Shown here one piece after another: positions 1 to 64,000 of a DNA stretch of 64,000 nt; within the stretch, counting starts at the first letter, position 1, and each line of letters begins with the position of its first letter. The position numbers and the translations under genes were made by a program. The notes beneath the pieces are model-generated. The model made no database searches. It was not told the origin of the DNA and was given only the letters and a program-made list of their open reading frames with translations. The DNA comes from Thermococcus thermotolerans (GTDB lineage Archaea; Methanobacteriota_B; Thermococci; Thermococcales; Thermococcaceae): positions 1,984,001-2,048,000 of the forward strand of contig NZ_CP102602.1 of the NCBI RefSeq assembly GCF_024707485.1, read 5' to 3'.

Positions 1-79
1 CTCTCATGTATATCTCAATGAGCCTCTCCAGCGTTTCCTGATCGAGCCTTTGGAGCCTCTCTATCCTCACCCCGCTCAT
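1..79 (-). CDS. Probable GNAT-type acetyltransferase, N-terminal fragment (partial)
   Basis: Only the first 26 codons are inside the window; the gene runs off its left edge. The ATG at 77-79 opens a helical N-terminus beginning MSGVRIERL. The wording resembles Thermococcales GNAT N-acetyltransferases from memory, but no acetyl-CoA motif is visible, so the name is tentative. It is divergent from the aMBF1 gene. A TATA box at 101-109 is about 24 bases upstream of the ATG, which would give a transcript with almost no leader. Confidence 0.45.
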   Translation of the reverse strand, partial: MSGVRIERLQRLDQETLERLIEIYMR

Positions 80-96
80 CAATATAAGCTCATCGA

Positions 97-110
97 GGGG
101 TTTAAAAAGC
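97..110. promoter_or_regulatory. Shared TATA region between divergent genes
   Basis: GGGG-TTTAAAAAG at 97-109 reads as a TATA box on both strands. On the plus strand it predicts a start near 128, ahead of the aMBF1 ATG at 150. On the minus strand it predicts a start near 80, next to the ATG at 79. Only one box is obvious in the 70-bp gap, so the two genes may compete for it. Confidence 0.45.
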
Positions 111-149
111 CTGACTTCGAGCCTTAAGTGGAGCAAGAAGGTGGTTGAG

Positions 150-692
150 ATGGGGAAAGCCAAGCCCAGATACTGCGAGATATGTGGGGCTCCAATAAGG
201 GGACAGGGCCACAAGATAAGGCTTGAGGGGGCGGAGGTTCTCGTTTGCAACCGCTGTTATGAGAAATACGGCGGAAAGAAGCCCGGAACATTCAGCATAA
301 TGCCCACCGGAAGGCAGCCCGTCAGGAGAACCTACTCCAGGCCGGCCCCAAGGCCGAGGCCGTCCAAACCGAGAACCGAGAGGCCGCTCTACACGGAGGA
401 GATCGTGGAGGACTACGCAGAGAGGGTTTACAGGGCGATACAGCGCTCGGGGAAGAGCTACGAGGAGCTGTCCCACGAGATAGGCCTTTCGATGAACGAT
501 TTGAGGGCAATAGCCCACGGCTACCGTGAGCCGACGATAAAAGAAGCCCGGAAACTGGAGAAGTACTTCAAGATAACCCTCATTGAGACCGAAGGTGGGG
601 AGCTCCTTGAGAAAAAGACCATCCCGAGGGACTACGAGCCGACGCTCGGGGATATAGCCAACATCAGGATACGAAAGCGGAAGAAGAAGTGA
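150..692 (+). CDS. mbf1: Multiprotein bridging factor aMBF1
   Basis: Archaeal homologue of eukaryotic MBF1, which links TBP to gene-specific activators; the archaeal form is also reported to associate with translation. The 180-residue protein has an N-terminal zinc ribbon (Cys9, Cys12, Cys33, Cys36), a basic Pro/Arg-rich linker (about residues 50-90) and a C-terminal Cro/C1-type helix-turn-helix (about 100-160). This domain order is diagnostic of the family. ATG 150 is preferred to the in-frame GTG at 141 because GGTGG at 140-144 lies five bases before it. The gene converges on the DUF356 gene with a one-base gap and lies close to tbp, a partner in the same process. Confidence 0.93.
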   Translation: MGKAKPRYCEICGAPIRGQGHKIRLEGAEVLVCNRCYEKYGGKKPGTFSIMPTGRQPVRRTYSRPAPRPRPSKPRTERPLYTEEIVEDYAERVYRAIQRSGKSYEELSHEIGLSMNDLRAIAHGYREPTIKEARKLEKYFKITLIETEGGELLEKKTIPRDYEPTLGDIANIRIRKRKKK

Positions 693-693
693 G

Positions 694-1107
694 TTAAAAC
701 TCCTCCAGCTCCTCCTCTTCCTCTCTCTTCTTCCTGAGCTCCTCCGCCTTGGTTCTCTTTGGGGGGTGGAAACCCTTGAGCTTCTCAAAGGTGCTCCAGA
801 GGCGTATCAGCTCCTCCCAGACCTCCGTGTCGGGCGGGATTACGAGAACATGTGCCGGCGGATGGATGTCCATGAGCCTGCCGATGGCCTTCGCCGGCGG
901 AAGGTCTATCTGGGCAATCACGTGTGCCCGGAAGCGCCTCCTCGGCTTCTCACCGCTTATCTTCTCAAAGGCCCAGTCAGAGAGGGCGGGAGGAATGATC
1001 CTCGGGTCGCCGCGTATCTGCATACCGCCGTAGCGGACGAGGTCGGCCAATGCTATGCTGGCCTTCTGAAAGTTGTCGGTCCTTACTAACACAATCGTGT
1101 TTCTCAT
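694..1107 (-). CDS. DUF356 family protein
   Basis: A 137-residue protein of the archaeal DUF356 family; its function is not known. The start MRNTIVLVRTDNF and the middle motif with IPPALSDWAF are family-like. The C-terminus is a charged Lys/Arg/Glu run, a probable disordered or coiled tail. The ATG at 1107 follows GGTGAT at correct spacing; an upstream in-frame start ten codons earlier lacks one. A TATA box at 1137-1145 predicts a start near 1117, which also excludes the longer form. It is divergent from tbp. Confidence 0.82.
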   Translation of the reverse strand: MRNTIVLVRTDNFQKASIALADLVRYGGMQIRGDPRIIPPALSDWAFEKISGEKPRRRFRAHVIAQIDLPPAKAIGRLMDIHPPAHVLVIPPDTEVWEELIRLWSTFEKLKGFHPPKRTKAEELRKKREEEEELEEF

Positions 1108-1136
1108 GCTATCACCGTGCTCTCCTTGTGCCGGCA

Positions 1137-1150
1137 CCTTTTAAGCCTTC
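1137..1150 (-). promoter_or_regulatory. Promoter of the DUF356 gene
   Basis: On the minus strand a GAAGG BRE is followed by CTTAAAAGG. The expected transcription start is near 1117, ten bases before the ATG at 1107. Confidence 0.55.
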
Positions 1151-1179
1151 TCACCGAGGTTTCATCGACTCAAAGACCT

Positions 1180-1192
1180 AAAGCTTTAAAAA
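1180..1192 (+). promoter_or_regulatory. Probable tbp promoter
   Basis: AAAGC followed by TTTAAAAA forms a BRE/TATA element at 1180-1192. The expected transcription start is about 1210, leaving a leader of about 40 bases. A second TATA-like stretch, TTTATAAAG near 1207-1215, would place the start inside the ribosome site and is less likely. Confidence 0.45.
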
Positions 1193-1248
1193 CTCAACAT
1201 GCCTCATTTATAAAGGGTTTTTAAACCCACCATCCGGAGGTGTAAGCC

Positions 1249-1821
1249 TTGGTAGACATGAGCAATGTAAAGCTCAGAATCGAGAACATCGTCGCTTCTG
1301 TGGATCTCTTTACGCAGCTGAACCTTGAAAAGGTCATAGAGATATGTCCCAACTCCAAGTATAACCCCGAGGAGTTCCCGGGGATAATATGCCGCTTCGA
1401 GGAACCAAAGGTGGCGCTCCTTATATTCAGCTCCGGCAAGCTCGTCGTTACCGGCGCCAAGAGCGTCGAGGACATAGAGCGCGCCGTCAACAAGCTCATC
1501 CAGATGCTCAAGAAGATAGGCGCCAAGTTCCAGCGTGCGCCCCAGATAGACATCCAGAACATGGTCTTCAGCGGCGACATAGGCATGGAGTTCAACCTCG
1601 ATGCGGTAGCATTGAGCCTTCCCAACTGTGAGTACGAGCCGGAGCAGTTCCCCGGCGTTATCTACCGCGTCAAGGAGCCGAGGGCGGTTATACTGCTCTT
1701 CTCGTCCGGAAAGATAGTCTGCTCTGGAGCCAAGAGCGAGCACGATGCCTGGGAGGCCGTCAGAAAGCTCCTCCGTGAGCTGGAGAAGTACGGCCTTATC
1801 GAGGAAGAGGAGGAGTGGTGA
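1249..1821 (+). CDS. tbp: TATA-box-binding protein (TBP)
   Basis: General transcription factor that binds and bends the TATA box and recruits TFB. The 190 residues form the classic saddle of two imperfect direct repeats (about 8-95 and 99-185). Each repeat carries a PGxI(I/Y)RxxEP-like strand and an FSSGK motif followed by xGAKS. An acidic tail (EEEEEW) ends the protein, as in Pyrococcus TBP. The TTG at 1249 is taken as the start because GGAGGTG at 1236-1242 is six bases upstream; ATG 1258 would be 15 bases away. The following HDAC-family gene is eight bases downstream and its ribosome site lies inside the tbp stop region, so the two are probably cotranscribed. Confidence 0.97.
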
Positions 1822-1828
1822 AACCCTC

Positions 1829-2839
1829 TTGTCCTTCAGAGTCTTTTACTCCCCCATTTTCAGGGGGCACAGGCCGGAGGGCTATCATCCTGAGAATCCG
1901 ACCAGACTGGACTACGCGATAAGGGGCCTTTCCGAAAAGGGGCTGTGGAATGACGAACTGATTCTGGAACCTGAACCTGTATCGCCCGCCGATGTCCTTC
2001 TGATCCACGATGAGGAGTACGTTGAGCGCATCAGAAAACTGGCGAACACCTTTGAATACCTCGATCCGGACACCTACGTGTCCTCGGCCACGTGGGAAGT
2101 GGCCCTCACAGCCCTTGGCGCGGCAAGGGATGCCGTGAAGTTTGCGGTGAAGAAAAAGGGACTGCACCTGGCCCTAGTCAGACCGCCGGGACACCATGCC
2201 GGCAGGTCAGGAAGAGCTTTCAACGCCTCAACCCTCGGTTTCTGCATCTTCAACAACACCGCCTTTGCCGCCTACGCCCTCAGAGAGCTCAGGGGAAAGG
2301 TCACGGTGATTGACTTCGACGCCCACCACGGCAACGGCACGCAGGAGATATTCTGGAACGATGGTGATGTTATCCACATTGACCTCCACGAGCGTGACAT
2401 CTATCCCTGGAGCGGCTACGAGCACGACGTTGGCGGGAAAGGTGCGGAAGGGAGTAAGGTAAACATCCCCATGCCCCACTACTCCACAGACGACGACTAC
2501 ATCCTCGCATGGATGGAGATCGTTCTTCCAATCCTGGAGGGGATGAAACCCGATGTCGTGGTTGTCTCAGCAGGCTTCGACGGCTTTCTTGGAGAGAGCC
2601 TCACGACGCTTAGACTGACGGAACGGTTCTTCCGCTACGCAGGTGCGATGCTCTCCGGTTATTCCCTGGCGGTTATCCTTGAGGGTGGCTACAATGTCGG
2701 ATTGATGAAGGGCCTCCCCGCGTTCATTGGGGGATACCTAAACGGAGAAGCCCAGGAGGGCCCCGTGGAGCCTGGATACGAGGCCCTGTCCACTATCCAG
2801 CGTGTCGTAGAAGTTCAGAGGGAATGGTGGCCGCTGTAG
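1829..2839 (+). CDS. Histone deacetylase family protein
   Basis: Zinc-dependent deacetylase of the HDAC/AcuC/acetylpolyamine amidohydrolase superfamily, 336 residues. Visible motifs are RPPGHHAG, DFDAHHGNGTQEIF (metal ligands Asp and His), SAGFDGF and the C-terminal EGGYN loop. Such enzymes remove acetyl groups from lysine or polyamines; the substrate here cannot be read from sequence. The TTG at 1829 is chosen because GGTGA at 1817-1821, overlapping the tbp stop, is seven bases upstream; the longer reading would run 84 bases into tbp. The arrangement suggests translational coupling with tbp. The gene ends at a pair of small palindromes. Confidence 0.9.
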   Translation: MSFRVFYSPIFRGHRPEGYHPENPTRLDYAIRGLSEKGLWNDELILEPEPVSPADVLLIHDEEYVERIRKLANTFEYLDPDTYVSSATWEVALTALGAARDAVKFAVKKKGLHLALVRPPGHHAGRSGRAFNASTLGFCIFNNTAFAAYALRELRGKVTVIDFDAHHGNGTQEIFWNDGDVIHIDLHERDIYPWSGYEHDVGGKGAEGSKVNIPMPHYSTDDDYILAWMEIVLPILEGMKPDVVVVSAGFDGFLGESLTTLRLTERFFRYAGAMLSGYSLAVILEGGYNVGLMKGLPAFIGGYLNGEAQEGPVEPGYEALSTIQRVVEVQREWWPL

Positions 2840-2874
2840 CTTACCGGGGGGTAAGGAGCTTACCCGGGGGTAAG
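2840..2874. repeat. Two tandem 16-bp palindromes
   Basis: CTTACCGGGGGGTAAG (2840-2855) is followed after three bases by CTTACCCGGGGGTAAG (2859-2874). Each copy is itself an inverted repeat with arms CTTACC/GGTAAG. They sit between the convergent HDAC and iorB genes, directly after the HDAC stop codon. They could be paired terminator hairpins or a protein site. There is no long T-run, so simple intrinsic termination is not obvious. Confidence 0.75.
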
Positions 2875-2917
2875 TAAGTTTTGGCCAATCCCCAGAAGAA
2901 AAGTGGAAATTGGGGCG

Positions 2918-3532
2918 TCAAAGCCCCAGAATCTCTTTCGCGGCTTCAATTCCGAGGTCGAAGGCCTTCATGTTCATGTCGACGGCCTTCGGCGGGACGC
3001 TGAGCCTTATGACTTCCCTGACGTGCTCCGCGTCGAGCGGGAACTCGGGAATCTGGGTCAGCGCACCGATGAGGACTGTGTTGGTCGTGACGACGTGGCC
3101 GGCCTTTATGGCGAGCTCCTCGGCGTTGAAGCCTATCCACTTGCCCCGGAAGTCCTCTTCCACGATCTTCTTTATCTCGTCGATCTCCGGGTAGCGGGCC
3201 TTACCCATCGAGACCTGGACTGGGACGATGGGCTTGGTGTTGACGACGACCATTCCACCCTGCCTGAGGTGGTTGATGTAGCGGAGGGCCTCGACCGGCT
3301 CGAAGCCGAGTATAACGTCGCCCTTTCCTTCGGGAACCATTGAGCCGTAAACTTCTTCGCCGAAGCGGACGTACGAGACAACGCTACCAAAGCGCTGGCT
3401 CATCCCGTGAACCTCACCCATCCTCACCTTGTAGCCGGCCCTGAGGGCGGCCCAGCCGAGGATGTTTGCGGCTGTGAGGACACCCTGGCCGCCGACACCG
3501 GCGATGACTATGTTGTACTCCTTAACCTTCAT
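2918..3532 (-). CDS. iorB: Indolepyruvate ferredoxin oxidoreductase, beta subunit
   Basis: Small subunit of IOR, which oxidatively decarboxylates aryl pyruvates from Trp, Phe and Tyr to aryl-acetyl-CoA while reducing ferredoxin. The 204-residue protein has the 2-oxoacid oxidoreductase gamma-type fold, starting with a nucleotide-like loop VIAGVGGQG and containing [14 protein letters not shown] 3530-3532 overlaps the iorA stop as ATGA, so the longer upstream reading is rejected and translation is coupled. It is the last gene of the acs-iorA-iorB operon. Confidence 0.94.
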
Positions 3533-5469
3533 TCCTCTCCCTCCTCCACGGGCTTGAAGGCACCGAACGGACAGATCTGCGCACACCCACCGCAGCCCCA
3601 GCACATGCTGGGCTCTATCCTTGCCTGCCTCTTCTCCTCGTCCCAGTAGATGGCAGGACATCCGTAGGCGTTGATACAGACCTTACAGCCGGTGCAGGCC
3701 TCTTCGTCAACGTAGTATATTGGCCACTTCTCGCCTCTCCTTCTCATCTGGCCTATCTTGTAGAGGGCACAGACCTGTCTCGACACGACGACGCTGACTC
3801 CTTCGACCTCGAGGGCCTTCTTCATGACCTCGTAGGTCTTCTTTATGTCGTAGGGGTCAACGACCTCGACGAAGTCGGCACCCATGGCCTTAGCGACGTC
3901 CTCTATCGGGATCCTCTTGCCCATGCCATGAGGCGTCTGACCGGTGCTCGGGTTCGGCTGGTCGCCGGTCATGGCCGTGACCAGGTTGTCGAGAACCACT
4001 ATGAGCACGTTAGAGCGGTTGTAGATGGCGTTGGCCAGGGCAGGAAGTCCGGTGTGGTAGAAGGTCGAGTCGCCTATGGTGGCCACTATGACTTTCTTCT
4101 CCTTCTTCCTCTGCTCCTCGCTCAGGGAGCCGTGCTGGGCTATCTCAAGGCCGTGGGCGATGCCTATTGAGCCGCCCATCGCGACGGTGGTGTCAACCGC
4201 GTTGAGCGGCGGGAGGAGACCGAGGGTGTAACAGCCTATATCGCTCGGGTAGATGCCCCTCGCCCTGGTGGCCTTCTTTATGGCGTAGAAGCTGTTCCTG
4301 TGGGGACATGCCGGACAGAGGCTCGGCGGTCTCGGCGGGACTATCTCAAGGGCTTTGTTGTACTTGGCGTCGAGCTCCCTGTAGTCCAGCGGGACATCAA
4401 TGCCGAGGAACTTGGCTATAGCCGTAACCGCCCTCCTGGTGGTCATCTCGTAAACTCTGGGCACGAGGTCTTTCCCGTGGATCGGGATCCTCAAACCCCT
4501 GTCGTATGCCCAGGTCTTGACCTGCTCTTCAACGACGGGCTCAAGCTCCTCAACGATGAGGACCTTCTCAAGGCCGTCCATGAACTTCTCAAGCAGGCCG
4601 TAGGGAACCGGGAATGGGGTTCCGAGCTTGAGGACCTTTACGTTCTCAACTCCAAGCCAGTGAAGGGCTTCCTTGACGTAGGCGTATGCCAATCCCGGAG
4701 CTATTATACCGACCTTCGCGCTCTCGTCGCCCTCTATCCAGTTGAAGGGCATGTCGTTGAACTCCTCGCGGATCTTCTCTATCTTCTCCAGGATTATCGG
4801 GTGGAACTTTCTTGCGTTGGCAGGAACGTCAACGAACCTGTTCGGGTCTTTTTTGAACTTTCCAAACTTCCTCTTTCCTGCCTTTATTTCCTCCGGGAGC
4901 TCCCCAAGAACGACGTCACCGCGAGCGTGAGAGGTCCTGGTGGTCGTCCTTAGAATGACGAAGTGCTTGAACTTCTCGCTGAGCTCGAAGGCGTACTTCG
5001 TCATTTCCTTGGCCTCGTGGGGCGAGCTCGGCTCAAGAACCGGGACGTTGGCGAACTTCGCGTAAACCCTCGTGTCCTGCTCGTTCTGTGAAGACCACAT
5101 GCTCGGGTCATCCGCCACCATTATGACGAATCCACCCTCGACGCCCATGCCGACGGAGCTGAGGAAGGTGTCTGCAGCAACGTTGAGGCCGACGTGCTTC
5201 ATTGCCGTCATGGCACGGAGACCGCTCCATGCAGCGGCCAGAGCCGTCTCGAAGGCGACCTTCTCGTTGGTCGAGTACTCCATGTATACGCCGGCCTTCT
5301 TGGCGACGATGGCCATTGTGTCGGTAAGCTCCGAACTCGGGGTTCCGGGGTAGGCGGCGTAAACCGCTATGTTCGCCTCAAGGGCACCGCGTGCTATCGC
5401 TTGGTTGCCGAGGAGAAGAACCTTCTCCCCTGGCTTGTCCCATAAAACCATATCGGTAACCTTCGCCAT
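3529..5469 (-). CDS. iorA: Indolepyruvate ferredoxin oxidoreductase, alpha subunit
   Basis: Catalytic subunit of IOR, 646 residues, cytoplasmic. An N-terminal pyrimidine-binding domain and a central thiamine-diphosphate domain are present; the TPP/Mg site lies around ATIGDSTF and VVLDN. The last 60 residues are a two-cluster ferredoxin domain: CTGCKVC with a distant Cys-Pro, and CWGCGGC with CPFGAF, giving two [4Fe-4S] sites. In Thermococcales this enzyme works with aromatic aminotransferases and ADP-forming acyl-CoA synthetase in peptide fermentation. Start ATG 5469 follows GAGGTGAT. The gene begins 11 bases after the acs gene stop. Confidence 0.96.
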
Positions 5470-5480
5470 CCAAAATCACC

Positions 5481-6857
5481 TCACTCCTCCTTCAAAACTC
5501 CCCTTGCCTTCGCAAACTCCACAAGCGCATAAGCGCCGGCAGCAACGTCCTCGGGCCTCTCGTAGCTTGGAATTCCGTTAGCTTCGAGAAGCTCTTTGGC
5601 CTTTTCACTCACGTAGCCCGCCATGAAGAGGCCGAGGACGGGCTTGCCGTTGTTGACCTCCTTAACGGCCTTGATAACGCCCTCAGCGTGTTCCGTCGGG
5701 GTCATTCCCGCGAAGGTGGGGACGACGCAGATGCTTATGAGCATGTCAACGTTCGGGTCCTCAAGGAGAAGCTTTGCCGTTTTGTAGTAGTCCTCCCCGC
5801 GAGCACTCGCGATCATGTCAACCGGGTTCTTCACAGCGGCCATCGGCGGAAGGAACGAGCGGAGCCCCTCGATAGTCTCCTCCTCAAGGTCGGCGAGCTT
5901 TAATCCGCGCTTGTCTATCTCGTCGGCGGTGAGGACTCCTGGTCCGCCGGCGTTGGTCATTATGGCGACGCGCTTGCCCTTCGGAAGGGGCTGGGTGAAA
6001 GCGCGCGCCATGCTGAGCATGTCGTCTATCGTGTCCGCGACGATTATTCCACTCTGCTTGAATGCCGCCTCGTATATCTTGTACGAGCCTGCGAGTGAGC
6101 CTGTGTGGCTCGAAGCTGCCCTCGCTCCGCTCTCGCTCTTCCCTGCCTTGAGGACTATGACGGGCTTCTTCTTGGTCACCCTCTTAGCGACCTCCATGAA
6201 GCGCCTCCCGTCCTTGAGGCCCTCGATGTAGAGCGCTATCGCCTTGTCCTCCTCGGTGTCTGCCAGGTATTCCATGAACTCGGAGAAGTCAACATCCGCC
6301 ATGTTGCCTATGCTCACGAACTTCGAGAAGCCTATGCCCTCCTTGACCGTCTTGTAGATTATTCCCGCTCCGAGGGCACCGCTCTGGCTTATGAAGGCTA
6401 TGTCGCCCTTCTTCGCGTTCATCACGAAGGTGGCGTTCATGTCGTTGTGGGTGTTCATTATGCCGACGCAGTTGGGGCCGACTATGCGCATGCCGTACCT
6501 GTGGGCTATCTCGACGAGCTCCCTCTCTTCCTTCTTCCCCTCCTCTCCGACCTCACCGAAGCCTGCTGTAATTAGGATTATCCCCTTAACGCCCTTCTCA
6601 CCGCAGTCCTCTATGGTGGGCTTGACGAAGCGCTTCGGGACTACAACGACCGCAAGGTCGACCTCGCCGGGGATGTCCTTTACGTTCTTATACGCTTTGA
6701 CTCCCTGAACAACCTCGTCCTTGACGTTCACGGGGTAAACCTTGCCATCTTTGTAATCCTTGAGGTTCTTGAAGACCTCATAGCCAAGCTTGAGCGGGTC
6801 GTTGGATGCCCCAATAACCGCTATGCCCTTTGGCTTGAAGAAGTAATCAAACGTCAT
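5481..6857 (-). CDS. Acyl-CoA synthetase (ADP-forming), alpha subunit
   Basis: Alpha subunit of the ADP-forming acetyl/aryl-acetyl-CoA synthetase, which makes ATP from acyl-CoA, ADP and phosphate. The 458 residues contain a CoA-binding Rossmann domain (VIGASNDP near residue 15), a succinyl-CoA-ligase-like domain and the phosphorylated His near residue 251 in SSHTGSLAG. The adjacency to iorAB matches the ACS II alpha gene of Pyrococcus furiosus (PF0532), which prefers aryl-CoA; that substrate is inference here. The partner beta (ATP-grasp) subunit is not in this window. ATG 6857 is preferred over GTG 6860, which would touch the GGTGAT site. Confidence 0.92.
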   Translation of the reverse strand: MTFDYFFKPKGIAVIGASNDPLKLGYEVFKNLKDYKDGKVYPVNVKDEVVQGVKAYKNVKDIPGEVDLAVVVVPKRFVKPTIEDCGEKGVKGIILITAGFGEVGEEGKKEERELVEIAHRYGMRIVGPNCVGIMNTHNDMNATFVMNAKKGDIAFISQSGALGAGIIYKTVKEGIGFSKFVSIGNMADVDFSEFMEYLADTEEDKAIALYIEGLKDGRRFMEVAKRVTKKKPVIVLKAGKSESGARAASSHTGSLAGSYKIYEAAFKQSGIIVADTIDDMLSMARAFTQPLPKGKRVAIMTNAGGPGVLTADEIDKRGLKLADLEEETIEGLRSFLPPMAAVKNPVDMIASARGEDYYKTAKLLLEDPNVDMLISICVVPTFAGMTPTEHAEGVIKAVKEVNNGKPVLGLFMAGYVSEKAKELLEANGIPSYERPEDVAAGAYALVEFAKARGVLKEE

Positions 6858-6886
6858 CACATCACCGGTCTAAAGTCTGTGGGATT

Positions 6887-6901
6887 CTATATAAGCTTTC
6901 C
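6887..6901 (-). promoter_or_regulatory. Promoter of the acs-iorA-iorB operon
   Basis: On the minus strand GGAAAG (BRE, 6896-6901) is followed by CTTATATAG (6887-6895). The predicted start is near 6867, leaving a leader of about ten bases that contains GGTGATG. Confidence 0.7.
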
Positions 6902-7042
6902 TAAAAAGGACAGCGAGGCAGATATGAGCATGGACGGGGAAAAGTAACGCTCTGATGGGCTAAAAAGGACACCACTGTCCATATTTTGTATCGTCGAAAG
7001 ACTTAAGTAAGTTCTGGTTATTATATCCGTAGGGGTGGCATC

Positions 7043-7717
7043 ATGGTGAAGGTGAAGTTTCTGGGCCACGCGGCTTTTCTGATAGAGGGGAGCAAGAAAA
7101 TCCTGATAGACCCGTTCCTCACGGGCAACCCAGCGGCCGCCACCAAGCCAGAGGAACTCGACGCTGACCTCATACTCGTAACCCATGCCCACGGCGACCA
7201 CGTCGGCGATGCCGCCGAGATAGCCAGGAGAACAGGGGCAAAAATCGTTGCGATGTACGACATAGCCAACTACCTCGTTGAGAGCGAGAAGGGAATAACC
7301 ACCATCGGCATGAACTACGGTCCGACGGAGGTTGACGGTGTCAAAATCGTCCAGGTTCCTGCCTGGCACTCCAGCAGTGACGGCAAGTACAGCATAGGCA
7401 ATGCCTGCGGCTACATCGTCGAGCTCGATGGCGTTAAGATATACCACGCAGGGGATACCTACGTCTTCAGGGACATGGAGCTCTTTAACGAGCTCTACGG
7501 GCCTATAGACGTTGCCCTGCTTCCGATAGGCGGTCACTTCACGATGGGCGTTAGAGAGGCCGCTAAAGCGGTGGAGCTTCTCAAGCCGAAGAAGGTGGTG
7601 CCGATGCACTACAACACATGGCCACCGATTTCAGCTGACCCCGAAGAGTTCAGAAAGCTGGTGGGGGACAGGGCGGAAGTCGTAATCCTCAAGCCCGGGG
7701 AAACCCTGGAGCTTTGA
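7043..7717 (+). CDS. UPF0173 metal-dependent hydrolase
   Basis: A 224-residue metallo-beta-lactamase-fold protein of the UPF0173 family. The zinc site is visible as THAHGDHVGD near residue 49, with further ligands in AWHSS, HAGDTY and the C-terminal PMHYNTW. The fold is that of a hydrolase, but the natural substrate of UPF0173 is unknown. ATG 7043 follows a GGGGTGG site. The gene is divergent from the acs operon; a TATA-like ACTTAAGTAAG near 7000 is probably its promoter. A T-rich stretch after the stop at 7715 precedes the next gene. Confidence 0.9.
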   Translation: MVKVKFLGHAAFLIEGSKKILIDPFLTGNPAAATKPEELDADLILVTHAHGDHVGDAAEIARRTGAKIVAMYDIANYLVESEKGITTIGMNYGPTEVDGVKIVQVPAWHSSSDGKYSIGNACGYIVELDGVKIYHAGDTYVFRDMELFNELYGPIDVALLPIGGHFTMGVREAAKAVELLKPKKVVPMHYNTWPPISADPEEFRKLVGDRAEVVILKPGETLEL

Positions 7718-7762
7718 AAAACCTTTTAAGGGGCTTTTCCTACCCCTTTTTCAGGTGGTGGA

Positions 7763-8767
7763 ATGGTTAAAAGGGCCTTGGCGTTGGCGCTCATCCTGCT
7801 GGCATTTTCATCATCCCTGCTTCCATTATCTTCCGCTCAGGATGGAGGCGAGAAGCCCAAATACGATTTAATCATAGTCCGAAACGATGATATGATTGAT
7901 TACATCGTCGCTCTTCCCTACGCGAAGATGCTTGACGTCCCAATTCTTCCCGTTAATCCGAAGGAACTCGACCCCGGTACTATAGCTCAGCTCCAGAGCT
8001 ACGCCCAGTTCGGATGGAATCACGTGCTCATAATAGGCGACTCCCAAGCTGTAAGCGACAACGTCCAAGACGAACTGCTCAGGATGGGGTTCATTGTGGA
8101 GAGGATAGGCGGCGCGGTTAGAACTGAAACCGCCGCAAAGCTGGCGTTGCGCTTTTATCCCAACGGCTACGAGACCGTTGTGGTAGCGAGCTCAAGCGAC
8201 TACGGCTCCGCACTGGCCGCCGCCAGGTGGGCGATGATATACGGCTACCCCCTGCTCCTCACCCAGGAAGATGCCCTCTCGGACTCAACAGCAAACGCTC
8301 TGAAAAAGCTCAACCCGAACCTGGTTCTCCTTATGGGTGCGGGCATGTCCAAGGACGTCCAGAAGAAGATAGAGGAGATGGGGTACGAGACCTACTGGGT
8401 CAAGGAGAACCTGGAGATAAGGCTTCCGGAACAGCCAAAGGAGACAAACTGGGTGCTGATAATAGCGGCAGTACTGCTCTCCCTTGCCATCGCGGTTCCG
8501 GTTTCCCTTTACTACGCCAAGAAGCGCTGGGCTGCCAACAGGGTTCCCATAGAGGTGCTGACCGAGAAGGAGCGTATAGTCGTCAAGGCGATTCTTGAGA
8601 AGGGAGGAATCATCAAACAGGAGGAGCTGCCAGAACTCACGGGCTACTCCAGGCCGACCATAAGCAGGATCATCCAGGAGCTTGAGAAGAAGCAACTCGT
8701 CGAGAGGGAGAAGGTCGGCAAGACGTTCACGGTAAAGCTCACGAAGGAGATAATCCTCAGGGAGTAA
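7763..8767 (+). CDS. Membrane-anchored regulator: CWB2-like outer domain, one TM, cytoplasmic wHTH
   Basis: A 334-residue protein with an unusual domain order. Residues 1-25 form a signal peptide ending near SAQ. Residues about 35-220 contain motifs like the cell-wall-binding repeat 2 domain: ERIGGAVRTETAAKLA, then VVVASSSDYGSALAAA and LLLMGAG. A hydrophobic helix at about 229-252 crosses the membrane. The C-terminal 75 residues are a winged helix (LTGYSRPTISRIIQELEKK recognition helix) on the cytoplasmic side. This arrangement suggests a one-component membrane sensor acting on DNA. Its signal and targets are unknown. ATG 7763 follows AGGTGGTGGA. Confidence 0.82.
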   Translation: MVKRALALALILLAFSSSLLPLSSAQDGGEKPKYDLIIVRNDDMIDYIVALPYAKMLDVPILPVNPKELDPGTIAQLQSYAQFGWNHVLIIGDSQAVSDNVQDELLRMGFIVERIGGAVRTETAAKLALRFYPNGYETVVVASSSDYGSALAAARWAMIYGYPLLLTQEDALSDSTANALKKLNPNLVLLMGAGMSKDVQKKIEEMGYETYWVKENLEIRLPEQPKETNWVLIIAAVLLSLAIAVPVSLYYAKKRWAANRVPIEVLTEKERIVVKAILEKGGIIKQEELPELTGYSRPTISRIIQELEKKQLVEREKVGKTFTVKLTKEIILRE

Positions 8768-8843
8768 CGGTCGGCAAGCCCGAAACCGCTCATCACTTTC
8801 TTCAGACCTGGCCGTTATCCTCATCCCGAAGAAAAATGGAGAG

Positions 8844-8987
8844 TCACTTCTTGAAGAGATGGCCATGGGACCTGTTTACGTGCCTCGTGTAGTCCTTGGA
8901 GTTCCTGAAGAGCATTCCGCAGCGCGGGCAGCGGTAGTAGCGGGTGCCATCGCGGTCGTAGAATATAACCGCCTTCAGCTCCGCCAC
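8844..8987 (-). CDS. C2H2 zinc-finger microprotein
   Basis: A 47-codon gene. The sequence shows a single zinc finger: CPRCGMLF supplies two Cys (residues 20 and 23) and YTRHVNRSH supplies two His (36 and 41), matching C-x2-C-x12-H-x4-H. The GTG start at 8985-8987 is preceded by GGAGGTG at six-base spacing, and a TATA box ATTTTAAAAGG near 9028 is correctly placed for a start near 9003. It probably binds nucleic acid or a protein; the role is unknown. Small single-finger proteins of this kind occur in Thermococcales. Confidence 0.85.
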
Positions 8988-9060
8988 TGCCCCCACCTCC
9001 GGCGTTAGGTGAGAAAAGCCCTTTTAAAATTTTACGGATGGGGAAGACAGAAAAGGGAAA

Positions 9061-9882
9061 TCAAACCCATATCCGGTTGCCCTTGACCTTCAGGTATCCA
9101 AGCGTCTGGAGCTCCTTGAGGAAGTCCTCTATGGCATCCTCGTCGAAGTATATGTTGAGCCTCTCGTGCTCGCCCTCGACGACTATGGGCTCCCGCTCCA
9201 GCAGGGCCTCTATGAGGTCGTTCTTCTTCCGGTGTTTCTTTGCCAGCTCCAAGATTACGTCCGCAAGAACCGAGCGGGCTATGCCGTCGAACATTGCCTC
9301 GACTATGCTCTCCTCCGTGGCGTACTCTCCGGCTATCTCAAGCGCCGCCTCGACCAGCTCCCTCTCGACCTCCATTACCTCGACGAAGTACCTCTTCTCC
9401 ATTGTGTATTCAGTTATCATTCCCGTTTCAAAGCGCTTCTCAAATTCTTCAAGGTACTCCTCGACTTCCCCGATGGGGAAGCGGAGCTCCACCCTCAGTG
9501 ATCCCAGGGCGGGTTTTTTCACGAGCACCAGCTTTCCGTCCTCTTCCCGAACGGCACCGCTCTCTATCAGTGCCGTAAGTACGATAAGCCTCCCCAGATC
9601 CGACTCATCAAACAGCTCTTCTAGGGCCTTTTCCTGACCCGGTTCCCAGTTCTCAATTATCTCCTCGAATGCGAACTTCAACTCATCGAGGCTCTCCTGC
9701 AGGGGCTCTATCCCCCCTGCATTTTCGACGAGTTCGGCGTAGGTACCCTCCACAACGACGTAGTGGGAAATTTGGGGTGTTACCTCCTCACGGGTTCTGT
9801 TCATTATCCCCGCCCTGCTGAGTTCCCTTGAGAGGGCGTTCATATCATCTCTACTCAGGACTTCCAACCTCAAGCGTCTCAC
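9061..9882 (-). CDS. Conserved hypothetical protein, acidic and helical
   Basis: A 273-residue soluble protein that I do not recognise. It is rich in Glu and Leu with long amphipathic helices. The last 40 residues, with a strand-helix-strand pattern ending in LGYLKVKGNRIWV, look like a small winged-helix or MarR-like end, but this is weak. No signal peptide, membrane segment or catalytic motif is visible. It starts 31 bases from the next gene upstream on the same strand, so it may be the last gene of a creatininase-membrane protein-unknown operon. Confidence 0.65.
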   Translation of the reverse strand: MRRLRLEVLSRDDMNALSRELSRAGIMNRTREEVTPQISHYVVVEGTYAELVENAGGIEPLQESLDELKFAFEEIIENWEPGQEKALEELFDESDLGRLIVLTALIESGAVREEDGKLVLVKKPALGSLRVELRFPIGEVEEYLEEFEKRFETGMITEYTMEKRYFVEVMEVERELVEAALEIAGEYATEESIVEAMFDGIARSVLADVILELAKKHRKKNDLIEALLEREPIVVEGEHERLNIYFDEDAIEDFLKELQTLGYLKVKGNRIWV

Positions 9883-9913
9883 CGGAGAGAGAACGGCGGG
9901 AGGGGTTATAACC

Positions 9914-10555
9914 TTAGCCCTTTATAATGGTGGACAGGAGGGCCCGTAGGGGCTTGTTGCTGAGGATGGATAGTGTTTCTCTCACCTCCCCCTCCATTTC
10001 CGGACGGTATGTGGCGTACAGGTACAGGGCGTAGGCCATGACCTTTGGGTCCCCCTCCTTTGTTTTTTCAACAGCCTCTGCAAGCAATGGGTTGTTGAGG
10101 AGCTCCTCGGCGAGACTCTCCATGGCTTTTCTGTCGTCTTTTTCAATGGCCTCGCGTAGGGGGACATAAAAGAGGGAGAGCACAAGCCTTGCGAGCCGTT
10201 CCCGTTCCTCAAGCTCGTCCATGGGCGTTTTCGGTTCCTCCCTTCTGCTGAGGTAGTAATAGGCCAGTGGTAGCACAATCACAACGAGCACTACGAGGAG
10301 ATACGGGAGCAGCGGGAAGTTAAATCCGTAGGGAAGACGGTGGCTGATGGCCATGAGCGCGAGGAATCCGAGGAGAACCCAGACCGCCATCAGGAGCAGG
10401 TAGTAAATTGAATAGTCCTCTCTCCGGAGTGCCCTGTACTTGGACGGAGCGCCTATCCGGTCAAGATAGCGGAGCCTTTCCTCGGCCAGCTCCACCTCGG
10501 CTTGGAGGCGCTTTATACGCCTATCGACCTCCTCAAGAACGTCTTCCCGTCCCAT
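9914..10555 (-). CDS. Hypothetical membrane protein with N-terminal coiled coil
   Basis: A 213-residue protein of unknown function. Residues 1-33 are a heptad-like coiled coil (DRRIKRLQAEVELAEERL). Two hydrophobic helices lie at about 48-68 and 75-97, and the C-terminal half is a soluble helical domain. Both ends are therefore probably on the same side of the membrane. The ATG at 10553-10555 overlaps the stop of the creatininase gene (TGATG), indicating coupled translation. A TTG one codon earlier is possible but less likely. Confidence 0.65.
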   Translation of the reverse strand: MGREDVLEEVDRRIKRLQAEVELAEERLRYLDRIGAPSKYRALRREDYSIYYLLLMAVWVLLGFLALMAISHRLPYGFNFPLLPYLLVVLVVIVLPLAYYYLSRREEPKTPMDELEERERLARLVLSLFYVPLREAIEKDDRKAMESLAEELLNNPLLAEAVEKTKEGDPKVMAYALYLYATYRPEMEGEVRETLSILSNKPLRALLSTIIKG

Positions 10556-11271
10556 CAAGTACCCCCCGCTATAAGACGGGCTATCTTTTCACTAACGACG
10601 CTCAGGATTGCCTCCCCCTTCTCCGCCGTCGCCAGGGAGGGGTCATCGTTTACCCCTTCGGGGAACAGTTCCTTTCCTATGTCTTTTTTGATTATTCTCA
10701 CCTTTGAGCTCCTCTTTTCTCCCCTAGCGTTTTCCATCTTCACGAGTTCAGGCCTTATTGCCAGCATTACAGACGTCTCGTCCTGGCCCGCATGCCCTTG
10801 GCTGGAGCATATGCTCAGTATGTCTTCGCGGAAGTCCAGCCACCAGTTTATGAGCCAGATCTCGGTCTCCGGAAACTCTCCGGCCACTTCTTCAGCCGCA
10901 AGAACCAGCGGCGAGTAGTTTCCACCGTGCCCGTTGAGGAGGATGATTCTCCCGAACCCTTCGGCCGCGAACTCTTTTATTATCTCGCGAACGTAGGCCT
11001 TGAACGCGTCTCCATCCACGTTTATGGTTCCGGGATATATGTCAAGGACGAAGGTATGCCCGTACCACACGGGTGGGGCTATGAGAACTTCAACACCCAG
11101 CCGGCGGAGCCTCTCCTCGACCCGCTCTGCTATCTCCACAGGGGCAAAGACATCTGTTCCAAGGGGTAAATGCCTCCCGTGAGCTTCAACACTCCCCACG
11201 GGGATTATAACGGTGCCAACACGCTCCTTAAGACCCTCGAATTCGGGCCACGTTAGCTCCTCCATCCTCAT
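10555..11271 (-). CDS. Creatininase family amidohydrolase
   Basis: A 238-residue metal-dependent hydrolase of the creatininase superfamily. Metal-site motifs seen are GSVEAHGRHLPLGTD, LNGHGGN and a GHAGQDETS loop with Glu. In archaea a member of this family (ArfB) deformylates the pyrimidine intermediate of riboflavin and F420 synthesis; whether this gene does so cannot be told from sequence. The start is uncertain. A TATA box CTTATGAGG at 11301-11309 predicts transcription from about 11281, so GTG 11283 is too early and ATG 11271 is taken. It heads a three-gene operon. Confidence 0.85.
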   Translation of the reverse strand: MRMEELTWPEFEGLKERVGTVIIPVGSVEAHGRHLPLGTDVFAPVEIAERVEERLRRLGVEVLIAPPVWYGHTFVLDIYPGTINVDGDAFKAYVREIIKEFAAEGFGRIILLNGHGGNYSPLVLAAEEVAGEFPETEIWLINWWLDFREDILSICSSQGHAGQDETSVMLAIRPELVKMENARGEKRSSKVRIIKKDIGKELFPEGVNDDPSLATAEKGEAILSVVSEKIARLIAGGT

Positions 11272-11300
11272 GAGTATCCCCACTGCCTTTGGGCGTGAAT

Positions 11301-11316
11301 CCTCATAAGCCTTTTC
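11301..11316 (-). promoter_or_regulatory. Promoter of the creatininase operon
   Basis: On the minus strand GAAAAGG is followed by CTTATGAGG, a BRE/TATA pair. The predicted start is near 11281. Confidence 0.45.
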
Positions 11317-11348
11317 TATGCTGAGGAGAATGAGAAAAGGGATGGGCG

Positions 11349-12200
11349 TTACTGGGTCCCTTCAAGGAGGTCTCTGACGTATTTCGGCATCTGGAAGAGT
11401 GTCTCATGCCTCTCGGGGTCGTAGTAGTACAGCTCCAGTTTTTTTGCCCTTTCCATGTCGATTCTGGTGAAGTCAACGTCTCCCTTAACTCCAACGAGGA
11501 AGCTCCAGGGAGAGGCATAGCCGATTACCGGGAAGCTGAAGTAATAAACCCGGTCAAAGACCCTCTTCATGGCCCTGTATGCGTCGAGGAGCTCGTTCGT
11601 GAAGAGGTAAACGCTCCCCGCCTGCGTGATGTACAGACCTTTTTCGTTCAGCTTCTCATATGCTGAGCGGTAAAATTCCTCACTGAAGAGGAGCTTTGCC
11701 GGGCCAACGGGGTCTGTGGAGTCGACTATGATGACGTCAAAGTGCTCTTCCGTCTCCCTGAGGTACTTCACACCGTCGCCGACTATCACCTCTGCCCGGG
11801 GATCCTCAAAGGCGCCCCTCGCAACGTTGAGGTAGAGCTTCGAAACCTCCATGACCATCTCGTCTATCTCTACCATAGTGGCCCTCTCAACGGTTTCGTG
11901 CCTCAGGACTTCCCTGAGAGTCCCGCCGTCCCCTCCACCGATGATGAGAACCCTCCTCGGATTGGGATGGGCCAGCATAACCGGGTGAACCAGCGGTTCG
12001 TGGTAGCTCTCCTCGCCAACTTCTACAAGCTGAACCGTGCCGTCGAGAACGAGGAGCTTGCCGAACCCCTCGGTTTCGTACAGCTCAAGCCTCTGATACT
12101 GCGTCTGTGTCTCAAACAGCCTCTCTTTGACCTTAAAGCCCACACCGTAACCGCGAGGGTACCATTCTATGAACGCTCTCTCCTTTTCGTTGAATCCCAT
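11349..12200 (-). CDS. speE: Polyamine aminopropyltransferase (spermidine synthase family)
   Basis: Transfers aminopropyl from decarboxylated S-adenosylmethionine to a polyamine. In T. kodakarensis the homologous enzyme (TK0147) uses agmatine, the product of the PdaD enzyme encoded nearby. The 283 residues include the SAM-type loop [11 protein letters not shown], the acidic residue in MVEIDEMV and the catalytic stretch [15 protein letters not shown] 12200 has GGTGA five bases upstream; GTG 12209 would overlap that site. A TATA box GGTTTAAAACC near 12236 gives a leader of about ten bases. Length fits the family (about 280). Confidence 0.95.
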
Positions 12201-12265
12201 GAATCTCACCGTGCTTAGGTATGGTGAAGGGTTTTAAACCTTGAGGTTCGTTTGGCCCCAAGAAT

Positions 12266-12277
12266 ATTTTTATAAGG
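12266..12277 (+). promoter_or_regulatory. Promoter for a likely leaderless transcript
   Basis: ATTTTTATAAGG at 12266-12277 is a strong TATA box. Its centre is about 27 bases before the ATG at 12299, and no ribosome site precedes that ATG, so the mRNA is probably leaderless. Confidence 0.6.
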
Positions 12278-12298
12278 CGGTTATACTACTGTTTAACG

Positions 12299-12796
12299 AT
12301 GCAGTGGAAGAAAGTCCATAAGGAGCTCCTAAAGTTCCTTGAGGACTCTGTGCCGGAGATACACGAAGGAATGAGGTACGGCGTCCCACATGTTGTGGGC
12401 GAGATACTCTTCTCTGAGGATAGCCCGCACGTTGAGCTTTCTCTGATAACCTTCAACGGAAGCAGACGTCCGCTGGCATTTAACGACGGGGATTCTGTCA
12501 GATTTATGTATCCCGTTGAGGATACCAACCCGTACATGGCCTTTCTGGAGATTATGAGCTTCTTCGAGAGGACGTTCGACGATTCACGCTTCAGGGTCGT
12601 CCTTAGAACCTCTCCCGCGGAGTTCCTTAAGAGCATAGGACTTGAGATTCTGTGGACGAATGAGTATCTGCTCAATGGGACTGAGTTCGTTCAGGTCTGG
12701 GCGGTTTCTGGGACGACCAGATACAACATCCTCTTTGAGAAACGGGAGAAGGGATTCGTCCTGAGAGATATAAAAAGGGTAGGTGGGCTTCAGTAG
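12299..12796 (+). CDS. Hypothetical protein between speE and pdaD
   Basis: A 165-residue soluble protein of mixed alpha/beta character that I do not recognise. It has no signal peptide, membrane segment or obvious catalytic motif; a VGEILFSED...VELSLITFNG region suggests beta strands. ATG 12299 has no Shine-Dalgarno site but correct TATA spacing for a leaderless mRNA. Its last seven bases overlap the convergent pdaD gene. Position between two polyamine genes is not proof of a polyamine role, because it is on the opposite strand and has its own promoter. Confidence 0.75.
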   Translation: MQWKKVHKELLKFLEDSVPEIHEGMRYGVPHVVGEILFSEDSPHVELSLITFNGSRRPLAFNDGDSVRFMYPVEDTNPYMAFLEIMSFFERTFDDSRFRVVLRTSPAEFLKSIGLEILWTNEYLLNGTEFVQVWAVSGTTRYNILFEKREKGFVLRDIKRVGGLQ

Positions 12797-13263
12797 GGGA
12801 ACATCACGACCGCGGCTATTGCCGCCGCCGGCCTGTCCTTCACGGTTATGCTTGCGCTCGCGACCTTGAACTCGGCCAGCTTCCAGCCGCGCATGGCGAA
12901 GCCTTCCTCCACCATCTTCCTGACCATCTCCTCCGCCTCTTCCTTGGTGCAGTAGCCGGAGTACTCGTAGATGAGGCCCCCCTCGTTGCCCTCGCTGATG
13001 CCTATCCCCAGGGCAGCGCTGATGGTCATACCCGGCTCGTCGCTCTCGATGTGTGCATAAACGGTCGGAAGGAGCATTCCTATCGGGACATCGTGGACCT
13101 CCTCGATCCACTCGATGTGTGCCGGGATGACACTGCTCAGCTTGACGAGGTTAACGTTTCCTATGCCGAGCTTGAGGAGTGCGTTGTCAAAGGCGTTGAG
13201 CTTGGTTCCTCCCTCAGCGGTAGCGGCACCGATAAAAGCTCTCTTGGGGGTTGTCCAGCTCAT
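12790..13263 (-). CDS. pdaD: Pyruvoyl-dependent arginine decarboxylase
   Basis: Converts arginine to agmatine, the first step of archaeal polyamine synthesis. The 157-residue proenzyme cleaves itself between two serines to form a pyruvoyl group. The site is seen as KLSSVIPAH at Ser43-Ser44. GMLLPTVYAHIES and the C-terminal AAIAAVVMFPY are typical of the PdaD family. ATG 13263 follows GGAGGA at seven-base spacing. Together with speE it supplies N1-aminopropylagmatine and then spermidine and longer polyamines, which stabilise nucleic acids in hyperthermophiles. Confidence 0.96.
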   Translation of the reverse strand: MSWTTPKRAFIGAATAEGGTKLNAFDNALLKLGIGNVNLVKLSSVIPAHIEWIEEVHDVPIGMLLPTVYAHIESDEPGMTISAALGIGISEGNEGGLIYEYSGYCTKEEAEEMVRKMVEEGFAMRGWKLAEFKVASASITVKDRPAAAIAAVVMFPY

Positions 13264-13429
13264 CTCGACTTCCTCCTTTCTTTTCTCACACGTTAGACGA
13301 TTATAGGCTAAAGTGAAGGTGTGCCTACTCGCTAATTAGAGCCGGGCTTAAAAACGTTTCGCTATATTGGAAAGGAGGAATTACAGGCGTTATCGGGATT
13401 GAATGACCGCCCCTACCCTCGAACTCACC

Positions 13430-14578
13430 TCAAGCCACGCTTTCAGAGGATTTTAACTGGTAACGGTTGACTGCCCTTCCCAGAGTGGCGGAGGTGAAGA
13501 TTCCCAGGACGCTGGCGAGGGATGCCATTGCGTACATGTGCTGGCTCAGGACACCCGAAACGAAACCTATCTCACCAACGAGCAGGCCGAGGACGCCGAA
13601 GCTGGCTATTCCTGCACCCCTGACGATTGACGTTGAAACGTCACCATGCCTCACGATGGCTGCGGAAAGGAGCAGTCTTACCGCGTACACGAGGACGAAG
13701 AACTCTATTACCACGAACGACAGCTCGGTCTCGAAGTTGAGGCCGCGCCATGCGAAGAATATAGGGGCGAAGATGCCGTAGGTGACGCCGCTGACGATGG
13801 TTGTGAGCCTGTCATACTGCTTCGTTCCGACTAGGTCGCTGTGCATCATGAGACCTGCCATAAATCCACCTATGCTGAAGTGAAGGCCTATCTCGTCGCT
13901 GATGAATGCCAGAGACGTTGAGAGTACCATGAAGAGGCCAAAAACCGCCTCATCGCTCTTGAGCCTGCGGAGGAAGCGTATTATCATGACCTTGTGCTTT
14001 ATTCCTATTATGTAATTGACGTACATGAGGACGCCTATGAAGACGGCATCCTTCAGTATGCTCTCGACGACTGGCATGTAGTCCCCGGGGGTTTCGTGTA
14101 TCCTGACCATAACGTAGACTATGAAGAGGCTCATTATCTCGCTTATGACCGCGTAGGATAGTGCCACATGGATAAAGTCCTCCCCGAAGAACCTCTTGAG
14201 CCTCAGGACTATGGGGGCTGAGGCCGTTGAAATTATCGCCGCAACGATGAGGGCGTCGGAGTTAAGCTCCCACCCGGTGAAGGGGAGCGTGACCAGCAGC
14301 ATGACCAGATATGTGACCACGTAGAGGGGCAGGGTCTTCTTCCCGGCGTAGTGGAGCTCCTCAGGGGTTACCTCCAGACCCGCCGAGATCATCAGGAAGA
14401 ACAGGCCGAGCTCGGCCATGAGGAGCATCTGGTCCCTCGGCATCTCAAGTAGGACGGCGCTGAGTATCATTCCTGCCGTTATCTCACCGAGAAATCCAGG
14501 ATAGCCCAGCCTCTCAAAGCCTTCAGCGAGCAGTCTTGCGAAGGCTATGATGACAAACACGTACCCTATGATTTCCAT
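13430..14578 (-). CDS. CPA2-type cation:proton antiporter
   Basis: Integral membrane Na+ or K+/H+ antiporter of the sodium/hydrogen exchanger fold, 382 residues with about 11-12 hydrophobic helices. Recognisable pieces are LGYPGFLGEITAGMIL (TM2), LFFLMISAGLEV and the TASAPIVLRL stretch. In the ion-binding helix, where CPA2 members usually show QD or DD, this protein has SE in AVISEIMSLF, so its stoichiometry may differ. ATG 14578 lacks a ribosome site but lies at leaderless distance from a TATA box at 14601-14610. It shares a 78-bp gap with the divergent ACT gene. Confidence 0.85.
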   Translation of the reverse strand: MEIIGYVFVIIAFARLLAEGFERLGYPGFLGEITAGMILSAVLLEMPRDQMLLMAELGLFFLMISAGLEVTPEELHYAGKKTLPLYVVTYLVMLLVTLPFTGWELNSDALIVAAIISTASAPIVLRLKRFFGEDFIHVALSYAVISEIMSLFIVYVMVRIHETPGDYMPVVESILKDAVFIGVLMYVNYIIGIKHKVMIIRFLRRLKSDEAVFGLFMVLSTSLAFISDEIGLHFSIGGFMAGLMMHSDLVGTKQYDRLTTIVSGVTYGIFAPIFFAWRGLNFETELSFVVIEFFVLVYAVRLLLSAAIVRHGDVSTSIVRGAGIASFGVLGLLVGEIGFVSGVLSQHMYAMASLASVLGIFTSATLGRAVNRYQLKSSESVA

Positions 14579-14600
14579 GCTGGTTCATTATTCGGGACGG

Positions 14601-14635
14601 GTTAATAATCCTTCCGCCAGGCAAGGCTTTTATTC
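14601..14635. promoter_or_regulatory. Divergent promoter pair, both predicted leaderless
   Basis: Minus strand: GGAAG BRE (14611-14615) and GATTATTAAC (14601-14610), predicting a start near 14580 for the antiporter ATG at 14578. Plus strand: AAGG and CTTTTATTC (14623-14635), predicting a start near 14655 for the ACT gene ATG at 14657. Both promoters are packed back to back in 78 bp. Confidence 0.55.
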
Positions 14636-14656
14636 TGTGGGAGGATAGCTCTAAGT

Positions 14657-15064
14657 ATGAGGCACTATGAGATAGTGAGGATAAGGGAGAACGGCAAGGT
14701 GGAGCTTCCCAGGGATTACGCGTACGAACTGGGAATCGTTGAGGGTGCGTACTTCCTTCTGGAGATAGACACCGACCTCAACGAGGTTCACATGGAGAGA
14801 ATAGCCCTCCCTGGAAAGAAGCTCGTGGAAGTGGAGCTCATAGTGGAGGACAAGCCCGGCGTTCTTGCCAAGATAAGCGGGCTTTTTGGAAAACACGGGG
14901 CGAACATACTCTTCAGCGAGGCCGAGGAGCTTGAGGGCATAGAGCTGGCCGGGATAGTTGCGGTCATAGACGTAAGTGGGATGAGCGGCACGCTGGAAGA
15001 GCTTAGGGCGGAGCTTGAAGGGCTGGACGTTGTTAGGGAGGTCACCCTAAGACCACTGGAGTAG
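14657..15064 (+). CDS. AbrB-like/ACT domain protein
   Basis: A 135-residue regulatory-type protein. The first 45 residues (VRIRENGKVELPRDYAYELG) resemble a SpoVT/AbrB swapped-hairpin strand pattern. Residues about 55-133 form an ACT domain, with VEDKPGVLAKISGLFGKHG as the ligand-facing helix and loop. ACT domains bind amino acids or similar small molecules; ligand and target are unknown. GGAGGA lies 11 bases before ATG 14657, which is long, while the TATA spacing favours a leaderless transcript. The end overlaps mnhD by 18 bases, tail to tail. Confidence 0.8.
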   Translation: MRHYEIVRIRENGKVELPRDYAYELGIVEGAYFLLEIDTDLNEVHMERIALPGKKLVEVELIVEDKPGVLAKISGLFGKHGANILFSEAEELEGIELAGIVAVIDVSGMSGTLEELRAELEGLDVVREVTLRPLE

Positions 15065-16549
15065 GAGCACCGTCAGCATGAAGGTTACAAAGACCGCCGC
15101 CAGAACGTTTATCTCCTCCCCCACGCGGTTTCTTTTTACCTCCAGTTCTACCTCAGGAATTCCCAGCTTTTTCAGCGCAAAGAACCCGGGCACCGCGGCG
15201 GCTATGTAGATGACGTCGGCCAGTTTAAGCCCCGCACCGAGGTATATGCCCGCAGCCAGGGTAAGGAGCGCGAGAGCTAAGCTCGGGGGCTCCCATGATG
15301 GTTTAATCTCCGGGCTTTCCCTTCCCAGCATGTGGTAGTTCAGCCCGGTAAATGCAATCATCGTTCCAAGGGTTCCGAGGGGGATAAGCCAGTTCCAGTC
15401 TCCGGGGAGGCTGGATGAGAGCAGCCCCTTTGCGTAGGAACCCACCAGGGGTGAAATTCCACCTATGGCGAGGCTGAGCATGAGCACAGAGAAAGCCATG
15501 AGCGGAGCGTTCCTGTAGCCGAACTCCCCGAGTTTCCTCGACTTCCTTCCGAGACTACCGACGCCCAGGAAGAGGCCCCCCTTGGCCAGGGAATGCGCCA
15601 GAGCATAGTAAGCCGCCCCCGTGAAGTTGAAGGTGGCTACCCCGATGAGCACGTACCCCATCTGGGAGACCGTGGAGTACGCGAGGAAGCGCTTTGCATC
15701 CCTCTGAGGGAGCATCATAACTATGCCGAAGAATATCGACGCAACCGCCACGGCCAAGGCGACGGTTTTCAGGCTCTCCCCAACGGGCAGGGCTGAAAAC
15801 AGCAGTATCATGCCGTACGCGGGGGCTTTCACGACTATCCCGCTCAACAGGGCACTGGCGGGTGTTGGAGCAACGGAATGGGCATTTGGCAGCCAGCCGT
15901 GGAGGGGGAATATGCCCGCCTTCAGGAGGAGCGATGCAAAGGCTATCCCGAGGGCAACGTTAAGCTCCCTGCTCGGGAGGGCGTTCTCAGCCACAAGCTC
16001 GACGTTGAGATAGCCAGTCTCCATATATATCAGGCCTATCGCGAAGATGAAGAGGTATGAGGCGAGGAGAGATAGGAGAAGGTACTTAAAGGCAGCCTTT
16101 TTCGAACCGGGGTCATCGGAGAAGGCCACCAGGGCAAAGGCAGAAACCGAGGCGATTTCCATGTAGATGTAGAAATTGAAGAAATCCCTGGCTATAAAGG
16201 CCCCCAGCAGGCCGGAGTGCATCAGGAGGAACAGGACGAGGGCCTTGGGTGTCTTCTTATCCCTGAAATCGAAGTATGAGATGGAATATAGGGCAACGAC
16301 TGTGAAGAGCATAAGCTCCCCCGCGATGAAAGGTTCATTGATTCCACCGATTCCGACCTCTATCCCTGCTACTCTGTCCCAGCCTCCGACTATCTCGGCC
16401 CTTCCATTGTTAAGAACGAATATTCCCGCCGGTAGAACCGCCCCGGTAATGAATGCGCCCTTTATTAAAACCTTCCTTGCCCGCAGGGTGTCCAGGATGA
16501 CGATTATGAACCCAAACAGGAGCGGGAAGGCCACCATCAGAGGTATCAC
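15047..16549 (-). CDS. mnhD: Mrp/Mbh-type antiporter subunit D (NuoN/MbhH-like)
   Basis: The large ion-translocating subunit of this cluster, 500 residues, about 14 membrane helices, proton-antiporter family. Key charged residues are visible: Glu in NFYIYMEIAS (helix 5 region), Lys in LLLKAGIFPLHGWLP and Lys in SGIVVKAPAYG, which line the proton path in complex I-like subunits. It is the last of eight overlapping genes. GTG 16549 overlaps the mnhC stop as GTGA. It is the only large antiporter subunit here: no MnhA N-terminal (NuoL-like) subunit is encoded. Confidence 0.93.
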   Translation of the reverse strand: MIPLMVAFPLLFGFIIVILDTLRARKVLIKGAFITGAVLPAGIFVLNNGRAEIVGGWDRVAGIEVGIGGINEPFIAGELMLFTVVALYSISYFDFRDKKTPKALVLFLLMHSGLLGAFIARDFFNFYIYMEIASVSAFALVAFSDDPGSKKAAFKYLLLSLLASYLFIFAIGLIYMETGYLNVELVAENALPSRELNVALGIAFASLLLKAGIFPLHGWLPNAHSVAPTPASALLSGIVVKAPAYGMILLFSALPVGESLKTVALAVAVASIFFGIVMMLPQRDAKRFLAYSTVSQMGYVLIGVATFNFTGAAYYALAHSLAKGGLFLGVGSLGRKSRKLGEFGYRNAPLMAFSVLMLSLAIGGISPLVGSYAKGLLSSSLPGDWNWLIPLGTLGTMIAFTGLNYHMLGRESPEIKPSWEPPSLALALLTLAAGIYLGAGLKLADVIYIAAAVPGFFALKKLGIPEVELEVKRNRVGEEINVLAAVFVTFMLTVLLLQWS

Positions 16550-16836
16550 GAGCCGTCCCCCCGCATGCGGATTATTATGGCCAGAGCGAGCGATGTTATA
16601 GCAACGTCAACGACGAGTGTTGTGAGCATCAGCGTTGCCGGGAGCGGATCGACCGGATTTGTCGGCATTATCGGGACGTCCCTCCCCGGGGAGTATGCCA
16701 GGCCGATGAAGAAGAGCACTAAGCCCAGGGAGACCACGTTTATGGAGAGCACTAATTTTATCGGCTCCCTCTTCGCCATCAGGCCATATATCCCTATGAG
16801 CATTATGATAACTCCCGCCTGCTCCGGGCTAATCAC
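16546..16836 (-). CDS. mnhC: Mrp/Mbh antiporter subunit C (NuoK-like)
   Basis: A 96-residue, three-helix membrane protein of the NuoK/MnhC/MbhG family, with REPIKLVLSINVVSLGLVLF and a second half ending in TSLALAIIIRMRG. The start is taken as GTG 16836 because GAGGTGG is six to seven bases before it. TTG 16842, two codons earlier, touches that site. The gene overlaps both neighbours, so its synthesis is probably coupled. Confidence 0.9.
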   Translation of the reverse strand: MISPEQAGVIIMLIGIYGLMAKREPIKLVLSINVVSLGLVLFFIGLAYSPGRDVPIMPTNPVDPLPATLMLTTLVVDVAITSLALAIIIRMRGDGS

Positions 16837-17230
16837 TTTCAACCCACCTCAGCAGTATGTAGAAGACGAAGGTGAAGGCCGCTCCTACCTCAAGGCCGAC
16901 GATGACGTTGAAGGGCAGGATTATGCCGCCTTCAGTTGGGAGGAAGTTGGCATAAAAGCTACCAAAGGCCACCCCGGCGATTCCCAGCAGGACGAGCATC
17001 GTCCCGGCCGAGCTCTCTATCAGGCTCGCCCAGTTGAATTTGAACTTCTTCCTGACCTTCTTGTAGCCGTGGGATGTTATGAGGAGTATGACCGCGACCG
17101 CGAGAATCACCCCGCCCTGAAAGCCGCCCCCCGGGTTCAGATGACCGTAGAGCATGAGATAAGCGGCGTAGGTTACAAGGAACGGGCTTATCATCTTGGT
17201 GGTGCTCCTCACAACAACGCTCATCTTCAC
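16829..17230 (-). CDS. mnhB: Mrp/Mbh antiporter subunit B (MnhB domain)
   Basis: A 133-residue MnhB/MbhF family protein with four membrane helices. The family signature is seen as YLMLYGHLNPGGGFQGGVIL, and a second conserved stretch is GAAFTFVFYILLRW. GTG 17230 has a GGGGG site eight bases upstream and overlaps the preceding stop. It forms part of the membrane arm that couples Na+ and H+ movement. Confidence 0.92.
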   Translation of the reverse strand: MKMSVVVRSTTKMISPFLVTYAAYLMLYGHLNPGGGFQGGVILAVAVILLITSHGYKKVRKKFKFNWASLIESSAGTMLVLLGIAGVAFGSFYANFLPTEGGIILPFNVIVGLEVGAAFTFVFYILLRWVESD

Positions 17231-17469
17231 TTCTTCTTCCCCCCGAGGAGCAGGTAGAAGCCTATGACTGCGGTAAAGAGAAGGCTCGCCTCGCCGAGGC
17301 TGTCGTAAGCCCTCCAGCCGGCCAGAATGGCCGAGACCAGATTGGGTATTCCAATCTCCCCCCAGTTGGCGACGTAGTAGGCGTAGCTTCCGCCGTAGGA
17401 TGGGGAGTAGCTCAGACCAAGCAGGAACGCCCCAAGGGCGACGGTCAGGAGCAGAGCGGCCTTCCTCAC
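17227..17469 (-). CDS. MbhE-like subunit (MnhA C-terminal piece)
   Basis: An 80-residue protein with two hydrophobic helices and an outer loop holding YVANWGEIGIPNLVSAILAGWRAYDSLGE, typical of MbhE and the C-terminal end of MnhA. In bacterial Mrp this region is fused to the large MnhA subunit; here it is free-standing. GTG 17469 overlaps the previous stop as GTGA, with GGAGGTGA upstream. Confidence 0.88.
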   Translation of the reverse strand: MRKAALLLTVALGAFLLGLSYSPSYGGSYAYYVANWGEIGIPNLVSAILAGWRAYDSLGEASLLFTAVIGFYLLLGGKKK

Positions 17470-17696
17470 CTCGTCACCTCCTCTATCGTGAAGAGGAAGA
17501 CTCCTATAACCACCGCACCGACGACTATCGCAGAGAGTGCTACATCCGGTGCCTTAAGCTCGAATAGGGCTAGAACGAACAGCAGGCTGAGGAGGGAGTA
17601 TTTAACGACCGCACTAACCATGTTCTTCTCTTCAACGACAGCTACGGCCAGCAGTATCATCGCTATGAAGACCACGTCAAGGATTGTCCCAAGCAT
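17466..17696 (-). CDS. MbhD-like subunit (DUF4040)
   Basis: A 76-residue membrane protein with three helices, matching DUF4040/MbhD and the penultimate part of bacterial MnhA: KYSLLSLLFVLALFELKAPD is the typical motif (family reading ELxAPDVALT/S). It overlaps both neighbours. Its presence as a separate gene is a hallmark of the Mbh type of Mrp module. Confidence 0.9.
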   Translation of the reverse strand: MLGTILDVVFIAMILLAVAVVEEKNMVSAVVKYSLLSLLFVLALFELKAPDVALSAIVVGAVVIGVFLFTIEEVTR

Positions 17697-17991
17697 ACAT
17701 GTCCACCACTACCTTCGGCTTCACCCCGTACTTGTAGGCCCCGCGCGCTATGGCGTGGCTCACCATGGGGTTTATCATCGCTATCAGGAAGGCCAGTACC
17801 AAGAACTTGGCCCTCACAACGGCAGGAGCGTCCATTATCAGGATTAGAGCCAGGATTATGCTCATTGCCCCACCGGTGTCGCACTTAGTTGCCGCGTGGA
17901 GGCGGGTGTAAACGTCGGGGAAGCGGAGAATGCCGAGCGCCCCAAAGACCATGACCGCCTCCCCAAACAGCATGAGGATTATCTCAATCAT
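17677..17991 (-). CDS. mnhG: Mrp/Mbh antiporter subunit G
   Basis: A 104-residue MnhG/MbhC family membrane protein with three helices. The conserved motif GILRFPDVYTRLHAATKCDT is clear. A polar C-terminal tail follows the third helix. ATG 17991 lies inside the end of mnhF (eight-base overlap). Confidence 0.93.
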   Translation of the reverse strand: MIEIILMLFGEAVMVFGALGILRFPDVYTRLHAATKCDTGGAMSIILALILIMDAPAVVRAKFLVLAFLIAMINPMVSHAIARGAYKYGVKPKVVVDMYAWDNP

Positions 17992-18253
17992 GGCCTCTCC
18001 GCTCCATGTATTTGGCGAGTATAAGCCCGCCGACGGCGTTCACCATCAGCAGGACTATCGCGAGGTCCACAAGGTAGTACTCGCCCCTGATGACTGAAAC
18101 GACCGCTATTATGACGACCACCTTCGTCGTTATCGTGTTCAGGCCCACTATCCTGTCGGGCAGGGTCGGTCCCCTGACCACGCGGTAGGTTATCAGTATT
18201 GCCGTGAAGACGAGGACGTAGAACGCGCTCACCAGAAGACCTTCCTGAGCCAT
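17984..18253 (-). CDS. mnhF: Mrp/Mbh antiporter subunit F
   Basis: An 89-residue MnhF/MbhB family protein with three membrane helices. The motif RVVRGPTLPDRIVGLNTI is diagnostic. ATG 18253 overlaps the end of mnhE by 25 bases; a shorter start cannot be excluded. Confidence 0.93.
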   Translation of the reverse strand: MAQEGLLVSAFYVLVFTAILITYRVVRGPTLPDRIVGLNTITTKVVVIIAVVSVIRGEYYLVDLAIVLLMVNAVGGLILAKYMERRGHD

Positions 18254-18834
18254 TCCTCGATGTCCCCCTTTATCTTTTCTCCAGCCTTTTCACGGTTGAG
18301 TGTCTCCAAATCTATCCAATGGACGTAGAGGTATGTCTCGCCGAGCTTTTTGCTGACGTCAAGGGTGAGCGTCCCCGGGGTCAGGGTTATCGAGTTGGCT
18401 AGTATCGTCACGCCGGTGTCCGAGTGAAGGTCGGTTTTTATCTTGACTATCCCCGGATTGATGTCCATGAAAATTACGTTCTTTGCCACCTTCAGGTTGC
18501 TCTCGATGAGCCTGAAGGCCATTATCACGAGGTACTGGGGGAGGTATATGAACGCAAAGTACAGGAGCTTTTCGACGATGTGCCCTGTTCTGCGTATGTC
18601 CTCCGTGAGCAGGTCGCGCATGAAAGCCGCTATCATCAGCGTAACGGCCGCGCCCACGATCAAATCCCTCGCTCTGAAGCTTCCCGATATGACCACCCAG
18701 AAGGCCATGAGGACGACCCACGTTATGATGACCCTCTCCCAGGGCGGGAGCTTTGAGGCCTCAAACCCTTCGTGGATAACCCTCTCCCTCAGGCCTTCGA
18801 GCCTCTCCTTGAGGTAAAAGGGGACGCGGCTCAT
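18229..18834 (-). CDS. mnhE: Mrp/Mbh antiporter subunit E
   Basis: First gene of the antiporter operon, 201 residues. It has an N-terminal amphipathic extension, two or three membrane helices (about 35-85) and the MnhE signature NSITLTPGTLTLDV followed by LYVHWID near the C-terminus. ATG 18834 is chosen over a longer reading because a TATA box, GTTATAAC at 18857-18864, predicts transcription starting at about 18835, giving a leaderless mRNA. The gene order E-F-G-D'-E'-B-C-D matches MbhA-H. Confidence 0.92.
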   Translation of the reverse strand: MSRVPFYLKERLEGLRERVIHEGFEASKLPPWERVIITWVVLMAFWVVISGSFRARDLIVGAAVTLMIAAFMRDLLTEDIRRTGHIVEKLLYFAFIYLPQYLVIMAFRLIESNLKVAKNVIFMDINPGIVKIKTDLHSDTGVTILANSITLTPGTLTLDVSKKLGETYLYVHWIDLETLNREKAGEKIKGDIEEWLRKVFW

Positions 18835-18855
18835 GTGGTATTTTAGTGATTGAGA

Positions 18856-18871
18856 GGTTATAACGGTTTTG
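18856..18871 (-). promoter_or_regulatory. Promoter of the mnh operon (leaderless)
   Basis: On the minus strand CAAAACC is followed by GTTATAACC. The centre is about 26 bases before ATG 18834 and no ribosome site precedes that ATG. Confidence 0.5.
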
Positions 18872-18980
18872 CAGATGCAAAACTGTTGCCCAAAAATATA
18901 AAACAAGTTCGAAAAAAACGGCCTCCAAACCCATGCATCCTCGGTGGTCTTCCCCCACCCTGCGGCTAAGCTTTTTCCGG

Positions 18981-18995
18981 GGAAAGGTTTAAATC
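18981..18995 (+). promoter_or_regulatory. gcvH promoter
   Basis: GGAAAG (BRE) followed by GTTTAAATC. The predicted start is about 19014, downstream of an in-frame ATG at 19009, so it fixes the true gcvH start at 19027. Confidence 0.6.
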
Positions 18996-19026
18996 TCGGG
19001 GGCTTTAGATGAAAACGGTGATGCTC

Positions 19027-19431
19027 ATGATTGAGGTTGGGGAATACAAGGTCAAGGAAGGCCTTTACTACACCAAAGACCACGAGTGGGTTCAGGTTCT
19101 TGATGATGGGACTGTTCTCGTCGGAATAAGCGACTACGCCCAGAAGGAGCTCGGCGACCTTGCCTACGTCGAGCTTCCTGAGGTCGGTAAAGAGGTCAGC
19201 AAAGGCGAGGTTCTCTGTGAGCTTGAGAGCGTTAAGGCCGTTTCCGAGGTCTACGCTCCGGTCAGCGGGGAAATCGTTGAGGTCAACGCTGAACTTGAGG
19301 ACAGCCCGGAGCTCATCAACGAGGACCCCTACGAGAACTGGATTGCCAAGCTCAAGCCGAGCAACCTTGAGGAGGAACTCGGCGAGCTTATGGACGCGAA
19401 GGCCTACGCCGAGTACCTTGAGAGCCTTTGA
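19027..19431 (+). CDS. gcvH: Glycine cleavage system H protein
   Basis: Lipoyl carrier of the glycine cleavage system, 134 residues. The lipoylated Lys is seen in LESVKAVSEVYAP, and the flanking hammerhead strands (DHEWVQVL, VGISDYAQKELGD) are typical. The start ATG 19027 has GGTGAT upstream and lies after the predicted transcription start; ATG 19009 lies before it. No other glycine cleavage genes are adjacent. In Thermococcales the P subunits and T protein are encoded elsewhere. Confidence 0.96.
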   Translation: MIEVGEYKVKEGLYYTKDHEWVQVLDDGTVLVGISDYAQKELGDLAYVELPEVGKEVSKGEVLCELESVKAVSEVYAPVSGEIVEVNAELEDSPELINEDPYENWIAKLKPSNLEEELGELMDAKAYAEYLESL

Positions 19432-19504
19432 GGCCTTCCAACTTTTCTCTTCTCAGCTCGGAACCCTTAAGTATCTGGACGCCCATTAGTCTTCGGTGGT
19501 TTTC

Positions 19505-19843
19505 GTGAAGGTTCTCAAAGAGTGGGATGTCAAGGTAAAACTCGTGAAAACGAGGAGGGGAGCGGTTCTCCACATGATCGAGCTTGAGCCCGGCCACTTC
19601 TACCTCGAACAGAACCCGCTGAAGGACTCAAAGTACGGCGTTGCCTACAGGAAGATAAAGGAGAATTTCCCCGAGTTCTACATGTTCTGGGAGATAAAGA
19701 ACAACCGCTATACGGGGAAGCTCCTGGCGGGGGCTTTCCTTGAGAAGTCCGAGATAGACGAGTTCGTTACGCTTCTGGCGAAGACAGAGGACTTCAAGAA
19801 GTTCGAGGAGATGCTCGAAGAGATCGAGGAGATGGAGGAGTGA
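19505..19843 (+). CDS. Hypothetical protein
   Basis: A 112-residue soluble protein that I do not recognise. It starts with beta strands (VKVKLVKTRRGAVLHMIELEPGHFYLEQ) and ends in an acidic helix (EEMLEEIEEMEE). GTG 19505 is chosen because GGTGG at 19495-19499 is five bases before it; the GTG at 19496 overlaps that site. A TATA-like CTTAAGTATC near 19469 fits. Similar length proteins follow gcvH in related genomes from memory, which is weak evidence for a link. Confidence 0.72.
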   Translation: MKVLKEWDVKVKLVKTRRGAVLHMIELEPGHFYLEQNPLKDSKYGVAYRKIKENFPEFYMFWEIKNNRYTGKLLAGAFLEKSEIDEFVTLLAKTEDFKKFEEMLEEIEEMEE

Positions 19844-19940
19844 GCTCAGGCTTTGACCATCATCATCTTTTTCTCAGATACCCTAGAGGTCTTCATCGCT
19901 CGCTTTTCCCTCTCCTTAAAGATGTTAAAAGCCTAGCGGC

Positions 19941-20001
19941 TCGGCCAGTATGCCCCTCATCACGGCATGCCCGATTCAGCCACTCTGGAGTTCCTCATCG
20001 C
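19941..20001 (-). ncRNA. Possible C/D box sRNA (weak candidate)
   Basis: On the minus strand a C-like box GCGATGA (19995-20001) is followed by a D' box CTGA (19976-19979), a C' box GTGATGA (19957-19963) and a D-like CCGA (19941-19944), over 61 nt, the usual length of archaeal methylation guides. Against it: the first C box and the D box each deviate by one base, the guide before D' is 15 nt and the D'-C' spacer is 12 nt. This falls in a 245-bp region without a gene. Confidence 0.2.
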
Positions 20002-20040
20002 CGATGTGTCTTATACTCCCCAGTGCTGATAAACCTCTCG

Positions 20041-20080
20041 AAACCCTTATAACTTCTGCCCCGGTAGTTAACTACTGGGG
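20041..20080 (+). promoter_or_regulatory. Promoter with 22-bp dyad operator candidate
   Basis: CGAAACC and CTTATAAC around 20038-20053 form a BRE/TATA pair. Immediately downstream, 20059-20080 is a dyad CCCCGGTAGTT/AACTACTGGGG with 10 of 11 pairs matching. It would cover the expected start site near 20075, the classic place for an archaeal repressor to block RNA polymerase. Confidence 0.6.
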
Positions 20081-20088
20081 TGGTAGTT

Positions 20089-21177
20089 ATGTACTTTGAC
20101 ATCAGACCAAAGAGGAAGCGGGAGGATTTATATGACAGGGAGGAGGAGCTGAGGGGGTTTGAAAAGTCAATCACCTCCGGGAATCCCTTAACAGTCATCA
20201 CCGGTATAAGAAGGCTTGGAAAGACTTCCCTGCTCGTGGTGGGTCTCAACGAATTGGCAGTCCCCTACGTTCTCGTGGATTTCCGAGGTGTCAATCCCAA
20301 CTCACGCATGGATGTGTATAAAAGAATAGAAAGCTCCCTCAATGGCTTCTTCCGCGAAAATCGTAACCTCTGGGAGGATATTAAAACCGGGCTCAAAAAC
20401 ATAGCCGGTCTTCGGGTTCTTAGCCTTGGGGTGAGCTTTTCCTGGAAAGAGGAGAGAACAGACCTCATAGCGCTCTTCCGTGAGCTGGAAAAGTACGATG
20501 TCGTCCTCGCTTTTGATGAGGTTCAGTACCTCCGCGGACCGGTTGGGAGCGAGTTTGCCGGCTTAATTGCCCACCTGTACGACTACTCAGACCTCAGAAT
20601 GGTCATGACGGGTTCAGAGGTAGGCCTGCTCCACGACTACCTTGGAGTTGATGATCCCAAGGCTCCCCTCTACGGCAGGTACTTCCATGAAATCTCCCTG
20701 AGGAGATTCACACCCGAACAGAGCAGAGAGTTCCTCCAGAAAGGCTTTGAGCAGGTGGGATTAACACCCCCGGACGAGCTCATAAGCCTCGCAGTTGAGC
20801 GACTCGATGGAATAGTGGGATGGCTTGTTCTCTTCGGCAGGAAAGCTATGGAAACGGGGCTCTCCGAAAGGCTCATTGACGATGTTTTCGATGAGGCGAA
20901 GGCCCTTGCCATGGATGAATTCGAGAACTTTCTATCAAAGAGGCCTGCTGCAAGGAACCGGTACGTCGAGGTAATGAGGGCTATCGCCCATGGCAAGAGG
21001 ACGTGGGAGGAAATAAAGGAACACCTCGAAAGAAAGGAGGGTAAAAGTGTGGCGGACAGTGTGCTGGCGAGGTTACTAAAGGCTCTCGTTGACTCTTCGT
21101 TCCTTGAGAAGGTCAAGGATGGCAGAAACGTCCACTACCACATTCCTGATCCAATACTGGAGGCGTGCTTCCGGTGA
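20089..21177 (+). CDS. Archaeal ATPase (ATPase_2/STAND-like)
   Basis: A 362-residue P-loop ATPase of the archaeal family fused to a DNA-binding end. Walker A is GIRRLGKTSL near residue 44; Walker B is VVLAFDEVQYL near 145; the sensor region VMTGSEVGLL follows. The C-terminal 90 residues, with HGKRTWEEIKEHLE and SVADSVLARLLKALVDSSFLEK, form a winged helix. Such genes are patchily distributed and often linked to mobile or defence functions, but no partner is seen here. ATG 20089 follows GGGGTGGTAGTT; GTG 20080 overlaps that site. It is probably controlled through the dyad at 20059-20080. Confidence 0.88.
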   Translation: MYFDIRPKRKREDLYDREEELRGFEKSITSGNPLTVITGIRRLGKTSLLVVGLNELAVPYVLVDFRGVNPNSRMDVYKRIESSLNGFFRENRNLWEDIKTGLKNIAGLRVLSLGVSFSWKEERTDLIALFRELEKYDVVLAFDEVQYLRGPVGSEFAGLIAHLYDYSDLRMVMTGSEVGLLHDYLGVDDPKAPLYGRYFHEISLRRFTPEQSREFLQKGFEQVGLTPPDELISLAVERLDGIVGWLVLFGRKAMETGLSERLIDDVFDEAKALAMDEFENFLSKRPAARNRYVEVMRAIAHGKRTWEEIKEHLERKEGKSVADSVLARLLKALVDSSFLEKVKDGRNVHYHIPDPILEACFR

Positions 21178-21209
21178 GTCCTTCGGAAAATTAGTAGAAA
21201 GAGAAGACA

Positions 21210-23518
<2,309 letters not shown>

Positions 23519-23561
23519 GATGAACACCTCCGTGCATGGGTTCAAAGTTGGACATCTAATG

Positions 23562-23606
23562 GTTCACAACTTTGGGTGCTTATAAATCTGTTGTTAACCT
23601 TTGGTT
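23562..23606 (-). promoter_or_regulatory. nfn promoter with two SurR-type motifs
   Basis: The minus-strand TATA box (GATTTATAAGC, 23579-23589) predicts a start near 23559. Upstream of it, GTTGTTAACCTTTGGTT at 23590-23606 fits the published extended SurR consensus GTTn3AACn5GTT exactly. A second core motif, GTTCACAAC (23562-23570), lies between TATA and start. SurR is the redox-sensitive regulator of the primary sulfur response in Pyrococcus and Thermococcus. Confidence 0.75.
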
Positions 23607-23690
23607 CAATACTACGAAAGTATTTTGACATAACCGTGATTTTTGTGGAAAATGTTCAGAATAACATCGGAATCGAGAAAAGAACAGGAA

Positions 23691-24452
23691 TCAGAGCTTC
23701 CTGATGAAGGTTATGTATCCAGTATGGGCCAGCATCGTTGTCTTTGGCCTCATGCACTCCTTCTTGACCTCGTGCTCCCTGACAAGGACTTCAACGACCC
23801 TCGGTTTATAAAATTCCTCCCTGTACTCCTGGAAGGCCTGGAAGAAGCGGTGAACCTGGTTCATACAGGGGGTGTAGGCGACGAAGTAGCCACCGGGGCG
23901 GAGCACCTCGACCGCATGGGGAAGGACGTTCTCCGGCTGGGGCAGGTCGAGGACGATGTGGTCGGCGTAGTCCTCATCAATGCCGTCGTAGATGTTCTTG
24001 AGCTTTATCGTTACCCTGTCGGAGAAGCCGGCAAGCTCGACGTTCTTCCTGGCTATCTCGGCGTGGTCTTCCCTTACCTCGTAGCTGATGACCCTTCCGC
24101 TCGGCCCGACGATGTTTGCCAGGAAAATTGTGAGTGCACCGCTCCCAACACCGGCCTCTATGACGGTGTCTCCCGGAGAGATGCCTGCGTAGGCGATGAT
24201 TATGCCCGCGTCCTTTGGGTGAACGATCTGGGGCCCGCGCCTCATCTTTGCTATGATGTCGTTGATGTCCGGTTTCAGAACGCGGAACTCCTCTCCCCTA
24301 TGACTGGTTATCGAGGTTCCATAGTCCTTTCCGATGAGCTCGCCGAGCTTGAGTATCCCCAGGTCGGTATGAAACTCCCTCTCCGAGGCCCTTACGAGGT
24401 ATTTCTTCCCCCGTCTGTCGATAAGGAGAACCCTATCCCCCTCCCGAATCAA
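23691..24452 (-). CDS. trmI: tRNA (adenine-57/58-N1) methyltransferase
   Basis: SAM-dependent enzyme that methylates A57 and A58 in the T-loop of archaeal tRNA. The 253 residues match P. abyssi TrmI in length and order: a small N-terminal beta domain, RRGPQIVHPKDAG, the SAM loop EAGVGSGALT and the catalytic VLDLPQPE. TTG 24452 (reading MIREGD) is chosen because GGTGAGG lies three bases upstream and the related P. abyssi protein starts in the same words from memory; GTG 24464 is an alternative. It overlaps the upstream DUF257-like gene by 20 bases. Confidence 0.93.
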   Translation of the reverse strand: MIREGDRVLLIDRRGKKYLVRASEREFHTDLGILKLGELIGKDYGTSITSHRGEEFRVLKPDINDIIAKMRRGPQIVHPKDAGIIIAYAGISPGDTVIEAGVGSGALTIFLANIVGPSGRVISYEVREDHAEIARKNVELAGFSDRVTIKLKNIYDGIDEDYADHIVLDLPQPENVLPHAVEVLRPGGYFVAYTPCMNQVHRFFQAFQEYREEFYKPRVVEVLVREHEVKKECMRPKTTMLAHTGYITFIRKL

Positions 24453-25071
24453 ACGCCTCACCACCCTTTTTTACAATAACTTCTTCGTCCGACAGCTGGA
24501 ACACTATCGACGCCATTTCTTCCAGCATAGCCAGGTGAACCCTGCTGAGAACGTCCACGTTGAGGAAGTGGATTCCGACCCAGTCTTCCATGGGGATGGT
24601 GCTTATTCCCGTCATTATGGCCTTCATTGCCTCGTCCCCGCCGAAGTGGACGTAGTGTGAGAGTCCAAACGTTACGAAGTATTCCGGCTTCGTGGGAGAG
24701 TGCGTCATCCTGTTGACGACGGTGTGGTAGTTCTTGAGGAAGCTGTGGGAGTCATAGACAGGGACAACTTCCTCTATGACCTCTCCGTAGCTGGCGGAGC
24801 CGGGGCCTATTTTAACGACCTTTATTTTCTTTATGAGCTCGATTATATCGGAGTACTCTTTGCCTGAAACCCTGCGTATGTAGTTCCTGAACAGGAGGTC
24901 ACCTATACCGAAGAAATCACCTATGACAACCCCGCCCCTCTCGATGAGGCTGGGTATTAGGAATCCCCATGAGAACTTTCCAAGAGGATACGTGGGTGGG
25001 TACTCGATAAGAACTGTGTCTCCCCTCTCAGCCCTTCCGAAGAGGTACTTTTCAAAGACAGAGGTCTCCAT
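24433..25071 (-). CDS. DUF257-like protein
   Basis: A 212-residue cytoplasmic protein. The opening (FEKYLFGRAERGDTVLIEYPPTYPLG) and pattern of strands (GGVVIGDFFGIGDLLFR) resemble the DUF257 family, which is almost confined to Thermococcales and looks like a degenerate RecA/KaiC-type fold without a full P-loop. Function is unknown. ATG 25071 follows GGTGAG; GTTAAAAAC at 25088-25096 is a TATA candidate. It overlaps trmI and is probably cotranscribed with it. Confidence 0.6.
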   Translation of the reverse strand: METSVFEKYLFGRAERGDTVLIEYPPTYPLGKFSWGFLIPSLIERGGVVIGDFFGIGDLLFRNYIRRVSGKEYSDIIELIKKIKVVKIGPGSASYGEVIEEVVPVYDSHSFLKNYHTVVNRMTHSPTKPEYFVTFGLSHYVHFGGDEAMKAIMTGISTIPMEDWVGIHFLNVDVLSRVHLAMLEEMASIVFQLSDEEVIVKKGGEAFDSGGG

Positions 25072-25128
25072 AGGACTCACCAAAAGGGTTTTTAACGCTC
25101 ATCTTTTAAACCTTGTCAGGTGAAAGGG

Positions 25129-25476
25129 ATGAAGCGGTTCGTAGTGTGGCCCAGCGAGCTGGATTCCAGACTCAGCAGACGGTACGGACGGGTGATAGGA
25201 AAGGAATTCGCGGTTGAGGGCCCTAAGATTCACGAGATAGCCGATGCCGCCAGGGCACTTGGCATGAAGATAGTTGAAATCGACGAGTCAAAGCTCAACC
25301 CCCGTTTGGCCGGCCTTGATGAGGAGTACCGCCTCAGGGGAATGCTCCGCATTGAGAGCAAGCACCCGAAGGGGAAGAGCCTCAGAATGCTGGGGCAGAA
25401 GATCAGGGAAATCAGGAAAACCCAGGCTAAAGCCAAAGGCAAGAAGAAGCACAAATCCAGGAAGAAAAAGAGGTGA
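25129..25476 (+). CDS. srp19: Signal recognition particle 19 kDa protein
   Basis: RNA-binding subunit of the archaeal SRP that shapes 7S RNA so that SRP54 can bind. The 115 residues contain RFVVWPSELDSRLSRRYGR at the start, a typical SRP19 motif, and a strongly basic tail rich in Lys. ATG 25129 has GGTGA five bases upstream; a GTG at 25120 is in frame but overlaps that site. Its stop abuts the convergent RAM-domain gene. Confidence 0.95.
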   Translation: MKRFVVWPSELDSRLSRRYGRVIGKEFAVEGPKIHEIADAARALGMKIVEIDESKLNPRLAGLDEEYRLRGMLRIESKHPKGKSLRMLGQKIREIRKTQAKAKGKKKHKSRKKKR

Positions 25477-25722
25477 TCACTCCTCCTCTTCCATCTCCAC
25501 GACTATGGCGGTAGTAGTGTCTATAACACCGTCGATGTTGTGTATGTCGTGGAGTATTTTTCTGGTGAGTTCTCCGAGGTCCTTGGCCTCGATGTGGACT
25601 ATCGCGTCGTAGGGGCCGGTGACGGCGTCGGCTCTTATAACGCCCGGGATTCTCTTTAGGGCGTCTATAACGCTTTCGACCTTTCCAATCTCCACAGTCA
25701 ATAAAACGTACGACCTAACCAT
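25477..25722 (-). CDS. Stand-alone RAM (Lrp/AsnC ligand-binding) domain protein
   Basis: An 81-residue protein that corresponds only to the effector-binding half of Lrp/AsnC regulators: SYVLLTVEIGKVESVIDALK, VTGPYDAIVHIEAKD and an acidic C-terminus. No DNA-binding domain is present. Such proteins form dimers or larger assemblies that bind amino acids and may modulate full-length Lrp proteins. A TATA-like AAGCTTAAATG near 25774 would serve it. Confidence 0.88.
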   Translation of the reverse strand: MVRSYVLLTVEIGKVESVIDALKRIPGVIRADAVTGPYDAIVHIEAKDLGELTRKILHDIHNIDGVIDTTTAIVVEMEEEE

Positions 25723-25856
25723 TTTCCACCACCGCTGAAAGGCTTTACGTCTTTATCTAGCCGACCATCTCATTTAAGCTTTTCGTAGGGCTTTCTGGGG
25801 TTTTCAAGCTGAAACCAAAAACCTATAAAGTGCCCTTCGGAGTTTTCGTGATTGGT

Positions 25857-28037
25857 ATGAAGGTCGATGAACTCCCGGTTGACGAACGCGTGAAAAGGCT
25901 CATAATCGAGAGGGGCATAGAGGAACTCTATCCGCCCCAGGCGGATGCCCTTAAGAGCGGGGTTCTCGATGGGAAGAACCTAGTCCTCGCCATCCCCACT
26001 GCGAGCGGAAAGACGCTTGTAAGCGAGATAGTTATGGTCAACAAGCTCCTCCAGGAGGGTGGCAAGGCCATCTATCTCGTTCCGCTGAAGGCTTTGGCTG
26101 AAGAAAAGTACCGTGAGTTCAAGGAGTGGGAGAGTTTGGGAATAAGGGTCGCGGCAACCACCGGCGATTACGACTCGACCGACGAGTGGCTTGGGAGATA
26201 CGACATAATCATCGCCACCTCTGAAAAGTTCGACTCGCTCCTGAGACACGGCTCAAACTGGATAAGGGACGTCAAGCTGGTCGTTGCCGACGAGGTTCAC
26301 CTCATAGGCTCCTACGACAGGGGGGCAACGCTGGAGATGATTCTCAGCCACATGCTCGACAGGGCCCAGATTCTGGCTCTGAGCGCGACCGTTGGAAACG
26401 CCGAGGAGCTGGCGGAGTGGCTCAACGCGGAGCTAGTTGTGAGCGACTGGCGGCCGGTTGAACTGAGGAAGGGAGTCTTTCACCTCGGGGAGCTCATCTG
26501 GGAGGACGGAAAGAGGGAGCGCTACCCCGAAAACTGGGAAGGCCTGGCGGTCGATGCTGTCAAAAGGGGGAAGCAGGCGCTTGTGTTCGTCAATACAAGG
26601 CGCTCGGCGGAAAAAGAGGCTGTCTCGCTGTCAACCAAGATAGCCCGCTTTCTCACGAAGCCTGAAACGAGGCAGCTCAAGGAGCTCGCGGATTCCCTTG
26701 AGGAGAACCCGACCAACGAGAAGCTCAAAAATGCCATCAAGGGGGGAGTCGCCTTCCATCACGCCGGCCTGAGTAGAGCGGAGAGGACTATGATAGAAGA
26801 TGCCTTTCGCTCTAAATTGATAAAAGTAATCGTGGCTACCCCCACCCTTGCCGCCGGCGTCAATACGCCCGCATTTCGTGTTATAATCCGCGACACCAAG
26901 CGCTACGCCGGCTTCGGCTGGACGGACATACCCGTCCTTGAGATACAGCAGATGATGGGGCGCGCCGGAAGGCCGAAATACGATAAGATAGGAGAAGCGA
27001 TTATCGTAGCTAGAACTGAAGATCCAAGGAAGCTGATGGATAAGTACATCCACGGAAAGCCGGAAAAGCTGTTCTCGATGCTCGCCAACGAGCAGGCCTT
27101 CAGGAGTCAGGTTCTGGCTTTAATAACGAACTTTGGCGTTTCAAACTTCAGAGAGCTGATAGGCTTCCTTGAGAAGACCTTCTACTTCCACCAGAGGAAG
27201 GACACGAGCTCGATAGAGTACAAGGCGAAGGACATAGTCTACTTCCTAATCGAAAACGAGTTCGTTGATATGGACATGAACGACCGCTTCATAGCCCTCC
27301 CCTTCGGAAGGCGCACCTCCCAGCTCTACATCGACCCGCTGACGGCGAAGAAGTTCAAGGACGCCTTCCCGAAGCTTGAGAGGAACCCCAACCCCTTCGG
27401 AATCTTCCAGCTGATAGCCTCGACGCCGGACATGGCGACGCTGAACGCTAGGAAACGGGAGATGGAGGACTACCTCGACCTGGCATACGAGTTCGAGGAG
27501 AAGCTGTACACGAACATCCCCTACTACGAGGACTACAGGTTCCAGACCTTCCTCGGCGAGATAAAGACCGCAAAAATCCTCCTCGACTGGATAAACGAGG
27601 TTCCGGAGGCGAGGATATACGAGACGTACAGCATAGACCCCGGTGACCTCTACAGGATTCTGGAGCTGGCGGACTGGCTGACGTATTCGCTCATCGAACT
27701 CTACAAGCTCTTTGAGCCTGAGAAAGACGTGCTGGACTATCTGAGAGACCTGCACCTGAGGCTGAGGCACGGAGTTAGGGAGGAACTCCTTGAGCTGGTT
27801 AAACTGCCCAACATCGGAAGGAAGAGGGCGAGGGCGCTCTACAACGCCGGCTTCAGGACGCAGGAGGACATAATGCGCGCCAAGGTGAGAGACCTTCTGG
27901 AGGTCGAGGGAATCGGAATGAAGGTTATCGAGGGGCTCTTCCGATACTTCGGCGTGGAACTCCCCAAGGGGGCTAAAAAGGATTCCAAAAAGGCTGAAAA
28001 GGCCCGGAAAGGAACCCTCGATGACTTCCTTAAGTGA
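25857..28037 (+). CDS. hel308: ATP-dependent DNA helicase Hel308 (Hjm)
   Basis: Superfamily 2 helicase that unwinds lagging strands at stalled forks and acts in recombination repair. The 726-residue length fits the Pyrococcus enzyme. Motifs: Q-like YPPQADAL, I AIPTASGKT, II ADEVH, III ALSATVGN, VI QMMGRAGRPKY. The C-terminal ratchet and helix-hairpin-helix (LPNIGRKRARALYNAGF) and a Lys-rich tail are present. ATG 25857 is used because a TATA box (CCTATAAAG, 25822-25830) predicts transcription from about 25850, after the in-frame upstream starts. Confidence 0.97.
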   Translation: MKVDELPVDERVKRLIIERGIEELYPPQADALKSGVLDGKNLVLAIPTASGKTLVSEIVMVNKLLQEGGKAIYLVPLKALAEEKYREFKEWESLGIRVAATTGDYDSTDEWLGRYDIIIATSEKFDSLLRHGSNWIRDVKLVVADEVHLIGSYDRGATLEMILSHMLDRAQILALSATVGNAEELAEWLNAELVVSDWRPVELRKGVFHLGELIWEDGKRERYPENWEGLAVDAVKRGKQALVFVNTRRSAEKEAVSLSTKIARFLTKPETRQLKELADSLEENPTNEKLKNAIKGGVAFHHAGLSRAERTMIEDAFRSKLIKVIVATPTLAAGVNTPAFRVIIRDTKRYAGFGWTDIPVLEIQQMMGRAGRPKYDKIGEAIIVARTEDPRKLMDKYIHGKPEKLFSMLANEQAFRSQVLALITNFGVSNFRELIGFLEKTFYFHQRKDTSSIEYKAKDIVYFLIENEFVDMDMNDRFIALPFGRRTSQLYIDPLTAKKFKDAFPKLERNPNPFGIFQLIASTPDMATLNARKREMEDYLDLAYEFEEKLYTNIPYYEDYRFQTFLGEIKTAKILLDWINEVPEARIYETYSIDPGDLYRILELADWLTYSLIELYKLFEPEKDVLDYLRDLHLRLRHGVREELLELVKLPNIGRKRARALYNAGFRTQEDIMRAKVRDLLEVEGIGMKVIEGLFRYFGVELPKGAKKDSKKAEKARKGTLDDFLK

Positions 28038-28082
28038 GGGTCAAGCTTTTAAATCCAGCCCTTTTACTCTGGCGTGGGCACT

Positions 28083-28640
28083 ATGATAATCATCGTGACT
28101 GGAATGCCTGGTTCGGGAAAGAGCAAGATCGTTAAGGAGTTCGAGAGGAGAGGCTTTCCGAGCGTTTCTATGGGGGACGTCGTGAGGGAAGAGACGGCAA
28201 AGCGCGGCCTGGAGCTGACCAAGGAAAACGTTGCCAAGGTCAGCATACGGTTGAGGCAGGAACTCGGACAGAACGCGGTTGCAAAGCTCACCGTCGAGAA
28301 GGTCAAGAGCCTCCTGAAAAAGAGCACGCTGGTTGTCATTGACGGTGTCCGGTCCCTCGACGAGGTTGGCACTTTCAGGAGCGCCTTCCCAAATGAGGAG
28401 ATAGTCATCATTGCAGTCCACACACCTCCAAGGCTCCGCTTCGAGAGGCTCAAAGCCAGGGGAAGACACGACGACCCCCAAACCTGGGAGGACTTCGAGG
28501 AAAGGGACTGGAAGGAGCTTAAGTTCGGCATAGGCAACGTTATAGCAATGGCAGACCACATGGTAGTGAACGACGGAACGAAGGACGAGTACGATAAAAG
28601 GGTAAAGGAGCTGGTAGACAGGATTCTAACCCAGCATTGA
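28083..28640 (+). CDS. UPF0200 P-loop kinase-like protein
   Basis: A 185-residue nucleotide-binding protein with Walker A GMPGSGKSKI, a lid-like basic segment (RFERLKARGRHDDP) and a DGVRS motif. It belongs to the AAA_18/UPF0200 family, related to dephospho-CoA and nucleotide kinases; the substrate is not established. ATG 28083 follows GGCGTGGG; the GTG three codons upstream is less well placed. A TATA box GCTTTTAAATCC at about 28045-28056 precedes it. The end overlaps the convergent ZIP gene by 15 bases. Confidence 0.87.
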   Translation: MIIIVTGMPGSGKSKIVKEFERRGFPSVSMGDVVREETAKRGLELTKENVAKVSIRLRQELGQNAVAKLTVEKVKSLLKKSTLVVIDGVRSLDEVGTFRSAFPNEEIVIIAVHTPPRLRFERLKARGRHDDPQTWEDFEERDWKELKFGIGNVIAMADHMVVNDGTKDEYDKRVKELVDRILTQH

Positions 28641-29435
28641 ATCCAGGAACAGCATCACATAGAAGCCCAGGAAGAACCCGAGGGTTATGAGGGTCTCGTT
28701 CTTCTTCCCCCTGTATATTTCGGGGATCATCTCCTTCACGGTCACGTAGAGCATCGCCCCGCCCGCCAGGCCGAGGCCGTAGGGAAGCATCCAGCTGAAG
28801 ATGCTGAAGAAGTACGCCCCAAGGAGGACCATGGCCATCTCGGCGAAGCCGCTCAGCACGCCCATCGCTATCGGCTGGAGGCGCTTCTTCTGTATCGTGG
28901 CCAGGGGCAGGGAAACAACGGTTCCCTCGGGAAAGTCCTGAATCCCGATGGCCAGGGTGGTCACCAGACCGACCTCAAGGTTGTAGACGAGGGACGTTCC
29001 AACAGCGAGGCCCTCGGGCAGGTTGTGGATTATCACCGCTATAACCAGAAGCCAGACCTTTCTCAGCTTGTCCTTCATGGACTTAGGGCCTTCGTAGCCT
29101 TTGACGAGGTGCTCGTGGGGGAGGAAGCGGTCTATGGCGTAGATGAGCAGCACCCCAAGGGCTATTCCTATTCCTGCAGGTGCAAAGGAGCCGGTGCTCT
29201 CTATCGCCGGCAGGATGAGGGAAGTAAAGCTCGCCACTATCATAACTCCGGCGGCGAAGCTGAGGGCGAAGTCAACGCCTCCCTCTGGGAGGCTTTTCGA
29301 GAATATGGCTACCATGGCACCGAGGGATGTCATGAGTGCGACGAAAAGTCCGGCATAGAAGGCAACCCACATGATTTCGCCGTTCGAGATGCCCAGTATC
29401 CACTCCGCGAGGCTTGCCACGAAGTTTTCTAACAC
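28626..29435 (-). CDS. ZIP family metal transporter
   Basis: Membrane protein of 269 residues with eight predicted helices, ZIP family (Zn2+, Fe2+ or Mn2+ uptake). The metal-binding helices are evident as [10 protein letters not shown] and [14 protein letters not shown]; a short His-containing loop ([10 protein letters not shown]) lies between helices 3 and 4. The GTG at 29435 follows GGTGACC. It is divergent from the UPF0201 gene. Confidence 0.92.
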
Positions 29436-29506
29436 TATTAGGTCACCCTAACTATTTGGGCGGTGGGGTTTATAAGCCTTCCCGCGAGCTTCTTCTGGGT
29501 GAGAAT

Positions 29507-29920
29507 ATGGAGCTCTTTGAGGAAGTTGAGGTTGAGGCTTACGTTTATCCGACGGAGGATATCGAGAAGGTCAGGAGGGCGATGCTGAACCTGATTCCGG
29601 GACTTGAGTTTGAGGCCTTTGATAGGGGCGATTACATCATTCTGACAGGCAAAACGAGGAACAGAAAGGCCCTGAGCAGACTCTACGAGCTCTTCCGCGG
29701 ACAGGCCATACTCGACACGGCCAGGAGTTTCCTTGAGGAGGGCTACTTCGGTGAGGAGATAATTGTGAAGGTGAACAAGCAGGCTGCCTACGCTGGTGTG
29801 GTGAACTTCAACGAGGAGAGCCCTCTCGGCCCAATAACGATAATAATCCGCACGAAGGACCCTCAGAGGCTCATGAAGTGGCTCGCGCCGAGGACAAGGG
29901 ACGGCGTGCCAATAGAGTAA
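29507..29920 (+). CDS. UPF0201 (COG1325) RNA-binding-domain protein
   Basis: A 137-residue protein of the archaeal UPF0201 family, whose fold resembles ribosomal protein L5-like RNA-binding domains. It opens with [16 protein letters not shown] and holds [16 protein letters not shown]. Function is unknown; a role in RNA metabolism is suggested only by the fold. ATG 29507 is preceded by GGGTGAG; a TATA box (GTTTATAAGCC, 29468-29478) predicts a start near 29497, excluding the longer reading. Confidence 0.9.
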
Positions 29921-29928
29921 AAAAGAAA

Positions 29929-31212
29929 CTATTCAGCGGCTTTTTTCTTTCTGCCCCAGCTGACCTGTGCCGTGAGGATTCTCTCCGTGGAGAACAGCCA
30001 TGCCGTGGCGTAGAGTATAACAACCGCCAGCACTGCCAGGTAAACGGTGCTCATGATCAGCGGGGTGTAGTTGCTCAGGAGCACATAGCGGTAGTCTATC
30101 ACCGGATGAGTGAAGGGTATCGCCAGCAGGACGTACCTGACGAGGGCTGGGAGGTCGTTGATGTCGGTGTACATCAGCAGGAAAGCCGGAAACGCCAGCG
30201 GAAGAATCACCGCGCTCACGAGGGTCGTTGCGCTCTGCACGTCTTCGGCGAAGGTCGCCACTATCATGGCCAGGCTGAGGGCGATTATTATCGTCAGGAA
30301 CACTACCAGGGCGAACATCAGTGCCCCCGTTGGGGTGACGACCAGGCCCAGATCTTCAAGGCTCACCCCGCCGGAGCCAAGTCCGAAGGAACTCATATAG
30401 TAGCGCATGCCTATCATGTAAGCTATGGCCGCAACGAGACCCATCATGGCCGTTCCGAATATCTTGGCAGCGACTATCTTCGTCCTCGCCACCGGAAGGG
30501 TGAGGAGCGTTTCCAGCGTCTTGTTCTCCTTCTCGCTCGCTATTGCTCCAGCTGCCATTTGAGAGGTTATCATGACCATCATGAAGACTATGAGCGGTAT
30601 CGTGAACGCCTGAGCCGCTATAACGCTTGAAACCGCGGTGGGTGAGATGTCCACGACACGGTTGTTTATGACGGACCTGCTCTCGGTCCTTATCGGCTGG
30701 AGTATGGCGTCGGGGTTGCTCGCTCCGAGGTTCTTCACCTTTATCCGGGCTATTTCATCGCTGAGTATTCCCAAAACCGCGTTTATCCTGCCCTCGCTGA
30801 CGCTCTCCTTTATGCCAGTGCCTATGGTCGTGAAAATTCCGTATATCTCAACTGTGGCCGTTTCGTTGACCTTAAGCTTCGCGGTGAAGTCGGGAGGGAT
30901 CACCACGAGAACGTTCTGTTCCTTTTGGATGGCCTGCTGAATGGCCTCATCAAGCGTCGTTGCGTTAACCACCGTAACAGTTACGTTGGGGGCAACCTCT
31001 AAGGCCTTTATCAGCAGATTTCCGTAGGCACCTTCATCGAAGTTGACTATCGTGACCTGGGTCTCCCCCTGTGCCTGCTCCATGCCGATGTTCACGGCCT
31101 TTCCCATCACCGGGAGCAGTATAAGCGGGACGACCACGAGGCCGAAGACGAGCTTCTTGTCCCTGAAGAGGTTCCACAGCTCCTTCTTGGCCATCACCCA
31201 GAAGTCGCCCAT
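29929..31212 (-). CDS. ABC-2 type exporter permease (NatB-like)
   Basis: A 427-residue membrane protein: one helix at about 21-42, a large outer domain (about 45-200) and five to six C-terminal helices. The order and the motif AAGAIASEKENKTLETLLTLP are typical of ABC-2/NatB permeases, which export Na+, drugs or lipids; the substrate is unknown. ATG 31212 overlaps the ATPase gene end by 19 bases. It is the last gene of the DUF2178-XRE-ATPase-permease operon. Confidence 0.92.
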   Translation of the reverse strand: MGDFWVMAKKELWNLFRDKKLVFGLVVVPLILLPVMGKAVNIGMEQAQGETQVTIVNFDEGAYGNLLIKALEVAPNVTVTVVNATTLDEAIQQAIQKEQNVLVVIPPDFTAKLKVNETATVEIYGIFTTIGTGIKESVSEGRINAVLGILSDEIARIKVKNLGASNPDAILQPIRTESRSVINNRVVDISPTAVSSVIAAQAFTIPLIVFMMVMITSQMAAGAIASEKENKTLETLLTLPVARTKIVAAKIFGTAMMGLVAAIAYMIGMRYYMSSFGLGSGGVSLEDLGLVVTPTGALMFALVVFLTIIIALSLAMIVATFAEDVQSATTLVSAVILPLAFPAFLLMYTDINDLPALVRYVLLAIPFTHPVIDYRYVLLSNYTPLIMSTVYLAVLAVVILYATAWLFSTERILTAQVSWGRKKKAAE

Positions 31213-31967
31213 CCGCCCTCACCCCCTATTGGCTCGCTGATGTTCGCCCCTACTGCCCTCATGAAGACCTCCTCAAGGTTCTCCGCGTCGTACTTCTCCT
31301 TCAGTTCCTTTGGAGTTCCCACCTCGATGATTTCGCCCTTGTTTATCAGGGCCACCCTGTGGCAGAGGAACTCAACCTCAAGCATGTTGTGGCTCGATAT
31401 GAGGAACGTGACTCCCTCGCTCCTCGCGAAGCGCCTTATCGTCTGCCTTATCGCGTAGGCGTTGACTATGTCCAATCCGCTCGCCGGTTCGTCGAGTATC
31501 GCCAGCTTGGGTTTCACCATGAGCGCCCTGGCTATGAGGAGCTTCCTCGTCATTCCCTTGGAGTACGTCGACACCTTGTCGTACAGCCTCTCTCCCAGCC
31601 CGCTGAGCTCTATTCCCAGCTCAAGCATCTTCCTTGCCTTCCCCTCGTCCTTGGCGTAGAGCCGGGCCATGAACTGGAGGTACTCGTAGCCCGTCAGGTT
31701 CTTATAGGCGCCGGCCTCCTCCGGCAGGTAGCTGATAATCTCCCTGACTTTATCGGCCTCCTTAACCACGTCGTGGCCGTCTATCTTCGCACTCCCACCA
31801 GTCGGTTTGAGAAGCGTTGATAGTATCTTGAGGGTCGTGCTCTTTCCCGCACCGTTCGGACCGATGAGCCCGAAGATTTCACCCTCGTTGATGGAGAAGC
31901 TTATCCCCCTGAGGGCCTTTACCTTTCCGTAGTCCTTCTCCAGATTCAGAACTTCAACCATGGGCAT
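31194..31967 (-). CDS. ABC transporter ATP-binding protein
   Basis: A 257-residue ATPase that energises the neighbouring permease. Walker A is GPNGAGKST, the signature is YSKGMTRKL (a variant of LSGGQ) and Walker B is LAILDEPASGLD with the following H-loop SSHN. ATG 31967 has GGAGGG six bases upstream; the TTG at 31982 overlaps this site. Confidence 0.95.
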   Translation of the reverse strand: MPMVEVLNLEKDYGKVKALRGISFSINEGEIFGLIGPNGAGKSTTLKILSTLLKPTGGSAKIDGHDVVKEADKVREIISYLPEEAGAYKNLTGYEYLQFMARLYAKDEGKARKMLELGIELSGLGERLYDKVSTYSKGMTRKLLIARALMVKPKLAILDEPASGLDIVNAYAIRQTIRRFARSEGVTFLISSHNMLEVEFLCHRVALINKGEIIEVGTPKELKEKYDAENLEEVFMRAVGANISEPIGGEGGWATSG

Positions 31968-31987
31968 TTTCAGCCCTCCCAACGCCT

Positions 31988-32185
31988 TTAACCCTCCTCA
32001 TAGATAAAGATTTCTTCAATCTTCCTGTTGAAAAAGCGCGCTATCTTGAAGGCCAGCCTCAGCGATGGGTCATAGCGGCCCTTCTCGATGGCTATAATCG
32101 TCTGCCTCGTAACGCCGAGGGCTTTCGCCAGCTCTTCCTGGGTTATGCCCAGCTCCTCCCTCAGCTCGCGCAGGCGATTCTTCAT
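31988..32185 (-). CDS. XRE family transcriptional regulator
   Basis: A 65-residue Cro/C1 helix-turn-helix protein of the short type. The recognition region is ITQEELAKALGVTRQTIIAIEKGRYDPS, followed by a dimerisation-like tail (FFNRKIEEIFIYEE). ATG 32185 is chosen over a longer reading that would run into the membrane-protein gene. It lies between DUF2178 and the ABC genes and probably represses the operon through the tandem palindromes at 32502-32533. Confidence 0.92.
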   Translation of the reverse strand: MKNRLRELREELGITQEELAKALGVTRQTIIAIEKGRYDPSLRLAFKIARFFNRKIEEIFIYEEG

Positions 32186-32189
32186 GGGC

Positions 32190-32489
32190 TCACATCCTCC
32201 TGGCGTAATAGGCTTTGAATACCAGGTTCCCGAAGAAAATTGTGGCAAATATCAGGACGGCGAGGTTGGTGCACGTCTCGTTTTTCATCACGAGCCACGA
32301 GTAATATAGGGCAACGATGTCCACCGCCAGAACCAGCTCCAGAGTTTTCGCCGCCGAGAGTTTGGCTATCTCGAAGGCCCTCTCGTCTGGAGGGACCCCA
32401 ATGCCCTCCACCATCGTCCGGGTCATGAAATAGCCCAAGAGTCCCCCGCCGAGCAGGGCGACCAGTATGACTAGGACGAGTTCGTTCAT
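32190..32489 (-). CDS. DUF2178-like membrane protein
   Basis: A 99-residue protein with three hydrophobic helices (about 3-22, 48-68, 75-93). It resembles DUF2178 proteins, which often pair with small XRE regulators in archaea. A sensory or anti-repressor role is possible but not shown. ATG 32489 follows GGTGATGTGA. First gene of the operon. Confidence 0.75.
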   Translation of the reverse strand: MNELVLVILVALLGGGLLGYFMTRTMVEGIGVPPDERAFEIAKLSAAKTLELVLAVDIVALYYSWLVMKNETCTNLAVLIFATIFFGNLVFKAYYARRM

Positions 32490-32501
32490 TCACATCACCA
32501 T

Positions 32502-32546
32502 GTAAAGTTTCCTTTACGTAAAGTTTCCTTTACATCCTTATAAGCC
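32502..32546 (-). promoter_or_regulatory. Promoter with tandem palindromic operator
   Basis: Two directly adjacent copies of GTAAAGTTTCCTTTAC occupy 32502-32517 and 32518-32533; each copy is itself an inverted repeat (GTAAAG/CTTTAC). The minus-strand TATA box GGCTTATAAGG (32536-32546) with BRE GGGAAAGG predicts transcription from about 32516, so both operators overlap the start region. Binding there would block polymerase recruitment. Confidence 0.8.
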
Positions 32547-32591
32547 TTTCCCCTCAAAGTTTTTAAAGCGCTGGAAATAACTCAAAACCGC

Positions 32592-32679
32592 GCGGGGGTA
32601 GCCGAGCCTGGCCAAAGGCGCGGGATTTAGGGTCCCGTCCCGTAGGGGTTCCGGGGTTCAAATCCCCGCCCCCGCACCA
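32592..32679 (+). tRNA. tRNA-Leu (anticodon TAG)
   Basis: An 88-nt class II tRNA. Acceptor arms GCGGGGG (32592-32598) and CCCCCGC (32669-32675) pair fully. The anticodon loop ATTTAGG gives TAG, reading CUA leucine codons. A long variable arm (CCCGTAGGGG region) and T-loop TTCAAAT between CGGGG and CCCCG are present. The CCA end is encoded. A TATA-like TTTTTAAAG near 32560-32567 fits as promoter. No intron is needed. Confidence 0.95.
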
Positions 32680-32682
32680 TTA

Positions 32683-32988
32683 CAAACTTTTGCTCCGCAA
32701 AAGTTTGATCAAAAGTGTGTGATTCTTCTCCCAACTGTGATTCTGAGAGCGTTTGCACTTTCCAACGGCTATTTTCTCAGGGAAATTCTCTTTAGGGGGT
32801 TATTAACGGGGTTTCCTCTAAAAAGCGCTCCTTCGGAGCGCGCGAAAGTGTGAACCTAATGGTAACGGCTCTTAACTTTGAGGAATTTCACACATCCAAC
32901 GGGGCTATTGGAAAGCGCAAACACTCACCAAAAAGCTTCCTATCACAGGAATCACGAACTTTGATGAAACTTTGCCCCGCAAAGTTTC
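32683..32988. repeat. 306-bp imperfect palindrome (paired inverted repeat element)
   Basis: The gap between tRNA-Leu and the 33020 gene holds no convincing ORF but is built as one large inverted repeat centred near 32835. Outer arms are the hairpins CAAACTTTTGC-TCC-GCAAAAGTTTG (32683-32707) and GAAACTTTGC-CCC-GCAAAGTTTC (32966-32988). Middle arms at 32748-32770 and 32901-32925 share GTTTGCxCTTTCCAA in inverse orientation. The centre is GCGCTCC-TTC-GGAGCGC (32825-32841). It resembles two diverged inverted copies of a repeat, or a non-autonomous (MITE-like) element. Confidence 0.7.
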
Positions 32989-33019
32989 TTTGGTCAAGCT
33001 TTGCGCAAGCAAAGGTTGC

Positions 33020-33349
33020 TCACGGCATTTTGAGCTCGCTTCTTACCTCCTCGTCCATCAGGACGAAGAGGATCAGGGCCGAGAGGAGGGTTAGTGTTAT
33101 CGCCGGAACGGAAAGTCCCACCATCACCCAGAGGAGTCCAAAGAGCAGGTCGAGCAGGGCTATGTACGCCGCCAGGTCTACGATTGTCTCGTGGCCGATC
33201 CGAACCCCGTATGCGAAGAGGAGATGTATGCTCCCGACCACAACGTATCCCGGGAAGTTATACCTCTCTCCGAAGCTCATCGCCGCTATCCCGTAGAAAA
33301 AGAGCGCAAGAAGAACGAAAAAGGAAACGATGAGGGGTTTAGGCCTCAT
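33020..33349 (-). CDS. Hypothetical four-helix membrane protein
   Basis: A 109-residue hydrophobic protein with four predicted helices and a short acidic C-terminus (MDEEVRSELKMP). I do not recognise the family. It overlaps the end of the MFS gene by 11 bases and is presumably cotranscribed. A small hairpin with a GCAA loop (32999-33014) follows its stop on the minus strand. Confidence 0.68.
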   Translation of the reverse strand: MRPKPLIVSFFVLLALFFYGIAAMSFGERYNFPGYVVVGSIHLLFAYGVRIGHETIVDLAAYIALLDLLFGLLWVMVGLSVPAITLTLLSALILFVLMDEEVRSELKMP

Positions 33350-34544
33350 CGCCCAGCTCCTCCACCGGGAGCCTCATCCTGGATACGACGACCAGCGTCA
33401 GGATTCCGAGGAGAGGCATTACCGCCAGCTCCCCGAGGGCAAGCCCTATGCTCTGTCTTGCCAGTGCGTCGGTGAGTCCCGGGGCTATGACGTTGGCTGA
33501 GTTCGAGATGAGTCCGAGGGCAAAGCTGGCCTTCGGGAAGATGCTCTTTGGATACGTCGCCGGTGCACTGGTCCAGAATGCCGGCCCGGTTCCCTGGAGG
33601 GCGCCGATGAGGACGACCGAGGCGAGGGCTAGGGTGTAGTTTCCGGCGAGCATTGCCTTTCCGTAGATGAGGAGACCGACGAAAGCCACCGCGTAGGAGA
33701 ATATCATGACCTGAACGATGGCCCTGAAGAGCCCCTTGGCGCTCGGGTTCTTCCTGGAGAGAAGATAGCCCATGTATCCCATACCTATGCTCCAGAGGGC
33801 TTTGGATACGTTGAGACTCGTGCTCAGTGTTGCCACATGCTCCTTTGTCCAGCCGATTTCATAGCCGAGGGACGCTGAGAACCCTACAATTGTAAATATA
33901 ATCCACAGAGCGGGGAAGAAAGTAAGACCGAGCACCCATGTGAAGGGCATCTTCCAGACGTTTATCTTTTGGCCGCCCTCTGTTTTGTGGACTATCTCAA
34001 AGTCCTCCGTAAAGAGCCACCAAAGGACGAGAACCGCGTACATTATGATGACCGTGACCCAGAAGCCGCCCTTCCAGCCGAAGGCTCCGACCGCGTACTT
34101 GGCGCTTATGCTTCCAAAGACACCTCCCCAGAAGATGCCCGAAAGGATTATGCCCTTGGCGAAGGGCCTCTCGGCAACAAAGAAGTGTGCTATCTGGGTG
34201 CTGAAGAGCGGCACGAGCGTGACGACGAAACCCTGGATAAACCTGAGGAAGACGACGGTGTACCAGTTGGGTGCGATTGGAATGAGCGCCTGAGCTATGG
34301 CCGCCCAGCTGAGCGCTATGGCCACGCTCTTCTTAAAGCTCCCCTCGTATATCCGGGTGTGTCCGAGGAGGAATGCTATGAAGAGGCCGAAAACGTAAGC
34401 TATGTGCTGCCACTCATACTCGGCACTTCCAATTCCGAAGTGGGCTATCACATCTGGCTTTGCGACCGCCATCATGGTCAGGGTTCCGAAGCCGGCGGTC
34501 ATGACCAACGTGTCAAGCAGGACTGAACTCCACCGTTTGTCCAT
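33339..34544 (-). CDS. MFS transporter
   Basis: Major facilitator superfamily permease, 401 residues, 12 helices. The family loop between helices 2 and 3 (LLGHTRIYEGSFKKS) and the helix 4 motif FLRFIQGFVVTLVP are recognisable. The general look is of the anion or oxalate/formate-like MFS groups, but the substrate cannot be assigned. ATG 34544 follows GGAGGG at seven bases; the long upstream extension lacks a site and overlaps the GDT1 gene. Confidence 0.87.
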   Translation of the reverse strand: MDKRWSSVLLDTLVMTAGFGTLTMMAVAKPDVIAHFGIGSAEYEWQHIAYVFGLFIAFLLGHTRIYEGSFKKSVAIALSWAAIAQALIPIAPNWYTVVFLRFIQGFVVTLVPLFSTQIAHFFVAERPFAKGIILSGIFWGGVFGSISAKYAVGAFGWKGGFWVTVIIMYAVLVLWWLFTEDFEIVHKTEGGQKINVWKMPFTWVLGLTFFPALWIIFTIVGFSASLGYEIGWTKEHVATLSTSLNVSKALWSIGMGYMGYLLSRKNPSAKGLFRAIVQVMIFSYAVAFVGLLIYGKAMLAGNYTLALASVVLIGALQGTGPAFWTSAPATYPKSIFPKASFALGLISNSANVIAPGLTDALARQSIGLALGELAVMPLLGILTLVVVSRMRLPVEELGDEA

Positions 34545-34555
34545 GTTTATCCCTC

Positions 34556-34819
34556 CTAGAGCTTTCCGAGTATCATGAGAACACCGAAAACAATGAAAAG
34601 TGCTCCCGCGAACTTGTGAACGATCTCGATTGGTACCATTTCTCCCAGTTTGTCCCCTAGTATGGCCCCGAGCAAATTCACCGCCGCGAGACCAAGAATC
34701 GCGCCGGCGAATGCCGTCTTCCACCCGTATTTTGAGGCCAAAACCATAGTCGTGAGCTGGGTCTTGTCCCCGAGCTCCGCCAGAAAGATCATAAAAAAGA
34801 TGGCGGCTATACCGTCCAT
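34556..34819 (-). CDS. GDT1/UPF0016 family half-size transporter
   Basis: An 87-residue protein with three helices and one ELGDKTQLTT motif (E-x-G-D-K-T), the cation site of the TMEM165/GDT1 family of Mn2+ or Ca2+/H+ exchangers. Full-length members carry two such motifs in inverted halves; this gene codes for only one, so it would need to dimerise or pair with another half. It starts 14 bases after the aminotransferase gene and is followed by MFS. Confidence 0.9.
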   Translation of the reverse strand: MDGIAAIFFMIFLAELGDKTQLTTMVLASKYGWKTAFAGAILGLAAVNLLGAILGDKLGEMVPIEIVHKFAGALFIVFGVLMILGKL

Positions 34820-34832
34820 CGCGCTTTCACCC

Positions 34833-36011
34833 TCACAGCTTTGAGAGCGCCTCGTTCATCCGCCGCATGGCCTCGGTGAGCCTCTGTTTGTCCGTAGCGT
34901 AGCTTATTCTTACCCAGCCCTCTCCGGCCTTTCCAAATGCGGTTCCCGGAATCACGACCACCCCTGCGTTTTCCAGAAGCCACTCGGCGAAGTCCTCGCT
35001 GCTCATGTCCAGGCCCGGGTCGATCTTTGCCCAGATGTAGAACGCTCCCTTTGGCTTGAACGGCGTTATGTGGGGCATCCTGTTGAGGTGCTTGAGGACG
35101 AGCCTCCTCCTCTCGGCATAGGTCTGGCGCATCTTCTCAACAGCTTCCCAGCTGCGCTTGTCCCGGAGGGCTGTTATTCCCGCTATCTGGATGAACGAGG
35201 TAACGTTACCGATGACGTAGGCGTGGAGCTTTATCATGTCCCTGATGACCTGGGTTGGGGCTATGGTGAAGCCAAGGCGCCAGCCTGTCATGGCGAATGT
35301 CTTGGAGAAGCTGTTCGCCAGAATCGTGTTGTCCGGGGCGTACTTTATCATCGGGTAGTGCTTGGCCCCCTCGTAGAGGAAGTGCTCGTAGGGTTCGTCG
35401 CTGAGTATGTACAGGTTGTAGTCCTCGGCTATGTCAGCTATTGCTTTCACGGTCTTCTTTTTGAGGACGGCGCCAGTCGGGTTGTTCGGATAGTTGATGA
35501 CGAGCATCCTAGTGCGCTTGGTTATGGCCTCAACGAGCTCATCGGGGTCTATCTGGAAATCGTTCTCCTCCCTGAGGGGTATCCTGATGATTCCCGCCTC
35601 GGCTATCTTGGCGTCCTCAACGTAGCAGACGAACGCAGGGTCTGGGATGATAACGTCATCATCCTGCTCAAGGAGGGTCTGGAAGGCCAGGTAAGTGGCC
35701 TCATAGGCACCGGCCGTGACTATTATATCCCCGGGAGAAACGTCAACCTTGTAATGGGTCTTGTAGTATTCGGCAATAGCCTCACGAAACTCGGGGATGC
35801 CCGCGTTGGGGGTGTAGTGGGTATAACCTTCATCTATCGCCCTTTTCGCGGCCTCCTTGATGACCTGGGGAGTGTCAAAGTCCGGTTCACCGATGCCGAG
35901 GGATATAACATCGTCCATCTTCTTTGCCTTCTCAAAAAGCTCCCTGATTTTTGAGCGCTGAATGAGGTTTATCCTGCCAGCAAGGAAATACTTGCGCTTT
36001 TTATACTTCAT
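34833..36011 (-). CDS. Class I aminotransferase (PLP)
   Basis: Cytoplasmic aminotransferase, 392 residues, fold type I. The PLP lysine is in NSFSKTFAMTGWRLGF; NYPNNPTG and SDEPYEHF are further cofactor contacts; ISYA near the end holds the substrate-binding Arg. It resembles Thermococcales alanine/aspartate/aromatic aminotransferases; the exact amino acid is unknown. ATG 36011 has GAGGTGAT four bases upstream; the earlier start lies before that site. An N-terminal basic stretch (KYKKRKYFLAGRINL) is slightly longer than in close relatives. Confidence 0.92.
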   Translation of the reverse strand: MKYKKRKYFLAGRINLIQRSKIRELFEKAKKMDDVISLGIGEPDFDTPQVIKEAAKRAIDEGYTHYTPNAGIPEFREAIAEYYKTHYKVDVSPGDIIVTAGAYEATYLAFQTLLEQDDDVIIPDPAFVCYVEDAKIAEAGIIRIPLREENDFQIDPDELVEAITKRTRMLVINYPNNPTGAVLKKKTVKAIADIAEDYNLYILSDEPYEHFLYEGAKHYPMIKYAPDNTILANSFSKTFAMTGWRLGFTIAPTQVIRDMIKLHAYVIGNVTSFIQIAGITALRDKRSWEAVEKMRQTYAERRRLVLKHLNRMPHITPFKPKGAFYIWAKIDPGLDMSSEDFAEWLLENAGVVVIPGTAFGKAGEGWVRISYATDKQRLTEAMRRMNEALSKL

Positions 36012-36095
36012 GAGCATCACCTCAGGCACTTCGAAAATGAGGAAGGGATTTTATAAACCTATCCTCAATTTGGTACAGAAACGGGCACAAAATAT

Positions 36096-36503
36096 CTACA
36101 AAACTTCAATGAGTGCCGCTTTTTCAAAAAAAGTTTTCACTTTTTCCCGCTCACAGTCGGTCATTGGAAGCTCGTTAAGGTTGAGTTCGCTTAACACTTC
36201 CAGAGCCCTTTCGCGGGTTCCAAAGACCACCAAATAGTTCTCGCCGTTTTTTATACCGTTTCGGGCTATGGCATCTTTTATCTGGAGCGTTCCGGCCAGG
36301 CGAATGAGCAGTTCTCCCCCCGGTGTTCTCGCGTGGTTTGTATTTCTCTCAAACGAACGGAGCACCACCAATGCCGCAAATGCCACGGCCTCCCAGCACT
36401 CGGCACTGACTATCTGAACGTCCCCTCCAAGTTTTGGAATAAGGCTCTCGGCGTTTTTCACGTGGACCTTTGTGATGTGGAGGTTTTCCGTTATCTCTCT
36501 CAT
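36096..36503 (-). CDS. cgi121: KEOPS complex subunit Cgi121
   Basis: Subunit of KEOPS, which makes the t6A modification at position 37 of ANN-decoding tRNAs; Cgi121 binds the tRNA and activates Bud32. The 135-residue protein shows the family features NHARTPGGELLIRLAGTLQI (residues ~57-76), a helix with AIARNGIKNGENYLVV and the C-terminal EKAALIEVL. Other KEOPS genes are not in the window. Confidence 0.87.
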   Translation of the reverse strand: MREITENLHITKVHVKNAESLIPKLGGDVQIVSAECWEAVAFAALVVLRSFERNTNHARTPGGELLIRLAGTLQIKDAIARNGIKNGENYLVVFGTRERALEVLSELNLNELPMTDCEREKVKTFFEKAALIEVL

Positions 36504-36620
36504 TGAGCTCCCCGAAGTTGGGTGAAATATTCGATGTTAAAACCCTTTCTCCCCTTCAATTTTTATAAATCTGAAGCATTTTTTGTATTTTGGGATATTT
36601 CTAAAAAATTTTTGAGATTA

Positions 36621-36678
36621 ATAATATCATAATATTATCATGCATCCGCAAAGTATTTAACTAATTAAATCACTAGTT
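36621..36678. promoter_or_regulatory. A+T-rich region with two dyads before the RHH-ftsZ genes
   Basis: ATAATATCATAATATTAT (36621-36638) is a near-perfect palindrome (16 of 18 bases). AACTA-TAGTT (36659-36678) is a second inverted repeat with a 10-base spacer. A TATA candidate GTATTTAAC (36653-36661) lies between and overlaps the second dyad. The predicted start is near 36682, ahead of ATG 36713. The sites could bind the RHH protein encoded just downstream. Confidence 0.5.
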
Positions 36679-36712
36679 ATTTCAGCGGCTTACTGAACTG
36701 GGTGGTGCAGGG

Positions 36713-36904
36713 ATGAGCAGAATGCGTATCATCAGTGTACAGCTCCCCCAGGGCTTGATTAACGCCATGGATCAGCTGGTTAAGAAGGGTGTTTATCCCA
36801 ACAGAAGCGAAATCATCAGGGAAGCTATTCGCGAGCTTTTGAAGAAGGAGCTTTATCAGCTCGAGACTGAGGAACGCTCAACGCCTGACTACATCCTGAA
36901 ATAA
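36713..36904 (+). CDS. Ribbon-helix-helix regulator, CdrS-like
   Basis: A 63-residue CopG/MetJ-type RHH protein. The DNA-contacting strand is RIISVQLPQGL and the helices follow as INAMDQLVKK and NRSEIIREAIRELLKK. The gene lies 65 bases upstream of ftsZ. In haloarchaea a short RHH protein (CdrS) next to ftsZ2 regulates cell division; the same gene order here supports the comparison, but function is inferred. ATG 36713 follows GGGTGGTGCAGGG. Confidence 0.88.
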   Translation: MSRMRIISVQLPQGLINAMDQLVKKGVYPNRSEIIREAIRELLKKELYQLETEERSTPDYILK

Positions 36905-36969
36905 GCCGCTAAAATCATGTAATAGAATCATTGTTATCCAAAGCCAGACGTGTTGAGGGGGTTGGGGCG

Positions 36970-38214
36970 ATGGTATTTAAACTCCTGGAACAGGCCGGAA
37001 TAAAACTTGATCTGGACGACGAGCCCAGAACCGCAAAGTTTGAGGGGTTCTCCGACGAAAACCTTGAGGATCTGATACGAATCGTCATAGTCGGTGTCGG
37101 TGGTTCTGGAAACAACACCATAACCAGGCTTTACGAGCTTGGCGTTCAGGGTGCGGAGCTCATAGCCATGAACACCGACGCCCAGCACCTTGCTAGGACG
37201 AAGGCCCACAGGAAGCTTCTCCTCGGCAAGGAGATAACTCAGGGCAAGGGCTCCGGTGGAAACCCTGAGATAGGCTACCGGGCGGCAGAAGCGAGCGCCC
37301 ACGAGATTGCCGAGACCATTGGTGACGCCGATCTTGTGTTCATAACCGCAGGCATGGGTAACGGTACCGGTACGGGCGCTGCTCCCGTTGTTGCCAAAGT
37401 CATAAAGGAGCGTGCCAGGCACAACGGCCGCTTTAGGGAACCGCTTGTCGTCAGCGTTGTAACCTATCCGTTCAAGAACGAGGGTAAGATAAGGATTGAG
37501 AAGGCCAAAGCGGGAATAAAGGCCCTCATGTACTACTCCGACACTGTTATCATCATCGAGAACGACAAGCTCCTCAAGCTCGTTCCGAAGCTCCCCATTA
37601 ATGCCGCCTTCCGCTTTGCCGACGAGATAATAGCCAGGATGGTTAAGGGCATCACCGAAACCATAAAGCTCCCATCCATGGTTAACATCGATTTCGCCGA
37701 CGTTTACAGCGTCATGCACAACGGAGGTGCGGCACTCATTGGAATAGGTGAGAGCGACTCAAGCAACAGGGCGGTTGATGCCGTCAAGAACGCGCTCGAA
37801 AACAAGATGCTTGAGGTAGAGTACGGTAGCGGGGACAGGGCACTGGTTCACTTCACCGTCGGGCCTGATGTGAGCCTCGGCGAGATAAACGACGCCATGA
37901 ACATCGTTTACGAGAAGCTCGGCGAGAAGAGCGAAATCAAGTGGGGTGCGAGGATAGACGAGGATATGGGCAAGGTCGTCAGGGCAATGGTCATCATGAC
38001 AGGCGTTAAAAGCCCCCACATCCTGGGCGGTGAACACGCCCTCCGCGTTGGCTCCTCCTTCAAGGAGAACATCATAACTCCGGAACCCGTTAAGCCCTTC
38101 AAGTCGACGGACAATGGCTTCGACAAGATATTCACGACAATCGCCAAGAAGGAGAAGAAGGAACTCCCGCCCTACGCGAGAAGGGTTCTCGATGATTTCA
38201 TAGACATCGCCTGA
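36970..38214 (+). CDS. ftsZ: Cell division GTPase FtsZ
   Basis: Tubulin-like GTPase that forms the division ring, 414 residues. The nucleotide P-loop equivalents are VGVGGSGNN and the tubulin signature [12 protein letters not shown]; the T7 catalytic loop is NIDFADV. An N-terminal extension of about 35 residues and a short C-terminal tail flank the core. ATG 36970 follows a G-rich stretch (GGGGGTTGGGGCG); an upstream TTG or GTG start lacks support. It is followed at 30 bases by a parA-like gene. Confidence 0.96.
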
Positions 38215-38243
38215 CCTTTCTTTACCTTTGGCAGGTGGTTCCA

Positions 38244-39014
38244 GTGGCCGTCGTAATCAGCGTAGCCAATCAGAAGGGCGGAGTTGGGAAGACCACTCTG
38301 ACCATGAACCTCGGCCATGCATTAGCGGCCATGGGTAAGAGGGTTCTTCTCGTTGACATAGACCCGCAGTTCAACCTTACCTTTGGGCTGATAGGCATGG
38401 ACGTCCTTCAGTACGGGGACAGCAACGTGGGGACGCTGATGACCAGGGAGAGCGATATCGAGGACACAATCGTTGAGGTGCGGGAGAACCTCCACCTAAT
38501 CCCGAGCCACCTCAATCTCTCCGCCAGGGAGATAGAAATCATCAACGCCTACAACCGTGAAAGGCGTCTTGAAAAGGCCCTAACTCCAATACTGCCCGAC
38601 TACGACTACGTGCTCATAGACAACCCACCGAGTATGGGAATTTTCCTGGTCAACTCGCTCACGGCTTCGGACTATGTCCTGATACCCCTTGAGCTGAGCT
38701 ACTTCGGTGTCATAGGAATGCAGCTCATGTTCAACCTCATGCGCATGATCCGTGAGGAAACCAACGAGAACCTGAAGTTACTCGGCCTCGTCCCCAACAA
38801 GTTCACCCGCCAGACGAAGGTTCCGAAGATGCGTCTCAAGGAGCTCAGGGCAACCTATCCGGACGCCCCAATACTGACCACTATTCCGAAGGCGATAGCC
38901 CTTGAAAAGGCCCAGAGCCAGGGGATGAGCATATTCGAGTTCGACGGAGATGGTAGGGCCTCCAAGGCTCTTCTAAAACTCGCGAGAGAGGTGGTTGAAA
39001 TTGTCGAAGGATAA
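38244..39014 (+). CDS. ParA/Soj family ATPase
   Basis: A 256-residue deviant-Walker ATPase of the ParA/MinD superfamily. Walker A' is NQKGGVGKTT, the A'-type second motif is VDIDPQFNLT and Walker B is YVLIDNPPS. ParA proteins segregate DNA or position cell machinery. GTG 38244 has GGTGG five bases upstream; GTG 38235 overlaps it. Placement between ftsZ and a small basic protein suggests a chromosome-segregation or division-positioning module, not a plasmid remnant. Confidence 0.93.
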   Translation: MAVVISVANQKGGVGKTTLTMNLGHALAAMGKRVLLVDIDPQFNLTFGLIGMDVLQYGDSNVGTLMTRESDIEDTIVEVRENLHLIPSHLNLSAREIEIINAYNRERRLEKALTPILPDYDYVLIDNPPSMGIFLVNSLTASDYVLIPLELSYFGVIGMQLMFNLMRMIREETNENLKLLGLVPNKFTRQTKVPKMRLKELRATYPDAPILTTIPKAIALEKAQSQGMSIFEFDGDGRASKALLKLAREVVEIVEG

Positions 39015-39336
39015 AATTCCCAAGCTTTTTGATGGTTCCGTTAACGAGCTTACGCGGCCGTCAAGGCCCAAGAAAGACCGGAAGGCCAAGTCAAAGGACA
39101 TGAAAAGGGAGAAGAAGCAGAAGACCCTTTACATCAGTCTCGACATGAACAGAAAGCTCATCGAGCTCTACGGCGAGGAGGGCAGGAGGCAGAGCGTCAT
39201 AGTCGAGGACGCGGTCAACCTCTACTACTACCTGAAGCTTGCCCTAGGGGAAATGAAGTTCGATGAGCTGATGAGTGCGGTGAAAAGAGAGGATCCGGAG
39301 TTCCTGAGGGAGTACATGGGTAGATTCAAACTCTGA
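39001..39336 (+). CDS. Small basic protein, RHH-like partner of ParA
   Basis: A 111-residue protein whose first 40 residues are very basic (KKDRKAKSKDMKREKKQK) and whose middle (TLYISLDMNRKLIELYGEEGRRQSVIVEDAVNLYYYLK) has the strand-helix-helix pattern of RHH DNA-binding proteins. It overlaps parA by 14 bases. By position and composition it is the likely centromere-binding partner (ParB role), although not a ParB homologue. TTG 39001 is preferred because GGTGG lies six bases upstream. Confidence 0.78.
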   Translation: MSKDKIPKLFDGSVNELTRPSRPKKDRKAKSKDMKREKKQKTLYISLDMNRKLIELYGEEGRRQSVIVEDAVNLYYYLKLALGEMKFDELMSAVKREDPEFLREYMGRFKL

Positions 39337-39359
39337 CGTTAATCCAGACCACTCAATTC

Positions 39360-39377
39360 AGGGCTAGAATCAGCCCT
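39360..39377. terminator. Small hairpin between convergent genes
   Basis: AGGGCT-AGAATC-AGCCCT forms a six-base stem in the 93-bp gap between the RHH-like gene and ribL. A related sequence GGGGCTAAAATCAG lies at 39420-39433. It could help end both transcripts. Confidence 0.4.
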
Positions 39378-39429
39378 CTAAAATCACGCCCCGGCTCCCT
39401 CTTAATCCAAGTGGAATAAGGGGCTAAAA

Positions 39430-39888
39430 TCAGTCGCAGAACGTTTCTATTATCCTCTGGATTATTTTGCTGGTCTTTGCCCTGTCCCTCTTGTAGAGGT
39501 AGGGTATCCTTATGACCTCCGCGTTTATTCCGTGCTTCTTCAGTTCATCCTTAAGGCGCTCGCAGCTGAATCTCTGGTCGGGCCCCACTGCGACTATATC
39601 CGGGTTTATCCGCTTCACAAGCTCATAATCTATTCCTCCGGGGGAACCTATGTAAACCTCGTCCACGACCTTTAGTGCCCTGAGGAGTTCTGCCCTGTCT
39701 TCGGCACTGTTCACGGGCTCCCTGCGTTTTTGTCTCCTAACGGTCTCGTCGTGGGCGACTATCACTATCAGCTCATCTCCCAGAGCCTTGGCCTGGCTGA
39801 GAAAATGGATATGGCCGACGTGCAGGATGTCGAAAACCCCACCGACGAGGACGCGGATTTTTCTTTTTCCCCCGCCTTTTTCCTCCAT
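39430..39888 (-). CDS. ribL: FAD synthase (archaeal RibL type)
   Basis: Cytidylyltransferase-like enzyme that adenylates FMN to FAD. The 152 residues contain [18 protein letters not shown] (HxGH), [11 protein letters not shown] and the C-terminal KTSKIIQRI (a KTSxI motif), all typical of the archaeal RibL family. ATG 39888 follows GGTGGGCTGAG. It abuts the PUA gene and is the last gene of a run including pyrF. Confidence 0.93.
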
Positions 39889-39889
39889 C

Positions 39890-40408
39890 TCAGCCCACCG
39901 TCAGCTCCCAGATCCTGTCCTTGGCGTGGTGGATGTTCTTCACTGCCTTTCCCTTGGGCTTCTCCTTCATGGCCTTACCGCTCATCAGGGCGATGCCTAT
40001 GGCCAAAGGCCTTCCGTAGTCCTCCTCCACCACAAAGACGAAGTCGCCCTCCCTGATGTTCTCATCGGCATCGGTTATCCCTGCCGCCATGACGTCGGCA
40101 CCCTTTATTATGAACGGCACCGCACCGGCGTCGACCACTACCCTTCTCGGCCACTTCCGCAGGTCCTCCTCGTTGGAGAGCTCGTAGAGGGCTATGACCA
40201 GCGGGAATATGAGGTCTTTCCTCCTGATGAAGAACGGCTTGCCGTTAACGAGGAGTATCTCAGTCGTCTTGTCGAACTCTGCAACCTCGACCCTGTCCTT
40301 CTTGTTGAGCATCTTCTTTGCTATCTCCTCACCGAATACTGCCCCCATCTCGCGGATTATCTCCTTGACCTCCTTCTTGCTGAGAGGGTGCTTGACCTTC
40401 AGCTCCAT
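39890..40408 (-). CDS. PUA domain RNA-binding protein (MCT-1-like)
   Basis: A 172-residue protein. The N-terminal half ([14 protein letters not shown]...) matches the pre-PUA domain and the C-terminal half ([40 protein letters not shown]) is a PUA fold. This is the architecture of archaeal relatives of MCT-1, which act in translation initiation or recycling. ATG 40408 follows GGAGGTG. Confidence 0.9.
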
Positions 40409-40411
40409 GGT

Positions 40412-41044
40412 TCACACCTCCAGGGTTTCCTCATAGAGAATCCGTGCGCTTTCCCGAGGGTTCTCTCCTGCGTATATCGACCGGCCCACTATGATGTAGT
40501 CGGCACCGGCCTTTAAAACCTCTCTAGCCTTACCCCCCTGGGCTCCAACACCTGGGGTGAGAATTTTGATTCCAGGCTTCAGCTTAGAGCGTATGTACGA
40601 AACGCGCTCCGGCCTCGTAGCCGGTGCTATGACGCCAAAGGGCTCAAGCTCGTTGGCCAGCTCGATTAGTTTGTCCGTCGCCGGCTGGATGAACTCCCTC
40701 GCGCCGGGATGACTCATCTCGACGACGATTATGGTCTCCCCAAGCTCCATAACGGCCTCAACGCTGTCCTTCCCGGGGAAGCCATGGACAATGATGTAGT
40801 CCGCCCCGGCCTCGAAGACTTTACTCGCTATCAGCCTGTTGGTGTTCGGTATGTCCGCCAGCTTGAGGTCCGCTATTACCGGAAGTCCCGTAACCTGCTT
40901 CAGCTCCGTGATGATTTCCAGGCCGGAGCCTATTATCAGCGGCCAGTTCACCTTAATTGCCCAGAGATAGTCCGCCGTGCACTCTGCTATCTCAAGTGCC
41001 CTCTCCCGGTCGTATACGTCAAGGGCGAGAATAAGCTTTTTCAT
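40412..41044 (-). CDS. pyrF: Orotidine 5'-phosphate decarboxylase
   Basis: Last enzyme of UMP synthesis, a TIM barrel of 210 residues. Catalytic residues lie in ADLKLADIPNT (Asp-Lys-Asp); the phosphate-binding end is GGKAREVLKAGADYIIVGRSI. ATG 41044 follows GAGGTGAAGG. It is four bases from the DUF4443 gene upstream and three from the PUA gene downstream, so the group is probably one operon. Confidence 0.96.
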   Translation of the reverse strand: MKKLILALDVYDRERALEIAECTADYLWAIKVNWPLIIGSGLEIITELKQVTGLPVIADLKLADIPNTNRLIASKVFEAGADYIIVHGFPGKDSVEAVMELGETIIVVEMSHPGAREFIQPATDKLIELANELEPFGVIAPATRPERVSYIRSKLKPGIKILTPGVGAQGGKAREVLKAGADYIIVGRSIYAGENPRESARILYEETLEV

Positions 41045-41048
41045 ACCT

Positions 41049-41651
41049 TCACCTCACGAGGGACTTTATCTCCTCAGACAGTCCGTCGCCCTTGAGGGTC
41101 AGTGCAACGTGGTAGGCGCTCTTCATGGCGTCGGCCTCTTTCTCCGCCCAGGTTACCACGACGAGGTCTCCATCGTTCAGCCTGAAGGCCTCCCCCAGTC
41201 TTTCGGCCAGAGCGGGCATGGTTTCACTCAACGGCCTCTCATCCTCCGGAAAAACGGGCTCGCCGTCTCTCACGACGAGGATCATGGCCCCCTTGGCAAA
41301 GAACCTTATGGCCTCGTCGCGGAGCTCGATGCTCTTGAACTCCGGCGGATTTCTGACCACCAGCCCGTATGCAGGGTAGCCTTCGACCTCTCCAACCCTC
41401 TGAACCTCCGAAAAGTTCTCCGATAGTCTCTCAAGGAGCTTTATTCCCTCCCTGTTGAGTGAATGCCCCCGCTGGGTTGAGCTTATAACGCCCAGCAGTG
41501 AAAGCTTCTTCAAAAGCGTCCTGACGCTTCCCTCTCCAAGGTCAAGAACTTCTGATATCGCCTTTCTCCCCGTCGGATTCTGGAGCATGAAAAGAACCGC
41601 AACGGCATCCTCAAGCGTGAACTCAGGATAGGCTCCTCTCTTCCAGCTCAT
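41049..41651 (-). CDS. DUF4443 winged-helix regulator
   Basis: A 200-residue protein with an N-terminal winged helix (ISEVLDLGEGSVRTLLKKLSLLGVI) and a C-terminal DUF4443 domain that carries VVRDGEPVFPEDERPLSETMP. The C-terminal part looks like a ligand-binding or enzyme-derived domain. It is the first gene of the pyrF group and may regulate it; no operator was identified. Confidence 0.85.
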   Translation of the reverse strand: MSWKRGAYPEFTLEDAVAVLFMLQNPTGRKAISEVLDLGEGSVRTLLKKLSLLGVISSTQRGHSLNREGIKLLERLSENFSEVQRVGEVEGYPAYGLVVRNPPEFKSIELRDEAIRFFAKGAMILVVRDGEPVFPEDERPLSETMPALAERLGEAFRLNDGDLVVVTWAEKEADAMKSAYHVALTLKGDGLSEEIKSLVR

Positions 41652-41702
41652 CGGCTTCCCTCCGAGAAAAATAGGGCAAGGAGATTAAAAAGTTTTAGAG
41701 AA

Positions 41703-42851
41703 TCAGAGCCATCTCGGCTTCAGACCAGCCCAGGCCCTCATCTTCTCGTGGGCGATGATGCGCGGTATGTTGCCCATCTCCTTCGGACCCGGGTTCTTCA
41801 TGTAGAAGGCGTTGACCTCGTAGACCGTTCCGAAGGCCTTCTTCTCAATGGCTATCTTTCCAAGTCTCACAAGGTCGACGAGGAGTCCCGCCAAGGCAGG
41901 GCTGTCGTTTATCCTGCCGGTGATGACGAGCTCATCCCTGGCACCGTTGAAGCTGACGTACTCGATGTGCATCGCTATGAACTTCTTGTCGCCGAGGGGT
42001 TCGAGGAAGCCCGTGGGCTTGATGTAGTGCGGTGCATCGTAGCCGAGGAGCTCCTTGACGACGGAGCTCTTGGTGAACTCCTTGCTCTTGTTCCTCTCCT
42101 TGTCGGTTAGGGCAAGGAAGTCGTTGTTTCCGCCGATGTTGAACTGGGCTATGTCGAGCACATACCTGTTCCTCTGGGCGAGGTGGCTGAGCACATCGGC
42201 GGTGAGCGGAGTTGCACCGGTGGCACCGTCGTCACCGAAGACCACCATGTTGCTCTCCTTGGCGAGCTCGACGAAGGCCGGGTCGTTGGCTATCAGCGTT
42301 GGAATCGCGTTGACGAAGGCAGCGCCTCCGACCTCCCTGGCGTACTGGGCTATGGCATAGGCGTAGACCTGGGTCGCCGTGAGCCTCTCCCTGTTGTCCT
42401 CGGCGATGGCCTTCTCAAGCTCCTCCCTGCTTCCAAAGGGGACAAAAGCTTCAGTGGTGCAGACGTTGATGAAGACCTCAGCCTTGAGTTCTTTCCACTC
42501 GTTAACGAGGTGTTCGACCGCTTCTCTGAGCGTCATGTCGTCCTCAAGGCCGGTGGCCTCGATAGGAAGGTTCCTTAGGCTCCTCAGGTGAATTCCTTTC
42601 CTTATGGTGAGTCCCTTGAGGCTCTCCGGTGCCTCTGGGTCGTAGCTCTTGACGACCTCATAGAGGTCCTTTCCAACCTTGCTTTTATCAACGTCGTAGG
42701 AACCGACTATCTGGATGTCCCTGATTTTAATCGGAAGCTCATCGGCGAGGGGAACGCCGTACGGCTCCATCTTTCCGGCCTTTATTTTTTCCAGACCGCT
42801 CGCGAAGATGCTTGCAACGTATCCCTGTCCGAGTATGACAACCCTGACCAT
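41703..42851 (-). CDS. Inositol-1-phosphate (myo-inositol-3-phosphate) synthase
   Basis: Converts glucose 6-phosphate to L-myo-inositol 1-phosphate with internal NAD+ use, 382 residues. The NAD loop is VILGQGYVASIF; NIGGNNDFLAL, FGDDGATGATPLTADVL and the C-terminal dimer region are family-specific. The product feeds di-myo-inositol phosphate (DIP), the heat-stress solute, and inositol lipids. ATG 42851 follows GGAGGTGGATGAA. It is divergent from the ABC transporter operon whose far end meets the IPCT/DIPPS gene. Confidence 0.95.
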   Translation of the reverse strand: MVRVVILGQGYVASIFASGLEKIKAGKMEPYGVPLADELPIKIRDIQIVGSYDVDKSKVGKDLYEVVKSYDPEAPESLKGLTIRKGIHLRSLRNLPIEATGLEDDMTLREAVEHLVNEWKELKAEVFINVCTTEAFVPFGSREELEKAIAEDNRERLTATQVYAYAIAQYAREVGGAAFVNAIPTLIANDPAFVELAKESNMVVFGDDGATGATPLTADVLSHLAQRNRYVLDIAQFNIGGNNDFLALTDKERNKSKEFTKSSVVKELLGYDAPHYIKPTGFLEPLGDKKFIAMHIEYVSFNGARDELVITGRINDSPALAGLLVDLVRLGKIAIEKKAFGTVYEVNAFYMKNPGPKEMGNIPRIIAHEKMRAWAGLKPRWL

Positions 42852-42988
42852 TTCATCCACCTCCTTTGTTGTCCTAAGATATTTTACAGTAGTTAAATAG
42901 TTTTTGGTGGGAAAACGGTTTCATGGATCTTTGAACATCTCATTATCCCTCCGTTTCTCGATTGCAGGCCATAGAGCCCCCTCCAAAA

Positions 42989-43090
42989 ATTTTATAAATA
43001 ACAAAACTTGAATAAAAGGTGAAATCAGCTCGCTTTCTAAAATAAGCCCTCCGGGCCTTTTTGGGCTCGCTTTTGAAAACTTCGGAGGGT
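42989..43090 (+). promoter_or_regulatory. Promoter and structured 5' leader of the sugar-type ABC operon
   Basis: TTTTATAAATAAC (42990-43002) is the TATA box; transcription should start near 43019, giving a leader of about 79 nt. In it CCCTCCG (43047-43053) is complementary to CGGAGGG (43083-43089), which contains the ribosome site. AGCCC (43045-43049) is also complementary to GGGCT (43063-43067). The two pairings exclude each other, as in a translational switch. GCTCGCTTT is directly repeated at 43028-43036 and 43065-43073. Confidence 0.55.
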
Positions 43091-43097
43091 GGTAGCC

Positions 43098-44732
43098 ATG
43101 AGGGCCGCGGCACTATGGCTGATTGCACTGGTAATTTTCGGAGTAATTGCCAGCGGCTGCATCGGTGGCGAGGAAGCGAAGACTTCTCAGGCTGATGTTC
43201 AGCTTACTGGAGACATTACAAAGGATCTTGTGGAGATAGGAAAGGTTCTGGAGCAGAACGGGGTTAATGAGGTCAAGTTTTCGGCCTGGGGTTCCGGCGA
43301 CCCGAACAGTGTCATGAGGGTTTACGGAATAGTTGAAGCCGCGAGGAGAATAAACAAAATCTGGGCCGACAACGGGATCAACGTCAAGATCGTCATAACC
43401 GAGACCCACTACGTTGCCTCCTTCCAGGATGCCTACAAGGAGTACCTCAGCAAGCAGCCCCTCGGGCAGGCCGGAGACTTCTTCGTGAACAGCTATGCTT
43501 TCCTACCGACACTGGCTGACGAGGGCTACATACTCGACATAACTGACTATGCCAAGGCCTATCAGAGCGTTATCGACGACTTCTACCCGTCCATGATTGA
43601 GGCCTCAAAGTACGACGGAAAGCTCTACGGCCTGCCTCAGGACACCGAGGCGAGGCCGCTCTACATAAGGAAGGACGTGGCCCAGAAGATAGGGTTCGAC
43701 CTCAACGGCCTCGATGAGAAGGTTAAGAAGGGCGAGTTCACCTGGAGCGACGTCTACTACTGGGCCAAGAAGGCCAAGGACGAAGGCGCCGCCGAGTGGG
43801 GCCTCATCCACAGGAAGGGTTCGGCTCATCCAGACCTGATACAGTTCATCTTCGCCTTCGGCGGAAAGCTCTACGATCCGAACACCGGAAAGCTCGTCGT
43901 CGACGTTCCGGCGGTTTACAAGTGGCTCTACGTTGAGTGGAAGTTCGCCCGCGGTGGCCTGCTCCCGGAGGACATAATGAGCTGGGACTGGGCCAAGCAG
44001 ATACACCCGGCCATAGTCGAGGGCAGGGCGCTCTTCGACATAGGCGGAACCTGGTATTGGACGGAGTGGCAGACCAAGCAGTACTACGCCAAGGGCGGAA
44101 CACCGAGGGGCCTGAAGCCTGAAGAGGTGAGGGACTGGTTCTACTATACCCTCTTCCCCGCTGGAGAGAAGGGGGACAAGCCGGTAACCCTCAGCCAGCC
44201 CTTCGTCTGGATGATAAACTCCAAGGCGGGCCAGCTGAACCCGAAGTACGACGAGCTCAAAGACGTTTACCACAAGCTCGCCTTCCTGATGCTCATCAAG
44301 GCCAGCGACCCGGACATAAACGCCATACACAGCGTCATCTCCGCCCACCTGCCGGTGAGAAAGGAAGCTGCAAAGCTCATCAAGGACGAGAAGTGGCTCA
44401 ACGACCTCAAGGCCCTCAACCTCGACCTGAGCGACGATGTGAAGAACAACATCAGGGACATAGTCCAGGCGACCGTCAACCCGATAAACGCCCAGTTCCT
44501 GGCGAACGTCAGCTACATGCTCGAATACACCCACCTCGCTCCGGCACACCCGAAGTATCCGGCTTTGGCCGACATCTTCAAGGAGGCTGTCGACAAGGTT
44601 CTGAGGGGCGAGATGACCCCGGAGGAGGCCGTCAACTACATCATCCAGAAGGTCAACGCCGACCCGGAGCTCAAGGAAAACGTCGAGATACAGGGTGAGA
44701 TACCCAAGGACTGGAAGTTCCCGCAGGGATGA
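43098..44732 (+). CDS. Sugar-type ABC transporter substrate-binding lipoprotein
   Basis: Extracellular solute-binding protein, 544 residues, longer than typical MalE (about 400-450). A signal peptide with lipobox ending ASGC (Cys about 21) anchors it to the membrane. Typical family 1 motifs occur: KYDGKLYGLPQDTEARPLYIRKD and later an FDIGGTWYW aromatic patch, which would stack against a sugar or polyol. ATG 43098 follows GGAGGGTGGTAGCC. It heads a four-gene operon (binding protein, two permeases, ATPase) lying between the two genes of DIP synthesis. Confidence 0.93.
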   Translation: MRAAALWLIALVIFGVIASGCIGGEEAKTSQADVQLTGDITKDLVEIGKVLEQNGVNEVKFSAWGSGDPNSVMRVYGIVEAARRINKIWADNGINVKIVITETHYVASFQDAYKEYLSKQPLGQAGDFFVNSYAFLPTLADEGYILDITDYAKAYQSVIDDFYPSMIEASKYDGKLYGLPQDTEARPLYIRKDVAQKIGFDLNGLDEKVKKGEFTWSDVYYWAKKAKDEGAAEWGLIHRKGSAHPDLIQFIFAFGGKLYDPNTGKLVVDVPAVYKWLYVEWKFARGGLLPEDIMSWDWAKQIHPAIVEGRALFDIGGTWYWTEWQTKQYYAKGGTPRGLKPEEVRDWFYYTLFPAGEKGDKPVTLSQPFVWMINSKAGQLNPKYDELKDVYHKLAFLMLIKASDPDINAIHSVISAHLPVRKEAAKLIKDEKWLNDLKALNLDLSDDVKNNIRDIVQATVNPINAQFLANVSYMLEYTHLAPAHPKYPALADIFKEAVDKVLRGEMTPEEAVNYIIQKVNADPELKENVEIQGEIPKDWKFPQG

Positions 44733-44741
44733 GGTGATGCC

Positions 44742-45680
44742 ATGACAAAGGGAAAGCTCAGGGACCTTTCCTTCTTTCTTTCCCCAATGGTGCTGATGGT
44801 GTTCCTGTTCTATCTGGTGCCCCTAGTCATGACCATCTACATAAGCATGACCCGGATGAGGAACTGGAACGTTGACAGGTACCTTACCGAGTTCGTCGGC
44901 CTCTACAACTATGAGAGGCTCTTCTACATGTTCCAGCACGACCCGACGTTTAAGGCCGTGATCCTGACGACCGTTGTATTCGTTGGGATAACGCTCATGA
45001 TAAACGTCTTCGGCGGCCTTGCGCTGGCCCTTGCGACCTTCTTCATCAACGAGAGGCCGGCATCTTCATACAGGCTTCTGTGGCTCCTCCCCAGGATGTC
45101 GCCGATAGCGGTTTACAGCCTCGTCTGGTACTACTTCTTCCACGGGAGTGAAATAGGAACCCTGAACTCGATCCTCATGAGTCTCGGCCTCATCTCGGAG
45201 CCCATCCCCTGGGGCCAGGTAACACCCTGGGGGGCGTGGAGTGTGATAATCTTCGTCAACGGCCTGGTGGGTGTAAGTTTCGGAATGATAGTCTTCACCT
45301 CGGCCTTGAATCAGATACCAAAGGAACTCGTCATAGCCGCGAGGGTCGATGGCGCCTCCTCCTGGCAGATATCGAGGCGGATTCTGATTCCGATGATCAA
45401 ATGGCACCTCCTCTACGTCCTGACGTGGCAGTTCCTCAGTCTTCTCACGACCTATCCGCACCTCTTCCTGCTCGTCCAGTGGGATCTCGTCAACAGGGAC
45501 TACGGAACGACCTTGGCACTCTACGTCTTCAACACAGCCTTCGGCAGAGGAGAACAGGACCAGGGATTGGCCGCTGCAGCGGCTGTCATACTCTCCATAA
45601 TCGGAATCCTCGGCGGCTTCGTGACGCTCAAGGTCCTCAAGTTTGAGAGGATGATGAAAAAGCCCAGGGGGGACTTCTGA
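44742..45680 (+). CDS. ABC transporter permease, MalF-like
   Basis: A 312-residue permease with six helices. The EAA loop is visible as ELVIAARVDGASSWQISRRILIPMIK, the contact for the ATPase. ATG 44742 follows GAGGTGATGCC nine bases after the binding-protein stop. Substrate is unknown (sugar or polyol class). Confidence 0.94.
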   Translation: MTKGKLRDLSFFLSPMVLMVFLFYLVPLVMTIYISMTRMRNWNVDRYLTEFVGLYNYERLFYMFQHDPTFKAVILTTVVFVGITLMINVFGGLALALATFFINERPASSYRLLWLLPRMSPIAVYSLVWYYFFHGSEIGTLNSILMSLGLISEPIPWGQVTPWGAWSVIIFVNGLVGVSFGMIVFTSALNQIPKELVIAARVDGASSWQISRRILIPMIKWHLLYVLTWQFLSLLTTYPHLFLLVQWDLVNRDYGTTLALYVFNTAFGRGEQDQGLAAAAAVILSIIGILGGFVTLKVLKFERMMKKPRGDF

Positions 45681-46549
45681 TGAGGGACGTGGAGACGAGA
45701 CCCAAGAGGTACGAGCGGCTCATAATCCTCGCCCTCCTCCTTGCGAGCCTCCCGCTCATCCTGGGCTTTTCCCTCCTTGTCCTTTCGAGCTTCAGCACGG
45801 AGATGGTCACCAATCTCGACCCCAACTCCTTCCGCCCGACGCTTGAGAACTGGATAAACCTCTTCCAGGGGAAGATAGCCACCACCGGTGGAATAAGGGT
45901 CAACATATGGCGCATAACCCTCAACACGCTCATAGTGGCCCTCGGTGTGGCCGGCGTCGTTACTGGGATAAGCGCCCTAGCCGGCTACTCCCTCTCAAGG
46001 ATAGACTTCCGCGGAAGGAAGACCATGATGGTTCTCCTCCTCGTCCTCCACGCCTTCCCGGGCGTTGCCCTCATAGTGGGCGTTTACCTCCTCTACCGCC
46101 TCACGTTCCCCCAGAACTACGAGGTCGTCGGGCTCTACTCCTTCGCGTACGTCATACTCGCGAGGGCGGCGCTGGAGATACCCATGTCTATCTGGCTAAT
46201 GAAGGGCTTCTTTGACACCATCCCCTGGGAGTTCGAGTGGTCCGGAATCATAGACGGCGCCTCCCGGATAACAGTCTGGAGGAAGATAATGCTACCCCTC
46301 ATAAAGCCCGGAATCCTGGCTGTTGCCCTCTTCGCCTTCCTCGCCGGCTGGCAGGACATAATCTACGTGAGAACCTTCCTCGTCTATCCAACCCTCGCGA
46401 CCTTCATAGAGGCCAACATAGAGGCAGAATACTCCCACATGCCCCTCATAGCGGCCGCCGGAACGTTCTACCTCCTTCCCACGGTAATATTCTTCATCAC
46501 CGCCCAGCAGCTCCTCCTCCAGGGCTACTCGGGTGGAATAAAGGGCTGA
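45680..46549 (+). CDS. ABC transporter permease, MalG-like
   Basis: A 289-residue six-helix permease. Its EAA loop is EFEWSGIIDGASRITVWRKIMLPLIKPG. The ATG overlaps the previous stop (TGATG), indicating coupled translation. Confidence 0.94.
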   Translation: MRDVETRPKRYERLIILALLLASLPLILGFSLLVLSSFSTEMVTNLDPNSFRPTLENWINLFQGKIATTGGIRVNIWRITLNTLIVALGVAGVVTGISALAGYSLSRIDFRGRKTMMVLLLVLHAFPGVALIVGVYLLYRLTFPQNYEVVGLYSFAYVILARAALEIPMSIWLMKGFFDTIPWEFEWSGIIDGASRITVWRKIMLPLIKPGILAVALFAFLAGWQDIIYVRTFLVYPTLATFIEANIEAEYSHMPLIAAAGTFYLLPTVIFFITAQQLLLQGYSGGIKG

Positions 46550-46559
46550 GGTGGTTGAA

Positions 46560-47645
46560 ATGGTTAAGGTCACCCTTAAGGATATCACGAAGAGGTTCGG
46601 CGACTTTGAGGCCCTCAAGCGGGTGAGCCTTGAGATAGCCGATAAGGAGTTCATGGCGCTCCTCGGACCGAGTGGAAGTGGCAAGTCAACGCTCCTATAC
46701 ACGATAGCCGGAATTTACCGGCCGACGAGCGGGAGAATATACTTCGACGGCAGGGACGTTACAGATGTCCCTCCGAAGGACAGGAACGTCGGTCTGGTCT
46801 TTCAGAACTGGGCTCTTTATCCCCACATGAGGGTCTTCGACAACATAGCCTTTCCGCTTGAGCTGAGGAAGGCACCGAAGGAAGAGATAGCCAAAAAGGT
46901 CAGGGAAGTTGCCGAGATGCTCCGCATAGAGAACCTTCTCGACCGCTATCCCTGGCAGCTCTCGGGTGGCCAGCAGCAGAGGGTTGCCATAGCAAGGGCC
47001 CTGGTCAAAGAGCCGGACGTCCTCCTGCTCGATGAGCCGCTGAGCAACCTCGATGCCCTCCTAAGGCTTGAGGTAAGGGCCGAGCTCAAGAGACTCCAGA
47101 AGGAGCTCGGAATCACCGCCGTTTACGTCACCCACGACCAGGCCGAGGCCTTGGCAATGGCCGACAGGATAGCCGTGATAAGGGAAGGGGTGATACTCCA
47201 GGTCGGAAGCCCGGACGACGTCTATTACAGGCCGAAGTACCGCTTCGTCGGCGGCTTCCTCGGAAGCCCGCCCATGAACTTTGTCGAGGCCGAGGTTAGG
47301 GGGTATTACCTAGACGTTTACGGAAGCAGGATTCCGGTTCCGGGTCAGTACCGGGAGCTGGTTGAAAGACTCGGTGTTACTGAGGTCATCCTCGGCTTCA
47401 GGCCGCACGACGCCGAGGTCGTGAAGGAAAAAACTGAAGGACTCGCCGGAACGGTCTATTCCTTCGAGCCCCTCGGCAGGGAGCAGATAGTCACCGTTTC
47501 GGTAAATGGGGCCTTTGTCAAGGTCTTTGCCCCGGAGGGGGAGCACTTCAGCTTCGGCGAACCTGTGACTGTGAAACTCCGGGAGGACAGGATAGTTCTC
47601 TTCGACAGGAAGACGGAGAAGGCCCTTGAGTTCCTTGAGGGCTGA
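46560..47645 (+). CDS. ABC transporter ATPase, MsmX/MalK-like
   Basis: A 361-residue ATPase: Walker [11 protein letters not shown]-loop, signature LSGGQQQRV, Walker [14 protein letters not shown]-loop VTHDQ, then a C-terminal regulatory TOBE/OB region (about 240-361) ending in [14 protein letters not shown]. This is the sugar-import class (CUT1). ATG 46560 has GGTGG six bases upstream; the GTG at 46551 overlaps it. It converges on IPCT/DIPPS with a two-base gap. Confidence 0.95.
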
Positions 47646-47647
47646 AC

Positions 47648-48931
47648 TCAGCTTTTCTTTCTCCCTATCAGCCACGCCGTCATAACCACCCGCAGGTTCG
47701 TGATTATGGCGAGCAGGAGGAAGAGCGCCTTAACTGAGACCTCTATGGGGTAGAGAAGAAACAACATCGTCAGAAAGATTCTCTCGTCCCTTTTTCCGGG
47801 GAGCTTTCTGAGGGCCGGAATAGAGCCGTAGGCGTCCTCACCGTAGGCCGCCTTGAACCTCTCGGTTGAGTAGCTCACCATCACCGAGCCGAGGAGAGCG
47901 AGGAGGGCAACCAGATGCCAGAGGGGCTCTCTGAGGGTCGAGTAGGCTAGGAGGGCCAGAAACGCGCCGTCAACGTAGCGGTCAAGGAGGGAGTCGATGT
48001 AGCCCCCGAACCTGCTCGTCCTGAGCTGGGCCCTCGCTAATTCGCCGTCAACGCCGTCGAGGATTGAGCTCAGCTGATAGAGTATTCCGGCCAAGGGGAG
48101 GCTGACGAGCGTCAGAAAGGCCGAGAGCATCCCGAGGGCAAAGGTGATTGCCGTCATCCCGTTCGGGGAGACCCTTTCGGCGAGGAGGTAGCTGATCTCC
48201 GTTGAAATCCTCCTGTTGAGGTGCCTGCTGACAAAGCCATCGCCTGTTCCCTTCACCGCCGTCTTCACGAGCATCCTCCTCGCTTTCTTCAGGTCGTTGG
48301 GAGTGTCAACGTCTGTCCAGGGGAGGCCGTCGATGAAGGTAACGGCCAGTTTGGCCCTTTTCACGACCTCACTTAATGGGTAATCCCCTTCCCTTTCTAT
48401 CTCCAGCTTCTCGGTTACCTCAAAGATGCCCTCGTCGAGGACGAAGAAGCCAGTATCGACTGCGTCCCATTCCTCAAGATTCTTTCCTATCTCCTTAACC
48501 CTGCCATCTCTGACCCTTACCTTAGTCGCCTCACCCACGTCCGTCCATCTCGGTCTCCTGTCGGCTATAAGGCCGCTCCCCTTCAGGGCCTCCCGGATGA
48601 ACTCCTCGCCGTAAACGTGGTCGCCCATCACCAAAACAAACCTTTCCGAGATGTGGCCTTTCGCCAGGTGGAGGGAGTGTCCGTTGCCCTTTTCCGGCTC
48701 GGGGTTGACTACCAGCTCCGCGTTGAAGCCGTGCCCCTCGATGAACTCACGGTAAAGCCCAGCGTAGCGTTCGTTGGTGACTATCACGAACCTCTCAACA
48801 CCGTTTTGCCCGAGAAGGGTGAGCGTCCGGTACAGGATTTCCCTCCGGGCGACTTTCAGGAGCCCCTTCGGTCTCTCCCCCATCCTCGTCCCGAGGCCTG
48901 CCGCTAGAATCACCGCCGTCTTTGGCACCAT
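47648..48931 (-). CDS. Bifunctional IPCT/DIPP synthase
   Basis: Two enzymes of DIP synthesis in one 427-residue chain. The N-terminal half (about 1-225) is a CTP:inositol-1-phosphate cytidylyltransferase with AAGLGTRMGERPKGLLKV. The C-terminal half is a membrane CDP-alcohol phosphotransferase with the motif DGx2ARx8Gx3Dx3D (starting DGELARAQ) and several helices; it joins CDP-inositol to inositol phosphate. ATG 48931 follows GGTGATGCCA. A TATA box (TGTATAATCC, minus strand near 48977) predicts a leader holding that site. With the synthase at 41703 it completes the path except for the last phosphatase. Confidence 0.95.
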   Translation of the reverse strand: MVPKTAVILAAGLGTRMGERPKGLLKVARREILYRTLTLLGQNGVERFVIVTNERYAGLYREFIEGHGFNAELVVNPEPEKGNGHSLHLAKGHISERFVLVMGDHVYGEEFIREALKGSGLIADRRPRWTDVGEATKVRVRDGRVKEIGKNLEEWDAVDTGFFVLDEGIFEVTEKLEIEREGDYPLSEVVKRAKLAVTFIDGLPWTDVDTPNDLKKARRMLVKTAVKGTGDGFVSRHLNRRISTEISYLLAERVSPNGMTAITFALGMLSAFLTLVSLPLAGILYQLSSILDGVDGELARAQLRTSRFGGYIDSLLDRYVDGAFLALLAYSTLREPLWHLVALLALLGSVMVSYSTERFKAAYGEDAYGSIPALRKLPGKRDERIFLTMLFLLYPIEVSVKALFLLLAIITNLRVVMTAWLIGRKKS

Positions 48932-49016
48932 TGGCATCACCTTTTTAAAGCCCCCGCCGAGCCACTCTCCAGTGGGGGATTATACATCGACGATTTGAAG
49001 CTTTCGGGTGAGTGAG

Positions 49017-49691
49017 ATGCGCGTTGCCGTGCTGTATTCGGGCGGGAAGGACTCAAACTACGCCCTCTACTGGGCGCTGAAGCAGGGTTTCGAGGTCAAA
49101 TACCTCGTCTCGATGGTGAGCGAGCGCGATGACAGCTACATGTACCATGTGCCGAACATCCACCTCACCGAGCTCCAGGCGAAGGCGGTAGGGATTCCCC
49201 TCGTGAAGGGCTTCACCAGCGGCGAGAAGGAGAAAGAGGTAGAGGACATGAAGGCCGTCCTCGAAGGGTTAAAGATAGACGGCGTCGTTGCCGGTGCCTT
49301 GGCCAGCGAGTACCAGAAGAAGCGCGTTGACAGGGTAGCAAAGGAGCTCGGCATAGAGAGCTTTGCCCCCGCCTGGCACCGCGACCCAATAGAGTATATG
49401 CGCGAGATAATTGGCATCTTCGATGTGGTCATGGTCGGCGTTTCAGCATACGGCCTCGATGAGGGCTGGCTGGGACGGAGGATAAACGAGAAAGCGTTGG
49501 AAGAACTGATCAAGCTCCACGAGAAGTATAAAATCCACGTGGCAGGAGAAGGTGGAGAGTTCGAGACCTTCGTTAGAGATGCACCCTTCTTCAGGGCGAG
49601 GATAGTCTTCGACGAGGTCGAAAAGAGGTGGAGCGAGTGCAACTATTCCGGCGTGCTTGAGGTTAGGAGGGCGCATCTGGAGAGGAAGTAG
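49017..49691 (+). CDS. dph6: Diphthine--ammonia ligase-like ATP pyrophosphatase
   Basis: A 224-residue PP-loop enzyme. The ATP site is [33 protein letters not shown] is the second family motif. The DPH6 family amidates diphthine to diphthamide on elongation factor 2. ATG 49017 follows GGTGAG. A TATA-like ATTATACATC (48976-48985) is shared in position with the minus-strand promoter of IPCT/DIPPS. Confidence 0.92.
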
Positions 49692-49696
49692 GGGAT

Positions 49697-50707
49697 TCAC
49701 TTGAACTCTCCGTTTTCAACATGGGCGACATAAAACTTCGTTCCAGCGGAAACGCTGTCCGCGTCAACGCTTATCCCTGCTACATTCCCGTCCTCATCAA
49801 AGTGGAACGTTATCCGCCCTTCATACCCCATGGGCACAGCAAGGACGTAGGATGTTCCTCCCGGGTCGTGAGATACTGCCGAAAGTGCGAGTCCCGATAT
49901 CACCGGCGCGAGTTCACCCCCTGTGTAGTATGCAGTCGTTGTTAAGTATCCATCAGTGCCGATGGAGTATACCGTGTAATACGTCTCCACCAGGAGGGTT
50001 TTTGTCGTGGATATGACCTCGCCATTTAAGGCATTATCTGCCTCCAGCCTATCAAAGGTCATTAGTTCGCCGTCGCCGGAGGAATATACCACCTCGTAGA
50101 TCACGGCATTCGCCAGCAGTCCTTTGTCAAGGACTCCATCTATGTATTCATAGACTTCCATCACGTCTTCCGGAGGATACATATCCCCCCAGTCCCCACC
50201 GCTCACATGATATGTAACGTACCCCTCTTTGGTAACGATCTCAAAGCCTGATTTGTTGATGGTGGAGAAATCATGGTACCATACCCCGTCTGACTCGGAC
50301 ATCCTCATTATACTGATCCAGTCCGAGTCTATGTAGATTGCCCCTGTGTTGGTGTAGCTTTTCTCTGTGATGTAGCTCTCATCCGGAACCACCAGAAGGA
50401 AGGTTTCTGAATCATCTTCATAGGTAATTATGGCCGTGTGGGGATATTTCACGTCCCCACTCACCACGATGTGGAGAGTATCCGCGTGGAAAAGCATACT
50501 GCCGGTGGGCACAGTCTCTTCGGAGTCTCCAGAGGGCTCTGAGGTTGATGCCGTTGGTGTCGTAGATGTGGGGGAGGGAGTTGAGGTGGACGGGGACTGC
50601 TCAACTTTCGGCAATCCGTTGATATTAATTTCAACATTCAGTAGCCCACCTCTCCAAGCGAAGAAAAGCAGAATTACCAGCAGAACCACCACAAGTAACT
50701 TTTTCAT
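49697..50707 (-). CDS. Exported protein with Ser/Thr/Pro linker
   Basis: A 336-residue protein of unknown function. Residues 4-24 (LLVVVLLVILLFFAWRGG) are an uncleaved membrane anchor or signal. A low-complexity linker rich in Ser, Thr and Pro (about 45-75) leads to a beta-rich outer domain with many Tyr and Gly. Such linkers in archaea are usually glycosylated and span the S-layer. ATG 50707 follows an excellent AAAGGAGGTGAG. No repeat domain was recognised. It lies just after the larger exported lipoprotein and may be cotranscribed. Confidence 0.8.
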   Translation of the reverse strand: MKKLLVVVLLVILLFFAWRGGLLNVEININGLPKVEQSPSTSTPSPTSTTPTASTSEPSGDSEETVPTGSMLFHADTLHIVVSGDVKYPHTAIITYEDDSETFLLVVPDESYITEKSYTNTGAIYIDSDWISIMRMSESDGVWYHDFSTINKSGFEIVTKEGYVTYHVSGGDWGDMYPPEDVMEVYEYIDGVLDKGLLANAVIYEVVYSSGDGELMTFDRLEADNALNGEVISTTKTLLVETYYTVYSIGTDGYLTTTAYYTGGELAPVISGLALSAVSHDPGGTSYVLAVPMGYEGRITFHFDEDGNVAGISVDADSVSAGTKFYVAHVENGEFK

Positions 50708-50746
50708 GGGTCTCACCTCCTTTGGGAAATAAAACAAAAGAAAGAT

Positions 50747-53302
50747 TCATTCCTCCGGCTTCACCCTCACCCAAAGCCACGCCTTTGAGCAGCCGCCGGA
50801 GACGCCGCAGACCGGGAAGTCATACTCCCACTCCATCCTGGGAATAGCTGAAACCGTGTCCCACTTGAGGGCGTTGTTGTCGAGGAGAACCGTTATCGCC
50901 ACCTGTCCCATCGGATCGTCGTCGTTGCCCCACTTTCCGGCGTCTTCCTCCCAGGCGTTGTACTCAAGGTAGAGGAAGGGAACGTCAGCTCTAGCATGCT
51001 CGATGAGGAGCAGTTCTGGCTCCACCGTTACCTTGTTTCCATCGATTACCCTCTTTCCGGGTGGATAGCGGTAGGAAACCTCCACGGGAACCATTCCTGT
51101 CGTCCTCTCGGCTGTGCTATCGGGAACATCGGCCATCTCAACGGGTTCGAAGTGCGTAAAGGCCCTCGCGTAAAGGTAGTACTCATCATCGAGGAGTTCC
51201 GTGTCCTTGGTGAAGCTCACCCTGTCGAGGTAAGCTTTGAGCGTGTCGTAGCGGAGCGTTCTCGGAACGTCCACCTCGTAGACGAGGTAAGTGACCCTTA
51301 TGTTTTTCCTGCTGAAGTCCCAGACCTCGATAAGCTTCCCGTTGCGGTAGTCATCATGGGGGTCTATAGTGAAAGCGTTATAGCCTATCGGGTCGGGCTT
51401 GGCTCCAAAGGCCTCCATCAGCCTGGAACCCCAGAAGTCGCTCGCGCTCTCACCGGTGAAGAGCTGGTTGATCAGCATCGCCCCAGAGTAGCCATACTTC
51501 ATGGCCGTCCCTATCTCCCCCGTTGCCAGGCCAAGGGCCAAATCCACCAAAAAGCCCGTTCCGAGGGTTAGGTATTCACCGGGGTCGTCAACGTCCCAGC
51601 CGGCGGTGTGGATGTATATCTTCTTGTACTCCCTCGCCTCGTCCAGGGGCATCGCCAGGAGCGGGTAGCCGTTGATGTATGACCACTCGACGCTTATCGC
51701 TCTATCCTCGTGGTAGAGTAGCCTGCTGTTGTCGTTGGCCTCAATCCACCGTTTTCCAGGATAGCTAACGGCATATATGGGCCCGTACGTCCAGTTCCAG
51801 TCGTTCTCGTGCTCCCAGTAAACGGGGAAGGCCCATGAAACGAGCTGAATCTCGCCTTCCCTCGAATCTTCGTTTTCCCTTATGTAAACATCCTCTACCA
51901 AAACGACGAGGTATCTGTCAACGTCCTCCGTTATGGTAAGCCCTTTGGTAGCGTTCAGCCAGAGGTTGTTCTTTGCCGGGAAGCGGTAGCCGCCGTTTCC
52001 CGAGAACCAGAAGCGGAACTCCCTCCACGGAATCAGGCTGAAGATGTTTTCGACGGTGAACTCAACGGTTACCTCGCCGGTGGAGGTCTTCGTCACGGTG
52101 ACGTTCGATTCCCGGTAAACGTTCCCGTTCATGTCGTAGAGGGTAAACTTCTCGGGGGTTATCCAGCCCGCCCAGTCGATTTGTCCGCTGTCGCCCGCGT
52201 CGATGTTGAGGCTCATCCCCATTGCCCTTCTGTACTCATTCTCGTCCTTGAAAATCAGCTGGAATGTCAAATCTTCACCGCCGGCAACGACGTGGAGGGA
52301 AACTCCAGGGTCGTCGGGACTGCCGTAGGAGCCTTCCGTGTAGTAGTCAATCCAGCCCCTCATTGCCTCTATCACGAAGCTTCCAACGCTCGGATAAGTC
52401 CTCCTCGGGAAGCGTTCTTCGCAGGTCGCTGAACCGCAGTCGAGGCGTATCCTCATGAAAACCCTTTCGGGGAAGATACTGGAGAAGTTCTCGATTGTGA
52501 ACCTCACATCGGCCCCGTCAACCTCGACGCTCCCGTTCTGGATGGAGACCAGCCCCTCGCCCGTTACCTCGTAGAGCTGGAAGCCGAAGCGATAAAGGTG
52601 GAGTTCCCAGAGTCTTCCGAACTCGCCTCCCTCGGTAAAGGTGATTACCGTCGGCTCATATGTGTAAACTTTCCCACTGAAAAAGTCCCTGAAGCTGTCG
52701 GGATGGACGTAAGCGTTGGCCAAGCTCTCGTTCTCGAAGGTTATCATAAAGCCGACGTTCTTTCCTGGCTCTGTGGATTGGGTGATTATGGAGACACGCT
52801 TTATAACCTCACCGTTCGGCTCGAAAGCGTTGCTCCCTATCGGTCCTGCGTAGGTGAAGTTCGCGGTGAGCCTGTAAACTGGTATTATAACAGGCTCCAG
52901 GGTGACGTTTATCAGGGTATCCGGCAGGGAAAAGCCGGGTCCGGTTCCGTTATCGTTGGTTTCCCCTGCCTCACAGCCGAGGTCGGGGTCGGCATCGTCC
53001 GTGCATATAACGTTCCCGTCCTCGTCGTACTGGAGGCTCTCGTTTGGAGCCGGAGTTTCAGTCGGGGTTTCCGTTTGAGTTTCAGTCTGCGTTACCGTCT
53101 CGGTGACGGTCTCGGTTCCGGTTTCACTGCCTGTTTCCGTTGATGAGCTTTCCATCGAATATGTCTCACCGCTGTTGCTTGTTGGACTCCCGCTTGCTGA
53201 CGGGGCCGTTCCGGTAGGGGAGGGTGTGCTGCCGAGACACCCGCTGATGATGACTAACGCGATCAGCAAAAGGAGAACCAAAATCCGAGGGGTTTTTCTC
53301 AT
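50747..53302 (-). CDS. Large exported lipoprotein with Thr/Glu-rich linker
   Basis: An 851-residue surface protein that I do not recognise. The signal peptide ends in a lipobox (VIISGC, Cys about 22). Residues 24-90 are low complexity: Ser/Thr/Pro, then repeated TET and TQTET units. The rest is a large, beta-rich outer domain with several Asn glycosylation-like sites, Cys pairs (CTDDADPDLGC; CGSATC; CGVSGGC) and no membrane helix. ATG 53302 follows GGAGGTGCGGGT; the longer reading is rejected. It may be a cell-surface binding or structural protein. Confidence 0.82.
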   Translation of the reverse strand: MRKTPRILVLLLLIALVIISGCLGSTPSPTGTAPSASGSPTSNSGETYSMESSSTETGSETGTETVTETVTQTETQTETPTETPAPNESLQYDEDGNVICTDDADPDLGCEAGETNDNGTGPGFSLPDTLINVTLEPVIIPVYRLTANFTYAGPIGSNAFEPNGEVIKRVSIITQSTEPGKNVGFMITFENESLANAYVHPDSFRDFFSGKVYTYEPTVITFTEGGEFGRLWELHLYRFGFQLYEVTGEGLVSIQNGSVEVDGADVRFTIENFSSIFPERVFMRIRLDCGSATCEERFPRRTYPSVGSFVIEAMRGWIDYYTEGSYGSPDDPGVSLHVVAGGEDLTFQLIFKDENEYRRAMGMSLNIDAGDSGQIDWAGWITPEKFTLYDMNGNVYRESNVTVTKTSTGEVTVEFTVENIFSLIPWREFRFWFSGNGGYRFPAKNNLWLNATKGLTITEDVDRYLVVLVEDVYIRENEDSREGEIQLVSWAFPVYWEHENDWNWTYGPIYAVSYPGKRWIEANDNSRLLYHEDRAISVEWSYINGYPLLAMPLDEAREYKKIYIHTAGWDVDDPGEYLTLGTGFLVDLALGLATGEIGTAMKYGYSGAMLINQLFTGESASDFWGSRLMEAFGAKPDPIGYNAFTIDPHDDYRNGKLIEVWDFSRKNIRVTYLVYEVDVPRTLRYDTLKAYLDRVSFTKDTELLDDEYYLYARAFTHFEPVEMADVPDSTAERTTGMVPVEVSYRYPPGKRVIDGNKVTVEPELLLIEHARADVPFLYLEYNAWEEDAGKWGNDDDPMGQVAITVLLDNNALKWDTVSAIPRMEWEYDFPVCGVSGGCSKAWLWVRVKPEE

Positions 53303-53473
53303 ACCCGCACCTCCAAACCCAAACCCGCGGGCAAGAAACGAAATTGAAGCCCATACCAGGGCTTGGATTTTACCCAATTATGTACCTTATTTTATTTAAG
53401 AGTTTCTCCGGTGAAGAGTCATTCAAGGGATAAGGTTTATTAATCACACTGGATTATTACATGCGGTGGTAGA

Positions 53474-54235
53474 ATGATCGAGGTTGAGAACCTCACCAAA
53501 AACTTCGGCGCAACTAAAGCTGTACGGGGGATAACCTTTACTGTCAACGACGGCGAGATATACGGCCTTCTCGGCCCCAACGGGAGCGGGAAGAGCACCA
53601 CCATGAAAATCCTCTCGGGGATAATGAAGCCCACCTCTGGCAGAGTCGTTGTTAACGGTGTTGATGTGAGCAGGGACGCTCTGGGTGTGAGGAGGATAGT
53701 CGGCTACGTCCCTGAAACACCGGTTCTCTACGAGAGCCTCACCCCGGTTGAATTCTTCAACTTCGTGGGGAGCGTAAGGGGAATTCCAGAGAAAGAGCTC
53801 CAGGAGCGCGTGGAGACCTTTGTGAGGGCGTTTGGAATAGAAAAATACCTCGGCGAGATGATAGGTTCCCTGAGCTTTGGGACCAAACAGAAAATCTCCC
53901 TCATATCAGCCATGCTCCACGATCCAAAGGTTCTCGTCCTGGATGAGGCCATGAACGGCCTCGACCCCAAGAGCGCCCGAATCCTGCGGGAGCTCTTACT
54001 CCAGTTCCGGGGGGAAGGGAGGAGCATAGTTTTCTCCACCCACGTTCTGGCGCTGGCCGAGACGATATGCGACCGCGTCGGTGTCATTTACAACGGCGAG
54101 ATAATCGCGGAGGGAACCGTGGAGCAGCTCAAGGAGTTCGCCCACGAGGAGAGCCTTGAGGACGTCTTCCTCAAGCTCACCGAGAGCCAGGATGAGGTGG
54201 CTGGAATAGTCAGGGCGCTTAAAGATGCCCTTTAG
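53474..54235 (+). CDS. ABC exporter ATPase
   Basis: A 253-residue ABC-2 type ATPase. Walker A is GPNGSGKST, signature SLSFGTKQK, Walker B VLVLDEAMNGLD with Ala in place of the common Pro, then FSTHV. ATG 53474 follows GGTGGTAGA; GGTTTATTAATC around 53432-53443 is the TATA box. It precedes a large permease by nine bases. Confidence 0.94.
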   Translation: MIEVENLTKNFGATKAVRGITFTVNDGEIYGLLGPNGSGKSTTMKILSGIMKPTSGRVVVNGVDVSRDALGVRRIVGYVPETPVLYESLTPVEFFNFVGSVRGIPEKELQERVETFVRAFGIEKYLGEMIGSLSFGTKQKISLISAMLHDPKVLVLDEAMNGLDPKSARILRELLLQFRGEGRSIVFSTHVLALAETICDRVGVIYNGEIIAEGTVEQLKEFAHEESLEDVFLKLTESQDEVAGIVRALKDAL

Positions 54236-54244
54236 GGTGGGAGC

Positions 54245-55708
54245 ATGTTCGAGATAGTCAGGATACTCTATAAGGAGCTCCACTACCGGCGTTTAAAGAG
54301 CAACCCCCAGATAGCTGCCGACCCGAAGAAGTTCAAAGAGCAGTTGCGGAAAACTGGGGACATAAAGAGGGGGATAGCTTTCCAGTCGGTTGCGTTCCTG
54401 TTCTTTGGAATCATGATGGCCGGTGCGGTGATAGCGGCCGGGGATGAGAGCCGGGCGGCGGTTATATTCGCCACCTACGCCCTGCTCCCCTTCATAATGG
54501 CACTCTACACGACAACGGTGAATGCGTCCTACGCCACATCCATGGGAATCTTTGAGCCCCTCAGACCGCTCCCCCTAAAGACCAGTTCCATCTACCTCAG
54601 TGTACTCCTGGCGATTGACAACATCCCCGCGGTCGTTGCACTCCTGCCGGCGGTTGCTGCCATGACCGCAAAATACGGAATCCCGGGGGTACTGGGCCTT
54701 TTCTGGGTACTCACCGGAGCTTTCCTCGGCCACGTTCTTGGGCTGGTAGTTTTCACGTTCTTTGGCTCGGCCAGCGTTGGCGGCAGATTTTCGAAGCTCA
54801 GAACCCTCGCCAGAACCCTTGGGGTTATCCTGTTCATCAGCATGTTCTACGCCCTCAACTATGTCCAGCAGTACGTCAACGAGCACTACGAGGATGTTCT
54901 GCCCTTCTTCTCGAAGTATTCCCTGGCCTATCCTTTCTCGGTCGCCTCGATAACCGAGCCCATCCATTCCCTCCCCCTGGTTCTGGGCTACCTGACGGTT
55001 CTCGTCCCGATTTACAGGTTCGTTCTTAGGAGGCTGTGGGACAGGATGGAGGAGGGTGTGACCGTTTCACGCACGGGTATCACGAGGTTTAGGGCGGAGA
55101 CCCATCATCCCATCCTGGCACTCGCACTTAAGGATTTGAGGATAGCGTTCAGGAGGAGCGCACTGCTGGTCGGTCTAATCTTCCCCCTCTTCATCATCCT
55201 TCCCAGTGCCATTGGCATTCTCTCTTCCGGAGAAGTTGAGAGCTGGGCGGTTGCATCGGTTCTCCTCATGATAGCCTGGGTGGCCTCCGTGGGAATCGAC
55301 ACGGTGCTAAAAATAGACGGTCAGGAGTTTGAGTTCCTGCGGAGTCTTCCCATAACGGTCGGCCAGTTCGTCAGGGCAAAGCTCCTGGTCATGAACGCAG
55401 TCCCGGTGACCGCTGGGGCAGGGCTGGTTCTGATAACCTCTTACTTCGATGTCAGCCTGCTCGTCCTTCTGCCGGCGGCGGTGTTCCTTCCCTTCCTCAC
55501 TTCATCGATAGCGATGGCCTTCTTCTACCACGGCGAGAGCGAATTGTCAGTTCCTGAGACCAACTTCGGGCACGTCCTGGTGCTCATGATAATCAATGGA
55601 ATTGCCCTCGGAGCAATCGCCGGCCTCTGGTACTTCCTCGGCTACCCCTACGCGCTCGCCCTTACGCTCCTCGGGGTTCTGGTAACTCAGAAATCCCTCA
55701 GCAGGTGA
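54245..55708 (+). CDS. ABC exporter permease
   Basis: A 487-residue membrane protein with about 12 helices and a cytoplasmic N-terminus of about 45 residues (KELHYRRLKSNPQIAADPKKF). It is the partner of the ATPase before it. The two halves suggest a fused ABC-2-like permease; the substrate is unknown. It overlaps the convergent MTH938-like gene by 11 bases. Confidence 0.88.
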   Translation: MFEIVRILYKELHYRRLKSNPQIAADPKKFKEQLRKTGDIKRGIAFQSVAFLFFGIMMAGAVIAAGDESRAAVIFATYALLPFIMALYTTTVNASYATSMGIFEPLRPLPLKTSSIYLSVLLAIDNIPAVVALLPAVAAMTAKYGIPGVLGLFWVLTGAFLGHVLGLVVFTFFGSASVGGRFSKLRTLARTLGVILFISMFYALNYVQQYVNEHYEDVLPFFSKYSLAYPFSVASITEPIHSLPLVLGYLTVLVPIYRFVLRRLWDRMEEGVTVSRTGITRFRAETHHPILALALKDLRIAFRRSALLVGLIFPLFIILPSAIGILSSGEVESWAVASVLLMIAWVASVGIDTVLKIDGQEFEFLRSLPITVGQFVRAKLLVMNAVPVTAGAGLVLITSYFDVSLLVLLPAAVFLPFLTSSIAMAFFYHGESELSVPETNFGHVLVLMIINGIALGAIAGLWYFLGYPYALALTLLGVLVTQKSLSR

Positions 55709-56054
55709 TGTGGAATACCGCAAGGACTTTCCTTTTTCCGTGGAGTTCATTGAAGAGCTCCGCCGCTTCCTTGGTTGGCCTCTCAATTACCTCCCTATCG
55801 CTCACGAGGGCCCTGCTTTCCGGAAGCAGCGACAGCTTCCCCCAGGCGCCGGTTCCGACTATCAAAATATCGAAGTCCTCGCTCAGGTATCCCCTCAGCT
55901 CCTCTGGGTCGAGCTTATGGCTCGTACCGTGCTTCCTTTTGCTGAGCCACTTCTTGCGCCCTTCCACCTTTCCGCTCGGGTATATCACGATGTCGTGGCC
56001 GTAGGTTTTCCCGTCCACGACTATTCTGCCGAATCCCGGAAATTCTACCCTCAT
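55698..56054 (-). CDS. MTH938/NDUFAF3-like domain protein (DUF498)
   Basis: A 118-residue single-domain protein of the MTH938 fold. Typical parts are FPGFGRIVVDGKTYGHDIVIYPSG, ILIVGTGAWGKLSLLPE and the C-terminal KRKVLAVFHITC. Family relatives assist complex I assembly in mitochondria; archaeal function is unknown. ATG 56054 follows GAGGTGATATC. It starts five bases after the Nudix gene. Confidence 0.9.
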   Translation of the reverse strand: MRVEFPGFGRIVVDGKTYGHDIVIYPSGKVEGRKKWLSKRKHGTSHKLDPEELRGYLSEDFDILIVGTGAWGKLSLLPESRALVSDREVIERPTKEAAELFNELHGKRKVLAVFHITC

Positions 56055-56058
56055 GATA

Positions 56059-56568
56059 TCACCTCGGGCTCAGGGCGTCCCTCAGAATCTTCCCGTGGTC
56101 GAAGGCCAGCGGCAGTTTGAGGGCATCCTCTATCGGGACTATGTGGACTTCCTTTGCATCGTCCCCTGCCTTGAGTTCCCCTGATCCAACCGCCAGAAAG
56201 GCCGTCGTTACGGTGTGTCCCCTCGGGTCGCGCTTCGGGTCGGAGTAAACGCCGACGAGCTTGATGAGCCTCACGTCGAGGCCCGTCTCCTCCTTTGCCT
56301 CCCTCTTGGCGGCATCTTCAACGGTCTCACCGTACTCAACGAAGCCACCGGGCAGGGCGTAGTGGTCTTTAAACGGTTCGTGCTTCCGTTTAATGAGAAC
56401 CACTCCGTTGTTGTATAGGATGACGATGTCAACGGTAAGGCCTATGCACCTGTGCATCTCGACCCTGAGTTCCGGATGTTTTCGGGAGAGGAACTCCCTC
56501 AACTCCTCCCGCACGGGGGATATATCATGGCCCTTTGGGGCCTTAACAAGCAGGACGTACCTGTCCAT
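56059..56568 (-). CDS. Nudix hydrolase
   Basis: A 169-residue pyrophosphohydrolase. The Nudix box GX5EX7REUXEEXGU is complete: it begins GGFVEYGE and ends REAKEETGL. An N-terminal domain of about 45 residues precedes it. ADP-ribose or another nucleoside diphosphate derivative is a likely substrate, but it is not proven. ATG 56568 follows GAGGTGGTG. Confidence 0.92.
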   Translation of the reverse strand: MDRYVLLVKAPKGHDISPVREELREFLSRKHPELRVEMHRCIGLTVDIVILYNNGVVLIKRKHEPFKDHYALPGGFVEYGETVEDAAKREAKEETGLDVRLIKLVGVYSDPKRDPRGHTVTTAFLAVGSGELKAGDDAKEVHIVPIEDALKLPLAFDHGKILRDALSPR

Positions 56569-56637
56569 AACACCACCTCAGGGAAGTCCCTTGTCATCAT
56601 CTTCAGCATGCTGACGTTTCATCATCGGCGGTTATAA

Positions 56638-57486
56638 TTATTCCCATGAATTTATATCGTTAAGCTTCTCGACCGCAACGCCCATCGCCAGCTCGTTGAC
56701 CTTTTCCATGGAGAATGAGAAGCTTCTGTGCTTCAGAAAGAGCGCGGTGAACGCGTTCGCTCTCTTCAGCGCCTGAATGAAGGGACAGCGGGTGTAGAAG
56801 TATGAAAAACTGGCGAGAAAGACATCTCCCGCCCCGGTTGATTCCTTAACTTCTACCTTAACGGGCCGGTATGCATACCTGCTACCTCTGAAATATGCAA
56901 AGCCTGTCTCGGGGCCGTTGGAAGCCAGGAAAACTTCCACCTCCCCGGGTCTTAGGTTCTTCAGATAATCCATCTCTGAGATATCCGCATGGACGGCCTT
57001 CAGCCCGCCGAGAAATGACACGTCTGTCCTCTGAAGCATTACATCGCCTGGCACTGGGGCCCGTATAAACCCCTGGACGTCTGCGGCTAGAAACGCTGTC
57101 TTTTTCTTCAACTTCTCGACAAGCTCCAGGGGGATTTCGTTCGCGACTGGGTTCATCAGAACCATGTCGTACCTTTTTGAGGGTGCTTTGGATATGGGTG
57201 TGGCCTTTGAGAGAAGTCTCAGCCTCCTCCGGTTGGCATCGAGGTAGCGGAGCTCGTAGGCGGTGCTCTTCTCGGAGGGTATTATCCTGAGCTTTATCCT
57301 TAGGGCCCTCAACTCATCGAGCCATTCGTCCGGGAAGTCTTCACCGACGCTCGTCAGCACCTCAACGTCGCAGAAATTCGAGAGGGTTATTGCCGAGTAG
57401 TACGCTCCCCCGCCTATCCGGGTCTCGGATTTTGAGCCCTCCACAATCGTGTCGATGACAAGGTGTCCGACCAGAAGGCACTTCAT
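56638..57486 (-). CDS. PfkB family kinase, probable myo-inositol 3-kinase
   Basis: A 282-residue ribokinase-family kinase. GGGAYYSAITLS (substrate end) and STGAGDVFLASF (anion hole with catalytic Asp) are the two PfkB signatures. From memory, its neighbours gar1-tfb-phosphoesterase-histone-Rubisco are the same as those of TK2285 in T. kodakarensis, shown to be a myo-inositol 3-kinase; by position this is the likely orthologue. Its product would enter the DIP pathway encoded about 8 kb away. A TATA box GTTTTTATTTAAG lies near 57525. Confidence 0.85.
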   Translation of the reverse strand: MKCLLVGHLVIDTIVEGSKSETRIGGGAYYSAITLSNFCDVEVLTSVGEDFPDEWLDELRALRIKLRIIPSEKSTAYELRYLDANRRRLRLLSKATPISKAPSKRYDMVLMNPVANEIPLELVEKLKKKTAFLAADVQGFIRAPVPGDVMLQRTDVSFLGGLKAVHADISEMDYLKNLRPGEVEVFLASNGPETGFAYFRGSRYAYRPVKVEVKESTGAGDVFLASFSYFYTRCPFIQALKRANAFTALFLKHRSFSFSMEKVNELAMGVAVEKLNDINSWE

Positions 57487-57609
57487 TTTAACCAGCCTAA
57501 TTCCTTGTTCTAAGAGCTACTTAAATAAAAACCTTTTGGAAATTTTGCGAAAAGTTTATAAAGTCAAAATCGAAAAGCTTAAAAGGATATGTCCTTTTGG
57601 GGTGGGGCT

Positions 57610-57921
57610 ATGAGGCGCCTGGGCAAAGTTTCTCACTACGCAAAGCAGGGGTTCCTTATTCTGCGCACTGACTGGGTTCCTTCGCTCAACGACCCGGTGG
57701 TTGACAAAAAGCTCACCGTGGTTGGGGTAGTGAAGGACGTCTTCGGGCCCGTCAAGAGGCCGTACGTTGCGGTCAAGCCCCGGGTAAAAAATCCTGAGGG
57801 TTACATTGGGGCTCTGCTCTACGTCGATACAAAACGCAGGAAGTCAAAGCCGGGAAAGGCCGGTAGAAAACGCACCAAGGGCGGAAAGGCTAGACGCCCT
57901 GCCCCCAGAAAGAGGGGGTGA
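57610..57921 (+). CDS. gar1: H/ACA RNP protein Gar1
   Basis: Component of the RNA-guided pseudouridine synthase complex with Cbf5, Nop10 and L7Ae. The 103-residue protein has a beta-barrel core (GKVSHYAKQGFLILRTD, VGVVKDVFGPVKRPYVAVKP) and a basic Lys/Arg/Gly tail. ATG 57610 follows GGGGTGGGGCT; the upstream ATG at 57589 would fall before or at the predicted transcription start. Two TATA-like boxes occur (TTTATAAAG near 57555-57563 and CTTAAAAGG at 57578-57586). It is followed by tfb after six bases. Confidence 0.93.
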   Translation: MRRLGKVSHYAKQGFLILRTDWVPSLNDPVVDKKLTVVGVVKDVFGPVKRPYVAVKPRVKNPEGYIGALLYVDTKRRKSKPGKAGRKRTKGGKARRPAPRKRG

Positions 57922-57927
57922 GAGCTT

Positions 57928-58839
57928 TTGGCTGATAAGAATATCTGTCCGATATGTGGCTCCGATAAGCTGTTTTATGACCCGCGGAGGGGAGAGATTG
58001 TCTGTTCTGTCTGCGGTTACGTCGTTCAGCAGAACGTCATCGATGAGGGTCCCGAGTGGCGCGCATTCGATCCCGACCAGAGGGCAAAGCGCGCCAGAAC
58101 TGGTGCACCCATGACGTTGATGATCCACGATAAGGGCCTCTCCACGGACATAGACTGGCGCGATAGGGATATACACGGCAACCAGATAACCGGAATGTAC
58201 AGGACGAAGATGCGTCGCTTGCGGATGTGGCAGCGCAGGATGAGAATAAACGACGCCGCCGAGCGTAACCTGGCCTTCGCCCTCAGCGAGCTGGACAGGA
58301 TGGCCGCCCAGATGATGCTACCGAGGCGAGTCAAGGAAGTTGCCGCATCGCTCTACCGGAAGGCGGTCATGAAGAAGCTCATCCGTGGAAGGTCCATAGA
58401 GGGCATGGTTTCCGCCGCTCTGTACGCCGCCTGCAGGATGGAGGGCATCCCAAGAACCCTCGACGAGATTGCAGCGGTTTCGAAGGTCACAAAGAAGGAG
58501 ATAGGCAGGAGCTACCGATTCCTTGCGAGGGGACTCGGTCTTAACCTCAGGCCGACCAGCCCGATAGAGTACGTTGACAGGTTTGGAGATGCACTCGGCG
58601 TCAGCCAGAGGACGAAGAAGCGCGCCAAGGAGATACTTCAGGAGGCCATCAAGAGGGGCATCACGAGCGGAAAGGGCCCGACGGGACTGGCGGCCGCTGC
58701 GCTGTACGTCGCCTCACTCTTGGAGGGTGAGAAGAAGACCCAACGCGAGGTGGCGGAGGTAGCGCACGTAACCGAGGTCACGGTGAGGAACAGGTATAAG
58801 GAACTCGTCGAGAAGCTCGGCATAAACGTTCCAATATGA
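57928..58839 (+). CDS. tfb: Transcription initiation factor B (TFB)
   Basis: Archaeal TFIIB, 303 residues. The zinc ribbon (CPIC near 7-10 and CSVC near 26-29), B-finger ([19 protein letters not shown]) and two cyclin-like repeats are complete. A recognition helix at the end ([19 protein letters not shown]) reads the BRE. From synteny it corresponds to TFB2 of T. kodakarensis (TK2287), which is less used than TFB1. The TTG start at 57928 follows GGTGAG with good spacing. Confidence 0.96.
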
Positions 58840-58842
58840 GGG

Positions 58843-59343
58843 ATGCCCTTGCTGATAGCGGTAACTGGCGATACACATTACGGCGACAAGACAAAGAACC
58901 TCCCTTCCCTTCTTTTTGAGCACCTTGAGGATAAAAAGCCCGATTTGATACTCCACACGGGGGACGTTACTTCCCACGAACTCCTGGAGGGGCTTGAGGA
59001 TTTTGCGCCGGTCGTGGCCGTTAGGGGAAACGCCGACCATCTAAGTCTTCCAGAGGAGCAGGTCGTCGATGTGGAAGACGTGAGAATTGGCATTCTCCAC
59101 GGACACCAGTTTTTCTCGCTCAACGCTCAGTTTTTGACGCTCAAGGCGCTGGACATGGGCGTGAACGTTCTGGTATTTGGTCACACGCACCGTTTCTATC
59201 ACGATACTTACTCGATTCACGGTGAAAGGGTGATTCTGCTCAATCCCGGCTCGCCCACGTTTCCAAGAATGGACTCTCCAGGTTTTGCGTTTCTGGAGGT
59301 TGACGGCGGGAGCGTTAGGGTGAGGAGAATACGTTTCTGGTGA
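58843..59343 (+). CDS. YfcE/MJ0936-type metallophosphoesterase
   Basis: A 166-residue calcineurin-like phosphodiesterase. Metal motifs seen: GDTHYGD, LHTGDVTSHE, VRGNADH, LHGHQF and FGHTHRF. The substrate is unknown. ATG 58843 is close to the GAGGG site; a TTG at 58849 would have better spacing (seven bases), so the start may be two codons later. It follows tfb by three bases. Confidence 0.92.
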   Translation: MPLLIAVTGDTHYGDKTKNLPSLLFEHLEDKKPDLILHTGDVTSHELLEGLEDFAPVVAVRGNADHLSLPEEQVVDVEDVRIGILHGHQFFSLNAQFLTLKALDMGVNVLVFGHTHRFYHDTYSIHGERVILLNPGSPTFPRMDSPGFAFLEVDGGSVRVRRIRFW

Positions 59344-59391
59344 AAGGCCTAAACTCAGAGAAAAGCGGAAAATGATGGAAAAGAAAGGCCA

Positions 59392-59595
59392 TCAGCTCTT
59401 GATGGCGAGCTTGATGTCCTCGGCCTTGACGGTCTTCCTGCCGGCGTGGTGGGCGAGGTCGACGGCCTTCTTGGCGATCTCAAGGGCCTTCTCCTCAAGG
59501 TGCTCGGCCAGGAGCTTGGCGGCGTCCTCGCTGACGCGGGCGGCGCCGGCCTTCCTTATCAACCTGTCAACCGGGGCAATCGGCAACTCAGCCAT
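59392..59595 (-). CDS. Archaeal histone
   Basis: A 67-residue histone of the HMf family: [21 protein letters not shown], a central long helix, then [21 protein letters not shown]. It has no N-terminal tail. It wraps DNA into hypernucleosome-like filaments. ATG 59595 follows GGAGGTTGGGAAA. By position it corresponds to the TK2289 histone (HTkB). The promoter at 59653-59672 has a strong BRE and TATA box. Confidence 0.97.
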
Positions 59596-59652
59596 TTTCC
59601 CAACCTCCTAAACGTTGTTTTGCAGGTATCTGCGTTCTATTCTAAGAACAAA

Positions 59653-59672
59653 GGTCTATATAAACCTTTCGG
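59653..59672 (-). promoter_or_regulatory. Histone gene promoter
   Basis: On the minus strand CCGAAAGG is followed by TTTATATAGACC. The predicted start is near 59635, giving a leader of about 40 bases. Confidence 0.7.
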
Positions 59673-59737
59673 AAACCGGGCCCTCTGGGGGCAATAATCG
59701 GCCATTTTCGGGTGAGTTGTTGAGAAATTTGGCATCC

Positions 59738-59895
59738 TTAGGCTGTTAACTTATAAACAGCCTAATGCTAGCCCGAGGGCAAAGTTTTGAAAAAGGCTAT
59801 TTGCTCCTGAAATTGAGTTTATCGGCTGGACACGGCTTTAATTTTTAAAAGGAGGGCAGGAGTTTGGAGCGCTGGCGCGGGAAAAGCGTCTCCAA
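59738..59895. promoter_or_regulatory. Gene-free region before Rubisco with two inverted repeats
   Basis: The 392-bp space between histone and rbcL holds no convincing gene. TTAGGCTGTT (59738-59747) and AACAGCCTAA (59756-59765) form a perfect 10-bp inverted repeat around AACTTATA. Further on, TTGGAGCGCT (59864-59873) pairs with AGCGTCTCCAA (59885-59895), with one bulged T. A TATA-like TTTAATTTTTAAAAGG (59836-59851) lies just upstream of this hairpin, so an RNA starting near 59865 could begin with it. These may be regulatory sites or a small RNA. Confidence 0.5.
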
Positions 59896-59935
59896 TCACC
59901 ACATAGAGCCATGGATGTATCAATTATGTACCGTA

Positions 59936-59949
59936 GCCTTTTTATAGGG
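59936..59949 (+). promoter_or_regulatory. rbcL promoter
   Basis: GCCTTTTTATAGGG is the TATA box closest to Rubisco. It predicts a start near 59967 and a leader of about 20 bases containing AAGGAGGTGA. Confidence 0.6.
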
Positions 59950-59987
59950 ATTGGTGCGATACTAAAATTTACCAAGGAGGTGAAAGC

Positions 59988-61322
59988 ATGAGTGAAAGGT
60001 TCGACAAGATATATGACTACTACGTGGACAAAGGCTATGAGCCCAACAGGAAGAGAGACATCATAGCCGTTTTCCGCATAACCCCCGCGGAGGGGTATTC
60101 CATAGAGGCAGTAGCTGGCGGGGTTGCCGCCGAGAGCTCGACAGGAACTTGGACGACTCTCTACAACTGGTACGAGGAGGAGCGCTGGGCAGACCTTTCG
60201 GCCAAGGCCTTCGAGTTCCACGACATGGGTGACGGCAGCTGGATAGTGAAGATAGCCTACCCGTTCCACGCATTTGAAGAGGCTAACCTCCCCGGACTTC
60301 TGGCCAGCATAGCCGGAAACGTCTTTGGTATGAGGCGCGCCAAGGCACTCCGCCTTGAAGATATGTATTTCCCTGAGAAGCTCATCCGCGAGTTCGATGG
60401 ACCTGCCTTTGGTATTGAAGGCGTTAGAAAGATGCTCGACATTAAGGACAGGCCGCTCTACGGTGTCGTTCCAAAGCCGAAGGTAGGATATTCCCCGGAG
60501 GAGTTCGAGAAGCTCGCGACGGAGCTCCTCATGAACGGTGCTGACTACATGAAGGACGATGAGAACCTCACCAGCCCGTGGTACAACCGCTTCGAGGAGA
60601 GGGCTGAGATAATTGCAAAGATTATCGAAAAAGTCGAGAACGAGACCGGCGAGAAGAAGACCTGGTTCGCCAACATAACCGCCAACCTGCCCGAGATGGA
60701 GGAGAGGCTTGAAATTCTGGCCGACCTTGGGCTGAAGCACGCGATGGTCGATGTTGTTATCACCGGCTGGGGTGCTCTCCAGTACATCCGCGACCTCGCG
60801 GCAGACTACGGCTTGGCCATACACGGCCACAGGGCTATGCATGCGACATTCACCAGAAACCCATACCACGGTATCTCAATGTTCGTTCTGGCCAAGCTCT
60901 ACAGGCTCATAGGCATTGACCAGCTCCACGTCGGAACGGCCGGAGCCGGCAAGCTCGAAGGAGGAAAGTGGGACGTTATTCAGAACGCAAGAATATTCAG
61001 AGAAAAGCACTACAAGCCCGAGGAGAACGACGTCTTCCACCTTGAGCAGAAGTTCTATGGCATAAAACCAGGTTTCCCAACCAGCTCCGGTGGACTCCAC
61101 CCAGGCAATCTGCCGATTGTCTTCGACGCCCTCGGAACCGACATAGTTATCCAGCTCGGCGGTGGAACCCTTGGACATCCGGACGGCCCGGCTGCCGGAG
61201 CGAGAGCCATCAGGCAGGCAATCGATGCCTACATGCAGGGCATCCCGCTCGACGAGTACGCCAAGACCCACAAGGAGCTCGCGAGGGCCCTCGAAAAGTG
61301 GGGCCACATCACCCCTGTCTGA
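59988..61322 (+). CDS. rbcL: Ribulose bisphosphate carboxylase, type III large subunit
   Basis: Archaeal Rubisco of the nucleoside/AMP degradation pathway, 444 residues. The carbamylated Lys189 with Asp191 and Glu192 is seen in YMKDDENL; loop 6 lysine is in GAGKLEGGKWD; the ribulose-phosphate site includes HGHRAMH and IQLGGGTLGHPDG. No small subunit is encoded. It converts ribulose 1,5-bisphosphate from AMP phosphorylase and R15P isomerase (not in the window) into 3-phosphoglycerate. The ribosome site AAGGAGGTGA before ATG 59988 is very strong. From memory, the histone-Rubisco adjacency matches T. kodakarensis. Confidence 0.97.
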   Translation: MSERFDKIYDYYVDKGYEPNRKRDIIAVFRITPAEGYSIEAVAGGVAAESSTGTWTTLYNWYEEERWADLSAKAFEFHDMGDGSWIVKIAYPFHAFEEANLPGLLASIAGNVFGMRRAKALRLEDMYFPEKLIREFDGPAFGIEGVRKMLDIKDRPLYGVVPKPKVGYSPEEFEKLATELLMNGADYMKDDENLTSPWYNRFEERAEIIAKIIEKVENETGEKKTWFANITANLPEMEERLEILADLGLKHAMVDVVITGWGALQYIRDLAADYGLAIHGHRAMHATFTRNPYHGISMFVLAKLYRLIGIDQLHVGTAGAGKLEGGKWDVIQNARIFREKHYKPEENDVFHLEQKFYGIKPGFPTSSGGLHPGNLPIVFDALGTDIVIQLGGGTLGHPDGPAAGARAIRQAIDAYMQGIPLDEYAKTHKELARALEKWGHITPV

Positions 61323-61335
61323 CCGGTCTGACGGC

Positions 61336-61352
61336 TTTTTTCTCCCATTTTT
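61336..61352 (+). terminator. T-rich terminator after rbcL
   Basis: TTTTTT (61336-61341) and TTTTT (61348-61352) follow the rbcL stop by 14 bases. U-rich tracts are sufficient for termination in Thermococcales. Confidence 0.5.
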
Positions 61353-61420
61353 GTCTCCCGTTCAACTTTTTGGCCGGAGAAGATTTAATGGCCCAAAGCA
61401 TTCTTTTCTTGGTGGGAATC

Positions 61421-62011
61421 ATGGTTCACCCGGGAGGATTTCTGGAGGTAATCACCGGACCTATGTTTGCTGGAAAAACGACCGAGCTGATAAAGCGCAT
61501 CGAGAGGCAGATGTTCGCGAAAAGAAAGGCGGCGCTCTTCAAGCCTGCCATCGACAACAGATACTCCGAGGACGAGGTGGTTGCACACAACGGTCTGCGC
61601 TACGAGGCCTTCGTCATTCCGACCGATGAGGAAGGGGTTGACAGGATTGTGGAAATAACGAAAAGGGAAGGCTACGAGGTCATAGGCATCGACGAGGTCC
61701 AGTTCTTCCCGATGTCCGTCGTGGAAGCTCTTGAGAGGCTTGCCGATGAGGGGGTCTACGTCATCGCCAGTGGGCTCAATCTGGACTTCAAGGGGGACCC
61801 CTTCCCGGTTACGAGGGAGCTCCTTGTGAGGGCGGATAACATAGTTTACCTCACAGCCGTCTGCACGGTCTGCGGGAGGCCTGCAACCAGGAGCCAGCGC
61901 CTCATAGACGGGAAGCCCGCTCCCAGAGATTCACCCGTCATCCTCGTCGGCGGAAGCGAGAGCTATGAGGCCAGATGCAGGGAGCACCATGAGGTTCCTA
62001 GCTCTGAATGA
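61421..62011 (+). CDS. tdk: Thymidine kinase (type II)
   Basis: A 196-residue salvage enzyme phosphorylating thymidine. P-loop GPMFAGKTTELIKR, the DEVQFF motif, the lasso region with CTVCGRPATRSQR and a later Cys-His pair (ARCREHH) forming the zinc site are present. ATG 61421 has GGTGGG at 61411-61416 upstream; the TATA box GATTTAATGG near 61387 predicts a start near 61411 and rejects longer readings. The 3' end overlaps thrC by 14 bases, tail to tail. Confidence 0.94.
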   Translation: MVHPGGFLEVITGPMFAGKTTELIKRIERQMFAKRKAALFKPAIDNRYSEDEVVAHNGLRYEAFVIPTDEEGVDRIVEITKREGYEVIGIDEVQFFPMSVVEALERLADEGVYVIASGLNLDFKGDPFPVTRELLVRADNIVYLTAVCTVCGRPATRSQRLIDGKPAPRDSPVILVGGSESYEARCREHHEVPSSE

Positions 62012-63167
62012 CCCTGCTCCACGTGTTGATGTCCTTAAGGCCGTGGCCGGTTGCCACAACGACGACGCTGTCCCCGCTCTCTATTATACCCTCCTCCCTC
62101 ATCTTCCTCGCGAGCGCCAGCGATGTGGCGGACGAGGGCTCGACGAAGAGCCCCTCCCTCCCGAGGAGCATGCCCGCTTCGGCGGCTTCCTCGTTTGTAA
62201 CGGTGCCGAGATGGCCGTTGCTTTCCCGGATTGCCCTGAGGACGTTCTCTCCATCCACCGGTGCCTTGACGGCTATGGCACTCGCTATAGTGGGCACCTT
62301 TTTGGTGACCCTTTCTATGGGTTTTCCGGTCTCCCACGCTCTAACTATTGCGTCGTAGCCCTCTATCTGGACTCCCGCTATTCTGGGAAGCTCATCTATC
62401 AAGCCCACCCTCTGGAACTCTTTGAGCCCCTTCCATATGGCCCTCAGGTGGGTGCCGGCACCTATCGGCACGATTATCCAGTCCGGGACCTTAAAGTGGA
62501 GCTGGTCAATGATTTCAAACCCCGTTGTCTTCTGTCCCTCAACCCTGAAGTGGTAGTTCCCGGTTAGATAGTAGCCCTCCTCCGTGGCCCTCCTCTCTGC
62601 CTCGGCCAGCGCTTCATCGTAGGTCTTCCCGAAAACCTCCACCGTGGCCCCGTACATCCTGGCCTGAAGGAGCTTGCCCTCCGGCGTACCCTCGGGAACC
62701 ACTATCGTTACCTCAAGCCCAGCCTTTGCACCGTATGCGCTTATAGAGGCCGCCATGTTGCCCGTCGATGCCACTATGACCCTTCTGGCGTGAAACTCAA
62801 GGGCCTTTGTTATTTCAACGCTCGAACCCCTGTCCTTGAAGGCCCCCGTCGGGTTTTCGCCCTCGTTCTTGATGTACAGCCTGGAAATTCCGAGCTTCTC
62901 TTCGAGCCGTTTCACGCGGTACAGTCTGGTGCCGCCCTCGTTCAGGGTGACCACCTTTCTCAGATTTGAGACCGGAAGAAACATCCAGTACTTCCACATG
63001 TGGGGGTGCTCCCTGAACCAGGGGTCGTTATCCTGGATAACCTCGGCTATGTCCTCGTAGTGATACCGAACGTCCAAAGGGGAACCACATTTTCTGCACT
63101 TGTAAACGCCACACGCGGGGGAGTACTCCTCTCCACATTTCGTGCAGACCATCTTCGCCGCGAACAT
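61998..63167 (-). CDS. thrC: Threonine synthase
   Basis: PLP enzyme making threonine from O-phosphohomoserine, 389 residues. An N-terminal zinc ribbon (MVCTKCGEEY, YKCRKCGSP) is typical of the archaeal type. The PLP lysine is in NPTGAFKDRGSS; ASTGNMAASISAYGA and the phosphate loop PIGAGTHL follow. ATG 63167 lies five bases after GGTGATATG; the upstream in-frame start is on the wrong side of that site. Confidence 0.93.
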   Translation of the reverse strand: MFAAKMVCTKCGEEYSPACGVYKCRKCGSPLDVRYHYEDIAEVIQDNDPWFREHPHMWKYWMFLPVSNLRKVVTLNEGGTRLYRVKRLEEKLGISRLYIKNEGENPTGAFKDRGSSVEITKALEFHARRVIVASTGNMAASISAYGAKAGLEVTIVVPEGTPEGKLLQARMYGATVEVFGKTYDEALAEAERRATEEGYYLTGNYHFRVEGQKTTGFEIIDQLHFKVPDWIIVPIGAGTHLRAIWKGLKEFQRVGLIDELPRIAGVQIEGYDAIVRAWETGKPIERVTKKVPTIASAIAVKAPVDGENVLRAIRESNGHLGTVTNEEAAEAGMLLGREGLFVEPSSATSLALARKMREEGIIESGDSVVVVATGHGLKDINTWSRVIQS

Positions 63168-63272
63168 ACATATCACCGGTACTTGTTTCAACGACGCCTT
63201 TTAAACCTGAAGCCGACCGAAAAGCTTAAAGTAATCTTTTCTTACATCAAGTTAGGGAAAGGGGGTGAGAGC

Positions 63273-63869
63273 ATGGAGTCAAATAAGAACATGGGGAGGC
63301 TCCTTGACATACTCGGAAACGAGACCCGAAGGCGCATACTTATCCTGCTCACCAAGAGGCCTTACTTCGTGAGCGAGCTCAGTCAGGAGCTTGGAGTGGG
63401 CCAGAAGGCAGTACTTGAGCACCTCAGGATACTTGAGAGCGCCGGCCTCATCGAGGGCAGGACTGAAAAGATACCGCGCGGCAGGCCGAGGAAGTACTAC
63501 ACCATAAAGCGCGGCTTCCGCCTTGAGGTCCTGCTCACGCCCTACGCATTCGGCACGGAGATGTACGAGCCGAAGGCTCCAAGACAGACCAAGGAGTATG
63601 CCCAGGCCAGGGCGCTCATAAAGTCCACCGAACCGGCGGAGGCGAAGATAGACGAGCTCCTCACCTTCCTGACGGAGATACAGGACAGGATAGAGGAAAT
63701 CATCAGAACGAAGCAGGAGCTTGAGGAGGTTCGTCTCCTCACGGAGACGTACATCGAAAACCTGTTCCGCCGCATCGCCCAGGAGAACGAGAGGGAATTC
63801 GAGAGGCTTGTTAAGGAGTTCAGAACAAGACTCCCGAAGAAAATACTCGAAGACTTGGAAGACTTTTAG
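63273..63869 (+). CDS. ArsR-family winged-helix regulator with coiled-coil tail
   Basis: A 198-residue DNA-binding protein. Residues about 8-75 are an ArsR-like winged helix (ILGNETRRRILILLTKRPYFVSELS... recognition helix QKAVLEHLRILESAG) with a basic wing (RGRPRKYYTI). The C-terminal half is helical and charged, a probable dimerising coiled coil. Ligand and targets are unknown. It is not the SurR sequence type. ATG 63273 follows GGGGGTGAGAGC; AAAGCTTAAAGTAATC (63220-63235) holds the TATA box. Confidence 0.88.
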   Translation: MESNKNMGRLLDILGNETRRRILILLTKRPYFVSELSQELGVGQKAVLEHLRILESAGLIEGRTEKIPRGRPRKYYTIKRGFRLEVLLTPYAFGTEMYEPKAPRQTKEYAQARALIKSTEPAEAKIDELLTFLTEIQDRIEEIIRTKQELEEVRLLTETYIENLFRRIAQENEREFERLVKEFRTRLPKKILEDLEDF

Positions 63870-63906
63870 GAAGCGACTTGAAGGGAATAAATCCTAGAAA
63901 AGGGAC

Positions 63907-64000
63907 TCAGAGCATCTTGCCCTCTTCCTTCATCCTCACGAGCCGGGTTATGTAGCCCGCTATCCTGTTCCTGATGGTCTTGCTGGTGACGTTGGTGAGC
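63907..64000 (-). CDS. rps17e: Ribosomal protein S17e, C-terminal end (partial)
   Basis: The last 31 codons of a minus-strand gene that continues beyond the right edge. The readable end contains [20 protein letters not shown] and [10 protein letters not shown], which matches archaeal S17e. It is convergent with the ArsR-type gene. Confidence 0.9.

Follow-up and report, generated by a model that had tools for sequence, protein, structure and literature searches.

Described SurR operators at nfn and related operons

SurR sites at nfn operons have been published for Thermococcus kodakarensis (cited in PMC12401011 and others) and T. piezophilus (PMC8595942). In T. piezophilus, the NfnII/Xfn operon carries a pair of motifs, 44 and 72 bases away from its start codon (PMC8595942 Table 2). 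A SurR site activates when it lies upstream of the TATA box and represses when it lies downstream; "in some cases" repression requires both sites (credited to Hidese 2017), and the surR gene itself is activated by SurR (PMC12162507). FNOR1 abundance is higher in the presence of sulfur and that of FNOR2 in its absence (PMC12016516). FNOR2 is described as kept active by residual reduced SurR, which is likened to activation from an upstream site, and mbs as repressed by SurR from a site that reportedly overlaps BRE/TATA (PMC12401011). SuDH II (PF1910-1911, TON_1336-1337) is up on sulfur (PMC4463584). Nfn is also listed under negative SurR control. We take SuDH II to be the same operon type as the nfnII operon described below. 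For FNOR1 of T. kodakarensis, Hidese 2017 reportedly found repression by SurR that is abolished by mutation of either site.

The stretch of DNA analysed here (64 kb of a heat-loving archaeon, referred to as the window) contains an nfnII operon that would be an ordinary member of the known SurR regulon. The feature in front of it is most likely the SurR operator of this operon (nfnII, xfn or FNOR1). The nfnII of the present genome is thereby assigned to the SurR regulon, its sites arranged as in a case already studied, and the expected direction of control is corrected, since sulfur should switch nfnII on. The new detail is an AACn5GTT element, 20 bases before TATA, that is the best-kept upstream element, and comparison of 82 promoters gives a base-by-base view of the operator parts that are kept. 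The nfnII promoters also offer a simple test of whether the side of the operator decides between activation and repression by one archaeal regulator.

The operon, its probable regulator and the predicted operator layout

The small subunit scores 525 bits against PDB 5vj7 chain B, which we take to be the Xfn enzyme of P. furiosus, and 227 bits against NfnI (5jca); from these computed scores the operon is assigned to the NfnII/Xfn/FNOR1 type. A genome that is presumably that of T. kodakarensis (G024, 2306 genes on 2.089 Mb) holds a close copy at 1.171 Mb (70% identity) and another at 1.479 Mb (36%). These positions fit TK1325-TK1326 (FNOR1) and TK1684-TK1685 (FNOR2), to which the copies are tentatively assigned.

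The SurR gene lies at G000:C1:923919 of the present genome (NF047699, 404 bits with a cut-off of 250; PDB 2qlz, PF0095, E 4e-92). The encoded protein carries a CxxC (CTEC) near its N-terminus, and the gene is divergent from pdo (protein disulfide oxidoreductase), with an extended motif between the two. SurR is present in 92 of the 94 family genomes searched. Extended motifs also precede the SHI beta gene (HydB, L137), the SHII beta gene (L139; ShyB 702 bits, cut-off 690), two mbh clusters, mbs (L138) and the paralogous nfn (L136). The mbh clusters are mbh1 (L142; large subunit 671 bits to PDB 6cfw_L) and a second mbh, mbh2 (L140; 413 bits to 6cfw_L), and the large subunit of mbs scores 807 bits to PDB 6u8y_L, presumably MBS. 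Before the SHII (ShyB) operon there are three overlapping extended motifs (G000:C1:1161079-1161109), and in the adjacent mbh clusters (G000:C1:1686500-1705600; L303, L304) mbh1 shows the motif in both directions and mbh2 shows it forward at two places.

The preliminary description had placed an exact GTTn3AACn5GTT directly before the nfn TATA box and a second GTTn3AAC between TATA and the expected start; both are found where it put them (Table 1), the first with a gap of 3 bp to TATA and the second reading GTTCACAAC. Because nfn is on the minus strand, the long motif runs antiparallel to it and reads AACCAAAGGTTAACAAC along nfn, an orientation that the description did not mention. In the direction of nfn the promoter is AACCAAAGGTTAACAAC-AGA-TTTATAAG-CACCCAAA-GTTGTGAAC, followed by the leader and by GGAGGTG.

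Table 1. Features of the nfn locus, in positions of the 64-kb window
Feature	Positions	Strand	Remarks
nfn large subunit (GltA-like, TIGR01316)	21210-22652	-	Putative ATG start, overlaps small-subunit stop; scanned as 21213-22640
nfn small subunit (NfnII/Xfn/FNOR1 beta type)	22652-23518	-	Putative GTG start at 23518
Shine-Dalgarno GGAGGTG	23525-23531	-
Leader element GTCCAACTTTGAAC (GNNCAN4TGNNC)	23540-23553	-	Conserved
Predicted transcription start region	23555-23559	-	Predicted from TATA position (PMC5316973)
Downstream core GTTn3AAC (dSBS)	23562-23570		Between TATA and predicted transcription start; exact core at +16 in 61/82 orthologous promoters
TATA box TTTATAAG	23579-23586	-	TTTATAA present in 82/82 orthologous promoters, used as anchor
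Upstream core GTTn3AAC (uSBS)	23590-23598		Exact core at TATA-anchored -12 in 43/82 orthologous promoters
Extended SurR motif GTTGTTAACCTTTGGTT (GTTn3AACn5GTT)	23590-23606	+	Antiparallel to nfn; exact match
AACn5GTT element AACCTTTGGTT	23596-23606		Best-kept upstream element; at -20 in 76/82 orthologous promoters

A gap of 3 bp separates the complete upstream core, GTTAACAAC, from TATA, and the BRE position is taken up by the inner AAC (23590-23592) of this core. The computed spacing of the two cores is 28 bp from centre to centre, the downstream one starting at +16, counted from the first T of TTTATAA. With a TATA box centred ~27 nt upstream of the transcription start (PMC5316973), the downstream core would lie at about -15 to -7. 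Motifs are found, as in a SurR operator, both near BRE/TATA and between TATA and start, the TATA box being identified by sequence and the start predicted. Counted from the start codon, the cores begin at 44 and 72 bases, the same distances as in T. piezophilus. In that species both motifs are given as short (PMC8595942); the site at 72 in the window is long on the other strand. Within the window, AACCWWWGGTT has a single match, which is the AACn5GTT element.

Upstream of the operon, a terminator-like hairpin with a T-rich tail (23685-23703, minus strand; 1 found against 0.3 expected) stands at the end of a methyltransferase-like gene, which fits an nfn operon with its own promoter.

Conservation of the predicted operator in orthologous promoters

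The core GTTn3AAC alone carries little meaning because it is common: the window contains 16 against 10.1 expected, and 7 of 100 shuffles reach 16. The extended motif occurs twice (shuffle mean 0.26; at least two in 7/100 shuffles), its second occurrence (49704-49720, within a reading frame of 346 aa) being probably a chance match. In the whole genome, the extended motif is found 36 times, compared with 7 matches to its backward reading; the excess of the core is smaller (603 against 348). By a longest-frame rule, 12 of the extended motifs in 28 examined loci and one in the window fall inside reading frames, and these may be chance matches.

Small-subunit relatives at E <= 1e-40 were found in 86 of the 94 family genomes. 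Close-type matches that reach the gene start (65-100% identity, six genus-level groups) yield 82 promoters, in all of which TTTATAA stands at the expected place, so that positions can be counted from its first T. Exact cores in these promoters start at -57 (1), -26 (22), -12 (43) and +16 (61), so 126 of 127 occupy just three TATA-anchored positions. In 300 within-sequence shuffles, the mean is 5.5 cores in total (largest 13) with at most 8 per position, compared with 127 and 61 observed; these are base shuffles, with the relatedness of the promoters outside the model. Thinning to 44 promoters less than 80% alike gives the same picture. That the motifs at the nfn promoter are chance matches to a short and common pattern has the frequency of the core in its favour, but this explanation is as good as eliminated by the fixed core positions in orthologous promoters.

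Upstream of TATA, it is AACn5GTT and not the published core that varies least. This element starts at -20 in 76 of the 82 promoters, mostly as AACCTTTGGTT (37) or AACCAAAGGTT (15), and its GTT is present in all 82. In the thinned set, AAC at -20 is kept in 40 and GTT at -12 in all 44, compared with 22 for the inner AAC, 9 for the outer GTT, 33 for the downstream GTT and 35 for the downstream AAC. Positions -50 to -43 hold 0.01-0.18 bits each across the 82 promoters.

The operator layout is not universal among orthologous nfnII promoters. The exact long motif is present in at least one direction in 57/82 (35 with the third half-site on the TATA side only, 16 on the far side only, 6 on both) and absent from 25. 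An inner half-site other than AAC occurs in 39/82 (AAT 26, CAC 11, GAC 2), and 22/82 have a far-side core, instead of or besides the one on the TATA side. In 21/82 there is no exact downstream core, and exact long motif and exact downstream core stand together in 44/82. The nfnII promoter of the presumed T. kodakarensis genome matches the window, with exact cores at -12 and +16 and an AACn5GTT starting at -20; the FNOR2-type promoter of that genome carries the long motif in the gene's direction. The predicted operator in the window resembles uSBS and dSBS of the putatively orthologous FNOR1 (TK1325-TK1326), differing in the letters between the half-sites.

Probable direction of control and the nfn leader

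The nfnII operon is probably repressed by reduced SurR from both sites and released by sulfur. Without sulfur, reduced SurR would bind the upstream core, over the BRE position and abutting TATA, as well as the downstream core between TATA and transcription start, and the two occupied sites together would block access of TFB/TBP and RNA polymerase. Once sulfur is present, SurR would be oxidised at its CxxC and would leave the operator, and the derepressed operon would make more ferredoxin:NADP oxidoreductase. This reading is preferred because of the literature on relatives and the reported FNOR1 result together; comparison with other promoters agrees with it in part. Control of nfn by SurR through two sites, as the preliminary description had proposed, is supported by the motif, its placement, its conservation and the presence of a SurR gene, although binding and cooperation of the sites stay predictions. 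The further proposal of that description, that one site activates and the other represses, is not supported.

Under such a two-way scheme, the upstream SurR site would activate and the downstream site repress, as for T. kodakarensis FNOR2 (PMC12401011). The general rule that a site upstream of TATA means activation (PMC12162507) does predict this, and hence the opposite of repression, for the upstream site. Moreover, AACn5GTT stands at -20 both in the 76 nfnII promoters and in FNOR2-type promoters (21/21), and at -21 in 29 of the 30 surR promoters. The FNOR2-type promoters (own copy at G000:C1:1915399) share further traits with the window: an upstream long motif (21/21), an exact core within 45 bases after TATA (15/21) and a similar leader. 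They differ in that the upstream motif runs along the gene (21/21) with its core on the far side, and FNOR2 is reported as activated. In the surR promoters (30 best-matching loci), the long motif is likewise forward in 29/30, and in both sets it ends 9-10 bp before TATA. The window motif departs from this layout: it is reversed, and its complete core, separated from TATA by 3 bp, overlaps the BRE position. The two-way scheme suits FNOR2, the paralogue, whereas the orthologue of the window operon in the presumed T. kodakarensis genome would be FNOR1. It is therefore considered unlikely. A third explanation, in which SurR binds but sulfur has little net effect and another regulator at the leader element mainly sets nfnII, could draw on the strong conservation of GNNCAN4TGNNC, common to FNOR2-type leaders. 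It is very improbable in view of the reported sulfur response of the relatives' enzymes (PMC12016516, PMC4463584), and the arms of the leader element lack covariation in 29 divergent representatives. The own FNOR2-type promoter (G000:C1:1915399-1915500, L136) contains a forward extended motif, a downstream core and a window-like leader. To our knowledge, no regulator has been described for the leader element.

At nfnII promoters the position of the third half-site varies (TATA side, far side, both or neither), whereas FNOR2-type and surR promoters carry it on the far side. A rather doubtful, though testable, proposal is that AACCWWWGGTT is an anchor at fixed distance from TATA and that the side of the third half-site sets the sign, TATA side repressing and far side activating. 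If so, a TATA-side half-site would complete a core over the BRE from which SurR represses, the orthologous nfnII promoters would have switched side in evolution (as the 35, 16, 6 and 25 promoters above would reflect), and in related species a few base changes would have altered how this one operon responds to sulfur. In one group (g5), the nfnII promoters have the far side in 5/5. The forward motifs of FNOR2-type (21/21) and surR promoters (29/30) fit such a rule, as do the reversed motif of the own mbs and the mbh2-type clusters (30 best-matching loci), which are forward in 29/30, with AACn5GTT at -22 in 20 and 10 unscored; SurR activation of mbh2 is putative. The own mbs promoter resembles the window in its reversed upstream long motif and in an exact core that follows the first T of TTTATAA by 13 bases, but it has 20 bp instead of 3 between the long motif and TATA. 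Against the rule, or neutral to it, are the own mbh1, whose core is extended on both sides with no clear TATA nearby, and the counts of SHI promoters (30 loci, 180 bp: no exact long motif in 22, and 4 forward, 3 both and 1 reverse) and of NfnI-like group A promoters (n=20: 12 reverse, 7 both, 1 none). The SHI and mbh1 promoters decide nothing on the sign. The SurR literature searched, available in part, contained no statement of this idea, for which no priority is claimed; in its available portion, PMC12162507 lists motif strands (Table 2) and draws no side rule. The group A nfn (L164-L183) are a third Nfn type, with 40-45% identity to that of the window and found in several genus-level groups; the core is extended in reverse or on both sides in 19/20 of their promoters.

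The nfn leader (23520-23557, minus strand) is itself conserved, with GNNCAN4TGNNC just after the predicted transcription start and a near-invariant TTCAT after the Shine-Dalgarno, and is a possible second operator or RNA element. The 82 leaders show almost no length change between ATGNYCAN4TGRNC and GGAGGTGTTCAT, and the distance from TATA to Shine-Dalgarno is 55 in 48 promoters, 56 in 6, 57 in 27 and 58 in 1; the element thus keeps a fixed spacing to the ribosome site and a variable one to TATA. A leader peptide led by the ATG was rejected: at codons 2, 4 and 7 the third base is near-invariant and the first two vary, the opposite of coding. A palindrome with compensating changes is not claimed either, one pair reaching 43/82 where shuffles average 34.8 (2.8% of shuffles), but 15/29 against 13.3 in divergent representatives. 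FNOR2-type leaders contain RTGNNCAN4TGNNC in 20/21, with 36 nt from RTG to CAY in those aligned by eye. As a wider regulon, GAACAN4TGTTC gives 0-5 sites in each of 10 genomes (control 0-2), two of them in FNOR2-type promoters. TTTATAA-N23-31-GNYCAN4TGRNC occurs once in this genome, at the nfn of the window, and AACCWWWGGTTNRNNAYA has matches in 8/10 genomes, with 4 in the own genome against 0 for the control, including nfn and mbh1 (L142).

Follow-up and report, generated by a model that had tools for sequence, protein, structure and literature searches.

A conserved leader upstream of a DIP-linked ABC transporter in Thermococcus: a hairpin and a Shine–Dalgarno-covering helix suggest control of translation

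RESULTS

Genes at the DIP locus

The window, by which we mean the whole 64,000-nt stretch of Thermococcus thermotolerans DNA that was analysed, is a di-myo-inositol-phosphate (DIP) locus, containing myo-inositol-1-phosphate synthase (MIPS), an ABC transporter operon and IPCT/DIPPS. DIP is a heat-stress solute. The MIPS gene of the DIP pathway (41703–42860, − strand; Pfam Inos-1-P_synth, E = 1.2e-24) diverges from the operon, which spans 43098–47645 of the + strand. The first gene of the operon encodes the solute-binding protein (43098–44732, starting with the ATG at 43098; SBP_bac_1, E = 7.6e-16), and is followed by those of two permeases and a MalK-type ATPase (44742–47645; BPD_transp_1 twice, and ABC_tran with OB_MalK). 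Convergent with these lies a further gene of the DIP pathway (47648–48940, − strand), the product of which is a fused NTP-transferase/CDP-alcohol transferase (NTP_transf_3 and CDP-OH_P_transf), the layout of IPCT/DIPPS. The Pfam matches and the synteny bear out the sequence-only reading, which had placed an ABC transporter at an osmolyte locus here.

In what follows g1, g12, g13, g14 and g15 are anonymous genus labels, and L-numbers denote the loci of relatives. Relatives in g1 and g14 retain the ATG at 43098, which is the conserved start; an in-frame GTG lies upstream of it at 43089. MIPS adjoins the operon at those g1, g14 and g13 loci that have a long enough contig. In g12, which we take to be Pyrococcus, the operon is present without MIPS nearby. 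The transporter is common to bacteria and distant archaea with 58–78% protein identity (L046 and L047 of Pseudothermotoga, L045 and L050–L060 of the Desulfurococcales and others, L056 and L044), which suggests transfer; some of these distant loci may be misbinned contigs.

Promoter and predicted length of the leader

The core promoter (42984–43020, + strand) comprises a BRE-like CCAAAAAT and a strong TATA box, TTTATAAA, at 42991–42998. The TATA box is nearly invariant across two genera, with 98% identity between genus groups in the 10-nt bin at 42988. Transcription in T. kodakarensis starts a median 23 bp beyond the TATA box (PMC4247193), and on this spacing we predict a start at ~43021; a pyrimidine/purine step at 43020/43021 is retained in nearly all relatives. 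The 5′-UTR would therefore be ~77 nt in length, and is predicted to be longer than is typical: T. kodakarensis has a median of 16 nt (PMC4247193), and T. onnurineus one of 12 nt (PMC5316973). According to the sequence-only reading a start downstream of 43053 would count against it; the predicted start, set by a conserved promoter, lies upstream of that point and of the entire strand complementary to the Shine–Dalgarno (SD) sequence that is described below.

Conservation and distribution of the leader

Downstream of the predicted start, conservation of the leader exceeds that of the surrounding spacer. Beyond a variable stretch, the segment 43032–43097 is strongly conserved up to the ATG. Its best blocks are 72–77% identical between genus groups, compared with 13–27% for parts of the spacer and 47% for third codon positions. 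The 5′ flank of the central hairpin, GCUUUCUAAAAUAA (43032–43045, + strand; consensus YUUCUWAAAUAA), has 10-nt bins with 61–77% identity between genus groups against 13–27% in much of the upstream spacer, and T4, T5, T7 and A10–A14 (AATAA) are invariant in a padded alignment, A2. In the 3′ flank, UUUUGAAAA (43071–43079, + strand; UUUURAA), T44–T47 and A49 are invariant in the same alignment.

Where else is the leader found? All 20 Thermococcus genomes with upstream DNA, falling into the two GTDB genera g1 and g14, carry one copy, located only before the solute-binding gene. A covariance model, R1, recovers this single convincing copy in each of the 20, but since it was trained on those same genomes the informative part is the absence of matches elsewhere: under strict filters, no other match below E = 0.26 was found in 94 genomes. 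Within the window there is no additional copy, and hence none at MIPS or DIPPS. Extended to g13 and L043, R1 gave weak matches (5.6 and 8.6 bits), and a mechanical scan was therefore used instead, for AATAA followed by a stem of 5 bp and then by either TTTTRA or TTGAA. This identified 26 leaders, comprising all 20 of g1 and g14, four of g13, L056 and L095, against a background of two matches in 9218 windows; because the right-hand motif had been widened to fit g13, only L056 and L095 are independent. The layout is kept in two distant leaders and in a third lineage with shorter flanks (g13), with the stems rewritten. In all, the comparative support comes from some five clades that are independent of one another.

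The leader occurs where MIPS adjoins the operon; Pyrococcus has neither this gene arrangement nor the leader, and L095 is an exception. At the Pyrococcus loci in question, L087–L094, the operon genes are kept, and several of them share a promoter-like block, AACCGAAA...CTTTTTA, upstream in its place.

An Rfam scan of 42700–43400 gave no relevant family match, and no account of this leader turned up in the literature that we searched. It is a single-gene leader of no known riboswitch class.

The conserved hairpin

The core of the leader, flanked by the conserved UUUCUWAAAUAA and UUUURAA, is a hairpin that we term P2, and which the sequence-only reading had overlooked. On the + strand the 5′ arm CGGGCC (43052–43057) is complementary to the 3′ arm GGCUCG (43064–43069), across a U-rich loop (43058–43063) that is 4–6 nt long in relatives. 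In alignment A2, which was padded by hand with N inserted at length differences and so leans on the reading of the analyst, 91.1% of cells are paired, and this falls to 11–54% in every slid register. There are compensatory and wobble changes, the outer pair being CG in 8, GU in 6 and AU in 3. The five different pairs of arms found across all the leaders (stem variants GGGCC, GAGCC, ATGCC, TGGGA and TTTGG) are fully complementary at 25 of 25 pairs; the stems were part of the scan, so what is informative is their occurrence at that place rather than the pairing. The flanks and loop of P2 differ in length among relatives, as expected for an element acting as RNA. The sequence CGGGC at 43052–43056 could also pair with GCTCG at 43028–43032, an alternative that is kept in several close relatives (GCCCG/CGGGC, GTTCG/CGAGC) and broken in L101 and L103.

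A helix covering the Shine–Dalgarno sequence

Immediately 5′ to P2, and overlapping it by two nucleotides, the anti-SD strand CCCUCCG (43047–43053, + strand) can pair with CGGAGGG (43083–43089, + strand), and so cover the SD sequence GGAGGG (43084–43089) that this contains. We call this helix P3. It had been proposed in the sequence-only reading, and it is kept across relatives, albeit weakly in some. In alignment A1, which was built from sequence alone, 88.7% of cells are paired, compared with 49–68% in slid registers and 80% in shuffles; there are 12 double-changed cells, and the covariation is 0.491 against 0.317 in shuffles. When SD segments were swapped among one representative per clade, the pairing level of the leaders themselves was reached in 129 of 7140 trials. 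At L113 both sides have been rewired, CCCTCCG/CGGAGGG becoming ACTCTTAAAG/CTTTAGGGGT, which form 10 pairs. Taken together, the sequence comparison supports sequestration of the SD by a strand of the leader, with compensatory changes preserving the pairing in two genera.

The masking is not universal, since the P3 of the second genus, g14, and of L104 and L075 is a weak one. Taken alone, a 7-nt anti-SD is mildly unusual: a perfect SD complement of at least 7 nt is present in 4 of 197 background genes, giving ~2% by chance for one gene. These background genes were picked by simple ORF and SD rules from the window and the loci of relatives. Against them the predicted unpaired probability of the SD, 0.07 at 37°C and 0.23 at 80°C, lies at the 15th and 9th percentile respectively. 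The single-sequence fold of 43019–43110 at 37°C is unremarkable (z = −0.32). In g14 the SD sequences at 80°C are predicted to be about as open as those of the average gene. Five g13 loci (L082–L086) have no P3, and their SD access at 80°C is nonetheless predicted to be low (3rd–12th percentile), by means of a different local hairpin; at most other g13 loci the SD is predicted to be unmasked at that temperature. In L082, L083, L084 and L085 the hairpin lying over the SD of this gene is of the CTTCCGAAATTTTCGGGAGG type.

Lack of support for a two-state switch

The sequence-only reading envisaged a switch, in which AGCCC (43045–43049) would pair with GGGCT (43063–43067) and thereby release the SD from CCCTCCG (43047–43053). 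All of these strings are in place, CGGAGGG (43083–43089) included. Conservation of both pairings had been set beforehand as the test, and the two fared differently. The anti-SD helix is conserved, while the releasing pairing is present in 67.4% of cells against 66.5% in shuffles. Its ensemble probability is 0.00–0.01 from 37 to 95°C, and we reject it. The SD is predicted to open gradually with temperature, and the releasing pairing is essentially never populated. Moreover P2 nests within P3, competition between them being limited to 43052–43053. A two-state switch is thus unsupported, because the releasing pairing fails on conservation and the hairpin that is conserved can coexist with the SD helix. 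A 9-nt repeat noted in the same reading, GCTCGCTTT, is present twice (43028–43036 and 43065–43073); the first copy varies among relatives (GCCCGCTTT, GTTCGCTTT, GCGCGCTTT), so that the repeat is probably incidental and we have discarded it as a functional element.

DISCUSSION

The promoter motif, the conservation of the leader, P2 and, in most Thermococcus, P3 are all evident at the level of sequence comparison. A conserved hairpin together with a pairing that covers the SD in most species suggests that translation is controlled at the level of the RNA. We consider it slightly more probable than not that this is a cis-acting structured leader, damping translation of the mRNA of a DIP-linked ABC transporter by SD sequestration, with P2 nested in P3. 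Transcription would begin near 43021, and the leader would form the short conserved hairpin between its A/U-rich flanks. Pairing of the SD with the pyrimidine tract that adjoins P2 on its 5′ side would then enclose the hairpin and keep the ribosome site closed or half closed. In this way P3 would lower translation. Presumably something opens it, either heat or a protein or RNA that recognises the hairpin and its flanks, and its opening would lead to greater translation of the solute-binding protein.

The structure might alternatively be constitutive, the hairpin and flanks serving to protect the 5′ end of the mRNA or to fix a rate of translation, with the anti-SD pairing arising incidentally from a pyrimidine-rich linker that lies opposite a purine-rich SD. 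P2 and the flanks are indeed retained where P3 is weak, and the SD accessibility of the gene in the window is merely at the 9th–15th percentile; but P3 outscores slid registers that preserve the pyrimidine/purine bias, and L113 has rewired it on both sides. We think this explanation possible but unlikely.

Temperature is a plausible signal. In an RNA thermometer P3, with P2, would melt over the growth range, so that more transporter would be made at higher temperature, in parallel with DIP. Heat strongly raises MIPS expression in P. furiosus (log2FC 4.0; PMC10746257), which makes a heat link for the transporter plausible, and in the core Thermococcus leaders the predicted opening of the SD increases from ~0.0–0.2 at 37°C to ~0.4–0.6 at 100°C. 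Yet that opening is gradual and calculated with energy parameters extrapolated above 37°C, background genes open as well, and the g14 leaders mask the SD little. A thermometer in this sense seems improbable.

Still less probable is translational attenuation by a leader peptide, where a ribosome at the stop codon would sit over the anti-SD and so leave the SD accessible. A uORF-like frame runs from GTG at 43019 to TAA at 43045 (VKSARFLK; MAFARFLK, MALIYFLK and MTLICFLK in relatives). Its stop adjoins the anti-SD, the position of its start codon and its length are constant in most relatives, and its Leu codon varies synonymously (CTA, CTT, TTA, and CTC in L108). However, the start codon spans the predicted transcription start at 43021, L101–L105 and L108 have a broken frame or one without ATG/GTG, and minimum changes by codon position of 7, 4 and 9 are not clearly those of a coding sequence.

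A metabolite riboswitch responding to inositol or DIP, or to a solute related to them, perhaps through an H-type pseudoknot of UUUCUWAAA and UUUURAAA with the SD helix, would accord with the conserved and unpaired-looking flanks around the hairpin, the masking of the SD and the solute-linked genes. But we see no sign of a riboswitch class, with no Rfam match, copies before this one gene only in a search of 94 genomes, and no second copy at MIPS or DIPPS in the window; a multi-gene class we reject on the single locus per genome. The outer helix UUUC/GAAA gains no double changes in a hand count of A2 and is broken by C–A or U–U contacts in g14. We give this explanation very little credence. That the conserved block is instead a DNA element, the palindrome being a repressor operator or TTCTWAAATAA a second TATA box, is scarcely credible: there is an inverted repeat near the promoter and an AT-rich block, but the loop ranges between 4 and 6 nt, the linkers are variable as well, the palindrome is broken by G·T in 8 of 18, and no BRE-like sequence precedes the second block.

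To return to SD sequestration by a structured leader, a broader proposal is that of a new archaeal cis-regulatory RNA family, AAUAA–hairpin–UUUURA plus SD helix, tuning the translation of an osmolyte-pathway transporter in hyperthermophiles, its hairpin and flanks recognised by a factor or its SD pseudoknot responding to heat or a DIP-pathway solute. We offer this tentatively, and would not ourselves expect it to hold in full.

Control by 5′ leaders in archaea has, to our knowledge, often been predicted and rarely demonstrated. According to the T. kodakarensis transcriptome study of 2014, attenuators and riboswitches in Archaea lacked direct support in vivo (PMC4247193). The candidate crcB (fluoride) and sRk28 (preQ1-like) riboswitches are likewise structured RNAs that had been observed or predicted in Thermococcales 5′-UTRs (PMC3124441, PMC4247193), differing from the present leader, which has no Rfam match, in gene and sequence; neither of those two papers mentions inositol. 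Archaeal L7Ae k-turn leaders are also mRNA structures that control translation (PMC6298567), while control here is proposed; by eye P2 has no k-turn signature of tandem G·A pairs beside a 3-nt bulge. In two-state riboswitches the aptamer is usually, though not obligatorily, common to several genes of a pathway, whereas this leader stands at one gene only.

What we describe is a short leader in which a hairpin and an SD-masking helix are both supported by comparison among relatives, situated at a heat-adaptation locus in an order with genetic tools, and offering exact bases to mutate. It raises the question of whether base pairing in RNA is still able to govern translation at 85°C. The leader may best be compared with the SD-sequestering leaders of bacterial RNA thermometers and translational expression platforms, in which the SD is likewise bound by a strand of the leader, across a structure that is short and conserved. 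In contrast to those, it is found in a hyperthermophilic archaeon, the melting of its helix is predicted and gradual, and the conserved hairpin is nested within the SD helix itself.
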